A stretch of DNA of 64,000 bases from Brevibacillus brevis (GTDB taxonomy: Bacteria; Bacillota; Bacilli; Brevibacillales; Brevibacillaceae). The stretch spans positions 3,730,001 to 3,794,000 of the forward strand of contig NZ_LR134338.1 in assembly GCF_900637055.1 (NCBI RefSeq). Direction: 5' to 3'. The notes below the pieces were generated by a model that saw only the letters and a program-made list of their open reading frames with translations, searched no databases and was not told the DNA's origin. A program made the translations under genes and the position numbers. Shown here in pieces: positions 1 to 64,000 of the stretch (within the stretch, counting starts at the first letter, position 1; every line of letters begins with the position of its first letter).

Positions 1-862
1 GACGAAGGTTATGCACCACATCTTCTATCTGATAGTATGCCGATTGGACCATTTCCAAAATCGGAACGAGCTGTTCTTCGTAGTTCACACCACGCTCAAG
101 CTCGCCCATCGCATGTCCTAACCAATCCATGCCCTTTTGGTCACCATGCAATGCGCGGTATGCATCTTGAATCGTTGAATAAACTTTTTCAATGTTCATC
201 CACTTTTTCCGCTGCTGCATGAGCTTCTCGTCTTCGCCAGGCGTGAGGGTTGCCGCCTCAATTTCATCGAGCTGATATTGCAATAGATCGATACGCTGAA
301 CCAGCTCCCGATCATTGCGCGCCATACGCTCCAGATCTTGCTTTGTTTTGCGGTAAGCAGCATACAGGGTGCCGTACTCTTGCTTTGCAGCTCCCAACGC
401 ACTTTCCCCATATGCGTCGAGCCAATTGATATGCTTGTCTGACTGCATCAACATATGCGTATCGTGTTGTCCATGCACCGTAACCAGCCATGGCCCCAAC
501 TCACGCAGCATAGCAAGGGTCACGAGCTGTCCATTGATTCGAATGATACTCTTCCCTTGATTCGATATATCTCGGCGTACCACAAGCATACCGTCTTGCT
601 CAATCTGGACACCGACATTGTTACAAACGGCAAGTCCAGGGTGACCAGGCGGCAATTCAAACAGCCCTTCCACCTCTGCACGAGGCTGACCGTAACGGAC
701 AAAATCAGCCGAAGCCCGGCCTCCCAACAACAGTCCTAGCGCATCGATAATGATGGATTTACCGGCACCAGTCTCCCCTGTCAGGATGTTTAACCCTCTT
801 TGGAAAGAGACTGTCACTGATTTGATGATGGCAAAATTTCGGATCGAGAGTTCAACTAGCAT
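1..862 (-). CDS. recN: DNA repair protein RecN, N-terminal part (cut by window edge)
   Basis: RecN is an SMC-like ATPase of double-strand-break repair. The reading frame is open from the ATG at 860-862 to the window edge, giving about 287 residues of a protein normally near 560-570. The N-terminus carries the Walker A loop (GETGAGKS, about residues 29-36) after an SMC-type start (MLVELSIRNFAI), followed by the Q-loop region (VHGQHD) and the start of the coiled coil. The AAGGTGGTCG ribosome-binding site just upstream supports this start. It follows argR on the same strand after 16 bases, the classic Bacillales argR-recN arrangement. The C-terminal half, with Walker B, lies outside the window. 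Confidence 0.95.
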   Translation of the reverse strand, partial: MLVELSIRNFAIIKSVTVSFQRGLNILTGETGAGKSIIIDALGLLLGGRASADFVRYGQPRAEVEGLFELPPGHPGLAVCNNVGVQIEQDGMLVVRRDISNQGKSIIRINGQLVTLAMLRELGPWLVTVHGQHDTHMLMQSDKHINWLDAYGESALGAAKQEYGTLYAAYRKTKQDLERMARNDRELVQRIDLLQYQLDEIEAATLTPGEDEKLMQQRKKWMNIEKVYSTIQDAYRALHGDQKGMDWLGHAMGELERGVNYEEQLVPILEMVQSAYYQIEDVVHNLR

Positions 863-878
863 CGCAAGCGACCACCTT

Positions 879-1328
879 CTACAACATTTCCATTAAGCGT
901 TTCGTCACTTCATTGGTATTTTCTTTGGAACGGCAAATAATCAGGATGGTGTTGTCGCCACTGATAGTCCCCATGATTTCTTCCCATGGAAGGTTGTCAA
1001 TCAGTTCAGCTACCGCATTCGCATGTCCCGAAAGTGTCTTCAGTACAATAAAATGATCGGCTTGGTCAATGCTAATAAAGGAATCCACAAGCATGCGTTT
1101 CAGCTTTTGCAGTGGATTGAATTTTTGTTCAGCAGGCATTGAATACTTATATCGTCCATCAGGGAGTGGCACTTTTACCAAGTGTAGTTCCTTGATGTCT
1201 CGGGATACAGTCGCTTGCGTCACGTTAAAGCCAGCAGTCCGCAAGCGGTCCACCAGATCATCCTGTGTTTCCACCTCTTGATTGCTGATGATCTCCCGAA
1301 TACGAATATGTCGTTGCCCTTTGTTCAT
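879..1328 (-). CDS. argR: Arginine repressor ArgR/AhrC
   Basis: This is the hexameric arginine-responsive regulator that represses arginine biosynthesis and activates catabolism. The 149-residue protein has the N-terminal winged helix (about 1-70, with the recognition segment [18 protein letters not shown]) and the C-terminal arginine-binding and oligomerisation domain, including the [14 protein letters not shown] segment near the end. The frame stays open further upstream, but the ATG at 1326-1328 has a GGGAG ribosome-binding site 8 bases upstream and matches the family length, so I use it. It lies between nadK (5-base gap) and recN. I am sure of the family. Confidence 0.95.
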
Positions 1329-1333
1329 ATGGA

Positions 1334-2191
1334 TTACTCCCATTCCCCTTGTAATTTCGTTCGTATTGCTTCGAAAAAGCCACCTTTTTTCCACTTGATC
1401 AGCGGGGTAACACACGGTGACTTTTTAATGTAAATCTGATCGCCGCCCTCGAGTCGATACCCAAACTGCCCGTCAATGGACAGTCCCATCTCTTGATGAA
1501 TGGCATCCACTTCGACCCGGATCGTTTGATTGCCTGACAGTACCATTGGTCGGGCCGTCAAGGAATGAGGAGCCACCGGTGTCAGTAATAGCATGTCCAC
1601 ATTGGGCGCCACTATTGGACCGCCTGCAGAGAGTGAGTATGCCGTTGAACCTGTCGCCGTAGAGACAATGACACCATCTCCGCTGAACGTCGCGACGTAC
1701 TCATCATCCAGAAAGACCGCACATTGAATGATCCGGCAAAATGACCCTTTTGCAATCCCTATATCATTCATTGCCGTGTATGTCCCCAGTGTGATTCCTT
1801 TTCGCACCAAACAGGCTTCCAGCATGGCTCTCTTTTCAATGTCGTACTTTCCAGAAAGGAGATTGTCTACAGCCTGAGGCAGATGCTCCGGTTCCGCTTC
1901 CGACAAAAAGCCCAACGTACCTAAATTAATTCCAAAGATCGGGATAGAGTGACCGGCAAGCTGGCGAGCAATTCTGAGTAGCGTGCCATCGCCTCCCAAT
2001 ACACAAACCAAATCCGCCTGCTTCCCCATCTCTTCTACAGATGCGCCCAGTTCTGGATGCCCTACATCTGGTGCGACATGTTCATCCAGGAATACGTGCG
2101 CCCCTCTGTCCTCAAGTAAATACAGCAGTTCCCGTGCAACGATACGTGCTTCGGGTTTTCCTTTGTTCGCTATGATTCCAATTTTCTTCAC
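1334..2191 (-). CDS. nadK: NAD kinase
   Basis: This enzyme phosphorylates NAD to NADP in the cytoplasm. The 285-residue protein shows the diagnostic GGDGTLLR motif (about residues 65-72), the TMNDIGI segment and a glycine-rich substrate region ([22 protein letters not shown], split here only for description). The GTG at 2189-2191 is preferred: a GGGGTGG ribosome-binding site stands about 6 bases upstream, and translation from it gives [11 protein letters not shown], the family's usual start. Longer starts up to 2293 would run into the terminator behind tlyA. It is followed closely by argR and recN. Because a terminator separates it from tlyA, nadK-argR-recN probably has its own promoter. Confidence 0.93.
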
Positions 2192-2269
2192 GTGGTCCAC
2201 CCCAAAACTGGTTGGTTGGAAATCCTTCTTGAACAACCTCATATTCAAGTATACAACTTCACATGCATA

Positions 2270-2308
2270 AATAAAAAGCCTCGTTTGTGACAAAACTCCC
2301 GAGGCTTT
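2270..2308 (-). terminator. Rho-independent terminator after tlyA
   Basis: The arms at 2275-2283 and 2300-2308 form a 9-bp stem (AAAGCCTCG/CGAGGCTTT), followed on the minus strand by TTTTTAT. It lies 12 bases past the tlyA stop and ends the dxs-tlyA unit before nadK. Confidence 0.8.
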
Positions 2309-2319
2309 GGTTTTTCATC

Positions 2320-3138
2320 CTATTTCAAATTCGCATGCGCAGACGCAACTACCTCTGTCACGCATTGCAACCAAGCTTCCGAATCCATGCCGCCCTCACT
2401 TTTCTGGACATGCATAACAAATTCAATGTTTCCTTCCCCTCCTGTAATCGGAGAGTAATCCAAGCCTTTCAGTGCGAAACCCAATCCACTGGCAAATTGG
2501 CCAATGTCAGTCAGAACGCTCTCGTGTACTTCTGGATCACGGACGATTCCATTCTTTCCGACTCTATCCTTGCCTGCTTCAAATTGAGGCTTGACCAGGG
2601 CAAGGACGTCACCGCCATCGAGCAAAAAACGATACAACACAGGCAATATCAATCGCAGAGAAATAAACGATACGTCAATCGATGCTGCGTTTGGGCGTTC
2701 ATGCTCAAAAGCTTCCGGGTCCATATGACGGAAATTCGTCCGTTCCATGACAACCACTCGCTCATCCTGTCGCAAGCTCCATGCGAGCTGTCCATACCCG
2801 ACATCAATGGCGTATACAAGTCGCGCACCGTTTTGCAGTGCACAGTCTGTAAAACCGCCAGTCGAAGCTCCGATGTCCATCATAACACGATCCTTCATGT
2901 CGATCGCAAAGACCCGCAATGCCTTTTCCAGCTTGAGGCCCCCCCGACTCACATACGGGTGTACCTCTCCCTTCACCGTAATCGCAACATCCTCGGCAAA
3001 TTTGGTTCCCGGCTTGTCACAGCGCTCGCCAGCTACTTGCACAAGGCCTGCCATTACGGCTGCTTTTGCTTTTTCTCTGGTCTCATAATGGCCTCTTTCG
3101 ACCAAGAGAACATCGATCCGTTCTTTCCTTACACTCAT
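2320..3138 (-). CDS. tlyA: TlyA family rRNA (cytidine-2'-O)-methyltransferase (hemolysin-like)
   Basis: The 272-residue protein has an N-terminal S4 RNA-binding domain (about residues 5-65) and an FtsJ-type Rossmann methyltransferase domain (about 80-250) with the SAM motif [15 protein letters not shown] and the catalytic-type lysine segment [12 protein letters not shown]. Family members methylate ribosomal RNA; the old name hemolysin comes from mycobacterial and Brachyspira work. The ATG at 3136-3138 overlaps the dxs stop by 4 bases, so translation is probably coupled. The B. subtilis equivalent is YqxC, which also sits between dxs and argR. The family is sure; the exact rRNA target is not visible from sequence. 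Confidence 0.92.
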
Positions 3139-5021
3139 GCTTCCACTACGCCCTTCGAAATTGGCATCAAGGATCGGACACGAGCAGCGATATTATCAGC
3201 TGTGAGACCGACCTCTTGCCGCTGTTCTTTCACACTTCCATGCTCAACAAAATAATCAGGTACCGCAACAACCTGTACATTCATTTCGTGATAGCCTGCA
3301 CGATTGTAGCATTCAATGACAGCGCTGCCGAATCCGCCCATTTCACAGCCTTCTTCAACCGTAATGATATCGTAGCCTTCCTTTGCCAGACGGAACAAAA
3401 GCTCTTCGTCCAAAGGCTTGCAAAAACGTGCATTGACAAGCATCGGCTTGATTCCTTCTTCTTGAAGCTGATTGGCAGCCGCCTCAGCAATTTCGAATAC
3501 GTGACCAAACGAGAGAATCGCCACGTGTTTGCCTTCGCGTACAATCTCCGCTTTTCCAATTGGCAACACTTGCAGATCGTCATCCATTTTGACGCCACGA
3601 ATTGGCAATCGCGGATAACGATAAGAGATCGGACCGCCCTTATATTCCACTGCTGTCTTCATCATGTGACGCAGCTCATTTTCATCCTTCGGTGCCATAA
3701 TGACCATGTTCGGAATGATGCGCATGAATGCCACATCGTACATCCCTTGGTGTGTCTCCCCGTCTGCTCCGACGAGTCCAGCACGGTCAACGGCGAAAAT
3801 CACATGGAGCTTTTGGCGCGCGACATCGTGGATCAACTGGTCATAGGCTCTTTGCAAAAAAGTCGAATAAATCGCAAAGACCGGCTTCAAGCCTTGTGTC
3901 GCTAATCCTGCCGCAAATGTACATGCGTGCTGCTCTGCAATCCCAACGTCAAACAATCTATCAGGGTACTTCTGTCCAAATGGGATCAAACCTGAACCCG
4001 CTGGCATCGCTGGGGTAACAGCCACGATCGATTTGTCTTCATCTGCGAGCTTCATCATCGTATCCGCGAAAACAGACGTATACGTTGGTGCAGATTTTGG
4101 TGTATCCCCTGACTCGATTTTATACGTACCGATACCATGCCACTTGACCGAGTCAGCTTCAGCTGGCGCATAGCCTAGTCCTTTTTTCGTGATGGCATGG
4201 ATTAAAACAGGGCCTTTTGTATGCTTGGCTGTTTTCAGTGTATCGAGCAAAAGCTCCATGTTATGTCCGTCAATTGGACCAATATACGTAAAGCCTAGCT
4301 CTTCGAAGAGAACGCCAGATACGAGCAAGTACTTCATGCTGTCCTTGAAGCGTTCAGCCATGTGAGCTAATTTGCCCCCTACAGCAGGAATGGATTTCAA
4401 CAATCCTTCGACTTCATCCTTCGCCCATTGATAGTTCTCCGTCGAGCGAATTTTCCCCAAGTAGTTGTGCAAGGCACCAACGTTTGGCGCGATGGACATT
4501 TCGTTATCATTTAACACAACGATGACATTCTTGCGCTCATGACCGATGTGGTTCAAGGCCTCCAGAGCCATACCGCCTGTCAGCGCACCGTCTCCGATCA
4601 CAGCAACGACATGGTTCTTTTCTTTTTTCAAATCCCGCGCAGTTGCCATCCCCATTGCGGCAGACAGCGACGTGCTGCTATGCCCGGTTTCCCATACGTC
4701 ATGCGGGCTTTCCACCATTTTGGGAAACCCGCACAACCCTTTGTACTGACGCAAGGTCGGAAACATCTCCCGGCGTCCTGTCAGCATTTTATGTACATAT
4801 GCTTGATGTCCGACATCCCAGATCAGCTTGTCCTTGGGACTGTCAAAAACATAGTGCAGCGCTAGCGTCAGCTCGACGACACCCAGATTCGGCGCGAGAT
4901 GTCCGCCTGTTTTCGAGAGCGTTTCGATTAGAAACTGACGGATCTCGGATGCCAATGTATGCAACTGCGGTTGCGTGCACTTTTTCAAGTCTTGAGGATC
5001 ATTTATAGTAGTAAGCAGCAT
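3135..5021 (-). CDS. dxs: 1-deoxy-D-xylulose-5-phosphate synthase
   Basis: Dxs condenses pyruvate and glyceraldehyde-3-phosphate in a thiamine-diphosphate-dependent reaction, the first step of the MEP isoprenoid pathway. The 628-residue length is normal. Landmarks are [13 protein letters not shown], the thiamine diphosphate motif [15 protein letters not shown] (about 150), the middle transketolase domain with [15 protein letters not shown], and the C-terminal transketolase domain. The usual neighbour ispA is present, but an opposite-strand peptidase gene now separates the two. tlyA overlaps its 3' end by 4 bases. Confidence 0.97.
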
Positions 5022-5269
5022 TGGTATTCCTCACTTTCCACTGTTCGTTCTCCGGCGATTGTGCATGCTGCATATCAATCAAGCCACTAGAAAACCCGGC
5101 TTTTCTTATTGCTATAGCCGATTCCGCTTATTTTCAGCTTGATTCATTATAACGGTTTCTTAATAAAAACACCACTTTTGATCAACATATACGAATATGA
5201 AGGCGATATCTTGCATTTTCTGGTAAGATGGTTTGGAATACATAATCCGAACAAAAGAGGTGGACGTCC

Positions 5270-6964
5270 GTGAAGTTCTCACAAATTCAGTATGAGCGCA
5301 TGGATATGGACAAAGTTGAAGGACAATTCGCGCAATTATTGGAAGCGTTTCAACATGCTTCAAGCTTCTCCGAGCAAGATACGATCATGGCTCAATTGAA
5401 CAAACTGCGACAAGAAGTGGAATCTGCGCGGAATGTCGCACAAATTCGCCACACAATCAATACAGAAGATCCCTTCTACAAAGCGGAGCAGGACTATTGG
5501 GATGATGCAACTCCTTTGTATACTGGCATCGTTTCCCGCTATTATCAGGCGATCGTCGATTCACCCTTCCGCGCTGAATTGGAAGAAAAATGGGGAGCAC
5601 AGCTGTTTCGCATCGCAGAGAGCACACTCCGTACATTTTCTCCGGAAGTTATCACTGATTTGCAGGAAGAAAACCGTTTGGCCAGTCAATATGTCGCACT
5701 GAAAGCTTCTGCCAAAATCATGTTTGAAGGAGAAGAGCGAAACCTTTCGGAGATGGTTCCTTTTACAATTGCAAAAGATAGAGACATACGAAAACGCGCT
5801 AATGAAGCGAAGTATGATTATATGCGGCAACATACGGACGAATTTGATCGCATTTACGATACTCTCGTCAAGGTACGCACACGCATCGCCAAAAAACTCG
5901 GCTTCAATAGCTTCGTGGAGCTAGCCTACGCACGTATGAATCGTACCGATTACAACGCAGAAATGGTAGCCAGTTTCCGCCGGCAAGTGCTTGAGCACAT
6001 CGTTCCAGTAGCGTCAAAGCTCGTTGAACGTCAGCGCCAACGCATTGGTGTCGATACACTAGAGTATTACGATCTTTCCTTTGATTTCGCTACAGGGAAT
6101 CCAAGCCCGAAAGGCTCTCCGGAATGGATTGTGGAAAACGGGAAAAAGATGTATGCCGAGTTGTCACCTGAAACCGACGAATTTTATAACTTCATGCTAG
6201 ACAATGACTGTTTAGATCTATTGAGCAAAAAAGGAAAGGCTACAGGCGGCTACTGTGAATACATCAGCCACTACAGACTCCCCTTTATTTTCGCCAATTT
6301 TAACGGTACCTCTGATGATATTGACGTACTTACGCACGAGGCAGGGCATGCGTTTCAAGTGTATGTAAGCCGGGATTTTGAGGTTCCTGAATATCATTTT
6401 CCAACCTATGAGGCATGTGAAATACATTCGATGAGCATGGAATTTTTGACATGGCCATGGATGGAGCATTTTTTCAAGGAAGATACCGACAAATACAAAT
6501 TCTCTCATCTGAGCAGCGGTCTCCAGTTCATTCCGTACGGCGTCTCTGTGGATGAGTTCCAGCATGTTGTCTACGAGAACCCAGATATGACCCCGGCAGA
6601 GCGTAAACACGCTTGGCGTGAAATTGAGCGCAAGTACCTCCCGCATCGCAATTATGCACAGAATGAGTATCTTGAGGAGGGCGGGTTCTGGCAGCAGCAA
6701 ACGCATATTTTCCAAAGTCCCTTCTATTACATCGACTACACACTTGCACAGATTTGCGCGTTCCAATTTTGGAAACGATCTCAATCTGAGCCGAAGCAAG
6801 CTTGGGAGGATTATTTGACGCTTTGCCAAGAGGGAGGCAGTAAATCGTTTCTCGAGCTGGTACAAGTGGCGAAGCTGTATTCTCCATTTGAGGACGACTG
6901 TATACCATCGGTGATTGGCGAGATTGAACAATTTTTAAATAGCATTGACGACAAAAGCTTGTAA
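5270..6964 (+). CDS. M3 family oligoendopeptidase (PepF-like)
   Basis: This is a cytoplasmic zinc metallo-oligopeptidase of family M3. The 564-residue protein has the active-site motif HEAGHAFQ (about residues 353-360) with the downstream glutamate in the EIHSMSMEFL segment, plus the C-terminal family segment ending in YTLAQICAFQFW. There is no signal peptide. The start is GTG at 5270-5272, with AAGAGGTGG upstream. It is alone on the plus strand, divergent from dxs and convergent with ispA, and so interrupts the ispA-dxs pair that is contiguous in many Bacillales. It may recycle peptides; the substrate is unknown. Confidence 0.93.
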   Translation: MKFSQIQYERMDMDKVEGQFAQLLEAFQHASSFSEQDTIMAQLNKLRQEVESARNVAQIRHTINTEDPFYKAEQDYWDDATPLYTGIVSRYYQAIVDSPFRAELEEKWGAQLFRIAESTLRTFSPEVITDLQEENRLASQYVALKASAKIMFEGEERNLSEMVPFTIAKDRDIRKRANEAKYDYMRQHTDEFDRIYDTLVKVRTRIAKKLGFNSFVELAYARMNRTDYNAEMVASFRRQVLEHIVPVASKLVERQRQRIGVDTLEYYDLSFDFATGNPSPKGSPEWIVENGKKMYAELSPETDEFYNFMLDNDCLDLLSKKGKATGGYCEYISHYRLPFIFANFNGTSDDIDVLTHEAGHAFQVYVSRDFEVPEYHFPTYEACEIHSMSMEFLTWPWMEHFFKEDTDKYKFSHLSSGLQFIPYGVSVDEFQHVVYENPDMTPAERKHAWREIERKYLPHRNYAQNEYLEEGGFWQQQTHIFQSPFYYIDYTLAQICAFQFWKRSQSEPKQAWEDYLTLCQEGGSKSFLELVQVAKLYSPFEDDCIPSVIGEIEQFLNSIDDKSL

Positions 6965-6973
6965 TAGGTAGTT

Positions 6974-7014
6974 ACACAAAAAAGCTGGCATTTCCCGTAT
7001 GGGTTGCCAGCTTT
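6974..7014 (-). terminator. Terminator between pepF and ispA
   Basis: A 10-bp perfect stem (6981-6990 with 7005-7014, AAAGCTGGCA/TGCCAGCTTT) is followed on the minus strand by TTTTTTGTG. It is strongest for ispA. The plus-strand side lacks a long T-run but may still serve the convergent peptidase gene. Confidence 0.75.
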
Positions 7015-7017
7015 CCC

Positions 7018-7920
7018 TTATTTATTGCGATCACGCACGTAGTCGGCCAAAGGGCTGAGTGCTGAATTCTCGATTCCCGCATCTGCAAGCGCTGCTTTTG
7101 CCTCCGCAATCAATTCATCAAGACGCGCCTTCGATTCGGCTAGACCAAGAAGCGATGGGTACGTCGCTTTTTCCCGATCCGCATCGCTGCCAACTGCTTT
7201 CCCCAGCTCTTGGGCATCCCCTTCCACATTCAAGATGTCATCCTGAATTTGAAAAGCAAGACCAATGCAAACACCATAGCGTGTCAATGCTTCCATTTGA
7301 CCTTCGGATGCTTCAGCGAGGTAGCCTCCCCCGCGCAAGGCTGCGATCAAGAGATCACCCGTTTTGTGACGATGAATAAATTCGAGCTGATCGAGGTTTA
7401 GGCGCTTGCTCTCCCCTTCGATATCAGCCATCTGTCCGCCAACCATGCCAGTTGCTCCTGCGCGTTTTCCCAGCTCCGCAATCAGTTTCACGGTAGTAGC
7501 CGCTGAAACATCCGCGCGATCCATGTAAGCTTCTGCAATGTATGCGAACGCTCTCGTCAGCAAGGCATCTCCTGCGAGAATGGCTGTTGCTTCACCGAAT
7601 ACTTTGTGGTTGGTCGGTTTTCCGCGACGAAGATCATCGTCGTCCATCGCAGGGAGGTCATCGTGAATCAAGGAGTACGTATGTATCATTTCCAAGGCAG
7701 CCGCAAATGCCACACCCCGTTCAATCGGCTTGTCCAGTGCTTCGAGGACCGCCAACACCAGCATGGGACGCAACCTTTTTCCGCCTGCCATGAGCGAATA
7801 CTTCATGGATTCGTACAAGTTTTCCGGAACTCCTTGCTGCTCAAGGGCAGGCAGGAGTCTTTGTTCTATAAAGGCGGTCTTCTCCACCAAATAACTCTCG
7901 AATGTATGCACGCCGATCAT
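7018..7920 (-). CDS. ispA: Farnesyl diphosphate synthase / polyprenyl synthetase
   Basis: IspA joins IPP and DMAPP units to give geranyl and farnesyl diphosphate. The 300-residue protein has the first aspartate-rich motif HDDLPAMDDDDLRRGKPT and the second FQIQDDILNVEGD, with KTGDLL between them, as in class I short-chain prenyl synthases. The ATG at 7918-7920 overlaps the xseB stop by 4 bases and has a GGAG site, so the 33-codon extension upstream in the same frame is rejected. It belongs to the xseA-xseB-ispA unit. Confidence 0.95.
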   Translation of the reverse strand: MIGVHTFESYLVEKTAFIEQRLLPALEQQGVPENLYESMKYSLMAGGKRLRPMLVLAVLEALDKPIERGVAFAAALEMIHTYSLIHDDLPAMDDDDLRRGKPTNHKVFGEATAILAGDALLTRAFAYIAEAYMDRADVSAATTVKLIAELGKRAGATGMVGGQMADIEGESKRLNLDQLEFIHRHKTGDLLIAALRGGGYLAEASEGQMEALTRYGVCIGLAFQIQDDILNVEGDAQELGKAVGSDADREKATYPSLLGLAESKARLDELIAEAKAALADAGIENSALSPLADYVRDRNK

Positions 7921-8171
7921 GATTCTCCTTCCACGCGAAAAGCCTTCTGCTTTACCTGTCCGTCTTCTTCCACCAACTGGGTAATCTTCGCTTCGATTGC
8001 ATCCAGCTTTTGGCCACAAATTCTGGAAAGAGTTACTCCTTCCTGATAAAGCGTAATCGCTTCTTCGAGGGGAATATCTCCTTCCTCGAGTCGATTGACG
8101 ACTTCTTCCAGACGCTTCATCGCGTCCTCGAACTGCATATCAGTCTCTTGTTCTGTTTTCTTGCGAGCCAC
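7917..8171 (-). CDS. xseB: Exodeoxyribonuclease VII small subunit
   Basis: XseB is the small regulatory subunit of exonuclease VII, which degrades single-stranded DNA from both ends. The 84-residue helical protein carries the family core FEDAMKRLEEVVNRLEEGDI followed by LEEAITLYQEG. The start is GTG at 8169-8171 behind the strong site GGAGGAGGAG, inside the end of xseA (32-base overlap). The tight overlaps on both sides suggest translational coupling with xseA and ispA. Confidence 0.93.
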   Translation of the reverse strand: MARKKTEQETDMQFEDAMKRLEEVVNRLEEGDIPLEEAITLYQEGVTLSRICGQKLDAIEAKITQLVEEDGQVKQKAFRVEGES

Positions 8172-9522
8172 TCTGCTTCTCCTCCTCCCGGTTCACTTTT
8201 TCCACACGCGCAGTCGCACTGCCATCACTTAATCGTACCATGATCTCGTCACCAGGGGCAAACTGTTCCACCGATTTCACGAGTCTGTCATTGGTGTATA
8301 CGAGTGAGAATCCACGCTGCATGACCTTCAGCGGACTCAGTGCTTCCAACGTAGCTACACGAGCTGCGAATGCCATTCTTTTTTGGTTGAGACGCCCCAG
8401 CATCCGTTCGTCCAAGGTGGCGCGGAGTTTAGACAGATTTTTTCTTTTATCCCCGATTTGATCAGCGAGGCGATAGCGCTTGATCTGTTCGTCTAATCTC
8501 GCATAGCGTTCGCGTCTTCTTTCCAGCAAATGCTTCATCGATTGTCGCATCCGCAAATGTGCCCGATCCAATCGTTCTGCGGCTTCCTCGAGCCTCCGCT
8601 CCGGCTGGCGCATCGCATACGAATTGCTCAAGCGTGTCAAACGGTTTCTCTGCTCTGTCATGGTACCACGCACTGCTCGATGCATCCGTATTTCGAGCTG
8701 CCGCACTCTCTCGACCCATTCCAAATAATGCGGTACAGCCAATTCAGCAGCTGCTGTCGGCGTAGCTGCCCGGACATCTGCTACGAAATCGGCGATCGTC
8801 ACATCCGTCTCGTGTCCTACAGCGGAGATGACAGGGATGAGTGATGCAGCAATTGCCCTCGCTACGTTTTCATCATTAAACGCCCACAGCTCCTCAATGG
8901 AACCACCACCGCGCCCAACGATGAGAACATCAATGTCAGGCTGATCGTTCATGATCCGAATTGCGGAGACAATCGATGCAGGTGCATCCGCACCTTGGAC
9001 AACTGCTGGTGAAAGTACAATCTCTGCCTGCGGATATCGCCTGCGAATCGTCGTGCAAATATCTCGAATGGCCGCTCCTGTCGGAGAAGTAACGACACCG
9101 ACACGTTTGGGAAAACGCGGGAGCATTCGCTTCCTCTCTGCTGCGAACAACCCTTCTTGAGCCAATTTTTCTTTCAGCTGCTCAAATGCTAAATAAAGCG
9201 AGCCGAGACCATCTGGCTGCATTTCTTTTGCGTACAACTGATATGCGCCATCCCGTTCGTATGCAGAAATAGACCCGCGTACAATTGCTTTTGCCCCATC
9301 TTTTGGCAAGAAACGCAGGAAGCGGTTATGGCTCGCAAACATGACGACTTTGATACGTGACTGCTTGTCCTTTAGCGTGAAATACATATGACCGCTGGAA
9401 TGGTGGGTAAAATTGGAGATTTCCCCTCTCACCCATATATCTTGCAGGTGGGGTTCCTTTTCCAGCACCAGCTTAATATAACGATTGAGATCACTGACAG
9501 ATAAGATATCTTGTAATGCCAT
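8140..9522 (-). CDS. xseA: Exodeoxyribonuclease VII large subunit
   Basis: This is the catalytic subunit of exonuclease VII. The 460-residue protein has an N-terminal OB-fold (about 20-110, IWVRGEISNFTHHSSGHMYF), the nuclease core with GVVTSPTGAAIRDI and IVGRGGGSIEELWAFNDE, and a long C-terminal coiled coil (about 260-400). The ATG at 9520-9522 has an AAAGGAGGGG site. It lies downstream of folD and overlaps xseB. Confidence 0.96.
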   Translation of the reverse strand: MALQDILSVSDLNRYIKLVLEKEPHLQDIWVRGEISNFTHHSSGHMYFTLKDKQSRIKVVMFASHNRFLRFLPKDGAKAIVRGSISAYERDGAYQLYAKEMQPDGLGSLYLAFEQLKEKLAQEGLFAAERKRMLPRFPKRVGVVTSPTGAAIRDICTTIRRRYPQAEIVLSPAVVQGADAPASIVSAIRIMNDQPDIDVLIVGRGGGSIEELWAFNDENVARAIAASLIPVISAVGHETDVTIADFVADVRAATPTAAAELAVPHYLEWVERVRQLEIRMHRAVRGTMTEQRNRLTRLSNSYAMRQPERRLEEAAERLDRAHLRMRQSMKHLLERRRERYARLDEQIKRYRLADQIGDKRKNLSKLRATLDERMLGRLNQKRMAFAARVATLEALSPLKVMQRGFSLVYTNDRLVKSVEQFAPGDEIMVRLSDGSATARVEKVNREEEKQSGSQENRTRD

Positions 9523-9576
9523 GCGGCCCCTCCTTTACAAAAACTTGGCTTAGCCGTGCATGTAACAAGGACTATG

Positions 9577-9612
9577 CAAAAGAATGGATAAAGCTTATGC
9601 CTTATCCATTCT
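9577..9612 (-). terminator. Possible terminator or attenuator between folD and xseA
   Basis: An 11-bp perfect stem (9581-9591 with 9602-9612) is followed on the minus strand by TTTTGCAT. The stem is A+T-rich and the T-run short, so it may be a partial terminator within the folD-xse transcript. Confidence 0.5.
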
Positions 9613-9635
9613 ATAATAAGTTGCCGATTTTCCTT

Positions 9636-10490
9636 CTATTGTTTTGCTTGCTTTTTTGCTGCCGCAACGGTATTTTTCAGCAGCATCGTAATCGTCATCG
9701 GGCCAACACCGCCTGGAACAGGTGTTAAAAAGCTAGCCACTTCTTTGACTTCGTCGAACTTGACATCTCCAACCAGCTTACCCGTTTCGATGCGATTCAC
9801 ACCAACGTCAATGACGACAGCGCCCGGTTTGACATGCTCCTTGCCGATCATATGAGCCCTACCGGTTGCAACGACGAGGATGTCTGCCTTTTGGGTGTAT
9901 TCCTCGAGATTTTGCGTGCGAGAATGACACATGGTTACCGTAGCATTTTCCTGTTGCAGTAGCAATGAGACCGGCTTACCAACGATGTTGCTTCGTCCGA
10001 TCACCACGGCATGTTTGCCTGCCATTGGGGTGCCTGTGCGCTTGATCAATTCAATAACCCCGTGCGGCGTGCAAGGAAGCATCGTATCATTTCCCAATAC
10101 CATGTTTCCTACACTAATCGGATGGAAACCGTCCACATCTTTTTCAGGTGCTATGGCTTCAATTACCGCATGCTCTGAAATATGAGCAGGAAGAGGAAGC
10201 TGAACCAAAATCCCATTAACGTTCGGATTTTCGTTCAACTGTTGAATGATAACCAACAACTCTTCCTCTGTGATGTCAGCGTCCTTCCTAATAATCTCGG
10301 ATGAAATACCGACTTCCTCGCAGCCTTTTGCTTTCCCACGTACATAGGAGTGAGAAGCTGGGTCGTCCCCCACAATGACAACAGTCAACCCCGGTACGAT
10401 CCCTTGCTTTTTCAATTCAGCTACTTCGTTCGCCAATTCGGCCCGAATACTCTGTGCTACTTCTTTTCCCTGAAGAATGGTTGCAGCCAT
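9636..10490 (-). CDS. folD: Bifunctional methylene-THF dehydrogenase / methenyl-THF cyclohydrolase
   Basis: FolD interconverts 5,10-methylene-THF, methenyl-THF and 10-formyl-THF. The 284-residue protein shows the substrate site [15 protein letters not shown] (Tyr and Lys of the catalytic pair), the QLPLPAHI segment, [14 protein letters not shown], and the NADP-binding region [17 protein letters not shown]. An AAGGAGGC site precedes the ATG. It links to the glycine cleavage genes near 40 kb only through shared folate chemistry. Confidence 0.97.
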
Positions 10491-10578
10491 GGAGAAAATG
10501 CCTCCTTTATCAACGTCGATACGTTAAGTGTACCGATTTCCCCCTCAGCTGTAAAGCCGAATTATAAAAAGTTCGCAT

Positions 10579-11541
10579 TTATTTAATGTTCGTCTTTTGC
10601 TTCATCCACCCCAACATAGCGACTCCATAGGCATTATCACCGGAGTAAACGGGGTCACAGAAGTACAGCTTCGCCTTCACAGCAGGGTGTTCCAGGCGTT
10701 TGATCAGCCGCTCGCGTATGTAATAATTAGCAGCTACTCCTCCAACAATCAAGATGTCCTTCGGGTAGCCTTGCTCTACTGCATGGCGCAATGACTTCTC
10801 TAGTGTATTGGCAATGCATTGCTCTGTCGCCCGCGCAATCTCAGCAGGGCTCGTACTACCCTTCTCCACTTCCCGCAAAAGCGATGCTTCTGGACCAGAA
10901 AAACTAAAGGAAAGCCCGTCAACCGCTGAAGAAATCCGAAACCCGCCTGTTGAGTCCTTGGCTAACTGTTCCAACGCGGGACCGGCAGGAAAGGACAGTC
11001 CGAGTGCCACACCAATCCGATCGACCAGTTGACCTGCGTGCAGATCGATCGTCCCACCGATTTTCTCAATGGCATAACCGGCTGTATGACGCTCGCACAA
11101 CAACAACTCGCTGGTGCCGCCAGACAAATGCACAGCCAAAAAGCGATCCTCTGTCGGACGCACCTCAGCGGTATATTCCCCCGCCGCGATATGTCCCTCT
11201 TGATGAGTCGTCAAGTGCAGGGGAACCCGCAAATAAGTCGCCAACGATTTCGCCAAGCCCTCGCCTACCTTAAATACAGGCATATAAGATCCGTCTTGCG
11301 GACGCGGCTTCTCGCTCACGCAAATCGCTGCAATCTCGTAATCCTTCCACTTCATCTCTTCACTTAATTCCGGCAGGTTCATCACATGCTGAAAGACGGC
11401 TTCGGATTGTTGCAGTCCGCGCTTGCCCTCCTTTACTTTCAGAAGGCGTTTTGCTTCTGCGACAATTCGGCCGTCTTCCTCAGCCAAGCACAGTGATGTC
11501 CGGTAATTGCTCGTGTCGATTCCCAACATTACCTTACTCAT
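10579..11541 (-). CDS. TsaD/Kae1-like paralogue of unknown role (ASKHA fold)
   Basis: The 320-residue protein resembles TsaD (tRNA threonylcarbamoyl-A synthesis, formerly O-sialoglycoprotein endopeptidase). The metal-site histidines of TsaD are visible as H113 and H117 in HQEGHIAAGEY, the third ligand as D302 in GDNAYG, and a phosphate-type loop as LSGGTSEL. It departs from canonical TsaD at the N-terminus (LGIDTSNYRTS) and where the usual GPGL loop should be (SEKPRPQDGSYMPVF). It is therefore likely a divergent paralogue, not the tRNA enzyme itself. It sits 18 bases after nusB and before folD, in one apparent operon. The substrate is unknown. Confidence 0.75.
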   Translation of the reverse strand: MSKVMLGIDTSNYRTSLCLAEEDGRIVAEAKRLLKVKEGKRGLQQSEAVFQHVMNLPELSEEMKWKDYEIAAICVSEKPRPQDGSYMPVFKVGEGLAKSLATYLRVPLHLTTHQEGHIAAGEYTAEVRPTEDRFLAVHLSGGTSELLLCERHTAGYAIEKIGGTIDLHAGQLVDRIGVALGLSFPAGPALEQLAKDSTGGFRISSAVDGLSFSFSGPEASLLREVEKGSTSPAEIARATEQCIANTLEKSLRHAVEQGYPKDILIVGGVAANYYIRERLIKRLEHPAVKAKLYFCDPVYSGDNAYGVAMLGWMKQKTNIK

Positions 11542-11559
11542 GCTTGTATCTCCTACCTG

Positions 11560-11973
11560 TTACGCCTGCTTGGTTTCACGTGATTGCAAGAAGCTCGACA
11601 ACACACCGTTAATGTATCGGTGGGACTGCTCGTCGCTAAAGAGCTTCGCGATTTCAATCGCTTCGTTCATCACGACTTTGTCAGGAGTGTCTTGCTCGAA
11701 CATGATCTCGTAAAACGCCAGACGAAGAATAGCTCGATCTACATTGGCGATGCGTTCCAATTGCCATCCACGCAGATACTTCTTGATTTCTGAATCAATC
11801 TCAGTCAAGTTCTTCAATACACCATCGAGGAGATAACGCAAATACTGTGCATTTTCCTCGGATTCTTCCATGACGAGGGCAACCGCATCCGTTAGCGGAA
11901 CCTCTGCCATATCGATTTGGAAAAGACATTGGACTACTTTTTCTCGTGCTGTTCTTCGTTTCATACCATTCAT
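11560..11973 (-). CDS. nusB: Transcription antitermination factor NusB
   Basis: NusB binds boxA with NusE (S10) in rRNA antitermination. The 137-residue all-helical protein begins with the family's basic start (RRTAREKVVQCLFQID) and contains ILRLAFYEIMF and VVMNEAIEIAKLF. The ATG at 11971-11973 has an AGGTG site 5 bases upstream; a second in-frame ATG three codons later is possible. It precedes the TsaD-like gene and folD, as in B. subtilis nusB-folD. Confidence 0.94.
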   Translation of the reverse strand: MNGMKRRTAREKVVQCLFQIDMAEVPLTDAVALVMEESEENAQYLRYLLDGVLKNLTEIDSEIKKYLRGWQLERIANVDRAILRLAFYEIMFEQDTPDKVVMNEAIEIAKLFSDEQSHRYINGVLSSFLQSRETKQA

Positions 11974-12011
11974 TCACCTACTAATTAAAATGAGCTCGGA
12001 CTTTCCTTCTA

Positions 12012-12224
12012 TCACCGAAACTTGCCTGGCAAAATCTTGTCGAGAATTTCACGCAAGTCTTCTTTATGATCGAGCTTGCGACCAATATAATACCCGGTCC
12101 CGACAAACACAACAAAAACCAGTGTATCCCAAAATCCCACGAGAAGGTAGATGATGCCTAAAAAAAGTCCGGCCAAAACCCCCATTAGCTTCCCCTTGTG
12201 TTCCCACATTAACTCCCGCACCAT
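12012..12224 (-). CDS. DUF2273 small membrane protein
   Basis: This 70-residue protein has two membrane segments (about 14-30 and 33-48), a G-Y-Y-I-G-R-K motif after them and a charged C-terminal tail. It matches the DUF2273 family commonly found beside Asp23 and AmaP genes. An AAGGTG site stands 6 bases before the ATG. It follows amaP after 12 bases. It probably helps anchor or organise Asp23-family proteins at the membrane, an inference from gene linkage. Confidence 0.8.
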   Translation of the reverse strand: MVRELMWEHKGKLMGVLAGLFLGIIYLLVGFWDTLVFVVFVGTGYYIGRKLDHKEDLREILDKILPGKFR

Positions 12225-12236
12225 TTACTTCACCTT

Positions 12237-12794
12237 CTATTCCACCCGTTTACGAGCCGCGTAGTTTTCCTGCTGAGCTACTTCCGTCACGACAATGGCT
12301 ACCTCAGAAATGACAACACCAGCAATCCCTTCGACTTGCTCCTTCACGTCAGCCTGTAGCTTCTGTGTCAGTTCAGGCAATGGCGTCTCTCCATCTACTG
12401 AAACACGCAGGGTGATAATATTGCCGCTCTCGAGTGCTTTGACTGTCGTTTTCATATCGCGCACTCCTTTAACACGGCGCGCTGCACGCTCAGCAATGGT
12501 CTGGATCGTCTGAATCGTAATGTTGACCTCACCCAAATCACTGCGCTGACGGATTCCCCGTTCTACTTTAGGCTTGTTAGAGCGGAAAGAACTGAAAAAG
12601 AAGCGAAGGCTAACTACGAGGAAAATGATCGCGACAATGAGATAGGTGATGTTCGTACCCGCCAGCACCTGATCCACGTATGGACGGAAAAAGTCTTGCG
12701 GGATCAATCCGCTGGTCGCTGCTATCGCGATGCAGGACAAAACAATGAGCGCAAAGCTGTAAATCGTCAAGATAAAGCGGTCAAACAAGTTCAC
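12237..12794 (-). CDS. amaP: Alkaline shock response membrane anchor protein AmaP
   Basis: The 185-residue protein has two N-terminal membrane segments (about 8-28 and 50-70) and a C-terminal Asp23-like cytoplasmic domain (about 85-175, with VNITIQTIQTIAERAARRVKG, split by a short linker). In Staphylococcus AmaP anchors Asp23 to the membrane. The GTG at 12792-12794 follows the strong site AAGGAGAGGTG and starts VNLFDRF; a longer frame upstream lacks such a site. The next gene upstream is an Asp23-family protein that could be its partner. Confidence 0.85.
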   Translation of the reverse strand: MNLFDRFILTIYSFALIVLSCIAIAATSGLIPQDFFRPYVDQVLAGTNITYLIVAIIFLVVSLRFFFSSFRSNKPKVERGIRQRSDLGEVNITIQTIQTIAERAARRVKGVRDMKTTVKALESGNIITLRVSVDGETPLPELTQKLQADVKEQVEGIAGVVISEVAIVVTEVAQQENYAARKRVE

Positions 12795-12902
12795 AAGCAC
12801 CTCTCCTTTCAGCCATGTTTGAAAAAGGAGACAAACACGGCACGCTCCAGAAAACTCCATGAATTTACGCGGAAAGCCTAAACAAAATCAGGTTTTCAAA
12901 TG

Positions 12903-12932
12903 AGGAAAATGCCCCCTGTTCGTAGGGGGCAT
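12903..12932 (-). terminator. Terminator after the Asp23-family gene
   Basis: A GC-rich 9-bp stem (12909-12917 with 12924-12932, ATGCCCCCT/AGGGGGCAT) is followed on the minus strand by TTTTCC. It separates accBC-yqhY from amaP. Confidence 0.8.
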
Positions 12933-12946
12933 CCATCCGCTGCTTG

Positions 12947-13363
12947 TTAGCGCACGCGCTGGTGTTCTTCGACCGGTACTGGTGCCGGCGCTTTTTCTTC
13001 TGCTTTCAACTCAACATCAACGATATGTACGTTTACTTCAACTACTGAAAGACCTGTCATGCTCTCAATCGCATTGCGTACACTATCTTGAATATTTCGA
13101 GCGACTTCCGGGATGCGATGTCCGTATTTAACAATGATCGAAACATCCACCGCTGCTTCGCGGGAGCCAACCTCTACACGCACACCACGTGCTATATTTT
13201 TACGGCCTAAACGTTCAGCTATTTCTCCTACGAAACCGCCGCTCATTTGCGCCACACCTTCTACTTCGGACGCAGCCATGCCGGCGATCACTTCCAACAC
13301 TTCGGGAGCGATCTGGACCTTACCAAGCTCTGTTCTATCTAAATCTGGAGTAAACTCTTCCAT
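12947..13363 (-). CDS. yqhY: Asp23/Gls24 family protein (YqhY-like)
   Basis: The 138-residue protein has the Asp23 domain (about 12-115), with the family segments IAPEVLEVIAGMAASEVEGV and GLSVVEVNVHIVDVE and a charged, proline-rich tail. B. subtilis yqhY lies in the same place beside accBC and has been linked to control of acetyl-CoA carboxylase. The ATG at 13361-13363 has an ideal GGGAGGTG site 6 bases upstream. Just downstream, after a terminator, amaP and DUF2273 probably supply membrane anchors. Confidence 0.9.
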   Translation of the reverse strand: MEEFTPDLDRTELGKVQIAPEVLEVIAGMAASEVEGVAQMSGGFVGEIAERLGRKNIARGVRVEVGSREAAVDVSIIVKYGHRIPEVARNIQDSVRNAIESMTGLSVVEVNVHIVDVELKAEEKAPAPVPVEEHQRVR

Positions 13364-13432
13364 GCTTCGCACCTCCCTTTAATTTGTAATTCATTATACC
13401 AAGCACACCGTATTTTTACAAATCAGCCCTAC

Positions 13433-14788
13433 TTACTCTTCATCCAGGTTCAAGTCGTAGGTTTCCAAGAATTTCGTATCGAAATTCCCGCTGACAAATA
13501 CTTCGTGCTCCAATACCTTCAAATGGAATGGAATCGTTGTCGTAATACCCTCTATGACGAATTCGCTCAAGGCACGCTTCATACGGTCAATCGCTTCGTT
13601 ACGATCCTTGCCCCACACAATCAGCTTGGCGATCATAGAGTCGTAGTAGGGCGGAATGGAATATCCCGCATACGCTGCACTGTCTACGCGCACACCAAAG
13701 CCGCCTGGCGCCAAATATTCCGTGATACGACCTGGCGAAGGCATAAAGTTTTTCGCAGGATTCTCAGCATTAATGCGGCATTCAATAGCCCAGCCGTCCA
13801 GTTGGATATCCTCTTGCGTAAAGGACAATGGTTGACCTGCCGCTACGGTCAGCTGCTCCTTGATCAGGTCAAAGCCAGTCACCAGCTCGGTTACAGGGTG
13901 CTCTACCTGAATACGTGTATTCATTTCCATGAAGTAGAATTGTCCGTGTTTGTCCAGCAAAAACTCGACAGTGCCCGCACCGTGATAGGAAACGGCCTTT
14001 GCCGCCGCAACCGCAGCTTCACCCATTTGTCGGCGCAGCTCTTCACTCAATGCTGGAGATGGCGCTTCCTCGATCAGCTTTTGGTGACGACGTTGGATGG
14101 AGCAGTCGCGCTCACCCAGGTATACGGCATTGCCATGCTTGTCTGCCATGATTTGAATTTCCACATGGCGTGGGCCTTCCACGAACTTCTCCAAGTAAAC
14201 CCCTGGATTGCCAAAAGCCGTTTTTGCCTCGTTTTGCGCCTGACGGATTGCTTTTTCCAAATCTGCGTCGTCTACGGCTACGCGCATTCCGCGTCCGCCG
14301 CCACCCGCTGTCGCTTTGACCATGACAGGATAGCCAATCTCGTTTGCGGTGACTACAGCGTCAGCCACATCTTCGATCAAGCCTTCCGTACCTGGTACAG
14401 TAGGTACACCTGCCGTTTTCATCGTATCCTTCGCTGTGGACTTGTCCCCCATCTTCACAATTGCTTCTGGGTCTGGACCGATAAAGGCAATGTTGCAGGC
14501 GGTACAAATCTCGGCAAAGTCGGCGTTTTCCGCCAAGAAGCCATAACCAGGATGGATGGCGTCTGCCCCTACCTTGGTCGCTACACTCATGATGTTTGCT
14601 ATATTCAAATAGCTTTCCTTGGATGCCTTTGGACCAATACAGTAGGCTTCGTCGGCCAGCTTCACATGAAGCGCTTCACGATCCGCTTCGGAGTAGACGG
14701 CGACCGTACGAATGCCCAACTCGCGGCATGCCCGGATAATACGCACGGCAATCTCCCCGCGATTGGCAATCAATACTTTTTGAAACAT
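13433..14788 (-). CDS. accC: Acetyl-CoA carboxylase, biotin carboxylase subunit
   Basis: AccC carboxylates the biotin of AccB with ATP and bicarbonate, the first half-reaction of malonyl-CoA formation. The 451-residue protein has the N-terminal Rossmann start [19 protein letters not shown], the ATP-grasp glycine loop ([13 protein letters not shown]), the [15 protein letters not shown] active-site segment and the C-terminal domain. The ATG at 14786-14788 has a GGGGGAG site; an in-frame GTG 5 codons earlier overlaps that site and is rejected. It is 16 bases after accB. Confidence 0.97.
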
Positions 14789-14804
14789 TCCGCTCTCCCC
14801 CACC

Positions 14805-15302
14805 TTATTCTGGCTTCACCAAAAACAATGCTTGGCCATACTCAACCAATTGGCCGTCTTCTACGAGCACTTTCACGATCTCGCCGCTTACTTCTGCTTC
14901 GATTTCGTTAAAGAGTTTCATGGCTTCCACGATGCAAACGACTTTGCTCGCAGTTACTTTGTCACCAGCTTGTACGTAAGGCGGCTTGCCTGGTTCTGGT
15001 GCGCTATAGAAAGTCCCTACCATTGGAGATACAATCTTGTGGAGATTTGCTTCATCCGATGCTTGTACAGCTGCTTTCGGAGCTTCTGCTGCGACTGGCG
15101 CTGCTGCGGCAACTGGCTGAGCCGGGATATGTGCTACTGGTGCTGCAACAGGAGCTTGAACCGCTGGTTGCGTGACGACAATCGTTTCCGTACCATTGGA
15201 TTTTTTCAGAGACACCTTGGCACCTTCTGTTTCCAAGTTAAATTCTTGAATGGATGATTGATCAATTAACTTAATGATTTCGCGGATTTCATGCATTTTC
15301 AT
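14805..15302 (-). CDS. accB: Biotin carboxyl carrier protein of acetyl-CoA carboxylase
   Basis: AccB carries the biotin that is carboxylated by AccC. The 165-residue protein has an N-terminal helical part, an Ala/Pro-rich hinge (about 45-80) and a C-terminal biotinyl domain with the acceptor lysine K129 in [10 protein letters not shown] (Leu after the lysine, where many homologues have Met). The chosen ATG at 15300-15302 gives [14 protein letters not shown], the usual N-terminus. The spacing to its AAGGAG site is long (about 12 bases), and a TTG three codons earlier is an alternative. Confidence 0.95.
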
Positions 15303-15381
15303 TACGAACAAGCACTCCTTCTTTTCTTTCAATAGAGGTTCGTGGAGTCCATTATGTATCCTTTTGGCAAACCATAAATCC

Positions 15382-15410
15382 ATGGTAGCCTGTTGCCTAT
15401 ACCACGTCAA
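15382..15410 (-). promoter_or_regulatory. Sigma-A-type promoter for accBC
   Basis: On the minus strand TTGACG (15405-15410) and TACCAT (15382-15387) are 17 bases apart, about 80 bases before the accB start. The -35 matches 5 of 6 and the -10 matches 4 of 6 consensus positions. This would let accBC be transcribed in vegetative cells although they lie behind the sporulation operon. Confidence 0.55.
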
Positions 15411-15412
15411 GA

Positions 15413-15456
15413 AAGGATTTCCCCGCTTCTTTTCCAACAGAAGCGAGAAAATCCTT
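15413..15456 (-). terminator. Long hairpin between spoIIIAH and accB
   Basis: The arms at about 15413-15430 and 15440-15456 (AAGGATTT...AAATCCTT outer, CGCTTCT...AGAAGCG inner) form an interrupted long stem. The T-run after it on the minus strand is short (CCTTTCTTG), so it is a weak or partial terminator for spoIIIA. It directly abuts the accB promoter. Confidence 0.5.
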
Positions 15457-15509
15457 ACCATCATGCCCGTTTCCCTTGTCCCTTATAACGGGGGGCACAA
15501 CCTAGTTTC

Positions 15510-16184
15510 TTAGGAAGACTTGTATTCAACGATAATGTTAGTGGCTGGGAGATTCAAGTGTTGCTTCACACTTGCGATGATCTCTACTACTTCATTTGCG
15601 CTTAATTTATCTTTTTGTACAATGACTGTCGCCTTGTCATTTTTGACGGTAACTACCGCATCCTGGTAGCCACTCGCCTTGAGCATTTCTTCTGCAGTCA
15701 TCGTAGCACTTTCCATATTGGACAATTCTTCAAACTTGGCCATCGCTTCTGCTACTGCCTGTGGAGAGGAATCCGTGCTGTTTACGATCGCAAGCTGTTC
15801 GTCTTTTTGTTGCTGCAGCATGGCTTCGCGTTTCATTTTGTATCCTTGGAAGATTTCACTCGCCGTTTCTGCAACTGGGACAACCGTGTTCGTTGCTGCT
15901 GGTTTCGCTTCCGGCGCAGCAGGAGTTTTGGCTTCCTGCGTACCACTTTTACCGTCTACCGGAGTTTCCTTTGGAGCTTGATCGACAGGAGTTGCTTGTG
16001 GTGCGTGATCTACTTGCTTGGATTCAACAACCACACCGGAAATTTGTTCTTGTTTCTGGACGGCTTGCTCTTGTCCTGATGTTGGGACCTGTTCTTGCGG
16101 CCCCTTCACCAAGTAATATCCGGAGAGCACAACCATGACAGCAAGCATTGTCAACAACCATACCGTTTGCTTTCGCAGAATCAT
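15510..16184 (-). CDS. spoIIIAH: Stage III sporulation protein AH
   Basis: SpoIIIAH is the mother-cell membrane protein whose extracellular domain pairs with forespore SpoIIQ to form the feeding-tube channel. The 224-residue protein has one N-terminal membrane segment (about 7-25), a long Gln/Pro/Ala-rich linker (about 28-95) and a C-terminal ring-building domain (about 125-220). The linker is rich in PVDQAPKETPVDG-type repeats. An AGGAGGT site precedes the ATG. It is the last gene of the spoIIIA operon. Confidence 0.93.
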   Translation of the reverse strand: MILRKQTVWLLTMLAVMVVLSGYYLVKGPQEQVPTSGQEQAVQKQEQISGVVVESKQVDHAPQATPVDQAPKETPVDGKSGTQEAKTPAAPEAKPAATNTVVPVAETASEIFQGYKMKREAMLQQQKDEQLAIVNSTDSSPQAVAEAMAKFEELSNMESATMTAEEMLKASGYQDAVVTVKNDKATVIVQKDKLSANEVVEIIASVKQHLNLPATNIIVEYKSS

Positions 16185-16197
16185 TCGCCATTACCTC

Positions 16198-16893
16198 CTA
16201 CCCTTTTTTGGGCAATATGGATATTTTATAAGCGGGAACATCCAAAACCTTTTGAACGGCTTCAGTGATCCACGCTTTAACCTGGATGTTATCGGCCCCT
16301 TTAGCGACTACCAGGACCCCGCGGACTTGCGGCTTCAGTGTCTTCACGATGACGGGTGCATCTTGCTTCCCACCTTGTACGATGACGACCTGCTCATCTC
16401 GTGACTGGTCATTTTGATTGCGGGTTGCCTTTTCTTTGTCCATTTCCTGATTGGTTGAGGAACGAATGTTGCGGTTTTTTTCCACAACGAGCTCTGGTGT
16501 TGATTCCAGATTGACCATGACCTCCACTTCGCCTACGCCGACAACAGAAGCGAGAATATCGCGTAGCTGCGTCTCGTAAATGTTTTCGTATTCGGCAATG
16601 ACATCGGTAGTCGGTGATCCCCCCAGCACCTGGGAAGTTGCATCGCCTCCAGGGGGACCTGGCGCCTCACTCCCTATATCTCCAAATCTGAGTGGCTGAT
16701 CTTTTTCCACTCTGAGGAAATCCGTCAAAATCATAATGGCTACGCCAATTCCCAATATGACGATGAAATAATGCAGCGGCTTTAGTTTTTGGTTTTTGCC
16801 CTTGCTCCCCACTGCGATTTTCTTTTCTTCCTGCATCGTCTCGCCTTGTTGCTTCATGAACAGCGTTTTCAGCTTTTCCCATAATTGGTTCAT
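16198..16893 (-). CDS. spoIIIAG: Stage III sporulation protein AG
   Basis: SpoIIIAG forms a large ring in the channel between mother cell and forespore. The 231-residue protein has one membrane segment (about 43-62) and a C-terminal ring-building domain containing ILASVVGVGEVEVMVNLEST and VRGVLVVAKGADN. The ATG at 16891-16893 has an AGGTG site 6 bases upstream; an in-frame GTG three codons earlier is part of that site. It is 13 bases upstream of spoIIIAH. Confidence 0.93.
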   Translation of the reverse strand: MNQLWEKLKTLFMKQQGETMQEEKKIAVGSKGKNQKLKPLHYFIVILGIGVAIMILTDFLRVEKDQPLRFGDIGSEAPGPPGGDATSQVLGGSPTTDVIAEYENIYETQLRDILASVVGVGEVEVMVNLESTPELVVEKNRNIRSSTNQEMDKEKATRNQNDQSRDEQVVIVQGGKQDAPVIVKTLKPQVRGVLVVAKGADNIQVKAWITEAVQKVLDVPAYKISILPKKG

Positions 16894-16924
16894 TGTTTTC
16901 ACCTCACTTCACTAACGGTATCCG

Positions 16925-17602
16925 CTACTGTTTTTCTCTTTCTTTCGATTCGTCCGTGATGACAACCTGACTCTTCGAAAGCCCCCACTCTTTGGCGACA
17001 TCGTTTGTGATTTGCGCGTAAAGTGGATTGTCATGATGAGCTGTTGCTGCCATATCTGATTTGGGATCAGGTTGTATTTCAATTGGTTCGCCAATCGTAA
17101 TCTCAACAGGCTGGATAGGTTTAATCGGTTCAATCGTGCTCTGCCCTTTTTGCTCTTCCTTGTTCGTGTCACCGACTACCATCTCGATTCGCTCAAGGGT
17201 TGGCTTTTCCGGATTTTGCTGATTGACGGTAATCGTGACATCTTCGACAGTTACGCCGTACTGCTCTTTGACACTGGCTTTTACTGAGGACGCTACCTGT
17301 GACTGGACGTAAGCGGTCATCTGTTGGTTTTGTTGACCGAGCAGCTTGTCAGTGATGCGTTTCCACTCTGCCGAAGCAGGCTTGTTCAGCTCTTGTTGGT
17401 AGCGATCCAGACGAAAGGCCAAATCTTCCTGCGAGAGGCTGAACAGACTAAACACAGGAGAAATAATCGTCAGCAAAAGAATCAAGCCCATCACCATTTT
17501 TACGTAGCGTTGCAGTGTCGTATTGGGCAGGATCAGATCGAGGAAGGCAGCCAAAAGGACGAGCAGGATAATTTTTTTCAACCACAGTGTTAACCACGTC
17601 AT
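16925..17602 (-). CDS. spoIIIAF: Stage III sporulation protein AF
   Basis: The 225-residue protein begins with two membrane segments (about 9-25 and 35-53; MTWLTLWLKKIILLVLLAAF), followed by a coil and a ring-building-motif domain (about 90-150) that contains SVKEQYGVTVEDVTITV. It matches SpoIIIAF, a component of the SpoIIIA channel assembly. The C-terminal third is variable and Pro/Ile-rich. It follows spoIIIAE after 8 bases. Confidence 0.9.
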   Translation of the reverse strand: MTWLTLWLKKIILLVLLAAFLDLILPNTTLQRYVKMVMGLILLLTIISPVFSLFSLSQEDLAFRLDRYQQELNKPASAEWKRITDKLLGQQNQQMTAYVQSQVASSVKASVKEQYGVTVEDVTITVNQQNPEKPTLERIEMVVGDTNKEEQKGQSTIEPIKPIQPVEITIGEPIEIQPDPKSDMAATAHHDNPLYAQITNDVAKEWGLSKSQVVITDESKEREKQ

Positions 17603-17610
17603 CTCATCAC

Positions 17611-18813
17611 CTACCGAACCATCATGGAGATGTTGCCCGCTGCAATAATGATCGTAATCGCCAGAAAGAACATCAAGCCAACCGTCGCCAAGGCAGCGAA
17701 GACGAACATAAGACTTTTCCCAATCGTACCTAACGCACTGATGATTGGGCTGTTTCCAAGCGGTTGGAGTACGGCAGATGACAGATTATAGATGAGTGCC
17801 AGTACCAGTATCTTCAAAGCCGGAAACGCGCATAGCATGATCAGGATCAAAACTCCCGCCAAGCCAACGGCATTTTTGACCAGTAGCGAGGCATTGAGTA
17901 CGGTATCTGCCGCATCGGAGAACACACGACCAACTATCGGGATGAAATTGCCCGTGATGTATTTCGCTGTTCGGAGAGTGACCCCGTCCGCAACGGCTGA
18001 AGTCGCTCCTTGTATGGAGATGATGGCGAGAAAGATCGTCAGAAATGACCCAAGGACACCCATTGCAATATTGCGTAGCAAGGTCGCTAACTGAGTGACT
18101 TTGTACCTCTCTGAAAACAGGCTGACGATAGAGAGCATCGCTGAGAGAAACAGAAGCGGGAACACGACGTAAGAGATTATCATGCCGCTGGTGTTGATCA
18201 TGAAAATAATCAGCGGGTGAAACATTGTGGCCGATGCCAGATTTCCTACCGAAGCAAGCAGCGCGATAACGAGCGGGATCATGGCCAGCATGAAATCAGA
18301 CATGTTCGCGATTGCGTCTTTGGCATAGGTAATGGCGACGTGAAAGCTGTTGATCGCAAGTACCATCAAGACGAGATAAGTAATCGAGTAAGCCACTGTC
18401 GATACCGCATTGCGTTCAAAAGCGTTCTGCATCGTTTCGAGAATCATCGCAAAGACCGTAATGATAATGATGGAGCTGAGCAGCTTGCCATTCATCAAAA
18501 TCTCATGAAAGATGAATTTTCCTATTCCTTGCAGGACTCCTGAAATACTGAAGTCACCTTCCTGCATGAGGATTTGGATAAAGCCTTCCGATTTCAAATC
18601 GGGCAAGTACCCTTTATAGTCTCGCTGCAACTGTTGCCAATACTGATCGACTCGGTCTAGCTGCAAGTGATCGACCTGTTGTTGCACGATTTGATTGATC
18701 GGTCCGGCTGCAGGTGCAACAGCGGGTGTCACAGCAGCAGACACAGATACCGGAAACAAGACAAGGAGCAGGAACCAGAACAGAATCAGCTTGCAAGTGT
18801 GTGCCATGGACAT
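17611..18813 (-). CDS. spoIIIAE: Stage III sporulation protein AE
   Basis: SpoIIIAE is the polytopic membrane component of the SpoIIIA complex. The 400-residue protein has a signal-like N-terminus (about 8-27), a soluble segment with QVDHLQLDRVDQYWQQLQ, and about seven further membrane segments from residue 100 to the end. The start ATG at 18811-18813 follows a GGGAGGTG site closely; a second ATG two codons later would have better spacing. It is the largest gene of the operon. Confidence 0.94.
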   Translation of the reverse strand: MSMAHTCKLILFWFLLLVLFPVSVSAAVTPAVAPAAGPINQIVQQQVDHLQLDRVDQYWQQLQRDYKGYLPDLKSEGFIQILMQEGDFSISGVLQGIGKFIFHEILMNGKLLSSIIIITVFAMILETMQNAFERNAVSTVAYSITYLVLMVLAINSFHVAITYAKDAIANMSDFMLAMIPLVIALLASVGNLASATMFHPLIIFMINTSGMIISYVVFPLLFLSAMLSIVSLFSERYKVTQLATLLRNIAMGVLGSFLTIFLAIISIQGATSAVADGVTLRTAKYITGNFIPIVGRVFSDAADTVLNASLLVKNAVGLAGVLILIMLCAFPALKILVLALIYNLSSAVLQPLGNSPIISALGTIGKSLMFVFAALATVGLMFFLAITIIIAAGNISMMVR

Positions 18814-18823
18814 CCCACCTCCC

Positions 18824-19213
18824 TTATGCCGGCAACAAGTCGATCACTGTTTCGATAATGATTTGGATGATCGGTACAGCCATAACCAGTATGAGGACTT
18901 TTCCAGCGAGCTCGATTTTCGAAGCAATCGCACCTTGTCCAGCATCTCGGGTCATCTGTGCACCGAATTCAGCGATGTAGGCAATTCCGATGATTTTTAG
19001 AATCGTTTCCAGAAACACAAGGTTCAGATCTGCTTGAACCGCCAATCTTTCCAAAATCCGAATGACATCTGCTATTTTTCCGACGAGAAAGTAAAAGATG
19101 ATGACTCCGCTCGCGATCGCCAGCAAAAAGGCGAACATCGGCTTCTGTTCCTTAATGACTAGCGCGAGAATCGTAGCCACCAGTCCTAGTCCGACAATTT
19201 GTACAATCTCCAT
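18824..19213 (-). CDS. spoIIIAD: Stage III sporulation protein AD
   Basis: The 129-residue membrane protein has about four hydrophobic segments and the SpoIIIAD start MEIVQIVGLGLVATILALVI. A conserved middle segment reads IIGIAYIAEFGAQMTRDAGQ. It is a small membrane subunit of the SpoIIIA channel, 13 bases after spoIIIAC. Confidence 0.93.
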   Translation of the reverse strand: MEIVQIVGLGLVATILALVIKEQKPMFAFLLAIASGVIIFYFLVGKIADVIRILERLAVQADLNLVFLETILKIIGIAYIAEFGAQMTRDAGQGAIASKIELAGKVLILVMAVPIIQIIIETVIDLLPA

Positions 19214-19226
19214 CTGGAGCCCCTCC

Positions 19227-19439
19227 TCAGTTGAACAGGAAGACGCGTTTTACCTCGGAGAACAAGTCACCGATGTAATGGGACACCATGTACAGGACAA
19301 TGATGAATCCGACCAGAGTTGCCCAATGCGCTATATCTTCCTTGCCCGCCTGCTTCAGGACCGTATGCAGGATGGCTGTAATGAACCCTACTGCTCCTAT
19401 CTGGAAAACAGGTGTCAAATCAAAATCCACTGTGAACAC
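19227..19439 (-). CDS. spoIIIAC: Stage III sporulation protein AC
   Basis: This 70-residue protein has two membrane segments (about 12-30 and 38-56) and the family segment AVGFITAILHTVLKQAGKED. It matches SpoIIIAC in length and position between AB and AD. Confidence 0.92.
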   Translation of the reverse strand: MFTVDFDLTPVFQIGAVGFITAILHTVLKQAGKEDIAHWATLVGFIIVLYMVSHYIGDLFSEVKRVFLFN

Positions 19440-19446
19440 CTCGCCT

Positions 19447-19965
19447 TTAGAACATCAGGATGACGACCAAGAGTCCACCTAAAAAGCCCAAACTCTTGTA
19501 CATTTTTTCGTACTTTTCCTGTTCTGCCCGAGCCTCCTCTTCCAGCCCTCGCAGGTGGGTGACAGCTAGGCGCAAATGCTTTTGCTGGTCTTCCCGATCG
19601 GATGATCCGAGTACCTGACCTAGACTCTCAAGCACCTCTCGTTCTTGTCTGCGCAAGGCGGTTTGAGTCCAGAGTCTATTCATTGCTTGTTGCAAGGCTT
19701 CCTCAGCCGAATGCGCCTTTTCTGTCTGCAGGAATTCAGCGGCCAGAAGAAATACTTTCCCTACCTCTTCGGAGACGCGATGACCGACCTTCACAAACGC
19801 CCGCTGTAATGGGGTCATCCCGAACACGATTTCCGTTTCGAGCATTTGCAGAGCAACGAGCAGAGCCCGAAGCTGAACGGGACGATTCGCGTAATATTTG
19901 CCGATCTGCCAACCAACCATCGACGCCGAAAACAGGATGAGTACGGCTCCCATCAGCTTGACCAT
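19447..19965 (-). CDS. spoIIIAB: Stage III sporulation protein AB
   Basis: The 172-residue protein has an N-terminal membrane segment (about 4-20), a helical cytoplasmic body (PVQLRALLVALQMLETEI) and a C-terminal membrane segment (about 158-172). The fold has been related to type II secretion GspF-like proteins. It overlaps spoIIIAA by 13 bases, so translation is likely coupled. Confidence 0.92.
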   Translation of the reverse strand: MVKLMGAVLILFSASMVGWQIGKYYANRPVQLRALLVALQMLETEIVFGMTPLQRAFVKVGHRVSEEVGKVFLLAAEFLQTEKAHSAEEALQQAMNRLWTQTALRRQEREVLESLGQVLGSSDREDQQKHLRLAVTHLRGLEEEARAEQEKYEKMYKSLGFLGGLLVVILMF

Positions 19966-20915
19966 GCAACCTTCTCCCTTTCCACCAGGTTCATGCTTTG
20001 ATCATAGATGGCCTGGATTGTTCCGACACCTTTTGCACGGCTGAGTACGATATAGCGGGAAAAGGCTCCATAGCGAATCAGCTTGCCCAGCATGGGGCGT
20101 TCGGCTACTTCCTTGACGCTCGCTCCATGAGCCGAGCAAATGACGGCTACGCCTGCATGAATCGCTTCCCAGACTGCGTCGCCATCCTCCGCTCTCCCCA
20201 CCTCGTCCACAATCAGAACATCAGGAGACATGGAACGAATCAGCATCATCATCCCTGCAGCTTTTGGGCAAGCATCAAGCACATCCGTTCGTGGACCGAC
20301 GTCGCGTTGAGGAACTCCTTGCAAGCATCCCGCCAGCTCAGAACGCTCGTCCACAATTCCTACCTTGCGACTTGAAGACCACTCGCTCCCGTAGCTGATG
20401 GTTCGTGCCATATCACGTAGCAAGGTTGTCTTCCCGCACTGGGGTGGGGAGATGAGCAGCGTGTTCAGCAATTTGCCATCCTCAAACAAATACGGCATGA
20501 CCTTCCTGGCCGCGCCTTTTTTCTCGCGGGCAATCCGGATGTTGAAGCTGGTCACATCTCTGATTCCCTTCACTTCTCCTTTGTCCAGCACCACTTTCCC
20601 AGCAATGCCAATGCGATGACCGCCAACCACCGTGATGTAACCCCTTTTCAACTCTTCTTCCAAGGCATAGAGAGAATGCTGGCTAACCTGATTTAAGAGC
20701 CTTGCAGCCTCTTCTGCTGAAAACAGCCATCCTTGCGCGGGTATCGAGGTGATTTGCCCCGACAGTGTCACATAGCTAGATTGTTGGCCAAACCGGACTT
20801 CTAGCGGCTGGTTTTGCCGAAGCCGAATCTCTTCCAAATTCTCTCTTACCGCGATAGGAAGGGCCGTCAAAATCGTGCGTAAAGTTGCTGGCAAAATCGC
20901 CAAGATCTCATTCAT
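19953..20915 (-). CDS. spoIIIAA: Stage III sporulation protein AA (AAA+ ATPase)
   Basis: SpoIIIAA is the cytoplasmic ATPase of the SpoIIIA transport machine, related to secretion ATPases. The 320-residue protein shows a Walker A variant in SPPQCGKTTLLRDM, a Walker B segment VLIVDEVGR, and the segment VGIVDERSELAGCLQGVPQ. The ATG at 20913-20915 has a GGAGGG site upstream; the longer frame upstream would include the sigma-E promoter and is rejected. It is the first gene of the eight-gene operon. Confidence 0.95.
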   Translation of the reverse strand: MNEILAILPATLRTILTALPIAVRENLEEIRLRQNQPLEVRFGQQSSYVTLSGQITSIPAQGWLFSAEEAARLLNQVSQHSLYALEEELKRGYITVVGGHRIGIAGKVVLDKGEVKGIRDVTSFNIRIAREKKGAARKVMPYLFEDGKLLNTLLISPPQCGKTTLLRDMARTISYGSEWSSSRKVGIVDERSELAGCLQGVPQRDVGPRTDVLDACPKAAGMMMLIRSMSPDVLIVDEVGRAEDGDAVWEAIHAGVAVICSAHGASVKEVAERPMLGKLIRYGAFSRYIVLSRAKGVGTIQAIYDQSMNLVEREKVAWSS

Positions 20916-20967
20916 CAGGTACCCTCCTTTTGCAGCATTCTGTCTTTGTCCACTTTGACTTACCTCC

Positions 20968-20997
20968 ATCCTATGCAGAGATGGACGAGATTTATGC
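20968..20997 (-). promoter_or_regulatory. Sigma-E-type promoter of the spoIIIA operon
   Basis: On the minus strand GCATAAAT (20990-20997) and CATAGGAT (20968-20975) are separated by 14 bases, about 50 bases before the spoIIIAA start. The -10 fits the sigma-E pattern CATAnnnT and the -35 resembles the ATA-rich sigma-E -35. spoIIIA is sigma-E dependent in B. subtilis. The promoter abuts the terminator of the upstream gene. Confidence 0.65.
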
Positions 20998-21040
20998 AAA
21001 AAAAATAGCTTGCTCTCGTGCTAGAACGCGAGTGCAAGCT
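20998..21040 (-). terminator. Terminator upstream of spoIIIA
   Basis: A 12-bp stem with one mismatch (21007-21018 with 21029-21040) is followed on the minus strand by an eight-T run. It ends the transcript of the acidic protein gene directly before the spoIIIA promoter. Confidence 0.85.
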
Positions 21041-21053
21041 TTTCCTGTTGGGA

Positions 21054-21539
21054 TCATCGATTATCCGTTTTCTTGTGATCCACCGGCTCTATTACATAGT
21101 GTCTAAAACCTTCCTCATCTTTGCCCTCATACAGATAGATTTCTTTTTGGCAGCTAGGGCATGCGAACTCGTAGGTCGTATCGAGATGGGGATCTACTTG
21201 TCCTTCAAACATTTGTGCGTCTTCATCATCATCCAAATCGTAGAAAGTCGCGTACTCGTCTTCATCGTCCTCGTCCTCACAATCGACAACCGTTTCGTAC
21301 AAGTCATCATCATCTTCAAAAAGGTAGAGCTCAATGTCCTCTAAGTCTTCATCCAAGGCCTCTACATAATCCTCTGCCTCTTCCACTCGCGCATGAAGCT
21401 CTCTTAGCTGACCCTGCACCTCATTTAGAATCTCAATCATCTCTACCAACATTTTTCCTTCGGAGCTCTTCTCACCCACTTCCAACCCATCTGCCAACCC
21501 TTGCAAGTATGCGATTCGATTCGCCAATGATTCTGGCAT
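21054..21539 (-). CDS. Acidic coiled-coil protein with a CxxC element (CD1247 N-terminal-domain type)
   Basis: The 161-residue protein starts MPESLANRIAYLQGLADGLE, typical of a small Firmicute family named after C. difficile CD1247. It continues with a helical region (about 25-60), a very acidic stretch (about 55-115, mostly Asp and Glu), and a C-terminal segment with FACPSCQKEIYLYEG, a possible half zinc ribbon. The ATG at 21537-21539 has a GGGAGG site 8 bases upstream. It lies between yqhV and spoIIIA with its own terminator. The function is unknown; the position suggests, but does not prove, a link to sporulation. Confidence 0.75.
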   Translation of the reverse strand: MPESLANRIAYLQGLADGLEVGEKSSEGKMLVEMIEILNEVQGQLRELHARVEEAEDYVEALDEDLEDIELYLFEDDDDLYETVVDCEDEDDEDEYATFYDLDDDEDAQMFEGQVDPHLDTTYEFACPSCQKEIYLYEGKDEEGFRHYVIEPVDHKKTDNR

Positions 21540-21618
21540 CCACATTCCCTCCCATCCAATCTCTCCCACATATCGTTCCCCATCGTGATGACATTTACAA
21601 ATGGAAGGAAATGGATAA

Positions 21619-21882
21619 TCATTTGCGGACGCCAATCAAGATGCAGGAGATCCCCACCAAAATCCAAGCAATTTTGGCAAAGCTAACCCGATCCGACATG
21701 CCTAATAAACCGATTGTCGTAGTGGTGATCAAGATGATTGGCCCGACGATTGCAAGACCTGAATTAATGAGCAGAGCTTTTTCGACCTGGTTCACTTTCA
21801 AAATGAGCAAAGCTGCAATGATCTCGATACTGCCTGAGAAGACCCTAAGTGCCGCCATACCCATAATTGCTTTTTCCAACAT
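21619..21882 (-). CDS. yqhV: YqhV family (DUF2619) membrane protein
   Basis: This 87-residue protein has three membrane segments (about 5-25, 35-55 and 65-83) and matches B. subtilis YqhV, which also sits directly upstream of spoIIIAA. Its function is unknown. Here one extra gene, encoding the acidic protein, separates it from spoIIIAA. Confidence 0.82.
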   Translation of the reverse strand: MLEKAIMGMAALRVFSGSIEIIAALLILKVNQVEKALLINSGLAIVGPIILITTTTIGLLGMSDRVSFAKIAWILVGISCILIGVRK

Positions 21883-21969
21883 ACCGTCTCGTCCTCCCCT
21901 CCTTTCACTCTATGCCTGTACCACATCATTTCAGCACTTTTTCCATCACCTCTATAGGCTTTTGCCCTC

Positions 21970-21996
21970 ACTCCTCTCCTCCACTGGGCATACACT
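21970..21996 (+). promoter_or_regulatory. Mother-cell sigma (sigma-K/sigma-E type) promoter for comA-comB
   Basis: CATACACT at 21989-21996 is the consensus sigma-E -10 sequence and fits the sigma-K pattern CATAnnnT. An AC dinucleotide stands 17 bases upstream (21970-21971), as expected for sigma-K. No good ATATT-like sigma-E -35 is present. The distance to the comA ribosome-binding site is suitable. Confidence 0.5.
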
Positions 21997-22031
21997 GAAC
22001 CATACGCCTAGAAGAAATGAGGAACTTGCCG

Positions 22032-22853
22032 ATGATAGAGTGTGATCAATCGTTTTTGCCTGACAGCTGGGCAAACCCGTCCGGGCAAATACGAGAGAAG
22101 CCCCGTGTGAAGGGCTTAACCATGGTCATTGACAAAGGCCTTGGACTTACCGCTTATTCCGACTTGTTAGCGTTGGCTGCTCCCTATATCGATCTATACA
22201 AACTCGGTTTTGGCACCATCGCTCTGTATCCCCTCGAAATACTCAACCAAAAACTGACCCTCGCAAAACAACATGGCGTACACATCATGCCAGGAGGAAC
22301 TTTTTTTGAAATCGCTATTCGTCACAATACGATTGCAGATTATATGAAGCTGATTCGCTCGCTCGGTTTTACTGCGGTAGAAATATCCGATGGAACGTTC
22401 CCTTTATCCTTCGCACAGCGTCAGGAAGCCATTAATTACGCGTTAGACAATGATCTGGTGGTCTACACTGAGGTCGGGAAAAAAGCGGCCGACTATCGCG
22501 CATGTCGAGAGGAATTGCTGGAGACGCTTAGCTTTGACCTGCACAATGGTGCCAGTCACGTTATTGTGGAAGCGAGAGAGAGTGGTACTGTCGGCGTATG
22601 CGACGGTGACGGCAAGATTGACGATTCCTTTGTCCGAGACATCGTCAATGCCGCCAAGGAAAAAGCCTCCCGACTGATCTGGGAAGCCCCACAAAAAGAT
22701 CAACAGGTTTGCTTCATCAAAGCCATTGGCAGCGACGTTAATCTCGGAAATATAGCCTATACGGATGTATTCTCTGTAGAGACGCTACGGCGAGGATTGC
22801 GCGGCGATACAGCCCTGATCATAGATAGTGGGAGGTGTTTTCCGTGCGAATAG
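22032..22853 (+). CDS. comA: Phosphosulfolactate synthase (ComA family, YitD-like)
   Basis: ComA adds sulfite to phosphoenolpyruvate to make phosphosulfolactate. The 273-residue TIM-barrel protein has the family segments RVKGLTMVIDKGLGL, PYIDLYKLGFGT, MPGGTFFEIA and HVIVEARESGTVGVCDGDG. In B. subtilis the homologues YitD/YitC are tied to the sulfolactate stored in spores. The ATG at 22032 is chosen because GAGGA stands 8 bases upstream; an ATG 5 codons earlier has no clear site. It overlaps comB by 10 bases and has a mother-cell-type promoter. Confidence 0.88.
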   Translation: MIECDQSFLPDSWANPSGQIREKPRVKGLTMVIDKGLGLTAYSDLLALAAPYIDLYKLGFGTIALYPLEILNQKLTLAKQHGVHIMPGGTFFEIAIRHNTIADYMKLIRSLGFTAVEISDGTFPLSFAQRQEAINYALDNDLVVYTEVGKKAADYRACREELLETLSFDLHNGASHVIVEARESGTVGVCDGDGKIDDSFVRDIVNAAKEKASRLIWEAPQKDQQVCFIKAIGSDVNLGNIAYTDVFSVETLRRGLRGDTALIIDSGRCFPCE

Positions 22854-23560
22854 AAGTGGTGCCGACCGTGGAAGAAATTCGTTTTGAACAGATCAACAAT
22901 CATGTTGTCATCGTCATTGATGTGCTTCGTGCCTCCAGTACGATTGTCACCGCATTAGGCAATGGTTTTCGTAGCGTCATCCCGGTCGAAACCATTGGGC
23001 AAGCGAACTCCCTGCGCGCCAACGACTGTATTTTGGCGGGTGAGCGCCACTGTAAGAAAATCCCCGAATTCGACTGCAACAACTCGCCAACCGAAATCGC
23101 TTCTCTGGGGAAAACGGGGAGCCAGCTTATTCTCACCACGACGAACGGGACTCGCGCGATCCAAAAAGCAGAACGTGCCTCTGCTCTCTTGATTGGCTGC
23201 TTCTTGAATGCCACTGCATGCGTGCGGCACGCTCTTTCGTTTCATCTCGATATTACACTGTACTGTGCAGGTACCCGGTCGGAATTCGCTCTGGAGGACG
23301 GTCTGGCTGCCGGCTTGATGATCGCGCAGGCACAACAATCGTTACCGACCATCCAAATTTGTGATCTGGGTGAAGTTCTAAAAGCGAGCTACCTTTACTA
23401 CGCAGGAAAGCTGAACGAACTGCTACCCCACACAACAACAGGAAAAAGGCTGATCCAGCATCATCTCGCAAGCGATATACGTTACTGCGCTCAAGTGGAT
23501 CAGTATCAAATCGTTCCTTATATCAAGGAGAAACGCATACTCCCACACCTTGTCTCATAA
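22844..23560 (+). CDS. comB: 2-phosphosulfolactate phosphatase (ComB family, YitC-like)
   Basis: ComB removes phosphate from 2-phosphosulfolactate to give sulfolactate. The 238-residue protein shows VVIVIDVLRASSTIVTAL near the N-terminus, ILAGERHCKKIPEFDCNNSP and LTTTNGTRAI, and CAGTRSEFALEDGLAAG, all typical of the family. The start is GTG at 22844-22846, six bases after GGGAGGTG and inside the end of comA. The third enzyme of the coenzyme M route (ComC) is not in the window, so the likely end product is sulfolactate, not coenzyme M. Confidence 0.88.
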   Translation: MRIEVVPTVEEIRFEQINNHVVIVIDVLRASSTIVTALGNGFRSVIPVETIGQANSLRANDCILAGERHCKKIPEFDCNNSPTEIASLGKTGSQLILTTTNGTRAIQKAERASALLIGCFLNATACVRHALSFHLDITLYCAGTRSEFALEDGLAAGLMIAQAQQSLPTIQICDLGEVLKASYLYYAGKLNELLPHTTTGKRLIQHHLASDIRYCAQVDQYQIVPYIKEKRILPHLVS

Positions 23561-23590
23561 TGTAAAAAGAGAACAGGGACAGGGGTTATG

Positions 23591-24058
23591 ATGCCAATGA
23601 TGTCTGGAGAAGTGATGCTCGTCATCCTGATCGTTATCGGTCTTATTGGGCGCTCGCCTATTATTGCCACTGCCGCGAGCATATTGTTGGTGTTAAAGTT
23701 AACGGCACTGGAGCGTTTTTTCCCAACGGTAGAACGTCGCGGTTTGGAGCTCGGCCTGCTCTTTTTGACCATTTCCGTACTGGTTCCATTCGCCAGCGAG
23801 AAAATATCATGGAAAGACGTCACGCCTCTTTTCACTACGGTCGTCGGCTTAACCGCACTGGCTGGTGGCGCCATTGCCACCTGGATGAATGGAAAAGGAC
23901 TCGATTTGCTGCGCTCTGAGCCACATATGATTGTCGGACTCGTCATTGGCTCGATTATTGGGATTGTGTTTTTTCGCGGGATTCCCGTTGGTCCTTTGAT
24001 GGCTGCTGGCATTACAGCGTTTGTGTTGAAGCTGTGGGAATGGTTTGGTAGCAAATAA
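23591..24058 (+). CDS. DUF441 family membrane protein
   Basis: The 155-residue protein has four to five membrane segments, with [17 protein letters not shown] near the N-terminus and [17 protein letters not shown] near the C-terminus, as in the DUF441 family (for example YeaL and YtwI). The function is unknown. AGGGG lies 5 bases before the chosen ATG at 23591; the preceding codon is also ATG. It follows comB by 30 bases and probably shares its transcript. Confidence 0.85.
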
Positions 24059-24101
24059 AAAACGAAATCCCCCTCTGTTACATGCAGGAGGGGGATTTGT
24101 C
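24058..24101. terminator. Bidirectional terminator between DUF441 gene and anti-sigma gene
   Basis: An 11-bp perfect stem (24065-24075 with 24088-24098, AAATCCCCCTC/GAGGGGGATTT) has T-runs on both strands (TTTTTTATT on the minus strand). It serves two convergent genes. Confidence 0.85.
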
Positions 24102-24110
24102 TTTGCTGTT

Positions 24111-25799
24111 TTAGCGTTTGGCGTTATTGGACGTCTCAAATGGAACTTCCCAGTTGAGGTCTTGGTATTGGCGCTGTTGGATAGCGTGTGACAGCTTTAA
24201 TTCTTTCGGCTGTTTTTCAAGGTCGCGGATGAAGAATGTTCCTTCTACGTGCACGCGCCCATCCTTACCTCGCTTATAAGTTCCGTTGCGGGAGACATTG
24301 TATTTTTGTTTAGACTCATCCTGTGCTGACCATTCGCTCGTGTCAACAATCCCTTCTGGAAGAATGGCCGAGAACGAGATCAGTGCACCCTTTCCAAAAT
24401 AGGTCTCATTCCCGATTATTTCTTCTTCCTCCGTTGTTTTTAAGGTAAAGCCTGTCAAGGTATAGGTGCTGTCACTGTCCGTCACGGTCACTTTATCCTT
24501 TAACAAGGTATCCACCGGGATGGTTGCCTTAAATTTCGATGGCTCATACAGGTACAGGGAGTGCATTTTTAATTTGTACGATTGATCCTTTATTAGTGGA
24601 GTTATCCCATTCCATTTCGTAACTCCTTTACCGTCATCATGCACTTTTCCGCGGTACGAGTGCTTTACGTTGTTCTTTCGAATTTGGTTAAGTTCTTCAT
24701 GCAACGCATCGTCCCATCCTGCTACCACGTTCCCTTTTTCATCGAATATTTGGAACGCGACTCCCATGTCGATAAAATACCTCTCCATTCTCTCCGCTTC
24801 TGTGAATACACCTGTTTTTGGCTCTTTTACAATCCAGCCGTTTTGCTCTTTCCATTTTTGGATTTGTTCTTCTCTTTCTTTTGTCCAGTTAATTTCCATT
24901 TCCATCATACTCGTGCTCGGTACCGTCATCATGTTTTGCAGAACGATCTCAATACCATTTGTCGTGTATTTTTGTCCGATCTCTGTATAGTTCGCCACTG
25001 CCCTTGCCTTTTTCATATCAACCGGAAACTCTACCTTCCAGCTACCTTCTTTCCCATTCAACATGCTTGCTTCGACACCGACGATCATCTCATCTGGTAA
25101 TGACTTGCTATCTTTCAAGAATCGGAAAATATCATGGCTGACGACAAGATATTCTCCTTCTTGACCGTAGGAATAGCCCCCACCCCCAGGATTTAGGTCT
25201 TCACCTGACTTGGTTTTGTAAGTAAGCGAAAATGCGTCTTTTTCCGGATCAAACGGGATACGCTTGCCATTTTGATCCACGATATTGGCGATAATCGCCA
25301 TCCGCGCTGGGTCTGCAACCACTTCTTTGACAACCAGTGTAATCCCTTGATCCGTCACCTTTTTATTGATTTCCTGGACATAACCCTTCTCTGCTGCCTG
25401 CTTCATTCCTTGGTCGATGCCTTGTATGGATTGTATGACACTGTTTACGTAGCTCGCAAAAGTTGGAGATACCATGGACCCAAACGTAATGATTGCCGTG
25501 ACACTCGCTACGGCTAATGCAGTTTTCTTCAAAATGTTTACACTCCTTTTTTTCCAGTTTGGTTTTGGCTTCGGCAATTTCACTTGCTCTAATGCCGTCA
25601 TCACCTGGGCAGTAAAATCTGTGGGCAACGCGCTTGGAACGTGCAGGCTCGGAAACTCCTCGCCGCTATCCTCTTCCTCCATCATCTGCCGCTGACAGAG
25701 CAGGCAGTCTTCGACATGTCGTTCCAGCAGTCTAGATTCACCTGCTGATAGCTCATCAGCCAAATACTTGCGCAACTCTTCAGTTTTGGAGCAATTCAT
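24111..25799 (-). CDS. Zinc-finger anti-sigma factor with DUF4179 extracellular domain
   Basis: The 562-residue protein has an N-terminal anti-sigma zinc-finger motif (about residues 23-45, H-x3-C-x2-C in RHVEDCLLCQ), one membrane segment (about 105-125) and a large extracellular part with DUF4179-type and further beta domains. It overlaps the preceding ECF sigma gene by 20 bases, so it is almost surely the cognate membrane-bound inhibitor. The ATG at 25797-25799 has an AGGAGGTG site. The signal sensed outside the cell is unknown. Confidence 0.85.
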   Translation of the reverse strand: MNCSKTEELRKYLADELSAGESRLLERHVEDCLLCQRQMMEEEDSGEEFPSLHVPSALPTDFTAQVMTALEQVKLPKPKPNWKKRSVNILKKTALAVASVTAIITFGSMVSPTFASYVNSVIQSIQGIDQGMKQAAEKGYVQEINKKVTDQGITLVVKEVVADPARMAIIANIVDQNGKRIPFDPEKDAFSLTYKTKSGEDLNPGGGGYSYGQEGEYLVVSHDIFRFLKDSKSLPDEMIVGVEASMLNGKEGSWKVEFPVDMKKARAVANYTEIGQKYTTNGIEIVLQNMMTVPSTSMMEMEINWTKEREEQIQKWKEQNGWIVKEPKTGVFTEAERMERYFIDMGVAFQIFDEKGNVVAGWDDALHEELNQIRKNNVKHSYRGKVHDDGKGVTKWNGITPLIKDQSYKLKMHSLYLYEPSKFKATIPVDTLLKDKVTVTDSDSTYTLTGFTLKTTEEEEIIGNETYFGKGALISFSAILPEGIVDTSEWSAQDESKQKYNVSRNGTYKRGKDGRVHVEGTFFIRDLEKQPKELKLSHAIQQRQYQDLNWEVPFETSNNAKR

Positions 25800-26349
25800 A
25801 GATAGCAGCACCTCCTGACATTTCTTGCGCGATACTAGCCCGGAGCTTTTTCTTGGCGTGATGGATACGCATTTGTACAGTTGTGACCGGAACATGCAAA
25901 ATTTCGCTAATCTCTTTGTAGCTCATCTGTTCCAAGTATTTCAGCAAAAACACAACGCGGTATTCTTCACCCAACGCCATGATTTGCTGCTGCAAGGTAT
26001 CTTGCTTTTCTTTTTCCAAATAAGCTTTTTCGGGTGTATCGGATTCTATCAGCCTTGTCTCTTCCAAAGGTGTTTTGGCGTAGTGCTTATTCTTGCGCCA
26101 CGCGTCTATACACAAGTTGGACGCAATCCGATACAGCCAGGCCAAAAAAGCATCGGTCGGCTTATACTTATCCAATTGACAGTACGCTTTAATGAATGCC
26201 TCTTGTGTCAGGTCTTGGGCATCCTGTTGCTGCCCCGTCATTCGATAAAGATAGCTGTATAATCGATCTTTGTACTTGTCGACCAGGTGCGCGTAGGCAT
26301 CCCGATGCCCTGTTTGTACCTGTTGTATGAGCAACCAATCATCCTGCAA
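25780..26349 (-). CDS. ECF-type sigma-70 family RNA polymerase sigma factor
   Basis: The 189-residue protein has sigma region 2 (about 15-80, with DAQDLTQEAFIKAY and FLAWLYRIASNLCIDAWR) and sigma region 4 (about 120-175, EQMSYKEISEILHVPVTTVQMRIHHAKKKL, described in two halves). The first in-frame ATG (26362-26364) has no ribosome-binding site, but the sequence right after it contains GGGAGG placed 6 bases before a TTG at 26347-26349; I take TTG as the start. It is followed by its overlapping anti-sigma gene. Autoregulation is likely for this class. Confidence 0.88.
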   Translation of the reverse strand: MQDDWLLIQQVQTGHRDAYAHLVDKYKDRLYSYLYRMTGQQQDAQDLTQEAFIKAYCQLDKYKPTDAFLAWLYRIASNLCIDAWRKNKHYAKTPLEETRLIESDTPEKAYLEKEKQDTLQQQIMALGEEYRVVFLLKYLEQMSYKEISEILHVPVTTVQMRIHHAKKKLRASIAQEMSGGAAIYELLQN

Positions 26350-26412
26350 AGGAAATCCTCCCATTTCAAAAAAGTTCGCTGCGCAGCGTTCGTTTTGGCA
26401 GGTTCATATGGA

Positions 26413-26440
26413 TTAACGGATTGTTTTGTATTTTCTTTCC
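26413..26440 (-). promoter_or_regulatory. Candidate ECF-type (self-regulated) promoter of the sigma operon
   Basis: On the minus strand GGAAAG (26435-26440) and CGTTAA (26413-26418) are 16 bases apart, the spacing of ECF promoters (TGAAAC-N16-CGTa). The -35 matches only 4 of 6 positions, so this is a weak suggestion. Confidence 0.3.
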
Positions 26441-26486
26441 AAAAATGATTACATTTTTTAAAAAAGTTTGAGTTAACATAGTGGAG

Positions 26487-26696
26487 GAGAAGAAAAAGCA
26501 CAGGTCTCTTCGACTCTGACACGCCCGCAAGGGGGATTCACTGTCCGTCTCCACTTAAAAAAGGGGACCGTCGAGCCAAAGCCACCCTACGGGCGGAAGT
26601 TTCTCAAGGAAGAAGTGTTCGACAAGCGTGGCCCTTTTTGAAGTTCCGACTGGGTAGGCGTTGTCAAGGCCTGCGAGCCCTGTGCTTTTTCTTCTC
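26487..26696 (+). ncRNA. Candidate structured non-coding RNA of about 210 nt (6S-like overall shape)
   Basis: No gene fits this stretch, but its ends form a perfect 18-bp closing helix (26487-26504 with 26679-26696). Inside follow a nearly symmetric 13/13-base loop, a second helix (26518-26525 with 26657-26665, one bulge), a third (26570-26576 with 26617-26623) and a hairpin (26547-26552 with 26563-26568). The third helix and the hairpin each need a G-U pair that would be an A-C mismatch on the other strand, so the plus strand is favoured. Length and the long closing stem with internal loops recall 6S RNA, but I cannot recognise a family by sequence. No clear promoter was found. Confidence 0.5.
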
Positions 26697-26728
26697 GCCA
26701 GCTTTGTTAGTCGAGTAATCGACAGCAT

Positions 26729-26754
26729 AAGAAAACCGCCCTTGATAAGGCGGT
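26729..26754 (-). terminator. Terminator after the ANT(6)-like gene
   Basis: A short stem (26735-26740 with 26749-26754, ACCGCC/GGCGGT) is followed by TTTTCTTATG on the minus strand, 14 bases past the stop codon. Confidence 0.65.
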
Positions 26755-26767
26755 CGAATGGCGTCCA

Positions 26768-27622
26768 TCATTTCCATGAATGGTAGATATTTTCCGCATA
26801 CCCGGTAATGGCTTCATCGTAATCTGGATACGGATATCCGAGGCTTTCTGCCACCGCTTTGGCGTACTTTCGAAATAGCTCATAGCAAGTGAATAACGCT
26901 TCCCACATGTCTGCGTAGCCACTTTCGCGATAAGTGGACAGTAGCGCTTCCCAATCTTCTTTTGGAAGATGGTGTTCGATAAATTTGTAATTTTTCCCGA
27001 CACTAAAGGTAAACCCTTTCTCACATCCGATTTGCCAAGCCATCATTCGCAATAGATTCGGTCGGGCGATTTCGTTGAGATGGTCAATCGCAAACAGGAT
27101 TTCTTTTCTCGCCAGACCTTTGACAACGTAAGTAGAAACCATCCAAAATTCATTGCAGCAGTCATCAAACTCTCTAGCAGTTGGCTTTTTGATCCAATAT
27201 TGATGATCGGAAGCGATCACCTCGTGTTTGACAAGCTCGTCCTTATCCAGTAAAACCTCAACCAGGCCGTCGCTATCGGCAAAATACTGCTCTGTCTCGT
27301 CTATCGGAATCAACGTCAGATCTACTTTATTTCCATCCTCAAATAGCATGAGATAGGAAAACCAATTCCCTAACTCGGACGGAAAAAGCTCCATATCTTC
27401 CGGTTTTTGCATCATGATTCGATTCCCAAAAACATCGAGCCATTGATCATTTTCCTTGAAAGAATCCATTTCTGTCACAAAATACGAAATATCATAATCT
27501 TGGAATGGATCAGCGAGTATATTTTTGTTCGTGCGTGACCCTTCCAAGGTTACCAAGCGGATTCGATCATCCCTCCTGGCGAAATCGATCAGCATGCCCA
27601 TCATTTCTTGTTCCGTTCTCAA
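26768..27622 (-). CDS. Aminoglycoside 6-adenylyltransferase-like protein (AadK family)
   Basis: The 284-residue protein matches the ANT(6)/AadK nucleotidyltransferases, which adenylylate streptomycin at the 6-position. The active-site pattern is visible as GSRTN (about residues 28-32) followed by DYDISYFV (about 42-49) and a third acidic position in NKVDLTLIP. Chromosomal homologues are widespread in Bacillales and not all give resistance. The start is TTG at 27620-27622 behind GGAGGGG. It is a lone gene between efp and the candidate RNA, interrupting the conserved yqh gene order. The substrate is not proven by sequence. Confidence 0.82.
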   Translation of the reverse strand: MRTEQEMMGMLIDFARRDDRIRLVTLEGSRTNKNILADPFQDYDISYFVTEMDSFKENDQWLDVFGNRIMMQKPEDMELFPSELGNWFSYLMLFEDGNKVDLTLIPIDETEQYFADSDGLVEVLLDKDELVKHEVIASDHQYWIKKPTAREFDDCCNEFWMVSTYVVKGLARKEILFAIDHLNEIARPNLLRMMAWQIGCEKGFTFSVGKNYKFIEHHLPKEDWEALLSTYRESGYADMWEALFTCYELFRKYAKAVAESLGYPYPDYDEAITGYAENIYHSWK

Positions 27623-27713
27623 TGCAGTACCCCTCCACCCTACTATTTCTCCGTTCCATTTACTTTAGTGGAACTGCATAATTTTTACAATACTGCATCA
27701 ATAAAGGAGAAGC

Positions 27714-27750
27714 AAATAAAAAAAGCTGCACCCATATGGGCACAGCTTTT
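27714..27750 (-). terminator. Terminator after efp
   Basis: The arms 27721-27728 and 27743-27750 (AAAAGCTG/CAGCTTTT), with an inner CCC/GGG pair, are followed by TTTTATTT on the minus strand. Confidence 0.8.
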
Positions 27751-27767
27751 TCTTGCAATCCGTACTT

Positions 27768-28325
27768 TTACGCGCGGGAAACGTATGCTTCCGTACGAGT
27801 ATCAATGATCAGACGCTCTCCTTCTTCTACGAAGAGAGGAACGTTTACTACGAAACCAGTTTCCAAGGTTGCTTTCTTTGTTACGTTGGAAGCAGTGTCA
27901 CCTTTTACACCTGGCTCACATTCGGTTACAACGAGTTCAACCGTATTCGGCAATTGAATACCGATTGTTTCTCCGTTGTACTGCATGATTTGCACGTTCA
28001 TGTTTTCCTTGAGGAAACGCAGTTCACGCTCGATTTGGTTGCGAGTGAACGTCATTTGCTCGTATGTCTCGGTATTCATGAAAGTGTACTCGTCTCCGCT
28101 CGCATACAGATATTGCATGGTGCTGGATTCGATGCGGGCAGGGTTAACTTTTTCACCGCCACGGAAAGTCATTTCCGTCGTGTTGCCGTTGCGCAGGTTG
28201 CGCAGTTTGGAGCGAACGAAAGCCGCACCTTTACCTGGTTTTACGTGTTGGAATTCTAGCACGGTATAAATATTGCCATCCACTTCGATTGTCAAACCGG
28301 TACGAAAATCGTTTACAGAGATCAT
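27768..28325 (-). CDS. efp: Translation elongation factor P
   Basis: EF-P relieves ribosome stalling at polyproline. The 185-residue protein has the KOW-like N-terminal domain with the tip lysine in [12 protein letters not shown] (about residue 32) and two OB-fold domains, including the C-terminal signature region ([15 protein letters not shown]). A GGGAGG site precedes the ATG at 28323-28325. It is downstream of pepP, as in B. subtilis (yqhT-yqhU). Confidence 0.97.
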
Positions 28326-28366
28326 GGTAGTCCTCCCAAATCAATCAATAACAGAATAAGTATAAA

Positions 28367-29437
28367 TTACACAGGCAAAATGAGCAACTCTTTCGTGGAC
28401 CTGTTCAGGTTCTCATGACCATCAGCTGTAATCCACACATCGTCTTCGATCCGAACGCCACCAAGTCCTGTTACATAAATGCCTGGCTCCATTGTCACGA
28501 GCATACCTGGCTCCAATACGAAGGTGCTGACAGTCGACAGCCCCGGCAGCTCGTGAACTTCCAGTCCGAGGCCATGACCTGCACTGTGTCCATATGCGTC
28601 ACCATAGCCTGCTGCTGTGATGATATCTCGCGTTGCTGCGTCAGCGTCTTTTGCGGATACACCTGGCTTCAGTGCTTCTAAACCTGCCAACTGCGCACGC
28701 AGAACGATTTCGTAGATTTCACGCATTTTCGGGTCTGGCTCTCCCACAGACAACGTGCGTGTGATGTCGGAATGGTAGCCCTGATAAGCAGCACCAAAGT
28801 CGAGCGTAACCATTTCCCCTGCCTGAATCACTTTCTCGGAAGCTCGTCCGTGTGGCAGAGCGCCGCGCACACCTGACGCTACGATCATATCAAAAGCAGA
28901 GCCTGTCGCTCCTTGTTTGCGCATGAAGTATTCCAATTCCAAAGCAACATCGGATTCACGCACACCTGGCTTGATGTAACCTTGAATATGCGTAAAAGCC
29001 GCTTCTGCGATCCGAACCGCTTCACGAATAATGACCATCTCAGATTCGTCTTTAAACATGCGGATTTTTTCAAGCAGACCGCTTGTTGGTACCAGCTCCA
29101 CTCCGTCAAATCCTTTGTTCCAATCCTGATAGGTGCTAAAGGACACGCTGCTCTCAAATGCCAAGCGCTTGATCCCTTTTTCTTGCAGGAGCTTTGCAAT
29201 CGCTTCGACAGCTTTTCTCTCGTTGTTTACCACCGTAAAATCTGGTGCCTGTTCTTGCCCTTGTTCCACATAGCGAAAGTCTGTGACGAGAAACGCCTCT
29301 GTTTCGGTGACAATTACCCATCCCGTTGAACCTGTGAAACCACTCAGGTAGAAGCGATTCTCTGTTTTTTCGGTAATAAACGCCTCTGCTCCAACTTGTG
29401 TCAGTGCCTCGCGCAATTTATGCAGACGTTGTTTCAT
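28367..29437 (-). CDS. Xaa-Pro aminopeptidase family M24 (YqhT-like)
   Basis: The 356-residue protein has a creatinase-like N-terminal domain (about 1-125) and a pita-bread M24 domain with the metal ligands in TLDFGAAYQGYHSDITRT (two Asp), GHGLGLEVHE (His), TMEPGIY (Glu) and GGVRIEDDV (Glu). It should cleave an N-terminal residue next to proline. It lies between aroQ and efp. It is cytoplasmic, with no signal peptide. Confidence 0.94.
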   Translation of the reverse strand: MKQRLHKLREALTQVGAEAFITEKTENRFYLSGFTGSTGWVIVTETEAFLVTDFRYVEQGQEQAPDFTVVNNERKAVEAIAKLLQEKGIKRLAFESSVSFSTYQDWNKGFDGVELVPTSGLLEKIRMFKDESEMVIIREAVRIAEAAFTHIQGYIKPGVRESDVALELEYFMRKQGATGSAFDMIVASGVRGALPHGRASEKVIQAGEMVTLDFGAAYQGYHSDITRTLSVGEPDPKMREIYEIVLRAQLAGLEALKPGVSAKDADAATRDIITAAGYGDAYGHSAGHGLGLEVHELPGLSTVSTFVLEPGMLVTMEPGIYVTGLGGVRIEDDVWITADGHENLNRSTKELLILPV

Positions 29438-29465
29438 GACAGCCTTTTCCCCTTTTCGAAAGCTA

Positions 29466-29906
29466 TTATTTTTTTCCGATTTTACGGACGAGCGCTCTTA
29501 GTGCCCATTCATATCCATCGATTCCCAATCCGACAACTTGTCCAATCGCGATAGGAGCGATGACCGAGTGATGGCGAAATGGTTCCCGTGCATGAATATT
29601 GGAGATATGTACTTCAATCGTTGGCAGAGCTACACTGGCCAATGCGTCTCGGATCGCATAGCTGTAATGGGTGAATGCCCCTGGATTGATCAAGATGCCG
29701 TCATGGACACCTCTCGCCTGATGAATCGCGTCGATGAGGACACCTTCGTGATTCGATTGGAGATGCTCAAGCTTTCCACCCAACTCATCCATGACACCCT
29801 TCAGGATTGTCACCACATCCTCCAGCGTTTCCCTTCCGTAAACATCCGGCTCCCTTGTCCCCAATAAATTCAGGTTGGGCCCGTTCAGTACCAAGACGGA
29901 AGTCAT
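29466..29906 (-). CDS. aroQ: Type II 3-dehydroquinate dehydratase
   Basis: AroQ dehydrates 3-dehydroquinate in the shikimate pathway. The 146-residue protein begins [21 protein letters not shown], with the catalytic tyrosine in the latter part, and has [17 protein letters not shown] and [18 protein letters not shown] (the form here is IEVHISN). The length is standard. A GAGGG site lies 7 bases before the ATG. A second shikimate-pathway gene, aroK, occurs in this window at 48 kb. Confidence 0.96.
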
Positions 29907-29944
29907 CGACCATCCCTCTCCCTATAAAAGTTTTTTTCCGTGTA

Positions 29945-29975
29945 AGAATTTATAAGCGACATGCTTATGAATTCT
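29945..29975. promoter_or_regulatory. Near-perfect inverted repeat upstream of aroQ
   Basis: The arms 29945-29957 and 29963-29975 (13 bases each, one mismatch; AGAATTTATAAGC and GCTTATGAATTCT) flank a 5-base centre. It lies 39-69 bases upstream of the aroQ start and could be an operator or a leader hairpin. Confidence 0.4.
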
Positions 29976-30013
29976 GGAGCGCATGAAACTAACCGCAAAA
30001 ACGCGGTCGCTCC
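29976..30013. promoter_or_regulatory. Second hairpin upstream of aroQ
   Basis: An outer stem (GGAGCG 29976-29981 with CGCTCC 30008-30013) stacks on an inner stem (ACCGC 29992-29996 with GCGGT 30003-30007), with a 10-base bulge on one side. It directly adjoins the inverted repeat at 29945-29975. No T-run follows, so it is not a plain terminator. Confidence 0.35.
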
Positions 30014-30153
30014 GCTTTGAAGAGGCATCGATAGTAGTTTTCTTACTAATGAAACATTTTACCACAAGCGCCCCTGGTTCCATAGTAGGCATTCATCTAT
30101 GCAACATTACGAACATTGTTACATCCATTTTGACAAGGAATGGAGAAATCCTC

Positions 30154-30666
30154 CTACCTTGTGGACTCATTCCATGCATGATTCTCGTCTGACTGCTCGA
30201 GTATGATTGTCATTCCAATGAACAAGCCAAACGTCAAATACCAAGCGGCTTCCGTACTTAAAGTGGCGACCTCCCAATTTGCGATATGAAAGAAAAAGCC
30301 CGCTATCACTAACATGACTGCCCCGTAGACGAGTCCCAGCCACCACGCACGGATCCGGCTAAAAAGCAAGCTGAACACAAATGAGGCAACGGCTGTTTCA
30401 ACGAACAGCACGATAGCACCAAGGCACACGCTCGTAAACGTATTTTCATCCTCGATGCTGATAAAAGGACGTGCAAACGATCCGACTCCGTACGGGGTCA
30501 TGTTCAAAAAGTGAGCCATCAAACGAACGAGCCCCCAAATGATCGTTCCCCAGAATGCGACCTCCAAAATCTTCGAAGTGGAGATTCTTTTACTCCCTTG
30601 CCTGCCTTCTTCCGTATGGGATACGCGTTCTTGCTTGTGCTTTCGTCCTGTTTTGCTTCTTTCCAT
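30154..30666 (-). CDS. yqhR: YqhR family membrane protein
   Basis: The 170-residue protein has a basic N-terminus (about 1-30) and four membrane segments (about 35-55, 75-95, 105-125 and 135-155). It matches YqhR, which has the same place between yqhQ and aroQ in B. subtilis. The ATG at 30664-30666 has a GAGGTG site 6 bases upstream; a GTG three codons earlier lies in that site. Function unknown. Confidence 0.78.
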   Translation of the reverse strand: MERSKTGRKHKQERVSHTEEGRQGSKRISTSKILEVAFWGTIIWGLVRLMAHFLNMTPYGVGSFARPFISIEDENTFTSVCLGAIVLFVETAVASFVFSLLFSRIRAWWLGLVYGAVMLVIAGFFFHIANWEVATLSTEAAWYLTFGLFIGMTIILEQSDENHAWNESTR

Positions 30667-30802
30667 TTCCATCACCTCTGTTCTCTAGTATGCTCTTCCT
30701 CTAAGCTTTTCACTTTTACTTTACATTTGTTGGAAAAGTGCGAACTCCTTGTAGCTTCAAGTCGCCATTTCCGTTAATATAGTGGTAAGGATGGTGATTG
30801 TA

Positions 30803-31738
30803 TTGGCGCAACAAAACGTACCTAGCTACGGCGGTCAGGCCGTCATCGAAGGAGTTATGTTCGGTGGCAAAACCATGACTGTTACGGCTGTTCGCAAAAA
30901 AAATCATGAAATTGAGTATTTTGAATCCCCACGATCGGAATATAAATGGATTACTACGCTGAAAAAGATTCCGTTTGTGCGTGGGATTGTTGGTTTGGTC
31001 GAAGCCAGCGCCAATGGGGCCAAACATCTCAACTTCGCCTCTGAACAATACAGTATGGAGTCTGGAGAAGAAGTTTCTGAAAGCCCATCGAAGCTCACCA
31101 TGATTTTAGGTGTTGCTGTCGTCGGGGTACTTTCTTTCCTGTTCGGCAAATTCGTATTTACACTCGTTCCCGTTTTCCTGGCCGACTTTTTACTCGGAAA
31201 ATGGGTACCGGATGGCGTTCCTCAAACGTTGGCTGAAGGCGGATTTAAAATCTTGCTCCTCCTCGGCTACATTACAGCAATTGCACAAGCTCCGTTGATT
31301 AAAAGGCTTTTTCAATACCATGGAGCCGAGCATAAAGTGATTAACGCATTCGAATCCGGGGTAGAATTAACAGTAGCCAATGTACAAAAATTTTCCGCTC
31401 TGCATTATCGTTGCGGCAGTAGTTTTCTCATTTTCTCAGTGTTCGTCGGTGTAGTGATTTACTCACTGTTCAGTTATGACTCCCTGACGGAGAGGGTCGT
31501 ACAACGCATTGTTCTTTTGCCACTGGTAATCGGCGTCTCTTACGAGGTTTTGCAGTGGACAAACAAGCTCCGTGATGTACCAGTCCTACGTTACCTTGGT
31601 TATCCAGGATTGTGGTTGCAAAAGATCACGACTCGTGAACCAGATGACAGCCAAGTCGAGGTAGCCATCGCTTCATTCCAAAAGATGCGGGAGCTTGATC
31701 AGAAGCACGTGCAGGAAAGAATGGTTACGACCGGATAA
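30803..31738 (+). CDS. yqhQ: DUF1385 family membrane protein (YqhQ-like)
   Basis: The 311-residue protein starts YGGQAVIEGVMFGGKTMT, the hallmark of DUF1385, and has about four membrane segments (110-130, 150-175, 215-235 and 245-265). The QYHGAEHKVINAFE segment is also family-typical and contains two histidines that may bind metal. The TTG at 30803 is chosen as start because AAGGATGGTG lies 6 bases upstream and the resulting N-terminus fits the family; in-frame GTG and ATG codons occur further upstream. It is divergent from yqhR and probably cotranscribed with yqhP. Confidence 0.88.
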   Translation: MAQQNVPSYGGQAVIEGVMFGGKTMTVTAVRKKNHEIEYFESPRSEYKWITTLKKIPFVRGIVGLVEASANGAKHLNFASEQYSMESGEEVSESPSKLTMILGVAVVGVLSFLFGKFVFTLVPVFLADFLLGKWVPDGVPQTLAEGGFKILLLLGYITAIAQAPLIKRLFQYHGAEHKVINAFESGVELTVANVQKFSALHYRCGSSFLIFSVFVGVVIYSLFSYDSLTERVVQRIVLLPLVIGVSYEVLQWTNKLRDVPVLRYLGYPGLWLQKITTREPDDSQVEVAIASFQKMRELDQKHVQERMVTTG

Positions 31739-31774
31739 CGTGAGGCATTTTTATTCCCATAGAGGTGAAGCCCT

Positions 31775-32134
31775 ATGTTACGCCGCATTCCACCAGTGAT
31801 TCTGATAGTGATCGTACTGGCGATTTACGGATTTTTGATAACACTCATCAATGATCCTGTCAGCACGATTGTCATCTTGGGATTATCCGTTGTACTTTTC
31901 TTGGTCGTGCGCAACTATTTACAAACCGGCTCCTTCTTTTCACAAGGCGCAGGCTCTGGCAAACCTAGACAGCCAAAGGTCAAGGTGAAGCCAAAGCCCT
32001 CCATTGCTCGGCAAGCTGTGAAGAAGCAGTCGACTACCCCGAGAAAAGATCATCCATTTCGTGTGATCGAAGGCAGCAAAGGGAAGCAAAAAGAGAAACA
32101 AGACGAAAAATCGCAAAATAATATCTCCCACTAA
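31775..32134 (+). CDS. yqhP: SA1362/YqhP family small membrane protein
   Basis: The 119-residue protein has two membrane segments (about 6-25 and 30-47) and a highly basic Lys/Gln-rich tail (about 60-119). It corresponds in place and make-up to YqhP. Function unknown. It follows yqhQ by 36 bases and ends in a terminator. Confidence 0.75.
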   Translation: MLRRIPPVILIVIVLAIYGFLITLINDPVSTIVILGLSVVLFLVVRNYLQTGSFFSQGAGSGKPRQPKVKVKPKPSIARQAVKKQSTTPRKDHPFRVIEGSKGKQKEKQDEKSQNNISH

Positions 32135-32142
32135 AAACAAGA

Positions 32143-32174
32143 ACAGGTTGCCTGAATCGGCGACCTGTTTTTTT
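32143..32174 (+). terminator. Terminator after yqhP
   Basis: A 10-bp stem with one G-U pair (32143-32152 with 32159-32168, ACAGGTTGCC/GGCGACCTGT) is followed by TTTTTTATT. It may also act on the convergent patatin gene. Confidence 0.85.
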
Positions 32175-32175
32175 A

Positions 32176-33105
32176 TTAGACCAGCATTTTCGGAGAGCTA
32201 TTGCGAAACACTTTGACGTAATCTTCAAAATCCCATTGCGCCAAAAATTTGTGAGCCGCTGCCTCCCCTGACTCAAACAATTGTTGCCTCATTTCTTTAG
32301 ACAGCTGAAATTGGGTGGTTCTCACCCCTAATGTATGGATGAAAATCGTCCGAACGGCTTTTGCCTTTTCCACATACAGGCGGTCATGAGCATCGAGCAT
32401 GGTCGCCAGCAATCCCCGAGAGAAGGAAAAAAGACCTTTGATGCTAGTCGCTTCTCTCTTGTCCTGATCATCACTCAGACGAAAACCAATCGTCGGCCAC
32501 CGCGGAGTCCCGGGTACATCAAATAACCACACGGGATAGTTACTCAATAATGCGCCATCGACAATATAGTGGACATGTCCAGCACTTTGCAGCTTTGCAG
32601 GCTGAAAAAAGAACGGGATAGACGAAGACATGCGAACCGCTCGTGCCACAGGAAAATGATCGGGTTCTACACCATATCGTGGCAAATCGTCGGGAAGTAT
32701 AAGCATTTTTCCGTCAGTGACATCAGATGCGACAACTTTCAGCTTACCAGGAGGAAGATCTCCGAATGTTCGCACTCCTTTTCGCTGTAACAACTCCTCT
32801 ATGAACAATTCGATTCGATCTGCTCGATAAATCCCTTCCCGCACGACTAGTTCATAGATTGGCCCGATGAGAGGGAGCCTGCCCAACCCCGAGTGCTTGA
32901 GAAAGTGAAGGTAATCCAGCTCTTCAAAGATCGGTTTCAACTCATGGCTAGAATAGCCTGCGCCGAGCAAAGCTGCAACAATGGAGCCAGCCGAGGTACC
33001 CGCGAGTCTTTCCCATGTGTATCCATTCTCCTCCATGACTCGCAAGGCACCGATAAAAGCGATTCCTTTTACGCCGCCACCTTCAAAGACTGCATCCGCT
33101 TTCAC
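32176..33105 (-). CDS. yqhO: Patatin-like phospholipase family protein (YqhO-like)
   Basis: The 309-residue protein has the patatin signature: the oxyanion loop FEGGGVKGIAFIGAL, the serine lipase box GTSAGS (Ser about residue 41) and the Asp of the Ser-Asp dyad in VDGALLSNYPV. It is a predicted cytoplasmic acyl hydrolase; the substrate is unknown. The GTG at 33103-33105 follows GGGAGGG by 7 bases; an ATG ten codons earlier has no such site. It neighbours mntR, as in B. subtilis. Confidence 0.9.
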   Translation of the reverse strand: MKADAVFEGGGVKGIAFIGALRVMEENGYTWERLAGTSAGSIVAALLGAGYSSHELKPIFEELDYLHFLKHSGLGRLPLIGPIYELVVREGIYRADRIELFIEELLQRKGVRTFGDLPPGKLKVVASDVTDGKMLILPDDLPRYGVEPDHFPVARAVRMSSSIPFFFQPAKLQSAGHVHYIVDGALLSNYPVWLFDVPGTPRWPTIGFRLSDDQDKREATSIKGLFSFSRGLLATMLDAHDRLYVEKAKAVRTIFIHTLGVRTTQFQLSKEMRQQLFESGEAAAHKFLAQWDFEDYVKVFRNSSPKMLV

Positions 33106-33171
33106 CTTGTTTCCCTCCCTAAAATTCCTCCCCATTCTCCATGTATAAGACGACGGCTCTTCCGTTACCAC

Positions 33172-33201
33172 AAAGAAAAACGCAAGCCTGGTCGGCTTGC
33201 G
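33172..33201 (-). terminator. Terminator after mntR
   Basis: An 8-bp stem (33181-33188 with 33194-33201, CGCAAGCC/GGCTTGCG) is followed by TTTTTCTTT on the minus strand. Confidence 0.8.
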
Positions 33202-33224
33202 CTATAATACGATAACGATATAGA

Positions 33225-33656
33225 CTATTCCTCTTTTTGCTCATCTAACAAACGAATGTTACGAAGCTCTTCTATACGCTTTGGATCTGCCTCGAAGTAC
33301 TGAACCAGATACTCCAGGCATGTAATCGATTCCCAGCTCAGGTGGTGCTCGATTCCTTCCACATCCTGATAAATATGCTCTTCATCCAAGCCAATGATCC
33401 GCATAAATTCTTCCAGAAGACTGTGACGGTCCACTAAGCGTTTTCCGATTTTCTTCCCTTTTGGCGTCAACACAAGTCCACGGTATTTTTCATAAACGAG
33501 ATACTTGTCTTTGTCCAGCTTCTGAACCATTTTCGTGACCGAAGAGGGATGTACTTCCAACGCTTCAGCAATATCGGAGACACGAGCATAGCCCTTTTCT
33601 TCAATTAAGTTGTAAATGCGTTCCAAATAGTCTTCCATACTCGGCGTCGGCGGCAT
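33225..33656 (-). CDS. mntR: Manganese-responsive transcriptional regulator MntR
   Basis: MntR is a DtxR-family dimer that represses manganese uptake when Mn(II) is high. The 143-residue protein has the winged helix ([20 protein letters not shown]) and the metal site: Asp and Glu in MEDYLERIY, His in RHSLLEE and the Glu/His group in [12 protein letters not shown]. It is very close to B. subtilis MntR throughout. It is a single gene next to yqhO, as in B. subtilis. Confidence 0.96.
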
Positions 33657-33755
33657 TGTGAACCCCTCATTTCCAAACCGTTATTTCATCTAGCCAAAAA
33701 AGGCACGTAGAAATATGATACCGTGTAATGAGAACCATTTGCAAGAGAAAAGTAC

Positions 33756-34319
33756 CTATCGTAGCTGTTTTTCTGGTGTTGGGTTCATCATTTGGACATA
33801 TTGTACGAGTTGTTGACCCAATTGCTCCATGCGCGCATGCAAGCGCTCATCCTTCAGCTTGCCTTCAGGTGTAAAGGCATTGTATGCACTTGGGATGGAA
33901 GGGCTAGATGGCAACGGCCATGCGTGCAGGTTGCGCATGATTAACTGCAACGTGTTGACCGTGTTCGTAGCACCCATGCTTCCCCCAGCGACGCCAATAA
34001 TGGCAACCTGCTTGTCACGCAAAATGCGCGCTTCTAAGAAGTCAATGGCATTTTTCAAAGCACCGGTCATTGTGCCATGGTATTCAGGCGAACCGATTAC
34101 AAGGCCATCTGCTTCAGAAATCGCTTTGACAAACCGATGGACAATTTCAGGATACGTACTGGTATCATCACGATCATCATACAGCGGCAGCTTCCAGTCC
34201 GCGAGATGAATCATTTCAACATCGGCACCTGCAGCCTTCGCGGCTTCAAGTACAATATGAATCGCTTGTTTTGTCGTAGAGTTGGCATTCATGCTTCCGG
34301 CTATTCCTACAATTTTCAT
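33756..34319 (-). CDS. NADPH-dependent FMN reductase family flavoprotein
   Basis: The 187-residue flavodoxin-fold protein starts KIVGIAGSMNANSTTKQAI (FMN phosphate loop) and has the GSPEYHGTMTGALKNAIDFL motif typical of NADPH-dependent FMN reductases and azoreductases. It likely reduces flavins or quinones in the cytoplasm; the physiological acceptor is unknown. It is a single gene, adjacent to mntR but not obviously cotranscribed with it. Confidence 0.9.
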   Translation of the reverse strand: MKIVGIAGSMNANSTTKQAIHIVLEAAKAAGADVEMIHLADWKLPLYDDRDDTSTYPEIVHRFVKAISEADGLVIGSPEYHGTMTGALKNAIDFLEARILRDKQVAIIGVAGGSMGATNTVNTLQLIMRNLHAWPLPSSPSIPSAYNAFTPEGKLKDERLHARMEQLGQQLVQYVQMMNPTPEKQLR

Positions 34320-34475
34320 GGTTTCACCCCATCGATAATCTAAATACTGGTATGTTCATCATTATATTCCATTAAGTATATTTTGTAAACATTTATGTTT
34401 ATTTAATATCATCTGTTCTGAACTGACGTGTTTGTCTCATACACTTGTACCAAGTTGCAAGTGAGGATGATGCCT

Positions 34476-35483
34476 ATGGACAAAGTCGCTTGGCATATCG
34501 CCGTGCTTTTTGCAGGGTCTGCGTTAGGTGGATTCTACTTGGGTGGATATGAGTGGTTACGCTTTTTTACTTATTTCGGTTCCTGGGGGACAATAGGCAT
34601 TGCACTTGCGGCTCTTGGTCTCGGATGGTTCGGCGTCCAGCTGTTGACCTTTTGCCATCGGAAGCAAATTCGCTCCCTGTACGAGCTGTACTACGTATTG
34701 TGTGGCGAAGCGTTCGCTTCTAGCCTATCTGTTATCACCCACATTCTGCTGTTGGGCTATACAGGGGTCATGCTTGGGCAACAGGCAGATTTCCTACTGG
34801 AGGAGCTCTCTCCTCTATGGTTCATCCTTCTAACCATTGCAGCCATCTTCTTTATCATAAATCGTTGGAGGTGGATTGTCACTGCAACAGCCATATCTCT
34901 ATCCATCGGTTTCTTATTATTCGGATTGATTTTCAGCGCACAATCCCATGTGCCATTACCGAGCTTGGGTTATCAAATGAATGTGAACTGGCTGATTCAC
35001 GCCGTATTTTTCCTTGCCTTGCATTTTCTTATTAGCTTGGCCACGACTCTACCTTTGGCAGTACGTGCGGCCCATGAGCGAACAGTTCAGATAGGGGCTA
35101 TCATCGGAGCTGGAATCTTCCTTTTGTTCACGGTGTTAGGTCAAGCTATTCTTCTTGCCCACTGGCATGATGCCCACTCCTCTGTACTGCCTTTCAAACA
35201 AATTTTGGTTCAACTGATGACGGGTGGCGATTGGCTACTCGCTATCCTTTCACTCTTGCATGGCGGAGTCATTCTGGCAGCCCTACTCTACTCGTTGACA
35301 CATCCAATTGCAACACGTCAACACCTGCAAATGCTGCCATTGATCATCGTCATGCTGCTTACCGTTTTTGTATTCTCTCTCCTCACACTCGTTGTTCCTT
35401 GGAGTATGTCTGTAATCGCCAGTGCAGCGACCTATTGCGGCATGTTCTTAATTGGCTGGTACGTTTGGAAACATCAGAATTGA
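34476..35483 (+). CDS. YkvI-like multi-spanning membrane protein
   Basis: The 335-residue protein has about ten membrane segments and no soluble domain, with FAGSALGGFYLGGYEWLRFF at the start. It resembles the YkvI family of LeuT-fold transporter-like proteins with unknown substrate. The ATG at 34476 has an AGG site at suitable distance; two ATGs just upstream (34467, 34470) are possible but too close to it. It is a single gene with its own terminator. Confidence 0.75.
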   Translation: MDKVAWHIAVLFAGSALGGFYLGGYEWLRFFTYFGSWGTIGIALAALGLGWFGVQLLTFCHRKQIRSLYELYYVLCGEAFASSLSVITHILLLGYTGVMLGQQADFLLEELSPLWFILLTIAAIFFIINRWRWIVTATAISLSIGFLLFGLIFSAQSHVPLPSLGYQMNVNWLIHAVFFLALHFLISLATTLPLAVRAAHERTVQIGAIIGAGIFLLFTVLGQAILLAHWHDAHSSVLPFKQILVQLMTGGDWLLAILSLLHGGVILAALLYSLTHPIATRQHLQMLPLIIVMLLTVFVFSLLTLVVPWSMSVIASAATYCGMFLIGWYVWKHQN

Positions 35484-35507
35484 CCTGATTGTCTACTCGT
35501 AGCTCCT

Positions 35508-35539
35508 GTGGTCAAGACAGAATCTTGACCACTTTTTTT
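35508..35539 (+). terminator. Terminator after the YkvI-like gene
   Basis: A 10-bp perfect stem (35508-35517 with 35523-35532, GTGGTCAAGA/TCTTGACCAC) is followed by seven T. Confidence 0.92.
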
Positions 35540-35550
35540 GCATTACCACA

Positions 35551-35580
35551 AATAAAAAACGTCCCCCGAAGGAGACGTTT
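35551..35580 (-). terminator. Terminator after the M28-fold gene
   Basis: A stem (35557-35563 with 35574-35580, AAACGTC/GACGTTT) is followed by TTTATT on the minus strand; it begins inside the last codon region of the gene. Confidence 0.75.
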
Positions 35581-36916
35581 ACTGCAAAGCCTCACTTTCC
35601 GCTCTTAGCTGTCCCCCAATTGGAGAACCCAGCGGATAAGCTGGCGTTGTTTGTTCCGTAATTTTGTGGATTGCTGAAAGAACCGCCTTTGTCGCCGTTG
35701 CGATTTGTTTCCGATCAATTTGGGACAGGGAATCATCTGTTGCTTGTCCAGTCCCTGCACTCGTCACAAGTGCCGTAGGAATGCCTGCGGCGGCCAAATA
35801 ACCTGCTGCACCGTTTCGTTCGCGCGTCCTATCCTTGTCGGAAGGAGACACCCCCGCTGCTCTCAGCAGTTGGATTGGCAGATTTTCATTGCCCAGCGAA
35901 TTGGTTGCAACAAGCTCTGCCTTTTGACTCCCCACCCCATCGACATAGAAGGCTGCAATCATGGCTTGTCGCTCTGTAGCTGATAAGGCATTCACATAAG
36001 CAATCGGTCCTCTGCTTCCCGAAGTAACCGCACCGAAGCTTACGAACCTCACTTCCGTATCAATCGACTTGTCAGCCATATCACGCGCTATTTCAAGTAA
36101 GGCCGCTACACCGGAGCCATTGTGATTTGCCCCAACAGATAACCCAGCGGAATCATGGTGAGCGGATACCATGACGACCTGCCCGGTATCGTTTTGATTG
36201 GGCTTTCGGCTTGCCACGATATTATACGAGGTTTGCTTAGTGGTTACGGCTCCTTCTACCTTTACGGTTCCCTTCACAGGCCGCTTGTCCATGATGCGTT
36301 TTTGGAGCTTCGTGCCATCCGCCTTGGACAAAGCGATCACAGGAACCGCCATATCCAGAGGTTCGCCCAGTGAAGCATTCCAACCTTCCTCCCGATCATT
36401 CCAGATGATAAGAGCAACGGCTCCGGCAGCCGCTGCTTGGCGTACTTTTTCTCCGAACGGAATCTCACCTCGCTTGACCAAGGCAATCTTCCCCCGAGAT
36501 GCATCATTCGCAAAATCAACCGCTCTTCCCAAGCCTGCATCCACCACTTCTGCTGTCGCGGTTCCATTGATCCCAAAAGCAAAACTACTTACTGTCCATT
36601 TTTGACCAGGCCATTCTTCCATCGTCAGTGATAGAGAAGTAGGCTTTCGGTACGTATAATAAGAAAAAGGATCGAGCTTGGTCTTGTACCCGTAAGATCG
36701 CAGTGTATTTTCCACATAGACAGCTGCTGCAAATTCCGTTTCAGTAGCAGGTGGACGGGCTGTTCTCGCCAATTGCTCGACATGGCCGTACAAGCGTTCA
36801 GGATCGATCCAGTCTTGCGTTTCCTCTGCATGAGCACGATGTGAAAGGAAAGGTATCGGCAATATCGTTCCACAGACAAGCAAGGCACATAGCGCATAGT
36901 GACGGACAGATCGCAT
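35579..36916 (-). CDS. Secreted M28 peptidase-fold protein with PA domain and degenerate active site
   Basis: The 445-residue protein has a signal peptide (cleavage near AHAEE, residue 30), a protease-associated domain (about 120-220) and an M28 aminopeptidase-like domain (about 230-415). Compared with the active-site pattern of Streptomyces griseus aminopeptidase (His, Asp, Glu-Glu, Asp, His), the first His (H253 in HHDS) and the later Asp (D326 in VDGVG) remain. The bridging Asp is His (H265 in ANHNGSG), the Glu-Glu pair is Val-Thr (V297-T298 in GAVTSG), and no His is found at the last site (GQATDDS). It is probably inactive as a standard peptidase. The frame is intact, so it is a pseudoenzyme candidate, not a pseudogene. 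Confidence 0.82.
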   Translation of the reverse strand: MRSVRHYALCALLVCGTILPIPFLSHRAHAEETQDWIDPERLYGHVEQLARTARPPATETEFAAAVYVENTLRSYGYKTKLDPFSYYTYRKPTSLSLTMEEWPGQKWTVSSFAFGINGTATAEVVDAGLGRAVDFANDASRGKIALVKRGEIPFGEKVRQAAAAGAVALIIWNDREEGWNASLGEPLDMAVPVIALSKADGTKLQKRIMDKRPVKGTVKVEGAVTTKQTSYNIVASRKPNQNDTGQVVMVSAHHDSAGLSVGANHNGSGVAALLEIARDMADKSIDTEVRFVSFGAVTSGSRGPIAYVNALSATERQAMIAAFYVDGVGSQKAELVATNSLGNENLPIQLLRAAGVSPSDKDRTRERNGAAGYLAAAGIPTALVTSAGTGQATDDSLSQIDRKQIATATKAVLSAIHKITEQTTPAYPLGSPIGGQLRAESEALQ

Positions 36917-37234
36917 GGCACTCTCCCTTTCCTTCGCTGTTTGCTATTTATTATGGGCGGTTATGACAAAAAGAGTCTAGTCAGAATAGTTAGTCAAATA
37001 ACCTCATCCTGCGCCATCTCTGGACAACTTTCGTTTCCCTTCTCCCAAAACGTCGATTTTTCGAGTGACTTCCCTCCATATGAATTCTTAATAGAAAGGT
37101 GCTTTTCACCGTAAAATTATTGATAAAGAAAAGGCGACTTTCAAATTGACCTATGTCCTTCCCTTTTGCTAATGTGGAATCAACAAAAAACCGTTTGAAA
37201 GAAACGGATTGGAATCCATTGAGGGGGAAGTATC
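36917..37234. other. Gene-free intergenic region between the M28-fold gene and dat
   Basis: This 318-base A+T-rich stretch separates two divergent genes. No convincing gene is seen. Apart from the promoter candidate at 37146-37175 for dat, I see only short inverted repeats and nothing assignable. Confidence 0.6.
37146..37175 (+). promoter_or_regulatory. Candidate sigma-A promoter for dat
   Basis: TTGACC (37146-37151) and TAATGT (37170-37175) are 18 bases apart, about 60 bases before the dat start. Confidence 0.45.
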
Positions 37235-38086
37235 ATGCTGTATGTAGATGGCAAATGGGTAGAAGACGGGCAAGTCGCAGTTCATCCAGAAGACCGCGGT
37301 TACAACTTTGGGGATGGCATATATGAGGTAGTACGTATTTATAAGGGCCGTATGTATCAATGGGATGGACATCTTACCCGTTTGTTCCGAAGTGCCAAAG
37401 AAATAAAAATGGAGCTTCCATGGAGCGCAGAAGAGCTGACAGACTTAGCGAATCAGCTGATCGCCAAGAACAATATCACGGAGAATGATGACGCCAGCCT
37501 TTACCTGCAAGTATCTCGTGGCGCCTCTCCCCGTGTACACGATATTCCGTCCGGGATCAAGCCTGTGATCATGGGCTTTGTCCGTCGCAAGGATCGTCCT
37601 GTCGCCGATATGAAAAAAGGCTGGACCGCTCAGCTCGTCGAAGATATCCGCTGGCTGCGTTGTGATATCAAAACGCTCAATCTGCTAGGGGCTGTTCTTG
37701 TCAAACAATACGCAAAGGATGCAGGTGCCCAAGAATCGATTTTGCACCGCAACGGCATCATCACAGAGTGCAGCTCCTCCAATTTGTTCGTCGTGAAAAA
37801 TGGCGAGCTGTATACGCATCAGGCTGACAATCTGATCCTGCACGGAATTACTCGCCAAGTGGTCATTGATTTGGCTCGGAACAATGGCATCACTGTACAT
37901 GAAGAAGCATTCGACATGGCTTTCTTGAAGCAAGCCGATGAAATATTCCTCACCAGCACGACCGCGGAAATCATGCCGCTCATCTCGGTAGATGGCGTCG
38001 CTGTCGGCAACGGACAGCCAGGACCTGTCGTGCTTACGCTACAAGACTTGTTTGAACAGCATATCAACACGAGTGTTCTCGTGTAA
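37235..38086 (+). CDS. dat: D-amino acid aminotransferase
   Basis: Dat is a PLP-dependent fold type IV aminotransferase that interconverts D-alanine and D-glutamate, supplying D-amino acids for the cell wall. The 283-residue protein has RGYNFGDGIYEVVRIY near the N-terminus, the PLP lysine K146 in RCDIKTLNLLGAVL, and ITECSSSNLFVVK. It is close to the classic Bacillus D-amino acid aminotransferase in length and motifs. A GAGGGGG site precedes the ATG. It is a single gene ending in a terminator. Confidence 0.95.
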   Translation: MLYVDGKWVEDGQVAVHPEDRGYNFGDGIYEVVRIYKGRMYQWDGHLTRLFRSAKEIKMELPWSAEELTDLANQLIAKNNITENDDASLYLQVSRGASPRVHDIPSGIKPVIMGFVRRKDRPVADMKKGWTAQLVEDIRWLRCDIKTLNLLGAVLVKQYAKDAGAQESILHRNGIITECSSSNLFVVKNGELYTHQADNLILHGITRQVVIDLARNNGITVHEEAFDMAFLKQADEIFLTSTTAEIMPLISVDGVAVGNGQPGPVVLTLQDLFEQHINTSVLV

Positions 38087-38093
38087 TGAAAAG

Positions 38094-38136
38094 AAGCTCT
38101 CCCGGTATGCGTATACATCCGAGAGAGCTTTTCTTT
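38094..38136 (+). terminator. Terminator after dat
   Basis: An AAGCTCTC/GAGAGCTT stem (arms from 38094 and ending at 38125) is followed by TTTCTTTATT. It is likely also used by the convergent lipM. Confidence 0.75.
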
Positions 38137-38141
38137 ATTGT

Positions 38142-38972
38142 TTAACGACGCAAATTCCATTCGTCTGTAGCATAGCGCGTACTCACGAGTTCTTCTGCCA
38201 AAGCGAGTTCTTCATCTGTAAGCGTTGAAGGGATCAGCTCCACTTCCAATCCGGATGCAAAGCCTTTCGAGAACGCCTCGATGGATTCTTGGAGACTGAT
38301 TGGCCGAGGGCTTACTTGGTTGATCGTCACTGCTTTTTGACGGAAGCTATCGATCATCCGTTGTTTTACCCGCTCCGATGGGAAATGCAAGAGCGAGAAC
38401 AGCAAATCTACGTCCATATCAAGCAGAATAGAGCCGTGCTGAAGAATAACACCCTTTTGGCGAGTCTGAGCGCTTCCCGCTACTTTTTTCCCCTCTACTA
38501 CGAGCTCATACCAAGAGGGCGAATCGAAGCAGGCGGATGACCCTGGAGATGTATACTTTTCCTTCTCTTCTTCATTCGCCAAAGAGACCATTTCCGCCGA
38601 GAGTCCAAGGTTTTGGAAGCCGTGCAGAAGTCCCAAGCTGATGATTTTGTAGGCTTCCGTCACACTCGAAGGCATTTTCGGATGGTCTTCGGATACGATG
38701 ACACTGTATGTCAGCTCCTGATCGTGGAGAACAGCACGCCCTCCCGTCGCTCTGCGAACAAAGCCCAGTCCTCTCTTTTGAACTTCCTCCAGGTTGATTT
38801 CCTTGATGGCCTTCTGGAAATAACCAATCGACAGTGTCGCCGGGTCCCACGTGTAAAAACGAACGGTCGGGGGAACCTTGCCCTCACTATGTAATTGCAA
38901 AATTGCTTCATCTACTGCCATATTCATCGGGGGTGACATTGCTTCCGTCACGATATAGCGCCACTGTTCCAT
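38142..38972 (-). CDS. lipM: Octanoyl-[GcvH]:protein N-octanoyltransferase / lipoate ligase-like LipM
   Basis: The 276-residue BPL/LplA-fold protein has the lysine-containing core [21 protein letters not shown] and a cysteine in [13 protein letters not shown] (C148), at the place of the catalytic Cys of B. subtilis LipM. LipM moves octanoyl from acyl carrier protein to GcvH at the start of lipoate synthesis. It lies beside the gcv operon, as yqhM (lipM) does in B. subtilis, which fits a role in lipoylating the glycine cleavage system. A GGAGGT site precedes the ATG. Confidence 0.88.
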
Positions 38973-39051
38973 TTATGTACCTCCTCATTCACAACGCCTT
39001 CATTGTACGCTTCTGGCATGAAGGACGGCAAGCCTCTGATGGGCTAATTTG

Positions 39052-39090
39052 AGCGGAAAGAAAAGCCGCCCGTAACGACAGGCGACTTTT
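39052..39090 (-). terminator. Terminator of the gcv operon
   Basis: A 10-bp stem with one G-U pair (39061-39070 with 39081-39090, AAAAGCCGCC/GGCGACTTTT) is followed by CTTTCC on the minus strand, 14 bases after gcvPB. Confidence 0.75.
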
Positions 39091-39104
39091 CCTGGAATCT
39101 AGAA

Positions 39105-40574
39105 TTATGCTTGCGGTTGATAACGCAGAATTGGCTTTCTTGCCGCTGTCGCTTCATCCAAACGTTTGACCACAGTGGTATGAGGAGCTTCCTGAACGAT
39201 TTCTGGCGTTTCCTCGCACTCGCGGGCAATTTGCAGCATAACGTCGATGAACTCATCGAGCGTTTCTTTTGTCTCGGTTTCGGTCGGTTCGATCATGAGG
39301 CACTCGTCCACGATCAACGGGAAGTAGATCGTTGGCGGGTGATAGCCGAAGTCGAGCAAGCGTTTTGCAATATCGAGCGTGCGTACGCCCAGCTTCTTCT
39401 GGATTACACCAGACAGGACGAACTCATGCTTGCAGACGCGATCAAATGGCAGATGATAAGCCGTTGCCAGACGACGCATCATGTAGTTGGCAGAGAGCAC
39501 CGCATTTTGGGAAACTTGCAGCAAGCCTTCTGGCCCCATCGTACGGATGTAGCTGTGCGCACGAACGAGAATGCCGAAGTTTCCGTTGTAGCCTTTGACG
39601 CGACCGATGGAAGCCGGACGATTGCTGTCCCAGTAGAAGCTGCCGTCTTCCTTTTTCGCTACGATTGGTGTAGGCAGGAATGGCTCGAGAATTTTTTTCA
39701 CGCCGACCGGACCTGCACCTGGACCACCACCGCCGTGTGGTCCTGTAAACGTTTTGTGCAAGTTCAAATGCACAACGTCGAAGCCCATGTCTCCCGGACG
39801 AGCAATTCCCAGGATCGCATTCGCATTCGCACCGTCGTAATACAACAGCCCGCCCGCTTCATGGACGATTTTCGCCATTTCCACGATATCTTCTTCAAAC
39901 AATCCGAGTGTATTCGGGTTCGTCAGCATCAAGGCAGCCGTGTCAGGACCTACTGCATCACGCAGCGCTTGAATGTCTACCAGTCCGCGCTCGTCAGAAG
40001 CAATCGTTACGGTATCCAAGCCAGCTACAGCGGCAGATGCCGGGTTCGTACCGTGCGCGGAGTTCGGCACGATTACTTTGGTACGATGGGCTTCTCCACG
40101 GCTCTCGTGGTAGGCACGAATCATCATCAAACCTGTCCACTCACCCGCAGCACCAGCGGCTGGTTGCAGCGTAACTGCGTCCATCCCTGTGATTTCAGCC
40201 AGTTCTTCTTGCAGGTTGTACAACAGCTCCAATGCGCCCTGGACGGTTTCTTCCGGTTGGTACGGATGCGTCTGCGCGAAGCCTGCGTAACGGGCAACGT
40301 CTTCGTTGATTTTCGGGTTGTATTTCATCGTGCAAGAACCGAGCGGATAGAAGCCATTGTCTACCCCGTGGTTGCGACGAGACAATTCTGTATAGTGACG
40401 AACCAATTGCAGCTCAGATACCTCTGGCAGTTCAGCCGGTGTTTCGCGAATGAGGTGCTTCGGCAAAAGGCTTGCTACTTCTACTTCTGGAACATCCAAT
40501 GCCGGCAAATTGTAGCCCACACGGCCTGGTTTGCTCATTTCAAAGATCAGTGCTTTTTCCTGGTCGTTACGCAC
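39105..40574 (-). CDS. gcvPB: Glycine dehydrogenase (decarboxylating) subunit 2
   Basis: GcvPB with GcvPA forms the P-protein that decarboxylates glycine and passes the aminomethyl group to lipoyl-GcvH. The 489-residue subunit carries the PLP lysine K274 in [18 protein letters not shown]. Further landmarks are [15 protein letters not shown] and [12 protein letters not shown]. It overlaps gcvPA by 8 bases and is the last gene of the operon. The plus strand also shows a long open frame here, which is a shadow of this gene. Confidence 0.97.
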
Positions 40575-41919
40575 GTGCGATCGCCTCCAATTCAGCCGCC
40601 AATGTGTCGATTTCTTCTTTGGTACGCAGCTCGGTTACTGCAAGCAAGGTATGATTCGCAAACTCCGGATAGTCGAGACCGAGATCATAGCCCCCGATGA
40701 TTCCAACAGCCAGCAGGCCTTTGTTCACTTCTGCAACTGGTTTGTTCAGCTTCACGACAAACTCGTTGAAGAACGGCGAGGTGAATACGATTTCCAAGCC
40801 TTTTGCTTGCAGGGCATTCTTGGCGTAATGCGCTTTTTGCAGGTTCATCATCGCCATTTCTTGTACCCCTTGCTTGCCGAGTGCTGTCATGGTGATCGAA
40901 GCAGCCAAAGCGAGCAGTGCCTGGTTTGAGCAAATATTGGAGGTCGCTTTTTCACGACGAATATGCTGTTCACGCGCTTGCAGCGTCAGTACGAAGCCGC
41001 GTTTGCCATTCTCGTCCTTCGTTTGACCGACGATACGACCTGGCATTTTGCGCATCAGCTTGGTTGTCGTCGCGAAGTATCCGCAGTGCGGTCCGCCAAA
41101 GGATGCCGGGATACCGAATGGCTGCATGTCGCCTACTACGATATCTGCACCCAATTTGCCCGGTGCTTCCAGTACGCCGAGAGCAAGCGGGTTGGAGGAT
41201 GTGATCAACAGTGCACCTTTTCCGTGCGCAATTGGTTCAATCGCTCCCAAGTCCTCTACATTTCCGAAGAAGTTCGGATACTGCACGATGACCGCAGCTG
41301 TATTTTCATCTACGAGAGCTTCCAGAGCCGCTGTATCCGTAACGCCATCGCTGTTGATACCTACTTCAACCAGCTCGACGTTTTGTCCATATGCATATGT
41401 TTTCAATACTCCACGCGCTTCCGGATGTACTGCGCGGGAAACGATTATGCGCTTTTTGCCAGTGTGGCCCGCAGCCATCATCGCTGCCTCTGCCAAAGAA
41501 GTCGCGCCGTCATACATCGAGGAGTTGGCTACCTCCATGCCAGTCAGTTCACATACCATGGTCTGGAATTCAAAAATAGCTTGCAGCTCACCTTGGCTGA
41601 TCTCTGGCTGGTAAGGCGTATAAGCGGTAAAAAATTCACCGCGGAGCAGCATGTGATTGACTGTGCTCGGCGTGTAATGCTGATAAACACCCGCACCTAG
41701 AAAGTTAACATGCGTGCTGAAGTTCACGTTTTTATTTGCGAGGCGTGTAAAATACTTCACCAAATCCGGCTCGGAAAGTGCTTCTGGAATATTCAAAGCA
41801 CCCTGAAAGCGCACTTCTTCCGGAATGTCAGCAAACAATTCTTCTACACTCGAAATGCCGAGGGTTTCCAGCATTTCGCGCTTGTCCTGATCAGTTTGGG
41901 GCAGGTAGCGGTATTTCAC
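40567..41919 (-). CDS. gcvPA: Glycine dehydrogenase (decarboxylating) subunit 1
   Basis: This 450-residue PLP-fold subunit partners GcvPB. It begins [20 protein letters not shown] and contains [22 protein letters not shown] and [25 protein letters not shown] (given as landmarks in parts), typical of GcvPA. It lies 41 bases after gcvT and overlaps gcvPB. Confidence 0.97.
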
Positions 41920-41960
41920 GGACGTTGTCCTCCTCTAAAAGGATGTATGTGGTGTAGCGT

Positions 41961-43064
41961 TTAATTTTTTGGGCGTTTATAAAATGGAGCGGCAACGACT
42001 TCTGCTTTCAGACGTTTTCCGCGAATCTCTACTTCTACTTCTGTACCTAACGCAGCATGCTCGGTTTTTACGAGAGCGAGACCGACGTTTTTCTTCAAGG
42101 TTGGAGACTGTGTTCCCGTCGTCACTTCGCCAATGAGCTCATCCCCCACATAGACTGGGTAATGCGTGCGCGGAATCCCACGGTCGATCATTTCGATCCC
42201 TACCAGCTTGCGTGGGGCACCGTTTTCTTTTTGTGCCTTCAGCACTTCCTGACCGATGAACGGCACTTCTTTGTCTACCTTGACAGCAAAGCCAATTCCC
42301 GCTTCGATCGGAGTGATGTCTTTGCTGAGCTCTTGGCCGTACAGTGGCAGCTTGGCTTCAAAACGAAGCGTATCGCGCGCACCGAGACCGCACGGCAAAA
42401 GACCTTCTTCTTTTCCGGCATCAAGCAAGATGTCCCACAGCTCTGCTGCACGATCGGCATCCAGATAAATCTCGAAGCCATCTTCACCAGTATAGCCAGT
42501 GCGGGAGACCAATGCCGGAATACCGCTCACTTGCACATCACGCTCAAAACGGAAAAAGCCGATCCCGGACAAGTCTGTTGTCGTCAGCTTTTGCAGAATG
42601 GATTCTGCCAAAGGACCTTGAATCGCGATTTGTGCTGTCTGTGGCGAAATATTCTCAATCGTTACGCCTGGAATCAGATGTTCTTCTAGCCACGCATAGT
42701 CTTTGTCGATATTCCCCGCGTTGATGACGAGCAAGTAATGATCATCTGCATACTTGTACACAAGCAGATCATCTACTGTACCACCATCCGGGTAGCAAAG
42801 CACGCTGTACTGCGCTTGCCCGATTGCCAGCTTGGACACGTCATTGGTTGTCACACGCTGGAGGTAAGAAAGAGCGTTTTCCCCTTTTACGTCCACTTCT
42901 CCCATATGGGAAACATCAAATAGACCAGCTTTTGTCCGAACAGCTTCATGCTCTTGACCAATGCTTGTAAACTGCACCGGCAGATCCCAACCACCGAAGT
43001 CGATGGTTTTCGCGCCATACTTTGCATAAGAATCAAATAGTGGCGTACGTTTCAAATTGGACAT
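41961..43064 (-). CDS. gcvT: Glycine cleavage system aminomethyltransferase (T-protein)
   Basis: GcvT releases ammonia from the aminomethyl-lipoyl intermediate and forms 5,10-methylene-THF. The 367-residue protein has the N-terminal segment [35 protein letters not shown] and [14 protein letters not shown] (folate site). The ATG at 43062-43064 has an AGGAGGTG site just upstream; a longer frame would run through the riboswitch terminator. It is the first gene of the operon and is controlled by the glycine riboswitch. Confidence 0.97.
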
Positions 43065-43092
43065 GTGGCACCTCCTGTGAACAATAAGATCC

Positions 43093-43156
43093 AAAACAAA
43101 ACAGAGGCGGAAAAACGGGTACACCAAAATAATGGTGCCCATTTCTCCCCCTCTGT
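43093..43156 (-). terminator. Riboswitch-controlled terminator before gcvT
   Basis: A long interrupted stem (ACAGAGG...CCTCTGT outermost, 43101-43107 with 43150-43156; inner GGAGAAA/TTTTTCC and CACC/GGTG pairs) is followed by TTTTGTTTTGG on the minus strand. Its first arm overlaps the end of the second glycine aptamer, so glycine binding should prevent termination. Confidence 0.8.
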
Positions 43157-43352
43157 CCTTGGTACCTGAGAGTTACCTTGCCAATTACGTGAGGTGTAAA
43201 CATTCCTCACTTGCAAGTTTCCCCTTTGGTGGCTCGTGTGAGCTCTCTCCAGAGTTGCGTCCAGTAGAGGTACTTTTGCCTGAGAGATTCACCGTTACCG
43301 GCTTGCTCCTTCGGCGCTGCTGTGCTTCTCGCAGTCTCTCCCTACTACCTTC
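43145..43352 (-). ncRNA. Tandem glycine riboswitch (gcvT RNA)
   Basis: Two aptamers stand in tandem on the minus strand upstream of gcvT. The first (about 43268-43350) has GGGAGAGACTGC, GCGCCGAAGGAGCAA and AATCTCTCAGGCAAAAG. The second (about 43150-43256) has CTGGAGAGAGC, CACCAAAGGGGAAAC and AACTCTCAGGTACCAAGGACAGAGG. These are the conserved elements of the glycine riboswitch, which turns gcv operons on when glycine is plentiful. The expression platform is the terminator at 43093-43156. Confidence 0.95.
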
Positions 43353-43574
43353 ATTCGCGGTGGTTTCATAGTCATACATAAGTTTTTGCTATCATTTCCA
43401 TACTAATAGATGAACTACCTCTTTATCCTACCATGAGAGTCCGAAGTTGAAAATATACAAATTAACAGTCAGATTCAGAAAAACTTAACGAAACACATTG
43501 ACAATAGATAAATGTTCAGTTTTTTGGCATTAACCATGAAAGTTATGGCAGAGCTATGTAAAGGAGTATCTTAT

Positions 43575-45281
43575 ATGCCGAATGTTCCTATTTCATTTGA
43601 TACGAGCTGGATCAATCCGCTTACAGAACGCATGCAAGAAGATGGCCCTTGGGATAAGTGGGAGCTGTTCAAGCTCACATTGGAAGCGGAAGAAGCCATG
43701 GCTGTTCGCGAATTTGACCAGTTGCAATGTCTGAAATACCTTCCACTCTTATCGCCATTTCCTCATCAGTTGGAGACGGCGAAACGTGTCCTGTTAGAGA
43801 TGCGCGGTCGTGCCATCCTCGCAGATGAGGTCGGTCTGGGGAAGACGATTGAAGCAGGCTTGATCATGAAGGAGTACATGGTTCGCGGCTTGGCTAAAAA
43901 AATTCTCGTTCTGGTTCCAGCCTCTCTCGTGATTCAATGGACAAAAGAGCTTCATCAAAAATTCGGCATTGCCGCAGTCGCGCAAAAAAAAGAATATATG
44001 TGGCGGCAGCATGAGGTCGTTGTCGCATCGATTGATACAGCAAAACGTGATCCTCACAGGCGTCACGTACTCGACATCGATTACGACATGCTCATTATCG
44101 ACGAGGCCCATAAACTCAAAAATAAACGGACACGCAACTATCAGTTCGTCAAAGAGATCCGCAAAAAATACTGCCTGCTCCTTACCGCAACTCCCATTCA
44201 AAATGAGATGGACGAGCTGTACAACCTCATCAATTTGTTAAAGCCAGGCCACCTTGGCCATACTTCCACCTTCTCTACCAATTACGTAGAGGGCAAACGC
44301 CAATCCAAAAACAGCGAGAAATTGCGGGAAGAAATTGAAAAGGTCATGATTCGCAACAAACGAAGTGATGGCGGTATCCAATTCACCAGCCGTCGCGTTC
44401 AGTCGATTCCGATTGACCTTTCCCCTGAGGAAATGACTTTGTACGAAGGTGTAACCCGCTTTGTCCGCGAGCAATACCAAACAGGATTTGGGGTTGGCGG
44501 CTTCAACTCTCTCGCTCTGATTACCTTGCAGCGAGAGGTCTGCTCAAGTAAGGAAGCTGCGTTCATGACGCTGTATAACATGCACCAGCGTACCGGCGAA
44601 GACTCTCCCTTGCGCTCACAAATTCTTGAGCTAGTCGAGTTGATCAAACAAATAGAGACGCATTCCAAAGCTGCCAAAACGGTTGAGCTCATTCAACAAA
44701 TCAACGACAAAGTGATCATTTTTACAGAGTATCGGGCAACACAAAACTATTTGCAAAAGTATTTGCACGACCACGGCATTACTTCTGTCCCTTTCCGCGG
44801 CGGCTTTAAACGCAGTAAAAAGGACTGGATGACTGATCTTTTCCAAAATCGTGCACAAGTCCTGATCGCGACGGAAGCAGGCGGGGAAGGCATCAATTTG
44901 CAGTTCTGCAATCAAGTGATCAATTACGACATGCCTTGGAATCCCATGCGAGTGGAGCAACGAATCGGTCGCGTCCATCGCCTGGGCCAAAAAAGAGATG
45001 TGCACATTTACAATTTATCGACAACAGGAACGATCGAGGAGCATATTCTCAAGCTGCTGTATGAAAAAATCGACCTGTTTGAAATGGTCATTGGCGAACT
45101 CGATGATATCGTGGAACGCTTGAATTTAAGTCACTCCTTGGAAGACAATTTGGTTCAAATTATTATGGATTCCCGCTCCTCCAAAGAAATGGCGCTGAAG
45201 CTCGATAACATTGGACACGCGATTCGGGCAAGCAAAGTAACAAAAGATGCCGTCCCGCTTTCTGAGGCGGCTGACCAATAA
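43575..45281 (+). CDS. yqhH: SNF2-family DEAD/DEAH helicase-like ATPase (YqhH)
   Basis: The 568-residue protein has the SNF2 motor: Walker A in ADEVGLGKTIEAGLIMKEY (about 95-113), DEAH box in MLIIDEAHKLKN, motif III LLTATPIQN, and the C-terminal helicase half ending in EAGGEGINLQFCNQVINYDMP and MRVEQRIGRVHRLGQ. It resembles RapA-like and YqhH proteins. The target is unknown. The ATG at 43575 has an AAGGAG site 8 bases upstream, whereas earlier in-frame starts lack one. It is divergent from gcvT, as in B. subtilis. Confidence 0.93.
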   Translation: MPNVPISFDTSWINPLTERMQEDGPWDKWELFKLTLEAEEAMAVREFDQLQCLKYLPLLSPFPHQLETAKRVLLEMRGRAILADEVGLGKTIEAGLIMKEYMVRGLAKKILVLVPASLVIQWTKELHQKFGIAAVAQKKEYMWRQHEVVVASIDTAKRDPHRRHVLDIDYDMLIIDEAHKLKNKRTRNYQFVKEIRKKYCLLLTATPIQNEMDELYNLINLLKPGHLGHTSTFSTNYVEGKRQSKNSEKLREEIEKVMIRNKRSDGGIQFTSRRVQSIPIDLSPEEMTLYEGVTRFVREQYQTGFGVGGFNSLALITLQREVCSSKEAAFMTLYNMHQRTGEDSPLRSQILELVELIKQIETHSKAAKTVELIQQINDKVIIFTEYRATQNYLQKYLHDHGITSVPFRGGFKRSKKDWMTDLFQNRAQVLIATEAGGEGINLQFCNQVINYDMPWNPMRVEQRIGRVHRLGQKRDVHIYNLSTTGTIEEHILKLLYEKIDLFEMVIGELDDIVERLNLSHSLEDNLVQIIMDSRSSKEMALKLDNIGHAIRASKVTKDAVPLSEAADQ

Positions 45282-45317
45282 CTCTTGTTGGATACGAAAA
45301 AGAAATGAGGTCTCCTG

Positions 45318-46436
45318 ATGCAGCAACAACAGGTCAGACAATTTGTCGAGCGGTATTTGGCGACTTTTTCTGCCCATATCGTCGAATCTCACCCGGATTA
45401 TTTCACAGTCAAACTCCCTGTCGAGGTGGACAAAGATATCGGCAATCGCCCTTTTTACTGGAGCTGGGTGGATAAGATGAATTTGGCTTATCAGCCATTG
45501 GTGCTCACCTTTACTTTTCATCCGGATTGCATGCCTGAGGGTTTGCGATCCGAGCATCTGCATCTAGGGGCTGCCCGCATGCAACAAATTTTCGCTTCAG
45601 CCAAAAAGCATGGCAGCTTTGTCTGTATGTACGAGCAACAAGGCGGCCTTTTAGGCAATGCCGGTAAGCGTCGGTCAACCCCTCTCGTGCCTTGGCTCGG
45701 GATAAACTTGAAGGTTTCCCTGCTTTGTGACAAGCGACGTGACATTTTATTGTATTTGGGGATCAATTTGCATCAGCCACGTCTGGTGAAGGATTTCACT
45801 TCGTTTTTATTTTCACTTTCCTTGACCCCTGCGATCCCCGACTACTATTACACGTTGGATCGAAAGGTAACCATACAGGAAGCCCTCCAAATGGCACAGC
45901 AAGAAGTGGAACATACATTGGAACAAGAAGATCAGCAATGGGCAGAGGACGCGCGTACACGTTTGAGCGAAGAAATGGCCATCTTGGAAGCATACTATGA
46001 AGAATTGGCACGCCGTGAACCACAAGATGAGCAGAGAAACGCAGACGAAACCGAAGAAGAAGCAGAGCAACCAGAGTCGTCACTCGAACAAGAAGCCCCG
46101 CATCCCGAACCTGATCCAGCTGGGCCATCTTCTGTCGAACAGCCATTAGCTTTTGACGAATACCGGGCTTCTGGCGGACGAATCCTCGACTTTTTACGTG
46201 CAAATGGAATCCAAACCACTCCACGCGAAGAGATTCATCAGGCAGAATGGAAAAAGAGCACGCCAGATGAGGAAAGACAACGCCGAAAAGACGAGCTGGC
46301 ATGGCAATACGAGCCGCGGATCGAGGTGTCGTTCATCAACGGTGGCTTGTTCTATTTATCTTCCGTTCCTCCGCTCATGCGGTCATCGAAAGCAAAAAGC
46401 ATGCGACATCTCCCCGCATCAGGGCGAATCATGTAA
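45318..46436 (+). CDS. yqhG: YqhG family protein with acidic insertion
   Basis: The 372-residue protein corresponds to YqhG, the partner gene of yqhH in Bacillales. The N-terminal two thirds (about 1-240) are globular, with NLAYQPLVLTFTFHPDC. Then comes an acidic, Glu/Pro-rich disordered stretch (about 233-275), a short helical part, and a C-terminal segment RIEVSFINGGLFYLS. From memory B. subtilis YqhG is clearly shorter, so the acidic stretch looks like an insertion. Function unknown. It follows yqhH by 36 bases. Confidence 0.8.
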   Translation: MQQQQVRQFVERYLATFSAHIVESHPDYFTVKLPVEVDKDIGNRPFYWSWVDKMNLAYQPLVLTFTFHPDCMPEGLRSEHLHLGAARMQQIFASAKKHGSFVCMYEQQGGLLGNAGKRRSTPLVPWLGINLKVSLLCDKRRDILLYLGINLHQPRLVKDFTSFLFSLSLTPAIPDYYYTLDRKVTIQEALQMAQQEVEHTLEQEDQQWAEDARTRLSEEMAILEAYYEELARREPQDEQRNADETEEEAEQPESSLEQEAPHPEPDPAGPSSVEQPLAFDEYRASGGRILDFLRANGIQTTPREEIHQAEWKKSTPDEERQRRKDELAWQYEPRIEVSFINGGLFYLSSVPPLMRSSKAKSMRHLPASGRIM

Positions 46437-46546
46437 AAGATCAACGAGAAAATGTGAAACAGAAAAGACACGTTGCAACAAATCTTTTTGTCATAGCTGG
46501 TTACAATAGGAATAGGTTAAGCCTTTACAAAAGGTGGTGCATAGTT

Positions 46547-47404
46547 GTGACCAGACGATTTCTTCCTTTTATCGCTGCTCTTTTGTCTCTGATGCTGCTT
46601 TCTTTACCAGCTTTTGCGCAAGACGAAGCAAGCTGGGACAAGCAATTCCAAGCACAAATTCGAGAATGGATGGATGCAATCGCAAGCCGAGACCCTCAAT
46701 TCAAGCAATGGCAAGACGCAAAGACGGACGTGCAAACACTTGGTGCAGGACAGCATCAATGGCTGGTAAGTATAAAAAAAGCGGACAAGCAAGTAGGGTA
46801 TTTGGTGATAGGCGAATCACCTGATTCCACTTCCCATGAGAAATTTGTTCTGCTGGAGTACGGTGTTGGGGAGTACATCTTGTTCGATGACGCTTTTGCT
46901 CCGAAAGAAATCGCGGCAGAGCCAGTTTATGACGGGTTCGCTTCCTACTGGCTGATCACCCAGAAGTCAGATACACAAATGGTCAATGCAAAAACGGGAG
47001 AAATGTATCCCACTTCCTTTCAAATTAGTGAGCCCGCTGTCGATGCTTTTGCAGGCGAGCAGCTCATACAAAATGGACAACGCCTGACTCAAATGAGAAT
47101 TTTAAGTGCTGCCGAGGCTGATCCTTTTGATCATATCGGGTGGGTCAGCCAAATGAGTACAACGGATACAGACGTGTCCTGGAACCAATTGTGGCAGCAA
47201 AATTATACCTCTCCGGTTACATTAGCCGTCCCGATTCATCAGTCACAGGTTTTGGCACCCTTTGTCGTGGGGTCCCTGCATTTATGGAATGACCAAAATG
47301 CTTATGTGGGCGTATGGGATGAGGGCCTGCGCTTTGTCCCGTATTCGTATGCCCATCGCGTCGGACGATTTTTCGTAAACGAAACAAGCTCTCCTGCCGA
47401 ATAA
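46547..47404 (+). CDS. Secreted protein of unknown function
   Basis: The 285-residue protein has a signal peptide (about 1-24, ending LPAFAQ before DEA). The mature part has no motif I recognise; it contains ISRDP-like short elements, FVLLEYGVGEYILFDDAF and VVGSLHLWNDQNAYVGVWDEG, suggesting a mixed alpha/beta extracellular domain. The start is GTG at 46547-46549, 9 bases after AGGTGG; the frame stays open upstream into yqhG but without a better start. A terminator stem begins inside its last codons. A substrate-binding or peptidase-like role cannot be decided from sequence. Confidence 0.75.
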   Translation: MTRRFLPFIAALLSLMLLSLPAFAQDEASWDKQFQAQIREWMDAIASRDPQFKQWQDAKTDVQTLGAGQHQWLVSIKKADKQVGYLVIGESPDSTSHEKFVLLEYGVGEYILFDDAFAPKEIAAEPVYDGFASYWLITQKSDTQMVNAKTGEMYPTSFQISEPAVDAFAGEQLIQNGQRLTQMRILSAAEADPFDHIGWVSQMSTTDTDVSWNQLWQQNYTSPVTLAVPIHQSQVLAPFVVGSLHLWNDQNAYVGVWDEGLRFVPYSYAHRVGRFFVNETSSPAE

Positions 47405-47426
47405 CCGGTTGGAGAGCTTGCTTTTT
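47385..47426 (+). terminator. Terminator overlapping the end of the secreted-protein gene
   Basis: A 10-bp perfect stem (47385-47394 with 47411-47420, CAAGCTCTCC/GGAGAGCTTG) has the stop codon in its loop and is followed by CTTTTTAC. Confidence 0.8.
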
Positions 47427-47437
47427 ACGTTTTTGAT

Positions 47438-47692
47438 TCACCGATGTTCTGTAGGAGAGAGACGTTCATGAACGGCATGAAAAATTTCATTGACCGTCAT
47501 TCCCTCTGCATTAATGACGGGAGCTCCTGTAATCGTTTTGTTTTGATTACCCAGCACGTTGATATCCTGGCCTGTAATGACAATCGCATCTACAACCTGC
47601 TGCCAGTTGCCTAGATCAACAACATCGTAACCATTTTGACGCAGCATCTTGCACACTTCAGACAGGGAATTTTCTACCGCTACTCTCGCCAT
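47438..47692 (-). CDS. UPF0180 family protein (YkuS-like)
   Basis: This 84-residue protein starts MARVAVENSLSEVCKMLRQNGYDVV and matches the UPF0180/YkuS family of small cytoplasmic proteins of unknown function. The segment DAIVITGQDINVLGNQN is family-typical. The ATG at 47690-47692 has a GGAGGG site 5 bases upstream. Confidence 0.82.
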   Translation of the reverse strand: MARVAVENSLSEVCKMLRQNGYDVVDLGNWQQVVDAIVITGQDINVLGNQNKTITGAPVINAEGMTVNEIFHAVHERLSPTEHR

Positions 47693-47731
47693 ATGCACCC
47701 TCCGTCTTCGATCATGATAAGTTTACGAATT

Positions 47732-47893
47732 TTATTTGCGCCACAACAGTCGAATGGACATGGGAATAGCACCAAACCAGCGTGACGACCAGGACTCGCG
47801 TGGAGTCTTACGCAAACGGCGTTCATCTTTTGGGGTATCCACGTACTGAACAAACAGTTTCGTCAGGTACTTTAAATATTCCTGAAAGGACAT
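47732..47893 (-). CDS. yqzE: YqzE family small protein
   Basis: The 53-residue protein MSFQEYLKYLTKLFVQYVDTP... (shown in part) matches YqzE, with the C-terminal SSRWFGAIPMSIRLLWRK segment. In B. subtilis yqzE lies near comG and aroK. The ATG at 47891-47893 follows AAGGAGGT. A much longer frame upstream overlaps aroK and is rejected. Function unknown. Confidence 0.82.
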   Translation of the reverse strand: MSFQEYLKYLTKLFVQYVDTPKDERRLRKTPRESWSSRWFGAIPMSIRLLWRK

Positions 47894-47951
47894 CGCACTC
47901 GACCTCCTTCTTACTCGTGGATTGGACACCACGGCGCAAGCGCTGTCCCCT

Positions 47952-48473
47952 CTATTGTTTCCCGTCCTGCGTTCTTTCAACCACTTGGCTCGTAATTTCC
48001 ATCACAATATCGGAAAGACTCTTTCCTGTCGTATCCACCTGAATCGGTGCGAAATCGTATACACCTGCGCGCTCCGCCATTAAGGTTTTTACCCTTGTCT
48101 CTACACCACCTGCCAACAAGGGTCGGCCTGTATCCTTTTCCAAACGCTTGATAAGCTCCTCTTCCGTGGCATGCAGCGCGATTACGATGCCTTGCTCCAT
48201 CATCATCTCTACGTTTTGCTTCCGCAATACAGCTCCTCCCCCAGTTGTTACTACCTGAGATCCTGCTGCCAGTAATTGCGCAAGACGTTTCGTCTCAACG
48301 TCACGGAAATACGCTTCGCCTTGATCGGTGAAGATTTCTGGAATGCTGCGACCTTCGCTTTCCACAATCGCATCATCCAAGTCTGTATGCTTCATTCCCA
48401 AAGAGGCAGCGAGTGCGGCGCCAACCGTGGTTTTTCCCGTTCCCATAAATCCGACCAACACCAGGTTTTTCAT
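47952..48473 (-). CDS. aroK: Shikimate kinase
   Basis: AroK phosphorylates shikimate with ATP. The 173-residue P-loop kinase has GFMGTGKTTVGAALA (Walker A), DLDDAIVESEGRSI (substrate Asp), GEAYFRDVETKRL (Arg) and TTGGGAVLRKQN (glycine loop), with the lid arginine in KDTGRPLLAG. It overlaps the following M1 peptidase gene by 4 bases. Confidence 0.96.
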   Translation of the reverse strand: MKNLVLVGFMGTGKTTVGAALAASLGMKHTDLDDAIVESEGRSIPEIFTDQGEAYFRDVETKRLAQLLAAGSQVVTTGGGAVLRKQNVEMMMEQGIVIALHATEEELIKRLEKDTGRPLLAGGVETRVKTLMAERAGVYDFAPIQVDTTGKSLSDIVMEITSQVVERTQDGKQ

Positions 48474-50338
48474 TTTGTTTCTGCCGCCTTTCCAATCGTT
48501 CGGTGCGTATTGATCTTCACCGTTTTTTGTTGTTGATTGTACGCTGTCTCATATCCCAATGCTTTTTCAAAAAAGGACAGTGGAACCATCGTACGTTCTT
48601 TGATCTCGATTAACGGGCTGCCTAAATCTATTCGCTTCCCATCTACATCAGCAAAGCGCTCCCGTTCCTTTATAAATACTTCACGTCCATTTCCTTTTAC
48701 GCGGATCATTTGTTTCTTGTCGTCCCAGCTAATCGCCAATCCTATTTTCTCACCGAGCTCACGCAGCGGAATATACACCGTATTTTGGGTGACCCGAGCC
48801 GGAATCGATGGATAAAAGCTCATGTTATTGATGATCGTGGTGATATAGGGCTCCAATTGCACTGCACCAAAGCCACTCTTATTTGCACTAGTGGTATACA
48901 GGGTGAAATATTTCGCTTCCCCTTGCAAAGTTTGCCCAAGCGCCTGATCGAGATGCTCTGCACCAATGACACTGCCATGATAATTTTGCTGGACGCGCTG
49001 CAAGAATCGCTTATAGGCGTCGTCACCGATTTTGCGACGCAGGTTGTCGAACAGGAGTGCGCCCCGCGAATACCAGGTCAGCTTAAACTCCTCTTCAGTG
49101 GCAAACTTCTGCAATGGCTTGTCCAGCTTTCCATTTGGATAACGCTCTTGCAAACGTTTGACATCACGGTTGTACTCATCCAGCAGCGTCGTAGCTGATT
49201 GGGCACCATAACGCTTCTGCAAGTAATGAGACACGCCGAGCTCCACCAGCCCCTCATCAAGCCACCCATGCGAGGACTCCAATGTAGCCACACTGTTGTA
49301 CCACCAAAGATGCCCTACCTCATGCGGCAGCCAATGATCGATCAGATTGTTGTAATGCATGTCTCTTTTGAATACGGCGAGATTCGCGTATTCCATGGCG
49401 TACGTCGTTCCTGTACTTGTTTCCGCAATCGCCACGTGCGGATACGGCAACGGACCGTACATATCGATAAAAGTAGGAAATACCGATTGGGCAATGGTTT
49501 TGATTCTTTCGATGTTACCTTTATCAACGGAAGCAATATCAACCGTTAAATTCGGAGCAAATTGAATGGTTTCGATGTGATAAAGCGGACTTCCGACCAG
49601 TCCAAAGTTCAACAGATTTTTTGCTTGATAATGGACTTGCTGCTTACTGCCACCGATGGACTTCGTTTGTCCTCTGCCCCAAGAACTGACCCATTTGTAG
49701 CCTTGTGGCGAGGTAAATGACACATCGTAATCTCCATAGTGGTAAACGAATGGATCACCAAAATCAACGCGTTGCGGTGGGTTATACCAAACACCTTTTT
49801 GATTTTGGGCACCGAGCATCGGGTACCATGTCGTCAACGTCCATATATCGTCTTTGACCCCAAAACGTGTGCCCCTGCGCGGAACCGGGTTCTCGAATTC
49901 AATGGTCAAGGCGCCACGAAGCTCCTTGCCAAGAGGATTTGCCAGCTTCACCAGCGATTGACCACGTTCAAAAGAAAGCGGCTTGTCCTTGTAGCGAATC
50001 GACTTCACCGTCATTTTGTTCCAAAGGTAGTCGTAAATATACAGCCGTACATCTGGCGTTTTCGGGTTGTCGAATTCCAAGATCATGTTTCCGGTTATTT
50101 TTGCTTCGGACGTATGTAATTCAGCTTGAATCTTATATACAGGGTTCAGATCCTTTACATAAGACGGCAGAGGCGGATCATAAGAAAATGGATCGACGAA
50201 CGTTTGCTCCTCCTCCGGTGATTGATTCATGGCAATGATTTGAGAAATAGCTGGCCAATACGCGACGACTCCAACTGAGCCAAAAAAAACGAGGATCGTC
50301 ACACATACTAGCAAGCTCGTTTTATGTAGTGATTTCAT
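48470..50338 (-). CDS. Membrane-anchored M1 family metallopeptidase with C-terminal copper amine oxidase-like domain
   Basis: The 622-residue protein has an N-terminal membrane anchor or signal (about 7-27), an M1-like beta domain, and the gluzincin site HEVGH (339-343) with the third zinc ligand E362 in WLDEGL. The usual upstream exopeptidase motif is present only in altered form (TTYAMEYAN). Residues about 505-610 look like the copper amine oxidase N-terminal-like (stalk) domain common in Bacillales surface proteins (VYIPLRELGEKIGLAISWDD). The start ATG at 50336-50338 has a GGGGG site; an ATG four codons earlier is equally possible. It is probably extracellular. Confidence 0.85.
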   Translation of the reverse strand: MKSLHKTSLLVCVTILVFFGSVGVVAYWPAISQIIAMNQSPEEEQTFVDPFSYDPPLPSYVKDLNPVYKIQAELHTSEAKITGNMILEFDNPKTPDVRLYIYDYLWNKMTVKSIRYKDKPLSFERGQSLVKLANPLGKELRGALTIEFENPVPRRGTRFGVKDDIWTLTTWYPMLGAQNQKGVWYNPPQRVDFGDPFVYHYGDYDVSFTSPQGYKWVSSWGRGQTKSIGGSKQQVHYQAKNLLNFGLVGSPLYHIETIQFAPNLTVDIASVDKGNIERIKTIAQSVFPTFIDMYGPLPYPHVAIAETSTGTTYAMEYANLAVFKRDMHYNNLIDHWLPHEVGHLWWYNSVATLESSHGWLDEGLVELGVSHYLQKRYGAQSATTLLDEYNRDVKRLQERYPNGKLDKPLQKFATEEEFKLTWYSRGALLFDNLRRKIGDDAYKRFLQRVQQNYHGSVIGAEHLDQALGQTLQGEAKYFTLYTTSANKSGFGAVQLEPYITTIINNMSFYPSIPARVTQNTVYIPLRELGEKIGLAISWDDKKQMIRVKGNGREVFIKERERFADVDGKRIDLGSPLIEIKERTMVPLSFFEKALGYETAYNQQQKTVKINTHRTIGKAAETK

Positions 50339-50480
50339 GACAGCCCCCATATGATAAACCGCCCGGCGGCAGGCGCTATATGTTTTTGTTTCATTGTAGC
50401 AAATATATGTCAAACTGAGTAGAAATTCAGGAGATTCTGTAGAGAAAACGCCTGATTTGACGATGGTCTCCCCTGGGTAA

Positions 50481-50525
50481 AATAAAAAAGCCGCCACTCA
50501 TTGTATCGTAATGATTGGCAGCTTT
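50481..50525 (-). terminator. Terminator after the mod regulator gene
   Basis: A stem (50488-50496 with 50517-50525, with one G-U pair, and an inner TCATT/AATGA) is followed by TTTTTTATTT on the minus strand. Confidence 0.8.
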
Positions 50526-50534
50526 CTTTAGCTT

Positions 50535-51494
50535 TTACCAGGTTTCGTACATAATTTTTCCGGTCTGGCTAAGATCATAGCCCCCGACTGCTTCCAATTC
50601 CTTTTGAAACGGACGCGACCCGAGAACATCAAGAACGGCCTGAATGAGCGGTTCGTTGTTCTTGTTTTTCAACAAAACGAGGTCATAGCGCTCACGCACG
50701 GTTGGGACAAACTCCACGCCGACGAGTGAAGCTGCCTTTTCAATTCCCACCCCTACGTCTGCTTCGCGCCGCGCTACTACCCCTGCGACTGCCAGATGAT
50801 TCGACTCTTCCCGTTCAAAGCCACTCACGTCATTCCCCGCTATTTTTGCAAGTCGAAACTGCTCTTCAATCAACGTGCGTGCACCGGACCCTTTTTCCCG
50901 ATTGACCATGCGAATGCCCGGCTTCGTAAAATCACTCCATGCTTTGATCTGTTTCGGATTGCCAGCCTGCACGTAGAATCCGGCCCAACGTGACAACATA
51001 TTGATGACAACATAACGATGCCCACACAAAATGCGACGAATATACGGGACATTGTATTCATTGGTATCCCCATCGTACAAGTGCGTGCTGACGATATCAG
51101 CCTTACCTGTATACATCGCCACGAGGCTGTTCAGAGAGCCTACGTATGAGCGGAGCGGTCGGTATGCCTCATCCTTTTTCTCCAAATGCCCTGCCAGTAG
51201 ATCCAAGCTAACATCCTGCCCGCTGATAATGATATTGCGGCCTGTACCAGCCTGCTCATGCCGTGACAATTGCTGAGCTTGTCCTGTCTCGCGGATGCTA
51301 ACAGCTGAGGCTTGTCTGTACTCTCCCTTTGCCTTCGCCTTGTACGCTTCCAGATCGCTTTCGTCTACGCGCATTTGCCGACCGACACGATAAGCAGGCA
51401 GCTCTCCTTTTTTAATCAGGTCGTAAACCGTCAGCTTTGAAATACGTAGAATTTTTGCTATTTCTTCGGTGGTATAAGAATTTTGTTGACTCAT
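50535..51494 (-). CDS. HTH (excisionase-type) regulator fused to a molybdate-binding-protein-like domain (YvgK-like)
   Basis: The 319-residue protein has an N-terminal MerR/excisionase-type helix-turn-helix (about 5-55, YTTEEIAKILRISKLTVYDL) and a C-terminal periplasmic-binding-protein-like domain (about 85-310, with IIISGQDVSLDLLAGHLE and VNREKGSGARTLIEEQF). This architecture, like B. subtilis YvgK, senses an oxyanion and regulates molybdate uptake. It is divergent from modABC. A good palindromic operator lies at the modA promoter. There is no signal peptide, so it acts in the cytoplasm. Confidence 0.88.
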   Translation of the reverse strand: MSQQNSYTTEEIAKILRISKLTVYDLIKKGELPAYRVGRQMRVDESDLEAYKAKAKGEYRQASAVSIRETGQAQQLSRHEQAGTGRNIIISGQDVSLDLLAGHLEKKDEAYRPLRSYVGSLNSLVAMYTGKADIVSTHLYDGDTNEYNVPYIRRILCGHRYVVINMLSRWAGFYVQAGNPKQIKAWSDFTKPGIRMVNREKGSGARTLIEEQFRLAKIAGNDVSGFEREESNHLAVAGVVARREADVGVGIEKAASLVGVEFVPTVRERYDLVLLKNKNNEPLIQAVLDVLGSRPFQKELEAVGGYDLSQTGKIMYETW

Positions 51495-51551
51495 GACCCG
51501 CCTCCGTTATCTCCTTTGCTCTATTTTCAAACAAGTATCGTAAAATCGCAA

Positions 51552-51579
51552 TTGATTATTCATTACGAATCCATATAAT
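51552..51579 (+). promoter_or_regulatory. Promoter of modABC
   Basis: TTGATT (51552-51557) and a perfect TATAAT (51574-51579) are 16 bases apart. Transcription should start near 51586, just before the palindrome at 51592-51611. Confidence 0.65.
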
Positions 51580-51591
51580 CTAGTTATGTCC

Positions 51592-51611
51592 AGTTATAAT
51601 TAATTATAACT
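51592..51611. promoter_or_regulatory. Perfect 20-bp palindrome, likely operator for the mod regulator
   Basis: The sequence AGTTATAATTAATTATAACT is its own reverse complement. It lies just downstream of the predicted modA start point and 26 bases before the start codon. A further AGTTAT half-site lies at 51582-51587. Repression of modABC by the divergent YvgK-like protein is the simplest reading. Confidence 0.6.
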
Positions 51612-51636
51612 AAATATAATTATGGAGGTCTTTTTT

Positions 51637-52434
51637 ATGAAGAAGCACTGGTTTGCTATTTTCGCGGCATTTTGCTTGATGCTGACAGCTTGCTCGACAA
51701 CACAAACAGCACCACAAGCAAGTGAGCCGGCCAAAACCGATGCAGTAAAGGTCGAACTGATGATTTCTGCTGCTGCTAGCTTGACGGATGCCTTGAATGA
51801 GCTGAAAACCCAATATGAAACGGAACACCCGGGAACGACTCTCACCTTTAACTTCGGAGGCTCGGGCAAACTCGCCACACAAATTACACAGGGCGCTCCA
51901 TCAGACGTATTTTTGTCCGCTAGTAAAAAAGACATGGACGGTCTAGAGGAACAGCAACTGATTATCAAAGACACACGCCAAGACTTCACGAAAAACTCGC
52001 TTGTTCTCATTGCCGGTAACACAAGTGCTGTGACTATCTCTTCTTTTGAAGAGCTGACCAACGCAGCGATCAAGCATATTGCCGTCGGTGAGCCTGAGAC
52101 AGTCCCTGCTGGACGATATGCGAAAGAAACATTGGACACGCTGAAAATGTGGGATTCTCTATCCGCACAAATGGTATTTGGCAGTGATGTTCGCCAAGTT
52201 TTGACCTTCGTAGAATCTGGTAACGCGGAAGTCGGGATCGTCTATTCCAGTGACGCAGCAGCTTCGAAAAATGTAAAGGTACTAGCGACTGCCAAGCCTG
52301 AATGGCACAAGCCGATCGTTTATCCAGGTGCGGTCGTCAGCGCATCGAAGAACCCGGATGCAGCAAAAGCTTTTCTTGCCTACTTGACAAGCGACAAAGG
52401 AAAAGCGATCTTACAGAAGTACGGGTTTCAATAA
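51637..52434 (+). CDS. modA: Molybdate ABC transporter substrate-binding lipoprotein
   Basis: ModA captures molybdate or tungstate outside the membrane. The 265-residue protein has a lipoprotein signal with lipobox LTAC (Cys 19), then the family segments LMISAAASLTDALNEL, FNFGGSGKLATQITQGAPSD, SVLVLIAGN-like residues and VESGNAEVGIVYSSDA. The ATG at 51637 has a GGAGGTC site 6 bases upstream. It is the first gene of modABC. Confidence 0.95.
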   Translation: MKKHWFAIFAAFCLMLTACSTTQTAPQASEPAKTDAVKVELMISAAASLTDALNELKTQYETEHPGTTLTFNFGGSGKLATQITQGAPSDVFLSASKKDMDGLEEQQLIIKDTRQDFTKNSLVLIAGNTSAVTISSFEELTNAAIKHIAVGEPETVPAGRYAKETLDTLKMWDSLSAQMVFGSDVRQVLTFVESGNAEVGIVYSSDAAASKNVKVLATAKPEWHKPIVYPGAVVSASKNPDAAKAFLAYLTSDKGKAILQKYGFQ

Positions 52435-52464
52435 ACCAATCGAATCGAATTGGAGGTGGCAAGC

Positions 52465-53151
52465 GTGATCGAAACCAATCTCACTCCTTTGATGCTCTCC
52501 CTTAAAGTAGCTGCGCTCTCCACCTCCTTTGTATTTGTCCTTGGGATGGTTTTTGCAAGATGGATGACACAAAAGGATTTTTGGGGGAAGAATGTCCTGG
52601 AGTCCTTCTTTTTGCTTCCCCTTGTTCTACCTCCCACTGTTGTCGGCTTTGGCTTGTTGATGCTTTTCGGAAAAAACGGTTTTCTCGGCCAGCTATTGCA
52701 TGAATGGTTCAATATTACCGTCGTCTTTACGCTGACAGGAGCCGTTATTGCCTCGATTGTCGTTTCCTTTCCGTTGATGTATCAGAGTGCAGTCGCTGCC
52801 TTCACAGGAGTGGATCGTCGTTTGGAAAATGCGGCACGCACGATGGGCGCTTCGGAATGGCGATTATTCTGGACCGTTACCTTTCCCTTGGCTTGGCCTG
52901 GTCTGTTGGCTGGGTTTGTTCTTTCTTTTGCCCGTGGTTTAGGGGAGTTTGGCGCTACGCTGATGCTCGCAGGCTACATCCCTGGGAAAACCGATACGAT
53001 TCCCGTCGCCATTTATTTTGCTGTTGAGGCTGGTCAAATGGATAAGGCATTGTTTTGGGTCATCATTATTGTTTCCTTGGGGATGGGTACGACTCTCTGG
53101 CTGAATTGGTGGAGTCGTCGCAATGTGCGCAGGTACGCCAATCAAAAGTAA
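52465..53151 (+). CDS. modB: Molybdate ABC transporter permease
   Basis: ModB is the membrane channel of the molybdate transporter. The 228-residue protein has five to six membrane segments and the EAA-type cytoplasmic loop (VDRRLENAARTMGASEWRLFWTV, in part). PLVLPPTVVGFGLLMLFG is typical of ModB. The start is GTG at 52465-52467, 5 bases after GGAGGTGG. Confidence 0.95.
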   Translation: MIETNLTPLMLSLKVAALSTSFVFVLGMVFARWMTQKDFWGKNVLESFFLLPLVLPPTVVGFGLLMLFGKNGFLGQLLHEWFNITVVFTLTGAVIASIVVSFPLMYQSAVAAFTGVDRRLENAARTMGASEWRLFWTVTFPLAWPGLLAGFVLSFARGLGEFGATLMLAGYIPGKTDTIPVAIYFAVEAGQMDKALFWVIIIVSLGMGTTLWLNWWSRRNVRRYANQK

Positions 53152-53167
53152 GGCAGGTGAATGGTAC

Positions 53168-53833
53168 ATGCTCTTTGTCCACATACAGAAGCGTTTGCCT
53201 GATTTTATTCTGGATGTGTCCTTTTCGGTGCAAAAGGAAATTGTCGTGCTGTTCGGTCCATCCGGCTCTGGCAAAACAACGATATTGAACAGTATTGCAG
53301 GTCTGGTTCATCCTGATACGGGCGTGATCCAACTAAATGAAAACGTCTTTTATCGTGAAGGACAGAAGCCGCTTCCCGTACAAAAACGCAACATCGGGTA
53401 TTTATTTCAAGATTATGCGCTGTTCCCTCACATGACCGTCGAGCAAAATGTTCGATACGGTTTGAAAAAGGGGCATGAGCTGAATTTGGCTCCATTGCTG
53501 TCCACAGTGGGAATCGATCATCTGCTGCAAAAATATCCTCATCAGTTATCCGGGGGACAAAAACAACGGGTGGCACTCGTACGCGCGCTTGCTACTGAAC
53601 CAGACATTCTGCTCCTTGATGAGCCTTTATCGGCGCTGGATGCGGATACGCGTAAACAATGCCAGGATGAGTTGCTTCGCCTTCACGCTATGTGGAACAT
53701 CCCGTTTCTGCTGGTCACCCATGATCGTGAAGAAGCCGAGAAGCTCGCGGATGTCATTTTCCTGATCGATAACGGCACAATCAAAGAACGGAAAAATGAA
53801 AAAAGCCATTCAGCAACGTCCATTTCCCGATAA
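53168..53833 (+). CDS. modC: Molybdate ABC transporter ATP-binding protein (short form)
   Basis: The 221-residue ATPase has Walker A GPSGSGKTTILNSI (about 31-44), Q-loop YLFQDYALFPHMTV, signature LSGGQKQRVALVRALA, Walker B DILLLDEPLSALD and the switch His in VTHD. It lacks the C-terminal TOBE/molybdate-sensing domain seen in E. coli ModC (about 350 residues). The ATG at 53168 has an AGGTG site. The last codons and stop lie within a terminator stem-loop. Substrate specificity is inferred from modA/modB. Confidence 0.92.
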   Translation: MLFVHIQKRLPDFILDVSFSVQKEIVVLFGPSGSGKTTILNSIAGLVHPDTGVIQLNENVFYREGQKPLPVQKRNIGYLFQDYALFPHMTVEQNVRYGLKKGHELNLAPLLSTVGIDHLLQKYPHQLSGGQKQRVALVRALATEPDILLLDEPLSALDADTRKQCQDELLRLHAMWNIPFLLVTHDREEAEKLADVIFLIDNGTIKERKNEKSHSATSISR

Positions 53834-53860
53834 TGGGATGGCATTGCTGGATGGCTTTTT
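53797..53860. terminator. Bidirectional terminator between modC and pxpA
   Basis: A 15-bp stem with one G-U pair (53801-53815 with 53845-53859, AAAAGCCATTCAGCA/TGCTGGATGGCTTTT) is flanked by T-runs on both strands. The modC stop codon lies inside the loop. Confidence 0.85.
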
Positions 53861-53862
53861 GC

Positions 53863-54627
53863 CTATCGAGCTGTGATTGGTTCAATTTTCACATCGTTTT
53901 GCTTCGCCCATTTATGTACCTCACCAAGGAATTGCAGTACGTCATGGCTCTCGTGATGGACACAAAGGGTATCGGCTGCCAAGTCAATGTGCTCGCCATT
54001 AACTGTCTGTACTCTTTGTTTTAAAACGAGCTGACGTGTCTGCTCCATGCGTTCTTCCTTGCTGATCAGCACGCTTCCTTCCAACTCGCGCGGTGCCAAT
54101 CGACCATTCGGCAAATAAGCCCGTTCTGCAAATACTTCCTCTGCCACCTGAAGACCGTGTTCCAAGCCTGCCTCTACAAGCTTGCTGCCAGACAACGCAT
54201 AGAGAATCAGTTCTTCATCAATATCCGCAATGGCTTGGACAACCGCTTCGGCTAGCTCAGGGCGTTCAGCCGCTTCGTTATACAGCGCGCCATGCAATTT
54301 CACATGGTGAAGCTCCCCGCCGAGTGCTTTTGTAGTCCCAGCCAAGGCTGCAACTTGATACAGCACCAGCTCATACACTTCATTGACAGACAAGTTCATC
54401 GAACGACGTCCGAAGCCTTGAATATCTGCATAACCGGGATGTGCCCCGATTTTCACATCATGCTTGAGTGCAGCTTCGATTGTTCTGCAAATAATATGTG
54501 GATCCCCTGCATGCAATCCGCAAGCAATATTAACGGAGGTGATCCATTTCATAATCCCCAAATCCTCTGATTGTCGGCCTCTGCTGAAGCCCTCTGCCAT
54601 ATCGCAGTTAATATCCAGATGAATCAT
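53863..54627 (-). CDS. pxpA: 5-oxoprolinase subunit PxpA (LamB/YcsF family)
   Basis: PxpA, with PxpB and PxpC, hydrolyses 5-oxoproline to glutamate with ATP. The 254-residue protein has LDINCDMAEGFSRG, SVNIACGLHAGDPHI, KIGAHPGYADIQGFGRR and VKLHGALYNEAAE, all family signatures. The partner genes pxpBC are not next to it in this window. An AAGGTG site precedes the ATG. Confidence 0.93.
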   Translation of the reverse strand: MIHLDINCDMAEGFSRGRQSEDLGIMKWITSVNIACGLHAGDPHIICRTIEAALKHDVKIGAHPGYADIQGFGRRSMNLSVNEVYELVLYQVAALAGTTKALGGELHHVKLHGALYNEAAERPELAEAVVQAIADIDEELILYALSGSKLVEAGLEHGLQVAEEVFAERAYLPNGRLAPRELEGSVLISKEERMEQTRQLVLKQRVQTVNGEHIDLAADTLCVHHESHDVLQFLGEVHKWAKQNDVKIEPITAR

Positions 54628-54732
54628 GTATGCTCACCTTTCTTTCGCTAATCTATCCCTTGAAAACGCATTCATACGCGTGGCTTCTCGTTTTCTTCCA
54701 CTTTAGCATACCATGTACGCCAGTTTAACAAA

Positions 54733-54762
54733 AGCAAAAAAGCTGCCGAAAAATGGCAGCTT
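54733..54762 (-). terminator. Terminator after ylbG
   Basis: An 8-bp perfect stem (54740-54747 with 54755-54762, AAGCTGCC/GGCAGCTT) is followed by TTTTTGCTTTTG on the minus strand. Confidence 0.8.
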
Positions 54763-54770
54763 ATGAACAA

Positions 54771-55115
54771 CTATGTCGAACCAACGGTTGCTTGACTGCT
54801 TTCTTCTGTCTGTAAGGTCTCTGCTAGTGCCATTACCTGGTTCTTTTCTTGTTTATAATCGTATTCCTTTGCCTTATCCGGTCTGGCATTGTTGTACTCT
54901 ACCGGGATCTCATGGCGATGGGAACGTTCAATTTTCGTTACAAAGTGCAGCTTTTCCATTATGCGAATCGTTTCGTCCAACAAATTGGCATCTACATACA
55001 TCGAAACGTAATTTAAGCGCTTGGAGATGTAATGAATGGTGCCAAATTTGCGTAAATTTTTGGCGGCACGCGTGTTTTTCACCCACACGGCGACCCCAAG
55101 GCGTCGCTCTCTCAT
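54771..55115 (-). CDS. ylbG: YlbG family protein (UPF0298)
   Basis: The 114-residue protein begins MRERRLGVAVWVKNTRAAKN and contains LRKFGTIHYISKRLNYVSMYVD, typical of YlbG. It has a longer charged tail than B. subtilis YlbG. The AAGGAG site is rather far upstream (about 14 bases). In B. subtilis ylbF and ylbG are neighbours; here one small divergent gene lies between them. Function unknown. Confidence 0.82.
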   Translation of the reverse strand: MRERRLGVAVWVKNTRAAKNLRKFGTIHYISKRLNYVSMYVDANLLDETIRIMEKLHFVTKIERSHRHEIPVEYNNARPDKAKEYDYKQEKNQVMALAETLQTEESSQATVGST

Positions 55116-55190
55116 GTTTTGCCGTCGGTCTCCTTCCCAATCGTGGTATACTTGCTGGTGAAAGCTTATTACAGAAAGGAATCGTGGTCT

Positions 55191-55520
55191 ATGCTGGCTA
55201 CGTTTTATTATCAATTCGAGGAAGCGCTTCACCGCGAAAAAATCGTGACCCATAGCAGTTGGCAAACATATGCAGGCCAGCGCTTTTTCTATGTAAGCAG
55301 TACGCTCCCTGCTCCTCTCTTAACAAAGCAGCTCATGGAAACAGGAGAGCGCCTGACCACTGATACCAAATTAAAGCCAGAATGCATTTACGTGCGTTCA
55401 GATAACGTACAGCATGTGTACCGCTTCCGTTTTCGCGTACCTGACGAAAAGCAATTTTGCTGCGGCAATCTTTGTGAAGACTGTTTTCTGCTGCGCCAAA
55501 ACGAATCGGGAACAGCGTAA
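55191..55520 (+). CDS. Small cysteine-containing protein of unknown function
   Basis: The 109-residue protein starts MLATFYYQFEEALHREKI; the ATG at 55191 has an AAAGGAA site. It is rich in Arg/Lys and aromatic residues and ends with the cysteine cluster CCGNLCEDCF (four Cys), which could bind a metal or iron-sulfur centre. I do not recognise a family. It lies divergent from ylbG and convergent with ylbF, whose stop codon is one base away. The tight packing and conserved-looking Cys pattern support a real gene. Confidence 0.65.
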   Translation: MLATFYYQFEEALHREKIVTHSSWQTYAGQRFFYVSSTLPAPLLTKQLMETGERLTTDTKLKPECIYVRSDNVQHVYRFRFRVPDEKQFCCGNLCEDCFLLRQNESGTA

Positions 55521-55521
55521 A

Positions 55522-55977
55522 TTACGATGGCTTTTTCACACTGCAGCCGCAGCTTCCGCCTGTCCCGCACCCACTGCCCTGCGCCTCTAAAAATGGATTG
55601 TTGCTCGGTACTTTGATCGTTTCCGATACGGAATGAGCAATGGTTCTACTCACCTGATACAAGAGCTCATCCAGAGCATCCTCTGCTCGCTTGAATGCCT
55701 GTACGGAATCCCTCAGTTCAATGTTGCGCTTCAGTTCCCGTACTTCTTTGGATATATGATTGTAATCCGGGTGATACTTCCCGAACCGTTGCACATCTTC
55801 GTACTGTTCCTTCTTAGCCTCGAACACGACGAGCAGACGTTGCACTTCCTCATCTGCTTCCATTTGGCGTTTGGCCTCCAGATACTCCGAGACCTCGCGC
55901 GATTGGTTAATCATCGTGGACAGCTCATGAGACTCCATGATCAACTGCGTCATATCCACAGCTTCCAATGTTTTCAT
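55522..55977 (-). CDS. ylbF: YlbF/YmcA family protein RicF
   Basis: RicF (YlbF) works with RicA and RicT in a complex that aids RNase Y-dependent mRNA maturation and affects competence, sporulation and biofilm formation. The 151-residue protein is mostly helical (about 1-120) and ends with a Cys-rich tail GSGCGTGGSCGCS, consistent with the iron-sulfur clusters reported for the Ric complex. An AAAGGAGGTC site precedes the ATG. Confidence 0.88.
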   Translation of the reverse strand: MKTLEAVDMTQLIMESHELSTMINQSREVSEYLEAKRQMEADEEVQRLLVVFEAKKEQYEDVQRFGKYHPDYNHISKEVRELKRNIELRDSVQAFKRAEDALDELLYQVSRTIAHSVSETIKVPSNNPFLEAQGSGCGTGGSCGCSVKKPS

Positions 55978-56049
55978 AAAGCGAGACCTCCTTTCGCCGT
56001 AAAGCTTGAAAACTTTACGTCATTCCTGATTGTATCACGATGCACACCC

Positions 56050-57945
56050 TTAGTACAGATATTCGGGCACTACAATGCGCACTCGCTCGATGTTCTCAAG
56101 ACGGTAACTCTGCTTGCCGCCCTGTCCGGCAATCGTAACCATCCAGTACCCCATTTCCAGGCGGACTTCTGTCGGTAGCCCTCGCAGCTTTTCTTTTCCG
56201 CTTTGCTGGATCTCGACTTCCAGCTTCAGTTCTATTGCGCGCTTAAACAAATCCCGCATGGATTGTGGATGATAGGATTGAAAATGCTTCGTCCACATTT
56301 TGGGTAGCGCGGCTATTTGCTCATTTTGCTCAGGGAACGTGTTTTCAATAGCATAACCGTCCCAAGGCCGTTCGATGAGAAGCAAACCTTTATTCCCCGC
56401 TTGACTGTTTTGTCGTGACTGGAACTCTTTGCTTCCGCTGGAAACATGCGACAGCACTTGCGGCTCATAGCCAAAGTGTCGCAGTAATCGGATCAGTTCT
56501 TTTTCCTGCGAGAACGGAATCAAAAACGAAGTCGGCGATATCACTTGGGTAAGAAATGGGCGAAAGTCAGGAATGTCGCGCCATTCCTCCAGAAATCCAG
56601 CATGTGCTGTCCGTACGAGGAGGTACGGCTCCATTTGAATCTGCCTTGCTGTTCTCGCCCATTGGCTCACAACCTCAATCAAGCTCTCGGGCAACGGATG
56701 AACACAGGAGGCACGGAGCTTTTCGATGACTTGCTCCTCCGTCCCTCCTTGTGCCAAATACGATTGCAACAGCCTTGCTTGCAATTCACCCCGAATCAAT
56801 TGCCCATCAAATTGGAGCTGGCAAAATCGGCTGATTTCCCATACATCCAACAACGGAACAAGAGGTGGGATTGTTATGGCACCTGCGGGGTCCACAAACC
56901 AGCCTTCCTCCGACGATAATCGCGGCAAACTGCTCCAACGCCAAAAAACCCCTCGTTCTTCGTCCATCCCGAGCTGAATCCAGCCCAAGCCTAACAACAA
57001 ATGCATCCATTGCTCCACAATTAACTCCTCTGCATTGTCGGGCAAAGGGAATCCTGCTTCTTTTAGCATCCGCAATTGCTCATGGAGGGAACACCACTGC
57101 TCGACAGGAACCTGTCTCATCAATTGAATGAAAAATTCCCACCAGTCGCCATGCGGCAAAAATTGTTCCATGACGAGTTGGTACATTTCTTCCCAACGTA
57201 CGAGGGGCCGTTGATGCAGCCATTGCTTCGTTCGATCAAGATCGAGTACGAGTTCTCGCTCTTCCCTATGCACCAAGCTCAATCTGAGGGCAATATCAAG
57301 GACAACGGTCAAGGATAAGCCCTCTCTTTGTTCCTGATCCAGTGGCGGAATCACGATTCCTTTTACATGCTCGTCTGTCAGTGAAAGCAGCGGCAGCATT
57401 TTTTGCGACATCCTGCGATGAATGCTTCCTTTTTGCGTAATAGGAATTTGATTGTCTCGAATAAACAACAGAAGCCCAAAAAGATCCAGCTGTATCCCTC
57501 TGCCTGCTGATATATAATAAGGGAGCGTTTTTGAAAACGAAACAAAAGCCTGAGAGCCTTCCGGCAGCATTTGATTCGTCAACTGCTCTCGAACCTCTTG
57601 TGGCATCAAATAGCCAATCTCACTCCACATTTTCCGTACAGTCAAGATCAGTCCAAGCCGTCGTAATTTCGTCAAGCCGACTGACAGATGTCTGTGCTCT
57701 TTTGACGTTTCGCGTTCCCAAGTTCGTTTGCTAAAAAAACCTCTCGTCGCTTTGGTTACGAAAAGCCGGATAACGGTTCGTTCCAACTCATCTGCCTGTT
57801 TCCACACTTGCCCAATAAAAACGGGGTCCAATAATCTCGCTGTTAACTCTTGCTCTTCGGCAATCTGATATCGTTTGGTTTGTTCATGTAGAATCGCTTG
57901 TCGCGTTGATTCGGACAGGTATTCCAGCGAATCCTTCACACGCAC
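56050..57945 (-). CDS. Helicase-associated domain protein without a motor (XPB/Ssl2 N-domain-like)
   Basis: The 631-residue protein resembles the helicase-associated (Helicase_C_3 / XPB-Ssl2-like) proteins known from Gram-positives. It contains many Trp- and Leu-rich winged-helix-like repeats and the segment PYLLVRTAHAGFLEEW followed by TSFLIPFSQEKELIRLLRHFGYE. No Walker A or DEAH motif is seen, so it has no helicase motor of its own. It ends with a WYL-like beta region (EMGYWMVTIAGQGGKQSYRL). The start GTG at 57943-57945 has a TGAGGTG site 6 bases upstream. The role is unknown. Confidence 0.65.
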   Translation of the reverse strand: MRVKDSLEYLSESTRQAILHEQTKRYQIAEEQELTARLLDPVFIGQVWKQADELERTVIRLFVTKATRGFFSKRTWERETSKEHRHLSVGLTKLRRLGLILTVRKMWSEIGYLMPQEVREQLTNQMLPEGSQAFVSFSKTLPYYISAGRGIQLDLFGLLLFIRDNQIPITQKGSIHRRMSQKMLPLLSLTDEHVKGIVIPPLDQEQREGLSLTVVLDIALRLSLVHREERELVLDLDRTKQWLHQRPLVRWEEMYQLVMEQFLPHGDWWEFFIQLMRQVPVEQWCSLHEQLRMLKEAGFPLPDNAEELIVEQWMHLLLGLGWIQLGMDEERGVFWRWSSLPRLSSEEGWFVDPAGAITIPPLVPLLDVWEISRFCQLQFDGQLIRGELQARLLQSYLAQGGTEEQVIEKLRASCVHPLPESLIEVVSQWARTARQIQMEPYLLVRTAHAGFLEEWRDIPDFRPFLTQVISPTSFLIPFSQEKELIRLLRHFGYEPQVLSHVSSGSKEFQSRQNSQAGNKGLLLIERPWDGYAIENTFPEQNEQIAALPKMWTKHFQSYHPQSMRDLFKRAIELKLEVEIQQSGKEKLRGLPTEVRLEMGYWMVTIAGQGGKQSYRLENIERVRIVVPEYLY

Positions 57946-58006
57946 GCCTGTCACCTCAGTCTATATGATGTTCGATTCATTACTTTTACCAATTGGAGGG
58001 ATCTTG

Positions 58007-58447
58007 ATGTTGCATGTATTTCCTAGTTTGCTCTTAACAGCAACCTTGGCAGTAACGGGTACACAAGTCTTGTCACCTCAACATCCTACCGTATCTGAGC
58101 CTGTGGCGAAAGAGGCTGTACAAGCAGATGCGACTTACGAGGCCGTTGCTGCTCCATATCCGCCTGCCGTGCAGGAAGCTTTGAAAAAAGTTCGAAAAAA
58201 TGGCGGACACACAATCGTCCGTGCCAATGGAAAATCCTATGTTGTCGTGGGTGCGGGACAGCGCCCTACAGGAGGATATCGTTTAGTAGCGGATCAAGTC
58301 AAGCGGACAGGCCCTCATGCCTTTGCCGTACACGTTCGTGTACAAGCACCAGCAAAAGGTTCGATGAAAACCCAGGTCATCAGCTATCCGACTTTGGTGA
58401 TTGCCCTTCCAGACCAGCAAGCAAAAGTCAGTGTGCATATGCGCTAA
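58007..58447 (+). CDS. Exported PrcB-domain-like protein
   Basis: The 146-residue protein has a signal peptide (about 1-20, LLLTATLAVTGTQ) and a C-terminal domain (about 60-145) with SYVVVGAGQRPTGGYRLVAD and VISYPTLVIALPDQ, matching the PrcB C-terminal-type (protease complex subunit) domain. That domain is named after the prcB-prcA pair of Treponema; no prcA-like protease gene is adjacent. The ATG at 58007 has GGAGGG 6 bases upstream. Confidence 0.75.
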   Translation: MLHVFPSLLLTATLAVTGTQVLSPQHPTVSEPVAKEAVQADATYEAVAAPYPPAVQEALKKVRKNGGHTIVRANGKSYVVVGAGQRPTGGYRLVADQVKRTGPHAFAVHVRVQAPAKGSMKTQVISYPTLVIALPDQQAKVSVHMR

Positions 58448-58455
58448 TCTATCCA

Positions 58456-58510
58456 CGAAAAAAGCCGACAGTTCGAATGCCACAAGGCGTATCGAAGTCG
58501 GCTTTTTTCC
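58456..58510. terminator. Bidirectional terminator after the PrcB-like gene
   Basis: A 12-bp perfect stem (58458-58469 with 58497-58508, AAAAAAGCCGAC/GTCGGCTTTTTT) with further inner pairing (TTCGA/TCGAA). It serves this gene and the convergent one. Confidence 0.88.
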
Positions 58511-58535
58511 TTTTCCCAACAGTTAGCCTTGCTTA

Positions 58536-58955
58536 TCAGGGCTTTACCTCAATGGAAAAGCTCTCTGCAACACCATACGACTCGTGGTTATTATGGGCCA
58601 ATTCTACCTTGACCTCATGCTTCCCAGCCGGGATATCCTTCAATACATAGCTAGGTTCAAATACTTTGGCGATCTTTTTGCCGTCGAGGTACAGATGAAC
58701 ATGCCCTTCCCCGTGCTTGTTTTCTTTCCCCATGTTTTCGAGGGAAAAAGAGAAGTTCGTAACGGCCAATTTGAGCTGCAAATCATCTTTCTCAAGGGTA
58801 TGCGTCACAGCGAGTGTCGGCGCTGCATGATGAGCGTGCGACTCGTCTGCTACCACTTCGGTTTGCTCTTGTTGGTTCGCATACACAAACCATTCCACAC
58901 CAGCCGCAATGGCAATCAATAGAAACAAACGGAAAAGAAATCGTTTGGTTTTCAC
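58536..58955 (-). CDS. Exported small beta-domain protein, His-rich
   Basis: The 139-residue protein has an N-terminal signal or anchor (about 6-25), a His-rich stretch DESHAHHAAP (about 38-47), and a single beta-sandwich-like domain with KHGEGHVHLYLDGKKIAKVF and GKHEVKVELAHNNHESYGV. The His-rich pattern would suit copper or other metal binding. I do not recognise a named family. The GTG at 58953-58955 has an AAGGGAG site 8 bases upstream. Confidence 0.75.
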   Translation of the reverse strand: MKTKRFLFRLFLLIAIAAGVEWFVYANQQEQTEVVADESHAHHAAPTLAVTHTLEKDDLQLKLAVTNFSFSLENMGKENKHGEGHVHLYLDGKKIAKVFEPSYVLKDIPAGKHEVKVELAHNNHESYGVAESFSIEVKP

Positions 58956-59118
58956 CGGAGCTGCTCCCTTCCAAAATGAGTCTTACCCCAGTGTGCCCGA
59001 CTCCTGATTGGTTCATTCATCCATTTTTACATCATGATCTCCCTGCTATCCATACATACTCAGCTTTCCAATAGGCAAAAGTAACCACAAGATCTTTTGA
59101 GGAGGTCAATGACTGCGT

Positions 59119-60786
59119 ATGAATGCATGGAACGAAACTCTTTCTATTTTTGCTTTAGGAGGAGTATATGAAATCGGCAAAAACATGTACGGGATTCAAT
59201 GCGGGGATGAAATTGTCCTCATCGATTGTGGTTCGAAGTTCCCTGATGAGAGTTATTTAGGAATTGATCTGATCATACCGGACATTAGTTATCTGCTGGA
59301 AAATCAAGAAAAAGTACGCGCCTTGATTGTCACGCATGGGCATGAGGATCACATCGGAGGCATTCCCTATTTTTTAAGACAATTAAATGTCCCTGTTTAC
59401 GGTACCCGTTTAACGTTAGGACTTATTGAATTGAAGCTGAAGGAGCATAACTTGCTTCATCAGTCCACCCTCATCTCTATCGATCGTCACTCAACCATTT
59501 CATTAGGCTCGCTCACGATCAGCTTTTTTCAAACAAACCATAGCATTCCTGATTGCTTGGGTGTCGTGTTTGAGACTAAAGCAGGCTCTATTGTGCATAC
59601 GGGCGATTTTAAATTTGATTTAACCCCGGTGCATAAGCAATCCCCTGATTTGCACAGAATGGCTGAAATCGGGCAGAAAGGTGTATTGGCCTTGTTGTCG
59701 GAGAGTACCAATGCGGAGCGCCCTGGCTTTACTCCATCAGAAAAACACGTGGGAGATCGCCTGTTAGAAGCATTTAGTAAGGCACAGCAGAAAATATTTG
59801 TCTCGACGTTCGCATCCAATGTATACCGCCTTCAACAAGTCATTGATGCCGTAGAAGCGACGAATCGAAAGCTAGCTTTGCTGGGCCGAAGTATGGTCAA
59901 TGTGGTCAAAATCGCATCGGAACAAGGCTATTTACGTATACCAGAAGACATGCTGGTGGAAGTCGAGGAAGTGAGCGAGCTCGATCCCGCCCGTGTCGCC
60001 GTCCTATGCACGGGAAGCCAAGGCGAACCCATGGCCGCTTTATCTCGATTGTCGACCTCCGGGCATCGACACATTAAAGTAGAACGCGGTGATACTGTCA
60101 TCCTCTCTTCTTCCCCCATTCCAGGGAACGAGCGGAATGTAGCACGTATAGTCGATAACTTGTTTATTATGGGTGCCAACGTTATTTACGGCTCTGGGAC
60201 AGGCATGCATGTGTCCGGTCATGGCTTCCAAGAAGAGTTGAAGCTCATGCTCACTCTCATGAAGCCAAAATACTTTATCCCCATTCACGGTGAGTATCGG
60301 ATGCTCCATCAGCATCGTCTGTTGGCTGAATCCGTCGGCGTTGATTTCGAGTCCGTTTTCATTGTAAATAACGGGGATGTCGTGGATATTCAGGATGGTG
60401 TGGCGGTCCAGGAAAGAAAAATCCCTGCCGGAAATACCTTGGTCGATGGTTTAGGCATCGGTGATGTAGGAAATGGAATATTACGGGATCGCAAACATCT
60501 TTCGGAAGATGGCATTCTCGTGATCGTTGTGACGCGCAGTAAAACCGACGGCAAAATTTTGTCGGGTCCCGACCTAATTTCTCGCGGATTCATTCATGCC
60601 CCGGAATCAGAGGGCCTGTTGGAAGAAATGACTCGCATTGCATCTGAGGTGATCAACAATCTGCAGGAAGCGAATGTAAGCCAGTGGAACCGCCTGAAGC
60701 AAGGAATGCGGGAATCCATTGGGAAATTCGTATATGCCAAAACAAAGCGCAGACCCATGATCCTGCCGATTATTATGGATGTGTGA
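59119..60786 (+). CDS. Ribonuclease J
   Basis: RNase J has endonuclease and 5'-3' exonuclease activity in RNA decay. The 555-residue protein has the metallo-beta-lactamase motif HGHEDHIGG (about 75-83), the HTGDFKFD segment, the beta-CASP region (SESTNAERPGFT, FIPIHGEYRMLHQH) and the C-terminal domain. No ykzG/rpoY gene lies upstream, unlike B. subtilis rnjA, so it may be a second RNase J. The distance from GGAGG to the ATG (59119) is long at about 13 bases. Confidence 0.92.
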   Translation: MNAWNETLSIFALGGVYEIGKNMYGIQCGDEIVLIDCGSKFPDESYLGIDLIIPDISYLLENQEKVRALIVTHGHEDHIGGIPYFLRQLNVPVYGTRLTLGLIELKLKEHNLLHQSTLISIDRHSTISLGSLTISFFQTNHSIPDCLGVVFETKAGSIVHTGDFKFDLTPVHKQSPDLHRMAEIGQKGVLALLSESTNAERPGFTPSEKHVGDRLLEAFSKAQQKIFVSTFASNVYRLQQVIDAVEATNRKLALLGRSMVNVVKIASEQGYLRIPEDMLVEVEEVSELDPARVAVLCTGSQGEPMAALSRLSTSGHRHIKVERGDTVILSSSPIPGNERNVARIVDNLFIMGANVIYGSGTGMHVSGHGFQEELKLMLTLMKPKYFIPIHGEYRMLHQHRLLAESVGVDFESVFIVNNGDVVDIQDGVAVQERKIPAGNTLVDGLGIGDVGNGILRDRKHLSEDGILVIVVTRSKTDGKILSGPDLISRGFIHAPESEGLLEEMTRIASEVINNLQEANVSQWNRLKQGMRESIGKFVYAKTKRRPMILPIIMDV

Positions 60787-60788
60787 GG

Positions 60789-60819
60789 GAAAAGCCTTCT
60801 TTCCGGAGGGCTTTTCTAG
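60789..60819 (+). terminator. Terminator after the RNase J gene
   Basis: A stem (GAAAAGCC 60789-60796 with GGCTTTTC 60809-60816, plus inner pairs) lies directly after the stop. It is nearly identical in sequence to the terminator at 61079. Confidence 0.75.
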
Positions 60820-60837
60820 CATAATATATTCAATCTT

Positions 60838-61077
60838 GTGGTGATTTTAAATGGTAAAATAGTTAGGCTCTTTACATTTCCCTTCTATCCCGAAACTAGC
60901 CATTCTGTTATCAATTCGTCGTTGAAATTAGTGCCGGGACATTTTGTAAAAGCATCATTTGAATTACCTCTGGAATTTATTGATTCGAAGTTTAAGAAGA
61001 TAATGACATCAGAAATTGAACATAAATGGGGACAGAAAACCATCATCGTCATTCCGTATAATCTTATAGATGAGTAG
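60838..61077 (+). CDS. Small hypothetical protein (uncertain)
   Basis: An open frame of 79 codons (GTG start) lies between two near-identical terminators and ends exactly before the second. The product contains LPLEFIDSKFKKIMTSEIEH but no recognised family. No clear ribosome-binding site precedes the start, and the region is A+T-rich relative to the neighbours. It may be a real small gene or a remnant. Confidence 0.35.
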   Translation: MVILNGKIVRLFTFPFYPETSHSVINSSLKLVPGHFVKASFELPLEFIDSKFKKIMTSEIEHKWGQKTIIVIPYNLIDE

Positions 61078-61078
61078 G

Positions 61079-61110
61079 GAAAAGCCTTCTTTCCTGAAGG
61101 CTTTTCTATT
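61079..61110 (+). terminator. Second copy of the terminator at 60.8 kb
   Basis: An 11-bp perfect stem (61079-61089 with 61096-61106, GAAAAGCCTTC/GAAGGCTTTTC) is followed by TATT. Its sequence repeats that at 60789-60816 with only two or three differences. Confidence 0.7.
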
Positions 61111-61143
61111 AGGATGATTTAGCCGGATAAATACCATTTCGAT

Positions 61144-61172
61144 AAAGGACAGCCATATGGCTGTCCTTTATT
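61144..61172 (+). terminator. Perfect 26-bp palindrome, possible terminator
   Basis: The bases 61144-61169 form a perfect inverted repeat with centre CATATG (AAAGGACAGCCAT and its complement), followed by ATTC. The remaining stretch 61170-61345 is A+T-rich and shows no gene. Confidence 0.5.
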
Positions 61173-61345
61173 CATCGTAGACTTCTAAACGCAACATGAA
61201 AGCAGCTTATAGAAAATAGAAGCTTTAATCCGGTAATACTGTATTTTACTCATTCCTATTCAGGCCAAATTTAATAATTTGTAGGCTTTTCATTTCGAAG
61301 TAGACTGGATAAAATTAGAAAAAACTAAACTATAAGGTGATCTGA

Positions 61346-61846
61346 ATGAAAACGCTCTTCCTTATGCTATCTTTAATTTTCGCAAGTCTTTCTTCTGACC
61401 AGCCTGACCAATCCACGAGTGTCTTTATTTCTGAAGGTGATAGTATGGCCCCTACCTTGAACAACAACGATCGTTTTCTTGCTGATAAAACCTACTATGA
61501 CTCCCATCCAATTCAACGTGGGGATATCGTTATTTTCCAAGCCGAGAAAGATCGACAATACGTTAAAAGGGTTATTGCGCTGCCGGGAGAAACGCTTGAA
61601 TATAAAGATGATATTCTCTACATCAATAACAAAGCTGTCGACGAACCATACTTAGCATCAGCAAAAAATGTAGCCAAAAAAGAAAATCTCAATCTGACTG
61701 AGGATTTTGGACCTATAACTATCCCCGAAGATACAATATTCGTTATAGGTGATAATCGATTGAATAGTCTAGATAGTAGAATTATCGGTCCGATTCATGT
61801 CAATCAAATATTAGGCAAGATGACTAACAAGTTGCCCTCAAATTAA
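61346..61846 (+). CDS. Type I signal peptidase, short form
   Basis: Type I signal peptidases remove signal peptides outside the membrane. The 166-residue protein has the catalytic Ser in EGDSMAPTL (S33), the catalytic Lys in YVKRVIALPGE (K74) and the later motifs TIPEDTIFVIGDNRLNSLDSR. The N-terminus (LFLMLSLIFASLSS, about 4-17) is a short hydrophobic segment which could be a membrane anchor or even a signal peptide. Base composition is more A+T-rich than in the neighbours, which hints at transfer. It has its own terminator. Confidence 0.85.
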   Translation: MKTLFLMLSLIFASLSSDQPDQSTSVFISEGDSMAPTLNNNDRFLADKTYYDSHPIQRGDIVIFQAEKDRQYVKRVIALPGETLEYKDDILYINNKAVDEPYLASAKNVAKKENLNLTEDFGPITIPEDTIFVIGDNRLNSLDSRIIGPIHVNQILGKMTNKLPSN

Positions 61847-61858
61847 TTCGTTATATTT

Positions 61859-61890
61859 TTCCACGCTCCGTTTAAAGAGCGTGGATTTTT
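61859..61890 (+). terminator. Terminator after the signal peptidase gene
   Basis: A stem (CCACGCTC 61861-61868 with GAGCGTGG 61877-61884) is followed by ATTTTTAAC. Confidence 0.85.
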
Positions 61891-61917
61891 AACTCCCGAA
61901 ATATTTTTCTTTTTTCC

Positions 61918-62487
61918 TCAAAATATCTTCTTCGCATCCCGCTCTTCCTTCAAAATCTCTACAGCCTCGCGAAAACGCATAGAGTGAACGACTTCCCGCT
62001 CCCGCAAAAACTTCAAGCTGTCCTGCAAATCAACATCATCGGTCATGTCGATCAGCCATTGATACGTCGCGCGGGCTTTTTCTTCCGCTGCGATATCCTC
62101 GTAAAGGTCGGCGATTGGATCGCCCTTGGCAGCGATATAGGCAGCCGTCCACGGTACACCACTGGCATTGTTGTAAAAGAGCGCTCGATCATGATTGGCG
62201 TAATGGTCACCCAGTCCCGCTTCCTTCAACTCTTCGACAGTCGCGTCTTTCGTCAGCTTATACACCATCGTGGCAATCATTTCGAGATGCGCAAACTCTT
62301 CGGTAGCGATATCGGTTAATAATCCAACCACTTTATTCGGGATCGTATACCGCTGGTTCATATAGCGCAGAGCGGCTGCCAGCTCTCCATCCGCCCCTCC
62401 GTATTGCTCAATCAAGTACTTCGCCATTCTTACATCGCACTTACTGACACGAACCGGATACTGCAGTTTTTTTTCATAGATCCACAT
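61918..62487 (-). CDS. cotJC: Spore coat protein CotJC (manganese catalase family)
   Basis: CotJC is a coat protein of the manganese catalase family. The 189-residue four-helix protein has the di-metal ligands in ATEEFAHLEM and EEKARATYQW with REREVVHSMRFREAVEIL. It follows cotJB by 21 bases. The spacing of its GAGGG site is longer than usual. Confidence 0.95.
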   Translation of the reverse strand: MWIYEKKLQYPVRVSKCDVRMAKYLIEQYGGADGELAAALRYMNQRYTIPNKVVGLLTDIATEEFAHLEMIATMVYKLTKDATVEELKEAGLGDHYANHDRALFYNNASGVPWTAAYIAAKGDPIADLYEDIAAEEKARATYQWLIDMTDDVDLQDSLKFLREREVVHSMRFREAVEILKEERDAKKIF

Positions 62488-62508
62488 CGGTTTCGTTATC
62501 CCTCTCTT

Positions 62509-62781
62509 CTAAACTTGCCAAGGCCATGGATCATCATTCCACTGCCACGGATAGCCTGAATAGCTGCGGCCAAGATTTTGCAAGGGCCCATACAACTTCT
62601 CATACTCGTTTGCCAAAACCCAGCGTTGTTCCGTTAAATCGTTAAACTGCTGGAGCGCATTCTGATCCGTTGGATGCGTATCTAAGTAAAGATTTAGCTC
62701 TACCAGCACAAAGTCAATCGCTTGCAGCTGTTCAAGCAATGCGTAATATTGTTCATCGCCAAATTTATTTTCAGCTGTCAT
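62509..62781 (-). CDS. cotJB: Spore coat protein CotJB
   Basis: This 90-residue protein has the CotJB core YYALLEQLQAIDFVLVELNL followed by LDTHPTDQNALQQFN, and a Trp-rich tail (YPWQWNDDPWPW). It overlaps cotJA by 4 bases. Confidence 0.94.
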   Translation of the reverse strand: MTAENKFGDEQYYALLEQLQAIDFVLVELNLYLDTHPTDQNALQQFNDLTEQRWVLANEYEKLYGPLQNLGRSYSGYPWQWNDDPWPWQV

Positions 62782-63011
62782 GAGTGCCCCCTCCCCAAAT
62801 GACTCTGTCTGGGATCATAAGGGCTAAAAAGTGCCGGCCATAGCGTACCTAATTTCAACGCTTCCATCGGGCTATATTGTGGCAAGTTCTCCGGCTGAAA
62901 CGTCATGAACAGCTGAGGGGGCACCTGGTACGTCTTTACCCGAATAGGCGGACAAGGATCGTAGGGACCAACGTACGGAAAGTAGTCGCGTGTTTGCGAA
63001 TGCAATGCCAA
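62778..63011 (-). CDS. cotJA: Spore coat associated protein CotJA
   Basis: The 77-residue Pro/Tyr-rich protein matches CotJA (YVGPYDPCPPIRVKTYQVPPQ and EALKLGTLWPALFSPY). The start is TTG at 63009-63011 after GGAGGAGG; a second TTG two codons later is possible. It is the first gene of the cotJ operon. Confidence 0.92.
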   Translation of the reverse strand: MALHSQTRDYFPYVGPYDPCPPIRVKTYQVPPQLFMTFQPENLPQYSPMEALKLGTLWPALFSPYDPRQSHLGRGHS

Positions 63012-63049
63012 TATCCTCCTCCAACTTGCATTGTCTGTTCCTTCATGAC

Positions 63050-63077
63050 TACACTATGCAGCCCACCCAGTAGGCGT
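63050..63077 (-). promoter_or_regulatory. Mother-cell sigma promoter for cotJABC
   Basis: On the minus strand CATAGTGTA (63050-63058) fits CATAnnnTA, and AC (63076-63077) stands 17 bases upstream, the sigma-K pattern; CATAnnnT also suits sigma-E, which drives cotJ in B. subtilis. Confidence 0.5.
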
Positions 63078-63088
63078 GATTGCTACCC

Positions 63089-63127
63089 CAAAAAGAAAAA
63101 CCGCTCTCCTCCTATAAGGAAAGCGGC
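63089..63127 (-). terminator. Terminator after the CcdA-like gene
   Basis: A 9-10-bp stem with G-U pairs (63101-63109 with 63118-63126) is followed by TTTTTCTTTTT on the minus strand. Confidence 0.8.
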
Positions 63128-63163
63128 TAATACCTACGATTACACCTGTCCAGTCCATTTCCC

Positions 63164-63913
63164 TTACCAAAATGCCATGAAGTCCGAAATACCGAGTAGG
63201 ACAAACACAATTCCAGCCCATTTTTGCGTTACTGCCCCCCATTTCCTTGTGTTCTTCATGAGAGAAGGGCTATCACTTGCAACGGCAAGCAGCAGTAAAA
63301 CGATGAGCAGCGGCAGCCCCGTCCCAAGTGCAAATACTGTCGGAATGATCGGCCCGAACGAGCTCGTGAACATCAAAGGCATCGTCAGTCCAAAATAGAG
63401 CCAAAACATGGTCGGACAAAACCCGAGGGAAAAGGCAACGCCAAGCCAAAAGGATTGTGTCTTTCCCTCAAATCGCTCCGAAAAACGCTTGATTTTTTCC
63501 TCAAAGGATTGCGTATGTAGAAATGGCAGTCGAATCCATCCGATTAAGAACAATCCAATCAAAATAAACATCGGTGCCAATAATTTTCTCGCCCACTGAA
63601 ACAAAGGAATCGCTTGTGTTGAGAGTTGTTCGCCGAACGCAAATACGATTGCTCCCAAAGCAGAATACACAACTGCTTTGCCAAGGATGAACATCCACAC
63701 ATGACCTCGAAAGCCACCTTTGACGACGACATTCTTCCCTAGTACAGTAAAAGCAGCCACATTCCCTGATAACTGACACGGTGCAAACGCCCCGACGATC
63801 CCGAGCAACAACGCTCCAATCAACGGTGCTTGTTCACCCATTCCGTAATACAAATCAGAAAAAGGCTTGCTGATCCATGCTCCGTATTGATATAAGTACG
63901 AATACCAATCCAT
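63164..63913 (-). CDS. CcdA/DsbD-type membrane protein (sulfite exporter TauE-like annotation)
   Basis: The 249-residue membrane protein has six to seven membrane segments. Two segments carry the CcdA-type cysteines: C46 in GAFAPCQLSGN and C166 in LGFCPTMFW, placed like the reducing-equivalent carriers of DsbD/CcdA. It would pass electrons across the membrane to an extracellular thiol partner or assist metal delivery. No thioredoxin-like partner is next to it in the window. GGAGGAG precedes the ATG at 63911-63913. Confidence 0.78.
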   Translation of the reverse strand: MDWYSYLYQYGAWISKPFSDLYYGMGEQAPLIGALLLGIVGAFAPCQLSGNVAAFTVLGKNVVVKGGFRGHVWMFILGKAVVYSALGAIVFAFGEQLSTQAIPLFQWARKLLAPMFILIGLFLIGWIRLPFLHTQSFEEKIKRFSERFEGKTQSFWLGVAFSLGFCPTMFWLYFGLTMPLMFTSSFGPIIPTVFALGTGLPLLIVLLLLAVASDSPSLMKNTRKWGAVTQKWAGIVFVLLGISDFMAFW

Positions 63914-63973
63914 GCTTCTCCTCCGACTGGGTCTTCCTGTTCATTTATTTTACAGAAAGGTTGTGAGGAAACT

Positions 63974-64000
63974 ATGAAGAAAGAGAAAAAGAAAGGCATT
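63974..64000 (+). CDS. Start of a further gene (cut by window edge)
   Basis: An ATG at 63974 follows GTGAGGAAACT, a plausible ribosome-binding site, and opens a Lys-rich start MKKEKKKGI up to the window end. Only nine codons are visible, so the product cannot be named. Confidence 0.45.

Follow-up and report, generated by a model that had tools for sequence, protein, structure and literature searches.

The unassigned structured element at positions 26487-26696 of the window, the 64,000-nt stretch of Brevibacillus brevis DNA analyzed here, belongs to a large family of interspersed structured repeats, unnamed so far, found in Brevibacillus and its order. A sequence-only reading of the window had proposed a lone structured RNA; our results indicate instead an undescribed, abundant and order-wide family of hairpin repeats, which is probably mobile. 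The repeat unit is a rod-like hairpin of ~270 nt that carries no gene of its own and occurs singly or as a head-to-head pair. It consists of an outer helix, a middle helix, a conserved unpaired motif, an inner helix and apical hairpins. At its conserved core, the unpaired sequence GGGGATT[C/G]ACTG[T/C]CCG sits beside a helix of ~17 bp.

The window copy is located between an ECF sigma gene and an ANT(6)-like gene, and, as the sequence-only reading had held, no gene explains it. That reading had described a structure of 210 nt closed by a perfect 18-bp helix. The closing helix is present, with 26487-26504 pairing to 26679-26696, but the extent was too short: the element runs past both ends of this interval, from about 26466 to about 26733, and the aligned copies are conserved beyond it on both sides (GTTTGAGTCAACATAGTGGAG at the 5' end and ACCAGCTTTGTTGGTTCATCGATACC at the 3' end). 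The account of the interior was incomplete as well, missing a 17-bp inner helix (26553-26569 with 26630-26644). It was overlooked because the window copy has lost 2 nt from the 3' arm of this helix (GTGG--CCC, compared with GTGGTCCCC in most copies). The parts of the element and its neighbors, in order, are as follows:

25780-26364, minus strand: ECF sigma gene, the other neighbor.
26466-26486, plus strand: 5' conserved extension, GTTTGAGTTAACATAGTGGAG (family consensus GTTTGAGTCAACATAGTGGAG), conserved over subfamily A copies.
26487-26504, plus strand: outer helix P1, 5' arm; this helix is 97.2% paired over 71 copies.
26516-26675, plus strand: match to covariance model R1 (104.6 bits), the sole copy within the window.
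26517-26525, plus strand: middle helix P2, 5' arm, TGACACGCC; its partner is 26657-26665.
26531-26547, plus strand: superfamily signature, GGGGGATTCACTGTCCG, nearly invariant between subfamilies.
26553-26569, plus strand: inner helix P4, 5' arm, ACTTAAAAAAGGGGACC, with compensatory changes both within subfamily A and between subfamilies.
26570-26623, plus strand: apical part, comprising P5 (26570-26574 with 26619-26623), a small conserved hairpin (CCACCCTACGGGCGG, 26582-26596) and a second hairpin.
26630-26644, plus strand: inner helix P4, 3' arm, 2 nt shorter than in most copies.
26657-26665, plus strand: middle helix P2, 3' arm, GGCGTTGTC.
26679-26696, plus strand: outer helix P1, 3' arm, pairing with 26487-26504.
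26697-26733, plus strand: 3' conserved extension, GCCAGCTTTGTTAGTC..., eroded, stopping at the terminator T-tract.
26734-26755, minus strand: intrinsic terminator serving the ANT(6)-like gene, GACCGCCTTATCAAGGGCGGTT TTCTTATGCT, read in the direction of the element.
26768-27622, minus strand: aminoglycoside 6-adenylyltransferase-like (ANT(6)-like; streptomycin adenylyltransferase family) gene (PF04439, E 5.9e-122), context outside the element.

The 5' extension pairs weakly with the 3' extension. We take the window copy to be an ancient, mildly degraded family member placed just past the ANT(6)-like gene's terminator. Elsewhere in the window (43143-43353, minus strand) is a tandem glycine riboswitch with two aptamers (Rfam RF00504, 62 and 38 bits).

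With the 210 nt as query, the genome to which the window belongs (G000; a single contig of 6.73 Mb) yielded 18 full-length copies at 90-100% identity, along with several partial ones. Subfamily A is present in ~20-30 copies in each of nine genomes of the genus (G000, G002, G005, G006, G011, G012, G018, G022 and G023). Subfamilies B (GAAGAAGCGCATTTCCAGTC...), C (GGAGGAAACAGGAGAAAACGCTC...) and D have the same architecture and motif; their stem sequences are not shared. By pattern, the signature was found in 16 of 26 genus genomes. An exact-motif scan of GTDB genomes returned Brevibacillus species only; the same kind of scan found no instance in IMG/VR, and a viral reservoir was rejected on this ground. 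The cross-subfamily covariance model R1, which spans 155 positions of the element core, has at least 115 matches in the genome of origin, a number to be read as a floor given that about 116 candidates were scored per genome. Other genomes of the brevis group contain at least 80-116 copies, and each remaining genus genome contains 3-61. Overall, R1 matches occur in all 26 genomes of the genus and in 36 of 39 genomes of the order, covering all seven genera sampled, and three genomes of genus g2 gave none, providing a natural negative control. Among 200 sampled Bacilli, 24 have a match, 12 of these being outside the family and mostly weak. Related elements were also identified in more distant genomes (L041, L042 and L191). 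A strong superfamily match (L331, G121:C126:7691-7840; E 6.8e-17) comes from a genome outside the family, where it sits on a small contig, and represents either horizontal transfer or contamination.

Copies differ in how hairpins are combined. Subfamilies A and B consist of one hairpin per copy. In G001, G014, G087 and G127, hairpins are paired head to head at a spacing of about 125-270 nt, and in G001 the two are ~74% alike as inverted repeats. The recurrence of such pairs in four genomes makes a gene-less double hairpin of several hundred bp a common form of the element. In addition, C (plus) and D (minus) form tandem arrays of ~520-bp units at one site, with up to four units (L232, L236, L239 and L240).

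That the element forms a real secondary structure kept through evolution is strongly supported. Over the 69 base pairs common to the plus- and minus-strand predictions, 97.8% of cells are paired in 71 subfamily A copies. These copies contain 60 compensatory cells; shuffles give 12.7, and sliding the partner by 1-3 columns gives no more than 26. Compensation is clearest in the 17-bp inner helix (ACTnnAAAAAGGGGACC with its complement). Covariation extends across subfamilies: when 19 superfamily representatives were aligned, of the 20 predicted pairs, 15 had changed on both sides, and almost all of these belong to the inner helix. Across subfamilies, this helix comprises 285 cells, including 268 Watson-Crick, 6 A-C and 1 G-T. 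As judged from these alignments, the structure is kept while its sequence is rewritten, by way of Watson-Crick pairs and with almost no G-U. Rewriting of this kind would favor a DNA hairpin, falling short of proof, and template-switch repair of quasi-palindromes could be an alternative source of such changes. One copy (L156, in G006) has the family sequence AAGTTCCGAC in the 3' arm of its inner helix replaced by AAGTGGAGAC, the exact complement of its 5' arm; this perfect palindrome is likely a template-switch (quasi-palindrome) correction caught in one species. Two subfamily A copies of G011 (L180 and L181) bear an internal insertion of ~100 nt at the inner helix.

The sequence-only reading had also assigned the structure to the plus strand on the basis of G-U pairs, and here our data disagree. 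Positions 26487-26696 fold at -87.3 kcal/mol on the plus strand (z -4.1 versus shuffles) and at -87.9 on the minus strand (z -5.05 versus shuffles). The minus strand thus folds equally well, and the fold does not fix polarity. Nor are G-U pairs commoner than A-C: the shared helices of 145 copies contain 131 G-U and 148 A-C cells, or 48 and 77 events, respectively, when counted by locus. If anything, this bias of one-sided changes would speak against a plus-strand RNA, and the pairing pattern appears no less compatible with a DNA hairpin than with an RNA.

Genomic location provides further information on what the element may be. Over 29 loci, a mean of 41% have an opposite-strand terminator no farther than 60 nt from the 3' end; the corresponding figures are 10% for same-strand terminators, 0% for the 5' end and 1% for control positions. 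At more than half of the subfamily A loci, no terminator was detected within 60 nt. Many subfamily B copies also lie behind terminators, with the hairpin turned round. Copies are positioned between the terminator and the next promoter. Their orientation follows replication. In six complete genomes, 147 of 147 subfamily A copies conform, without exception, to one orientation per replichore. The orientation switches once near the terminus, and in G002 once more at the presumed origin; in G000, GC skew bears out the replichore assignment. Read along the lagging-strand template, the terminator comes before the element. A riboswitch-like leader was considered and rejected, as nothing unites the genes downstream, and the copies keep a constant orientation to replication but not to genes. 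A second shared sequence, TTATAAATTCCTATACG, separates element and terminator in L054 and is also found in the L025 empty site; it is perhaps another terminator-associated repeat.

To trace movement, the flanks of four copies present in a single genome (L023, L090, L025 and L054) were searched in sister genomes. L023 is found only in G000, at 6.21 Mb; its site is without the element in all eight sister genomes, and most sister genomes also lack the insert at the L090, L025 and L054 sites. A remnant is kept at the L054 site in G005, and this case may reflect loss in other lineages. The inserts measure about 340-440 nt, with approximate ends, the empty sites being too diverged for a base-exact reading of the junctions or of any target-site duplication; on the 3' side, these young copies are extended by roughly 70-165 nt. 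In each of the four polymorphic cases, the insert stops at the A-tract and hairpin of an opposite-strand terminator. Lineage-specific insertions opposite empty sister sites indicate, on this comparison of genomes, that the element is mobile. Most subfamily A copies reside at about 26 loci common to several species, so present-day movement is slow, and about half of the shared loci are monophyletic in the tree, which makes those copies old. Single copies have been deleted or gutted in individual species. L041, from a distant genome, is near the same nucleosidase gene as locus 19; its homology is confined to the downstream flank, and the two were therefore not counted as shared descent.

We consider it probable, on balance, that the repeat is a non-autonomous mobile DNA element. 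Its hairpin would fold and be recognized as single-stranded DNA behind the replication fork, and a mobilizing enzyme provided in trans would place the element in the lagging-strand template, directly 3' of a terminator hairpin's T-tract. The placement of the terminator first on the lagging-strand template, the single orientation and the Watson-Crick stem together suggest recognition of folded single-stranded DNA. Two known systems behave comparably in part. IS200/IS605 elements acquire an orientation set by replication by inserting into the lagging-strand template (PMC5371812); group IIC introns also exploit the lagging strand, and their targets are DNA stem-loops (PMC10190682). A bolder proposal, which we advance only as a tentative possibility, is that these repeats constitute a new, order-wide kind of mobile element, namely gene-less double hairpins of up to >100 copies per genome that would move as folded single-stranded DNA into lagging-strand terminator hairpins by means of a recombinase outside the known single-strand systems.

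Candidates for the mobilizing enzyme were sought in the genome of origin, and none could be linked to the repeats. Its sole Y1 transposase is that of an IS605-type tnpA/tnpB element. The motif is absent from the single tnpA locus (L298) at up to four mismatches, and the IS605 tnpA was rejected as mobilizer for this reason. A PF00078 search yielded two reverse transcriptases (RTs) only, neither of which was judged a group II intron protein on reading the open reading frames; they look retron-type and DRT-like. One (L296, G000:C1:2409720-2410271; ORF 1222-2295) is a 357-aa RT beside a phosphoribosyltransferase-like ORF and was read as retron-type. The other (L297, G000:C1:6596950-6597357, minus strand) is a 614-aa RVT_1 protein beside a restriction-endonuclease-like ORF and is possibly a defense-associated RT. 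The only candidate for an autonomous partner sharing the ends of the element is L317 of G001, where a DDE transposase (DUF772/DDE_Tnp_1; L317:3869-5116) and two further ORFs lie between a plus and a minus hairpin 3.2 kb apart. This may be an autonomous form or an insertion sequence that landed inside a double hairpin; the case is ambiguous because the transposase is an IS-type DDE protein.

A serious rival to mobility as the main explanation is exaptation, in which an old mobile element now serves the host and each copy is under selection. The copies might mark a transcription boundary between the terminator of a leading-strand gene and the next gene, or form replication or nucleoid hairpins that face the fork one way, and their exceptionless orientation and their location between terminator and next promoter agree with such roles. 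We retain this explanation because conservation of the old copies exceeds what inert DNA should show. Between orthologs, divergence is about 1% at 134 columns, far below the 8-13% of their flanks, and 30-40% at some 35 loop and covarying columns. Orthologs also tend to group by locus in the tree and are kept in several species. Concerted evolution by conversion was rejected: paralogs are no more alike within a genome (identity 0.874) than between genomes (0.876), which argues against species-specific homogenization. Old copies are either each under selection or overwritten repeatedly by active ones, and, from these rates, their conservation seems to fit function at each locus better than junk. 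Against exaptation, the genes downstream have no theme, individual copies are deleted or gutted in single species, and fresh insertions exist. Weighing these points, we regard exaptation as a rather unlikely account of the family, well behind a mobile DNA hairpin.

Explanations based on RNA fare worse. Group IIC introns are known for the same terminator target and strand preference, and the repeat could in principle be a gene-less relative or satellite of such an intron, its RNA reverse-splicing into terminator hairpins of the lagging-strand template with an RT supplied in trans. However, no group II domain is matched in Rfam, the genome of origin encodes no group II intron protein by PF00078, and the helices avoid G-U pairs, making a retroelement of this type improbable. 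The view taken by the sequence-only reading, a single trans-acting structured RNA of plus polarity for which 6S RNA was the best guess, has in its favor a stable fold and genuine covariation. Its statement that no named RNA motif accounts for the region was correct, as there is no Rfam match at gathering score and only chance matches at a relaxed E-value. The 6S assignment itself failed: 6S RNA (RF00013) was matched neither at gathering score nor with E relaxed to 5, and this and other Rfam families were rejected. Dispersal in at least 115 copies in the genome of origin, insertion polymorphism, a strand-symmetric fold and the lack of a G-U preference are hard to reconcile with a single 6S-like RNA, which we consider highly improbable and already largely refuted.

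We thus favor the mobile DNA hairpin, and its significance extends beyond the window. A family with at least 115 copies in one genome, strict compensatory evolution and representatives in all seven sampled genera is missing from Rfam. In its copies, insertion at terminator hairpins is recorded naturally and with perfect polarity relative to replication. The puzzle that it poses is testable: either there is an unknown system of single-strand mobilization, or more than 100 hairpins per chromosome function in one fork direction only.

We found nothing on such repeats in Brevibacillus in the open-access literature, and comparison with known systems reveals partial likenesses. The element resembles 6S RNA in length and in its long closing stem; one or two loci per genome would be expected of 6S RNA, whereas this family is dispersed and probably mobile. 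Like MITEs, it is short, gene-less and present in many copies, has inverted ends (the double-hairpin arms being ~74% alike) and exhibits insertion polymorphism with empty sites. Unlike in MITEs, covariation keeps an extended structure and not the ends alone; the ambiguous L317 is the only candidate for an autonomous partner with the same ends. With group IIC introns it shares insertion 3' of intrinsic terminator stem-loops and use of the lagging-strand template, but it is without Rfam intron domains and without an intron protein in the genome of origin. IS200/IS605-derived elements (PATE) and REP sequences are likewise intergenic hairpin DNA with an orientation dictated by replication (here in 147 of 147 copies); the Brevibacillus rod is much longer and sits behind terminators, and no Y1 transposase associated with the motif was found. 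Integron attC sites, marked by R and L boxes and served by an IntI integrase, were also considered as a parallel, since they recombine as folded single-stranded DNA on the lagging-strand template. MRSC-65-2, a mobile/repeat sequence candidate from the Breaker laboratory, is thought to be selfish DNA or RNA whose structure is possibly relevant as DNA (PMC11109978). It too has one long covarying stem and dozens of copies per genome. It differs in having a UYCCGG repeat, while the subfamily A consensus (71 copies) is without CCGG and has its own motif, GGGGATTSACTGYCCG; Brevibacillus is not mentioned in the main text of that report. The closest published kind is therefore the class of "mobile/repeat sequence candidates" (PMC11109978), from which the family described here is set apart by its motif, its target and its replication polarity.
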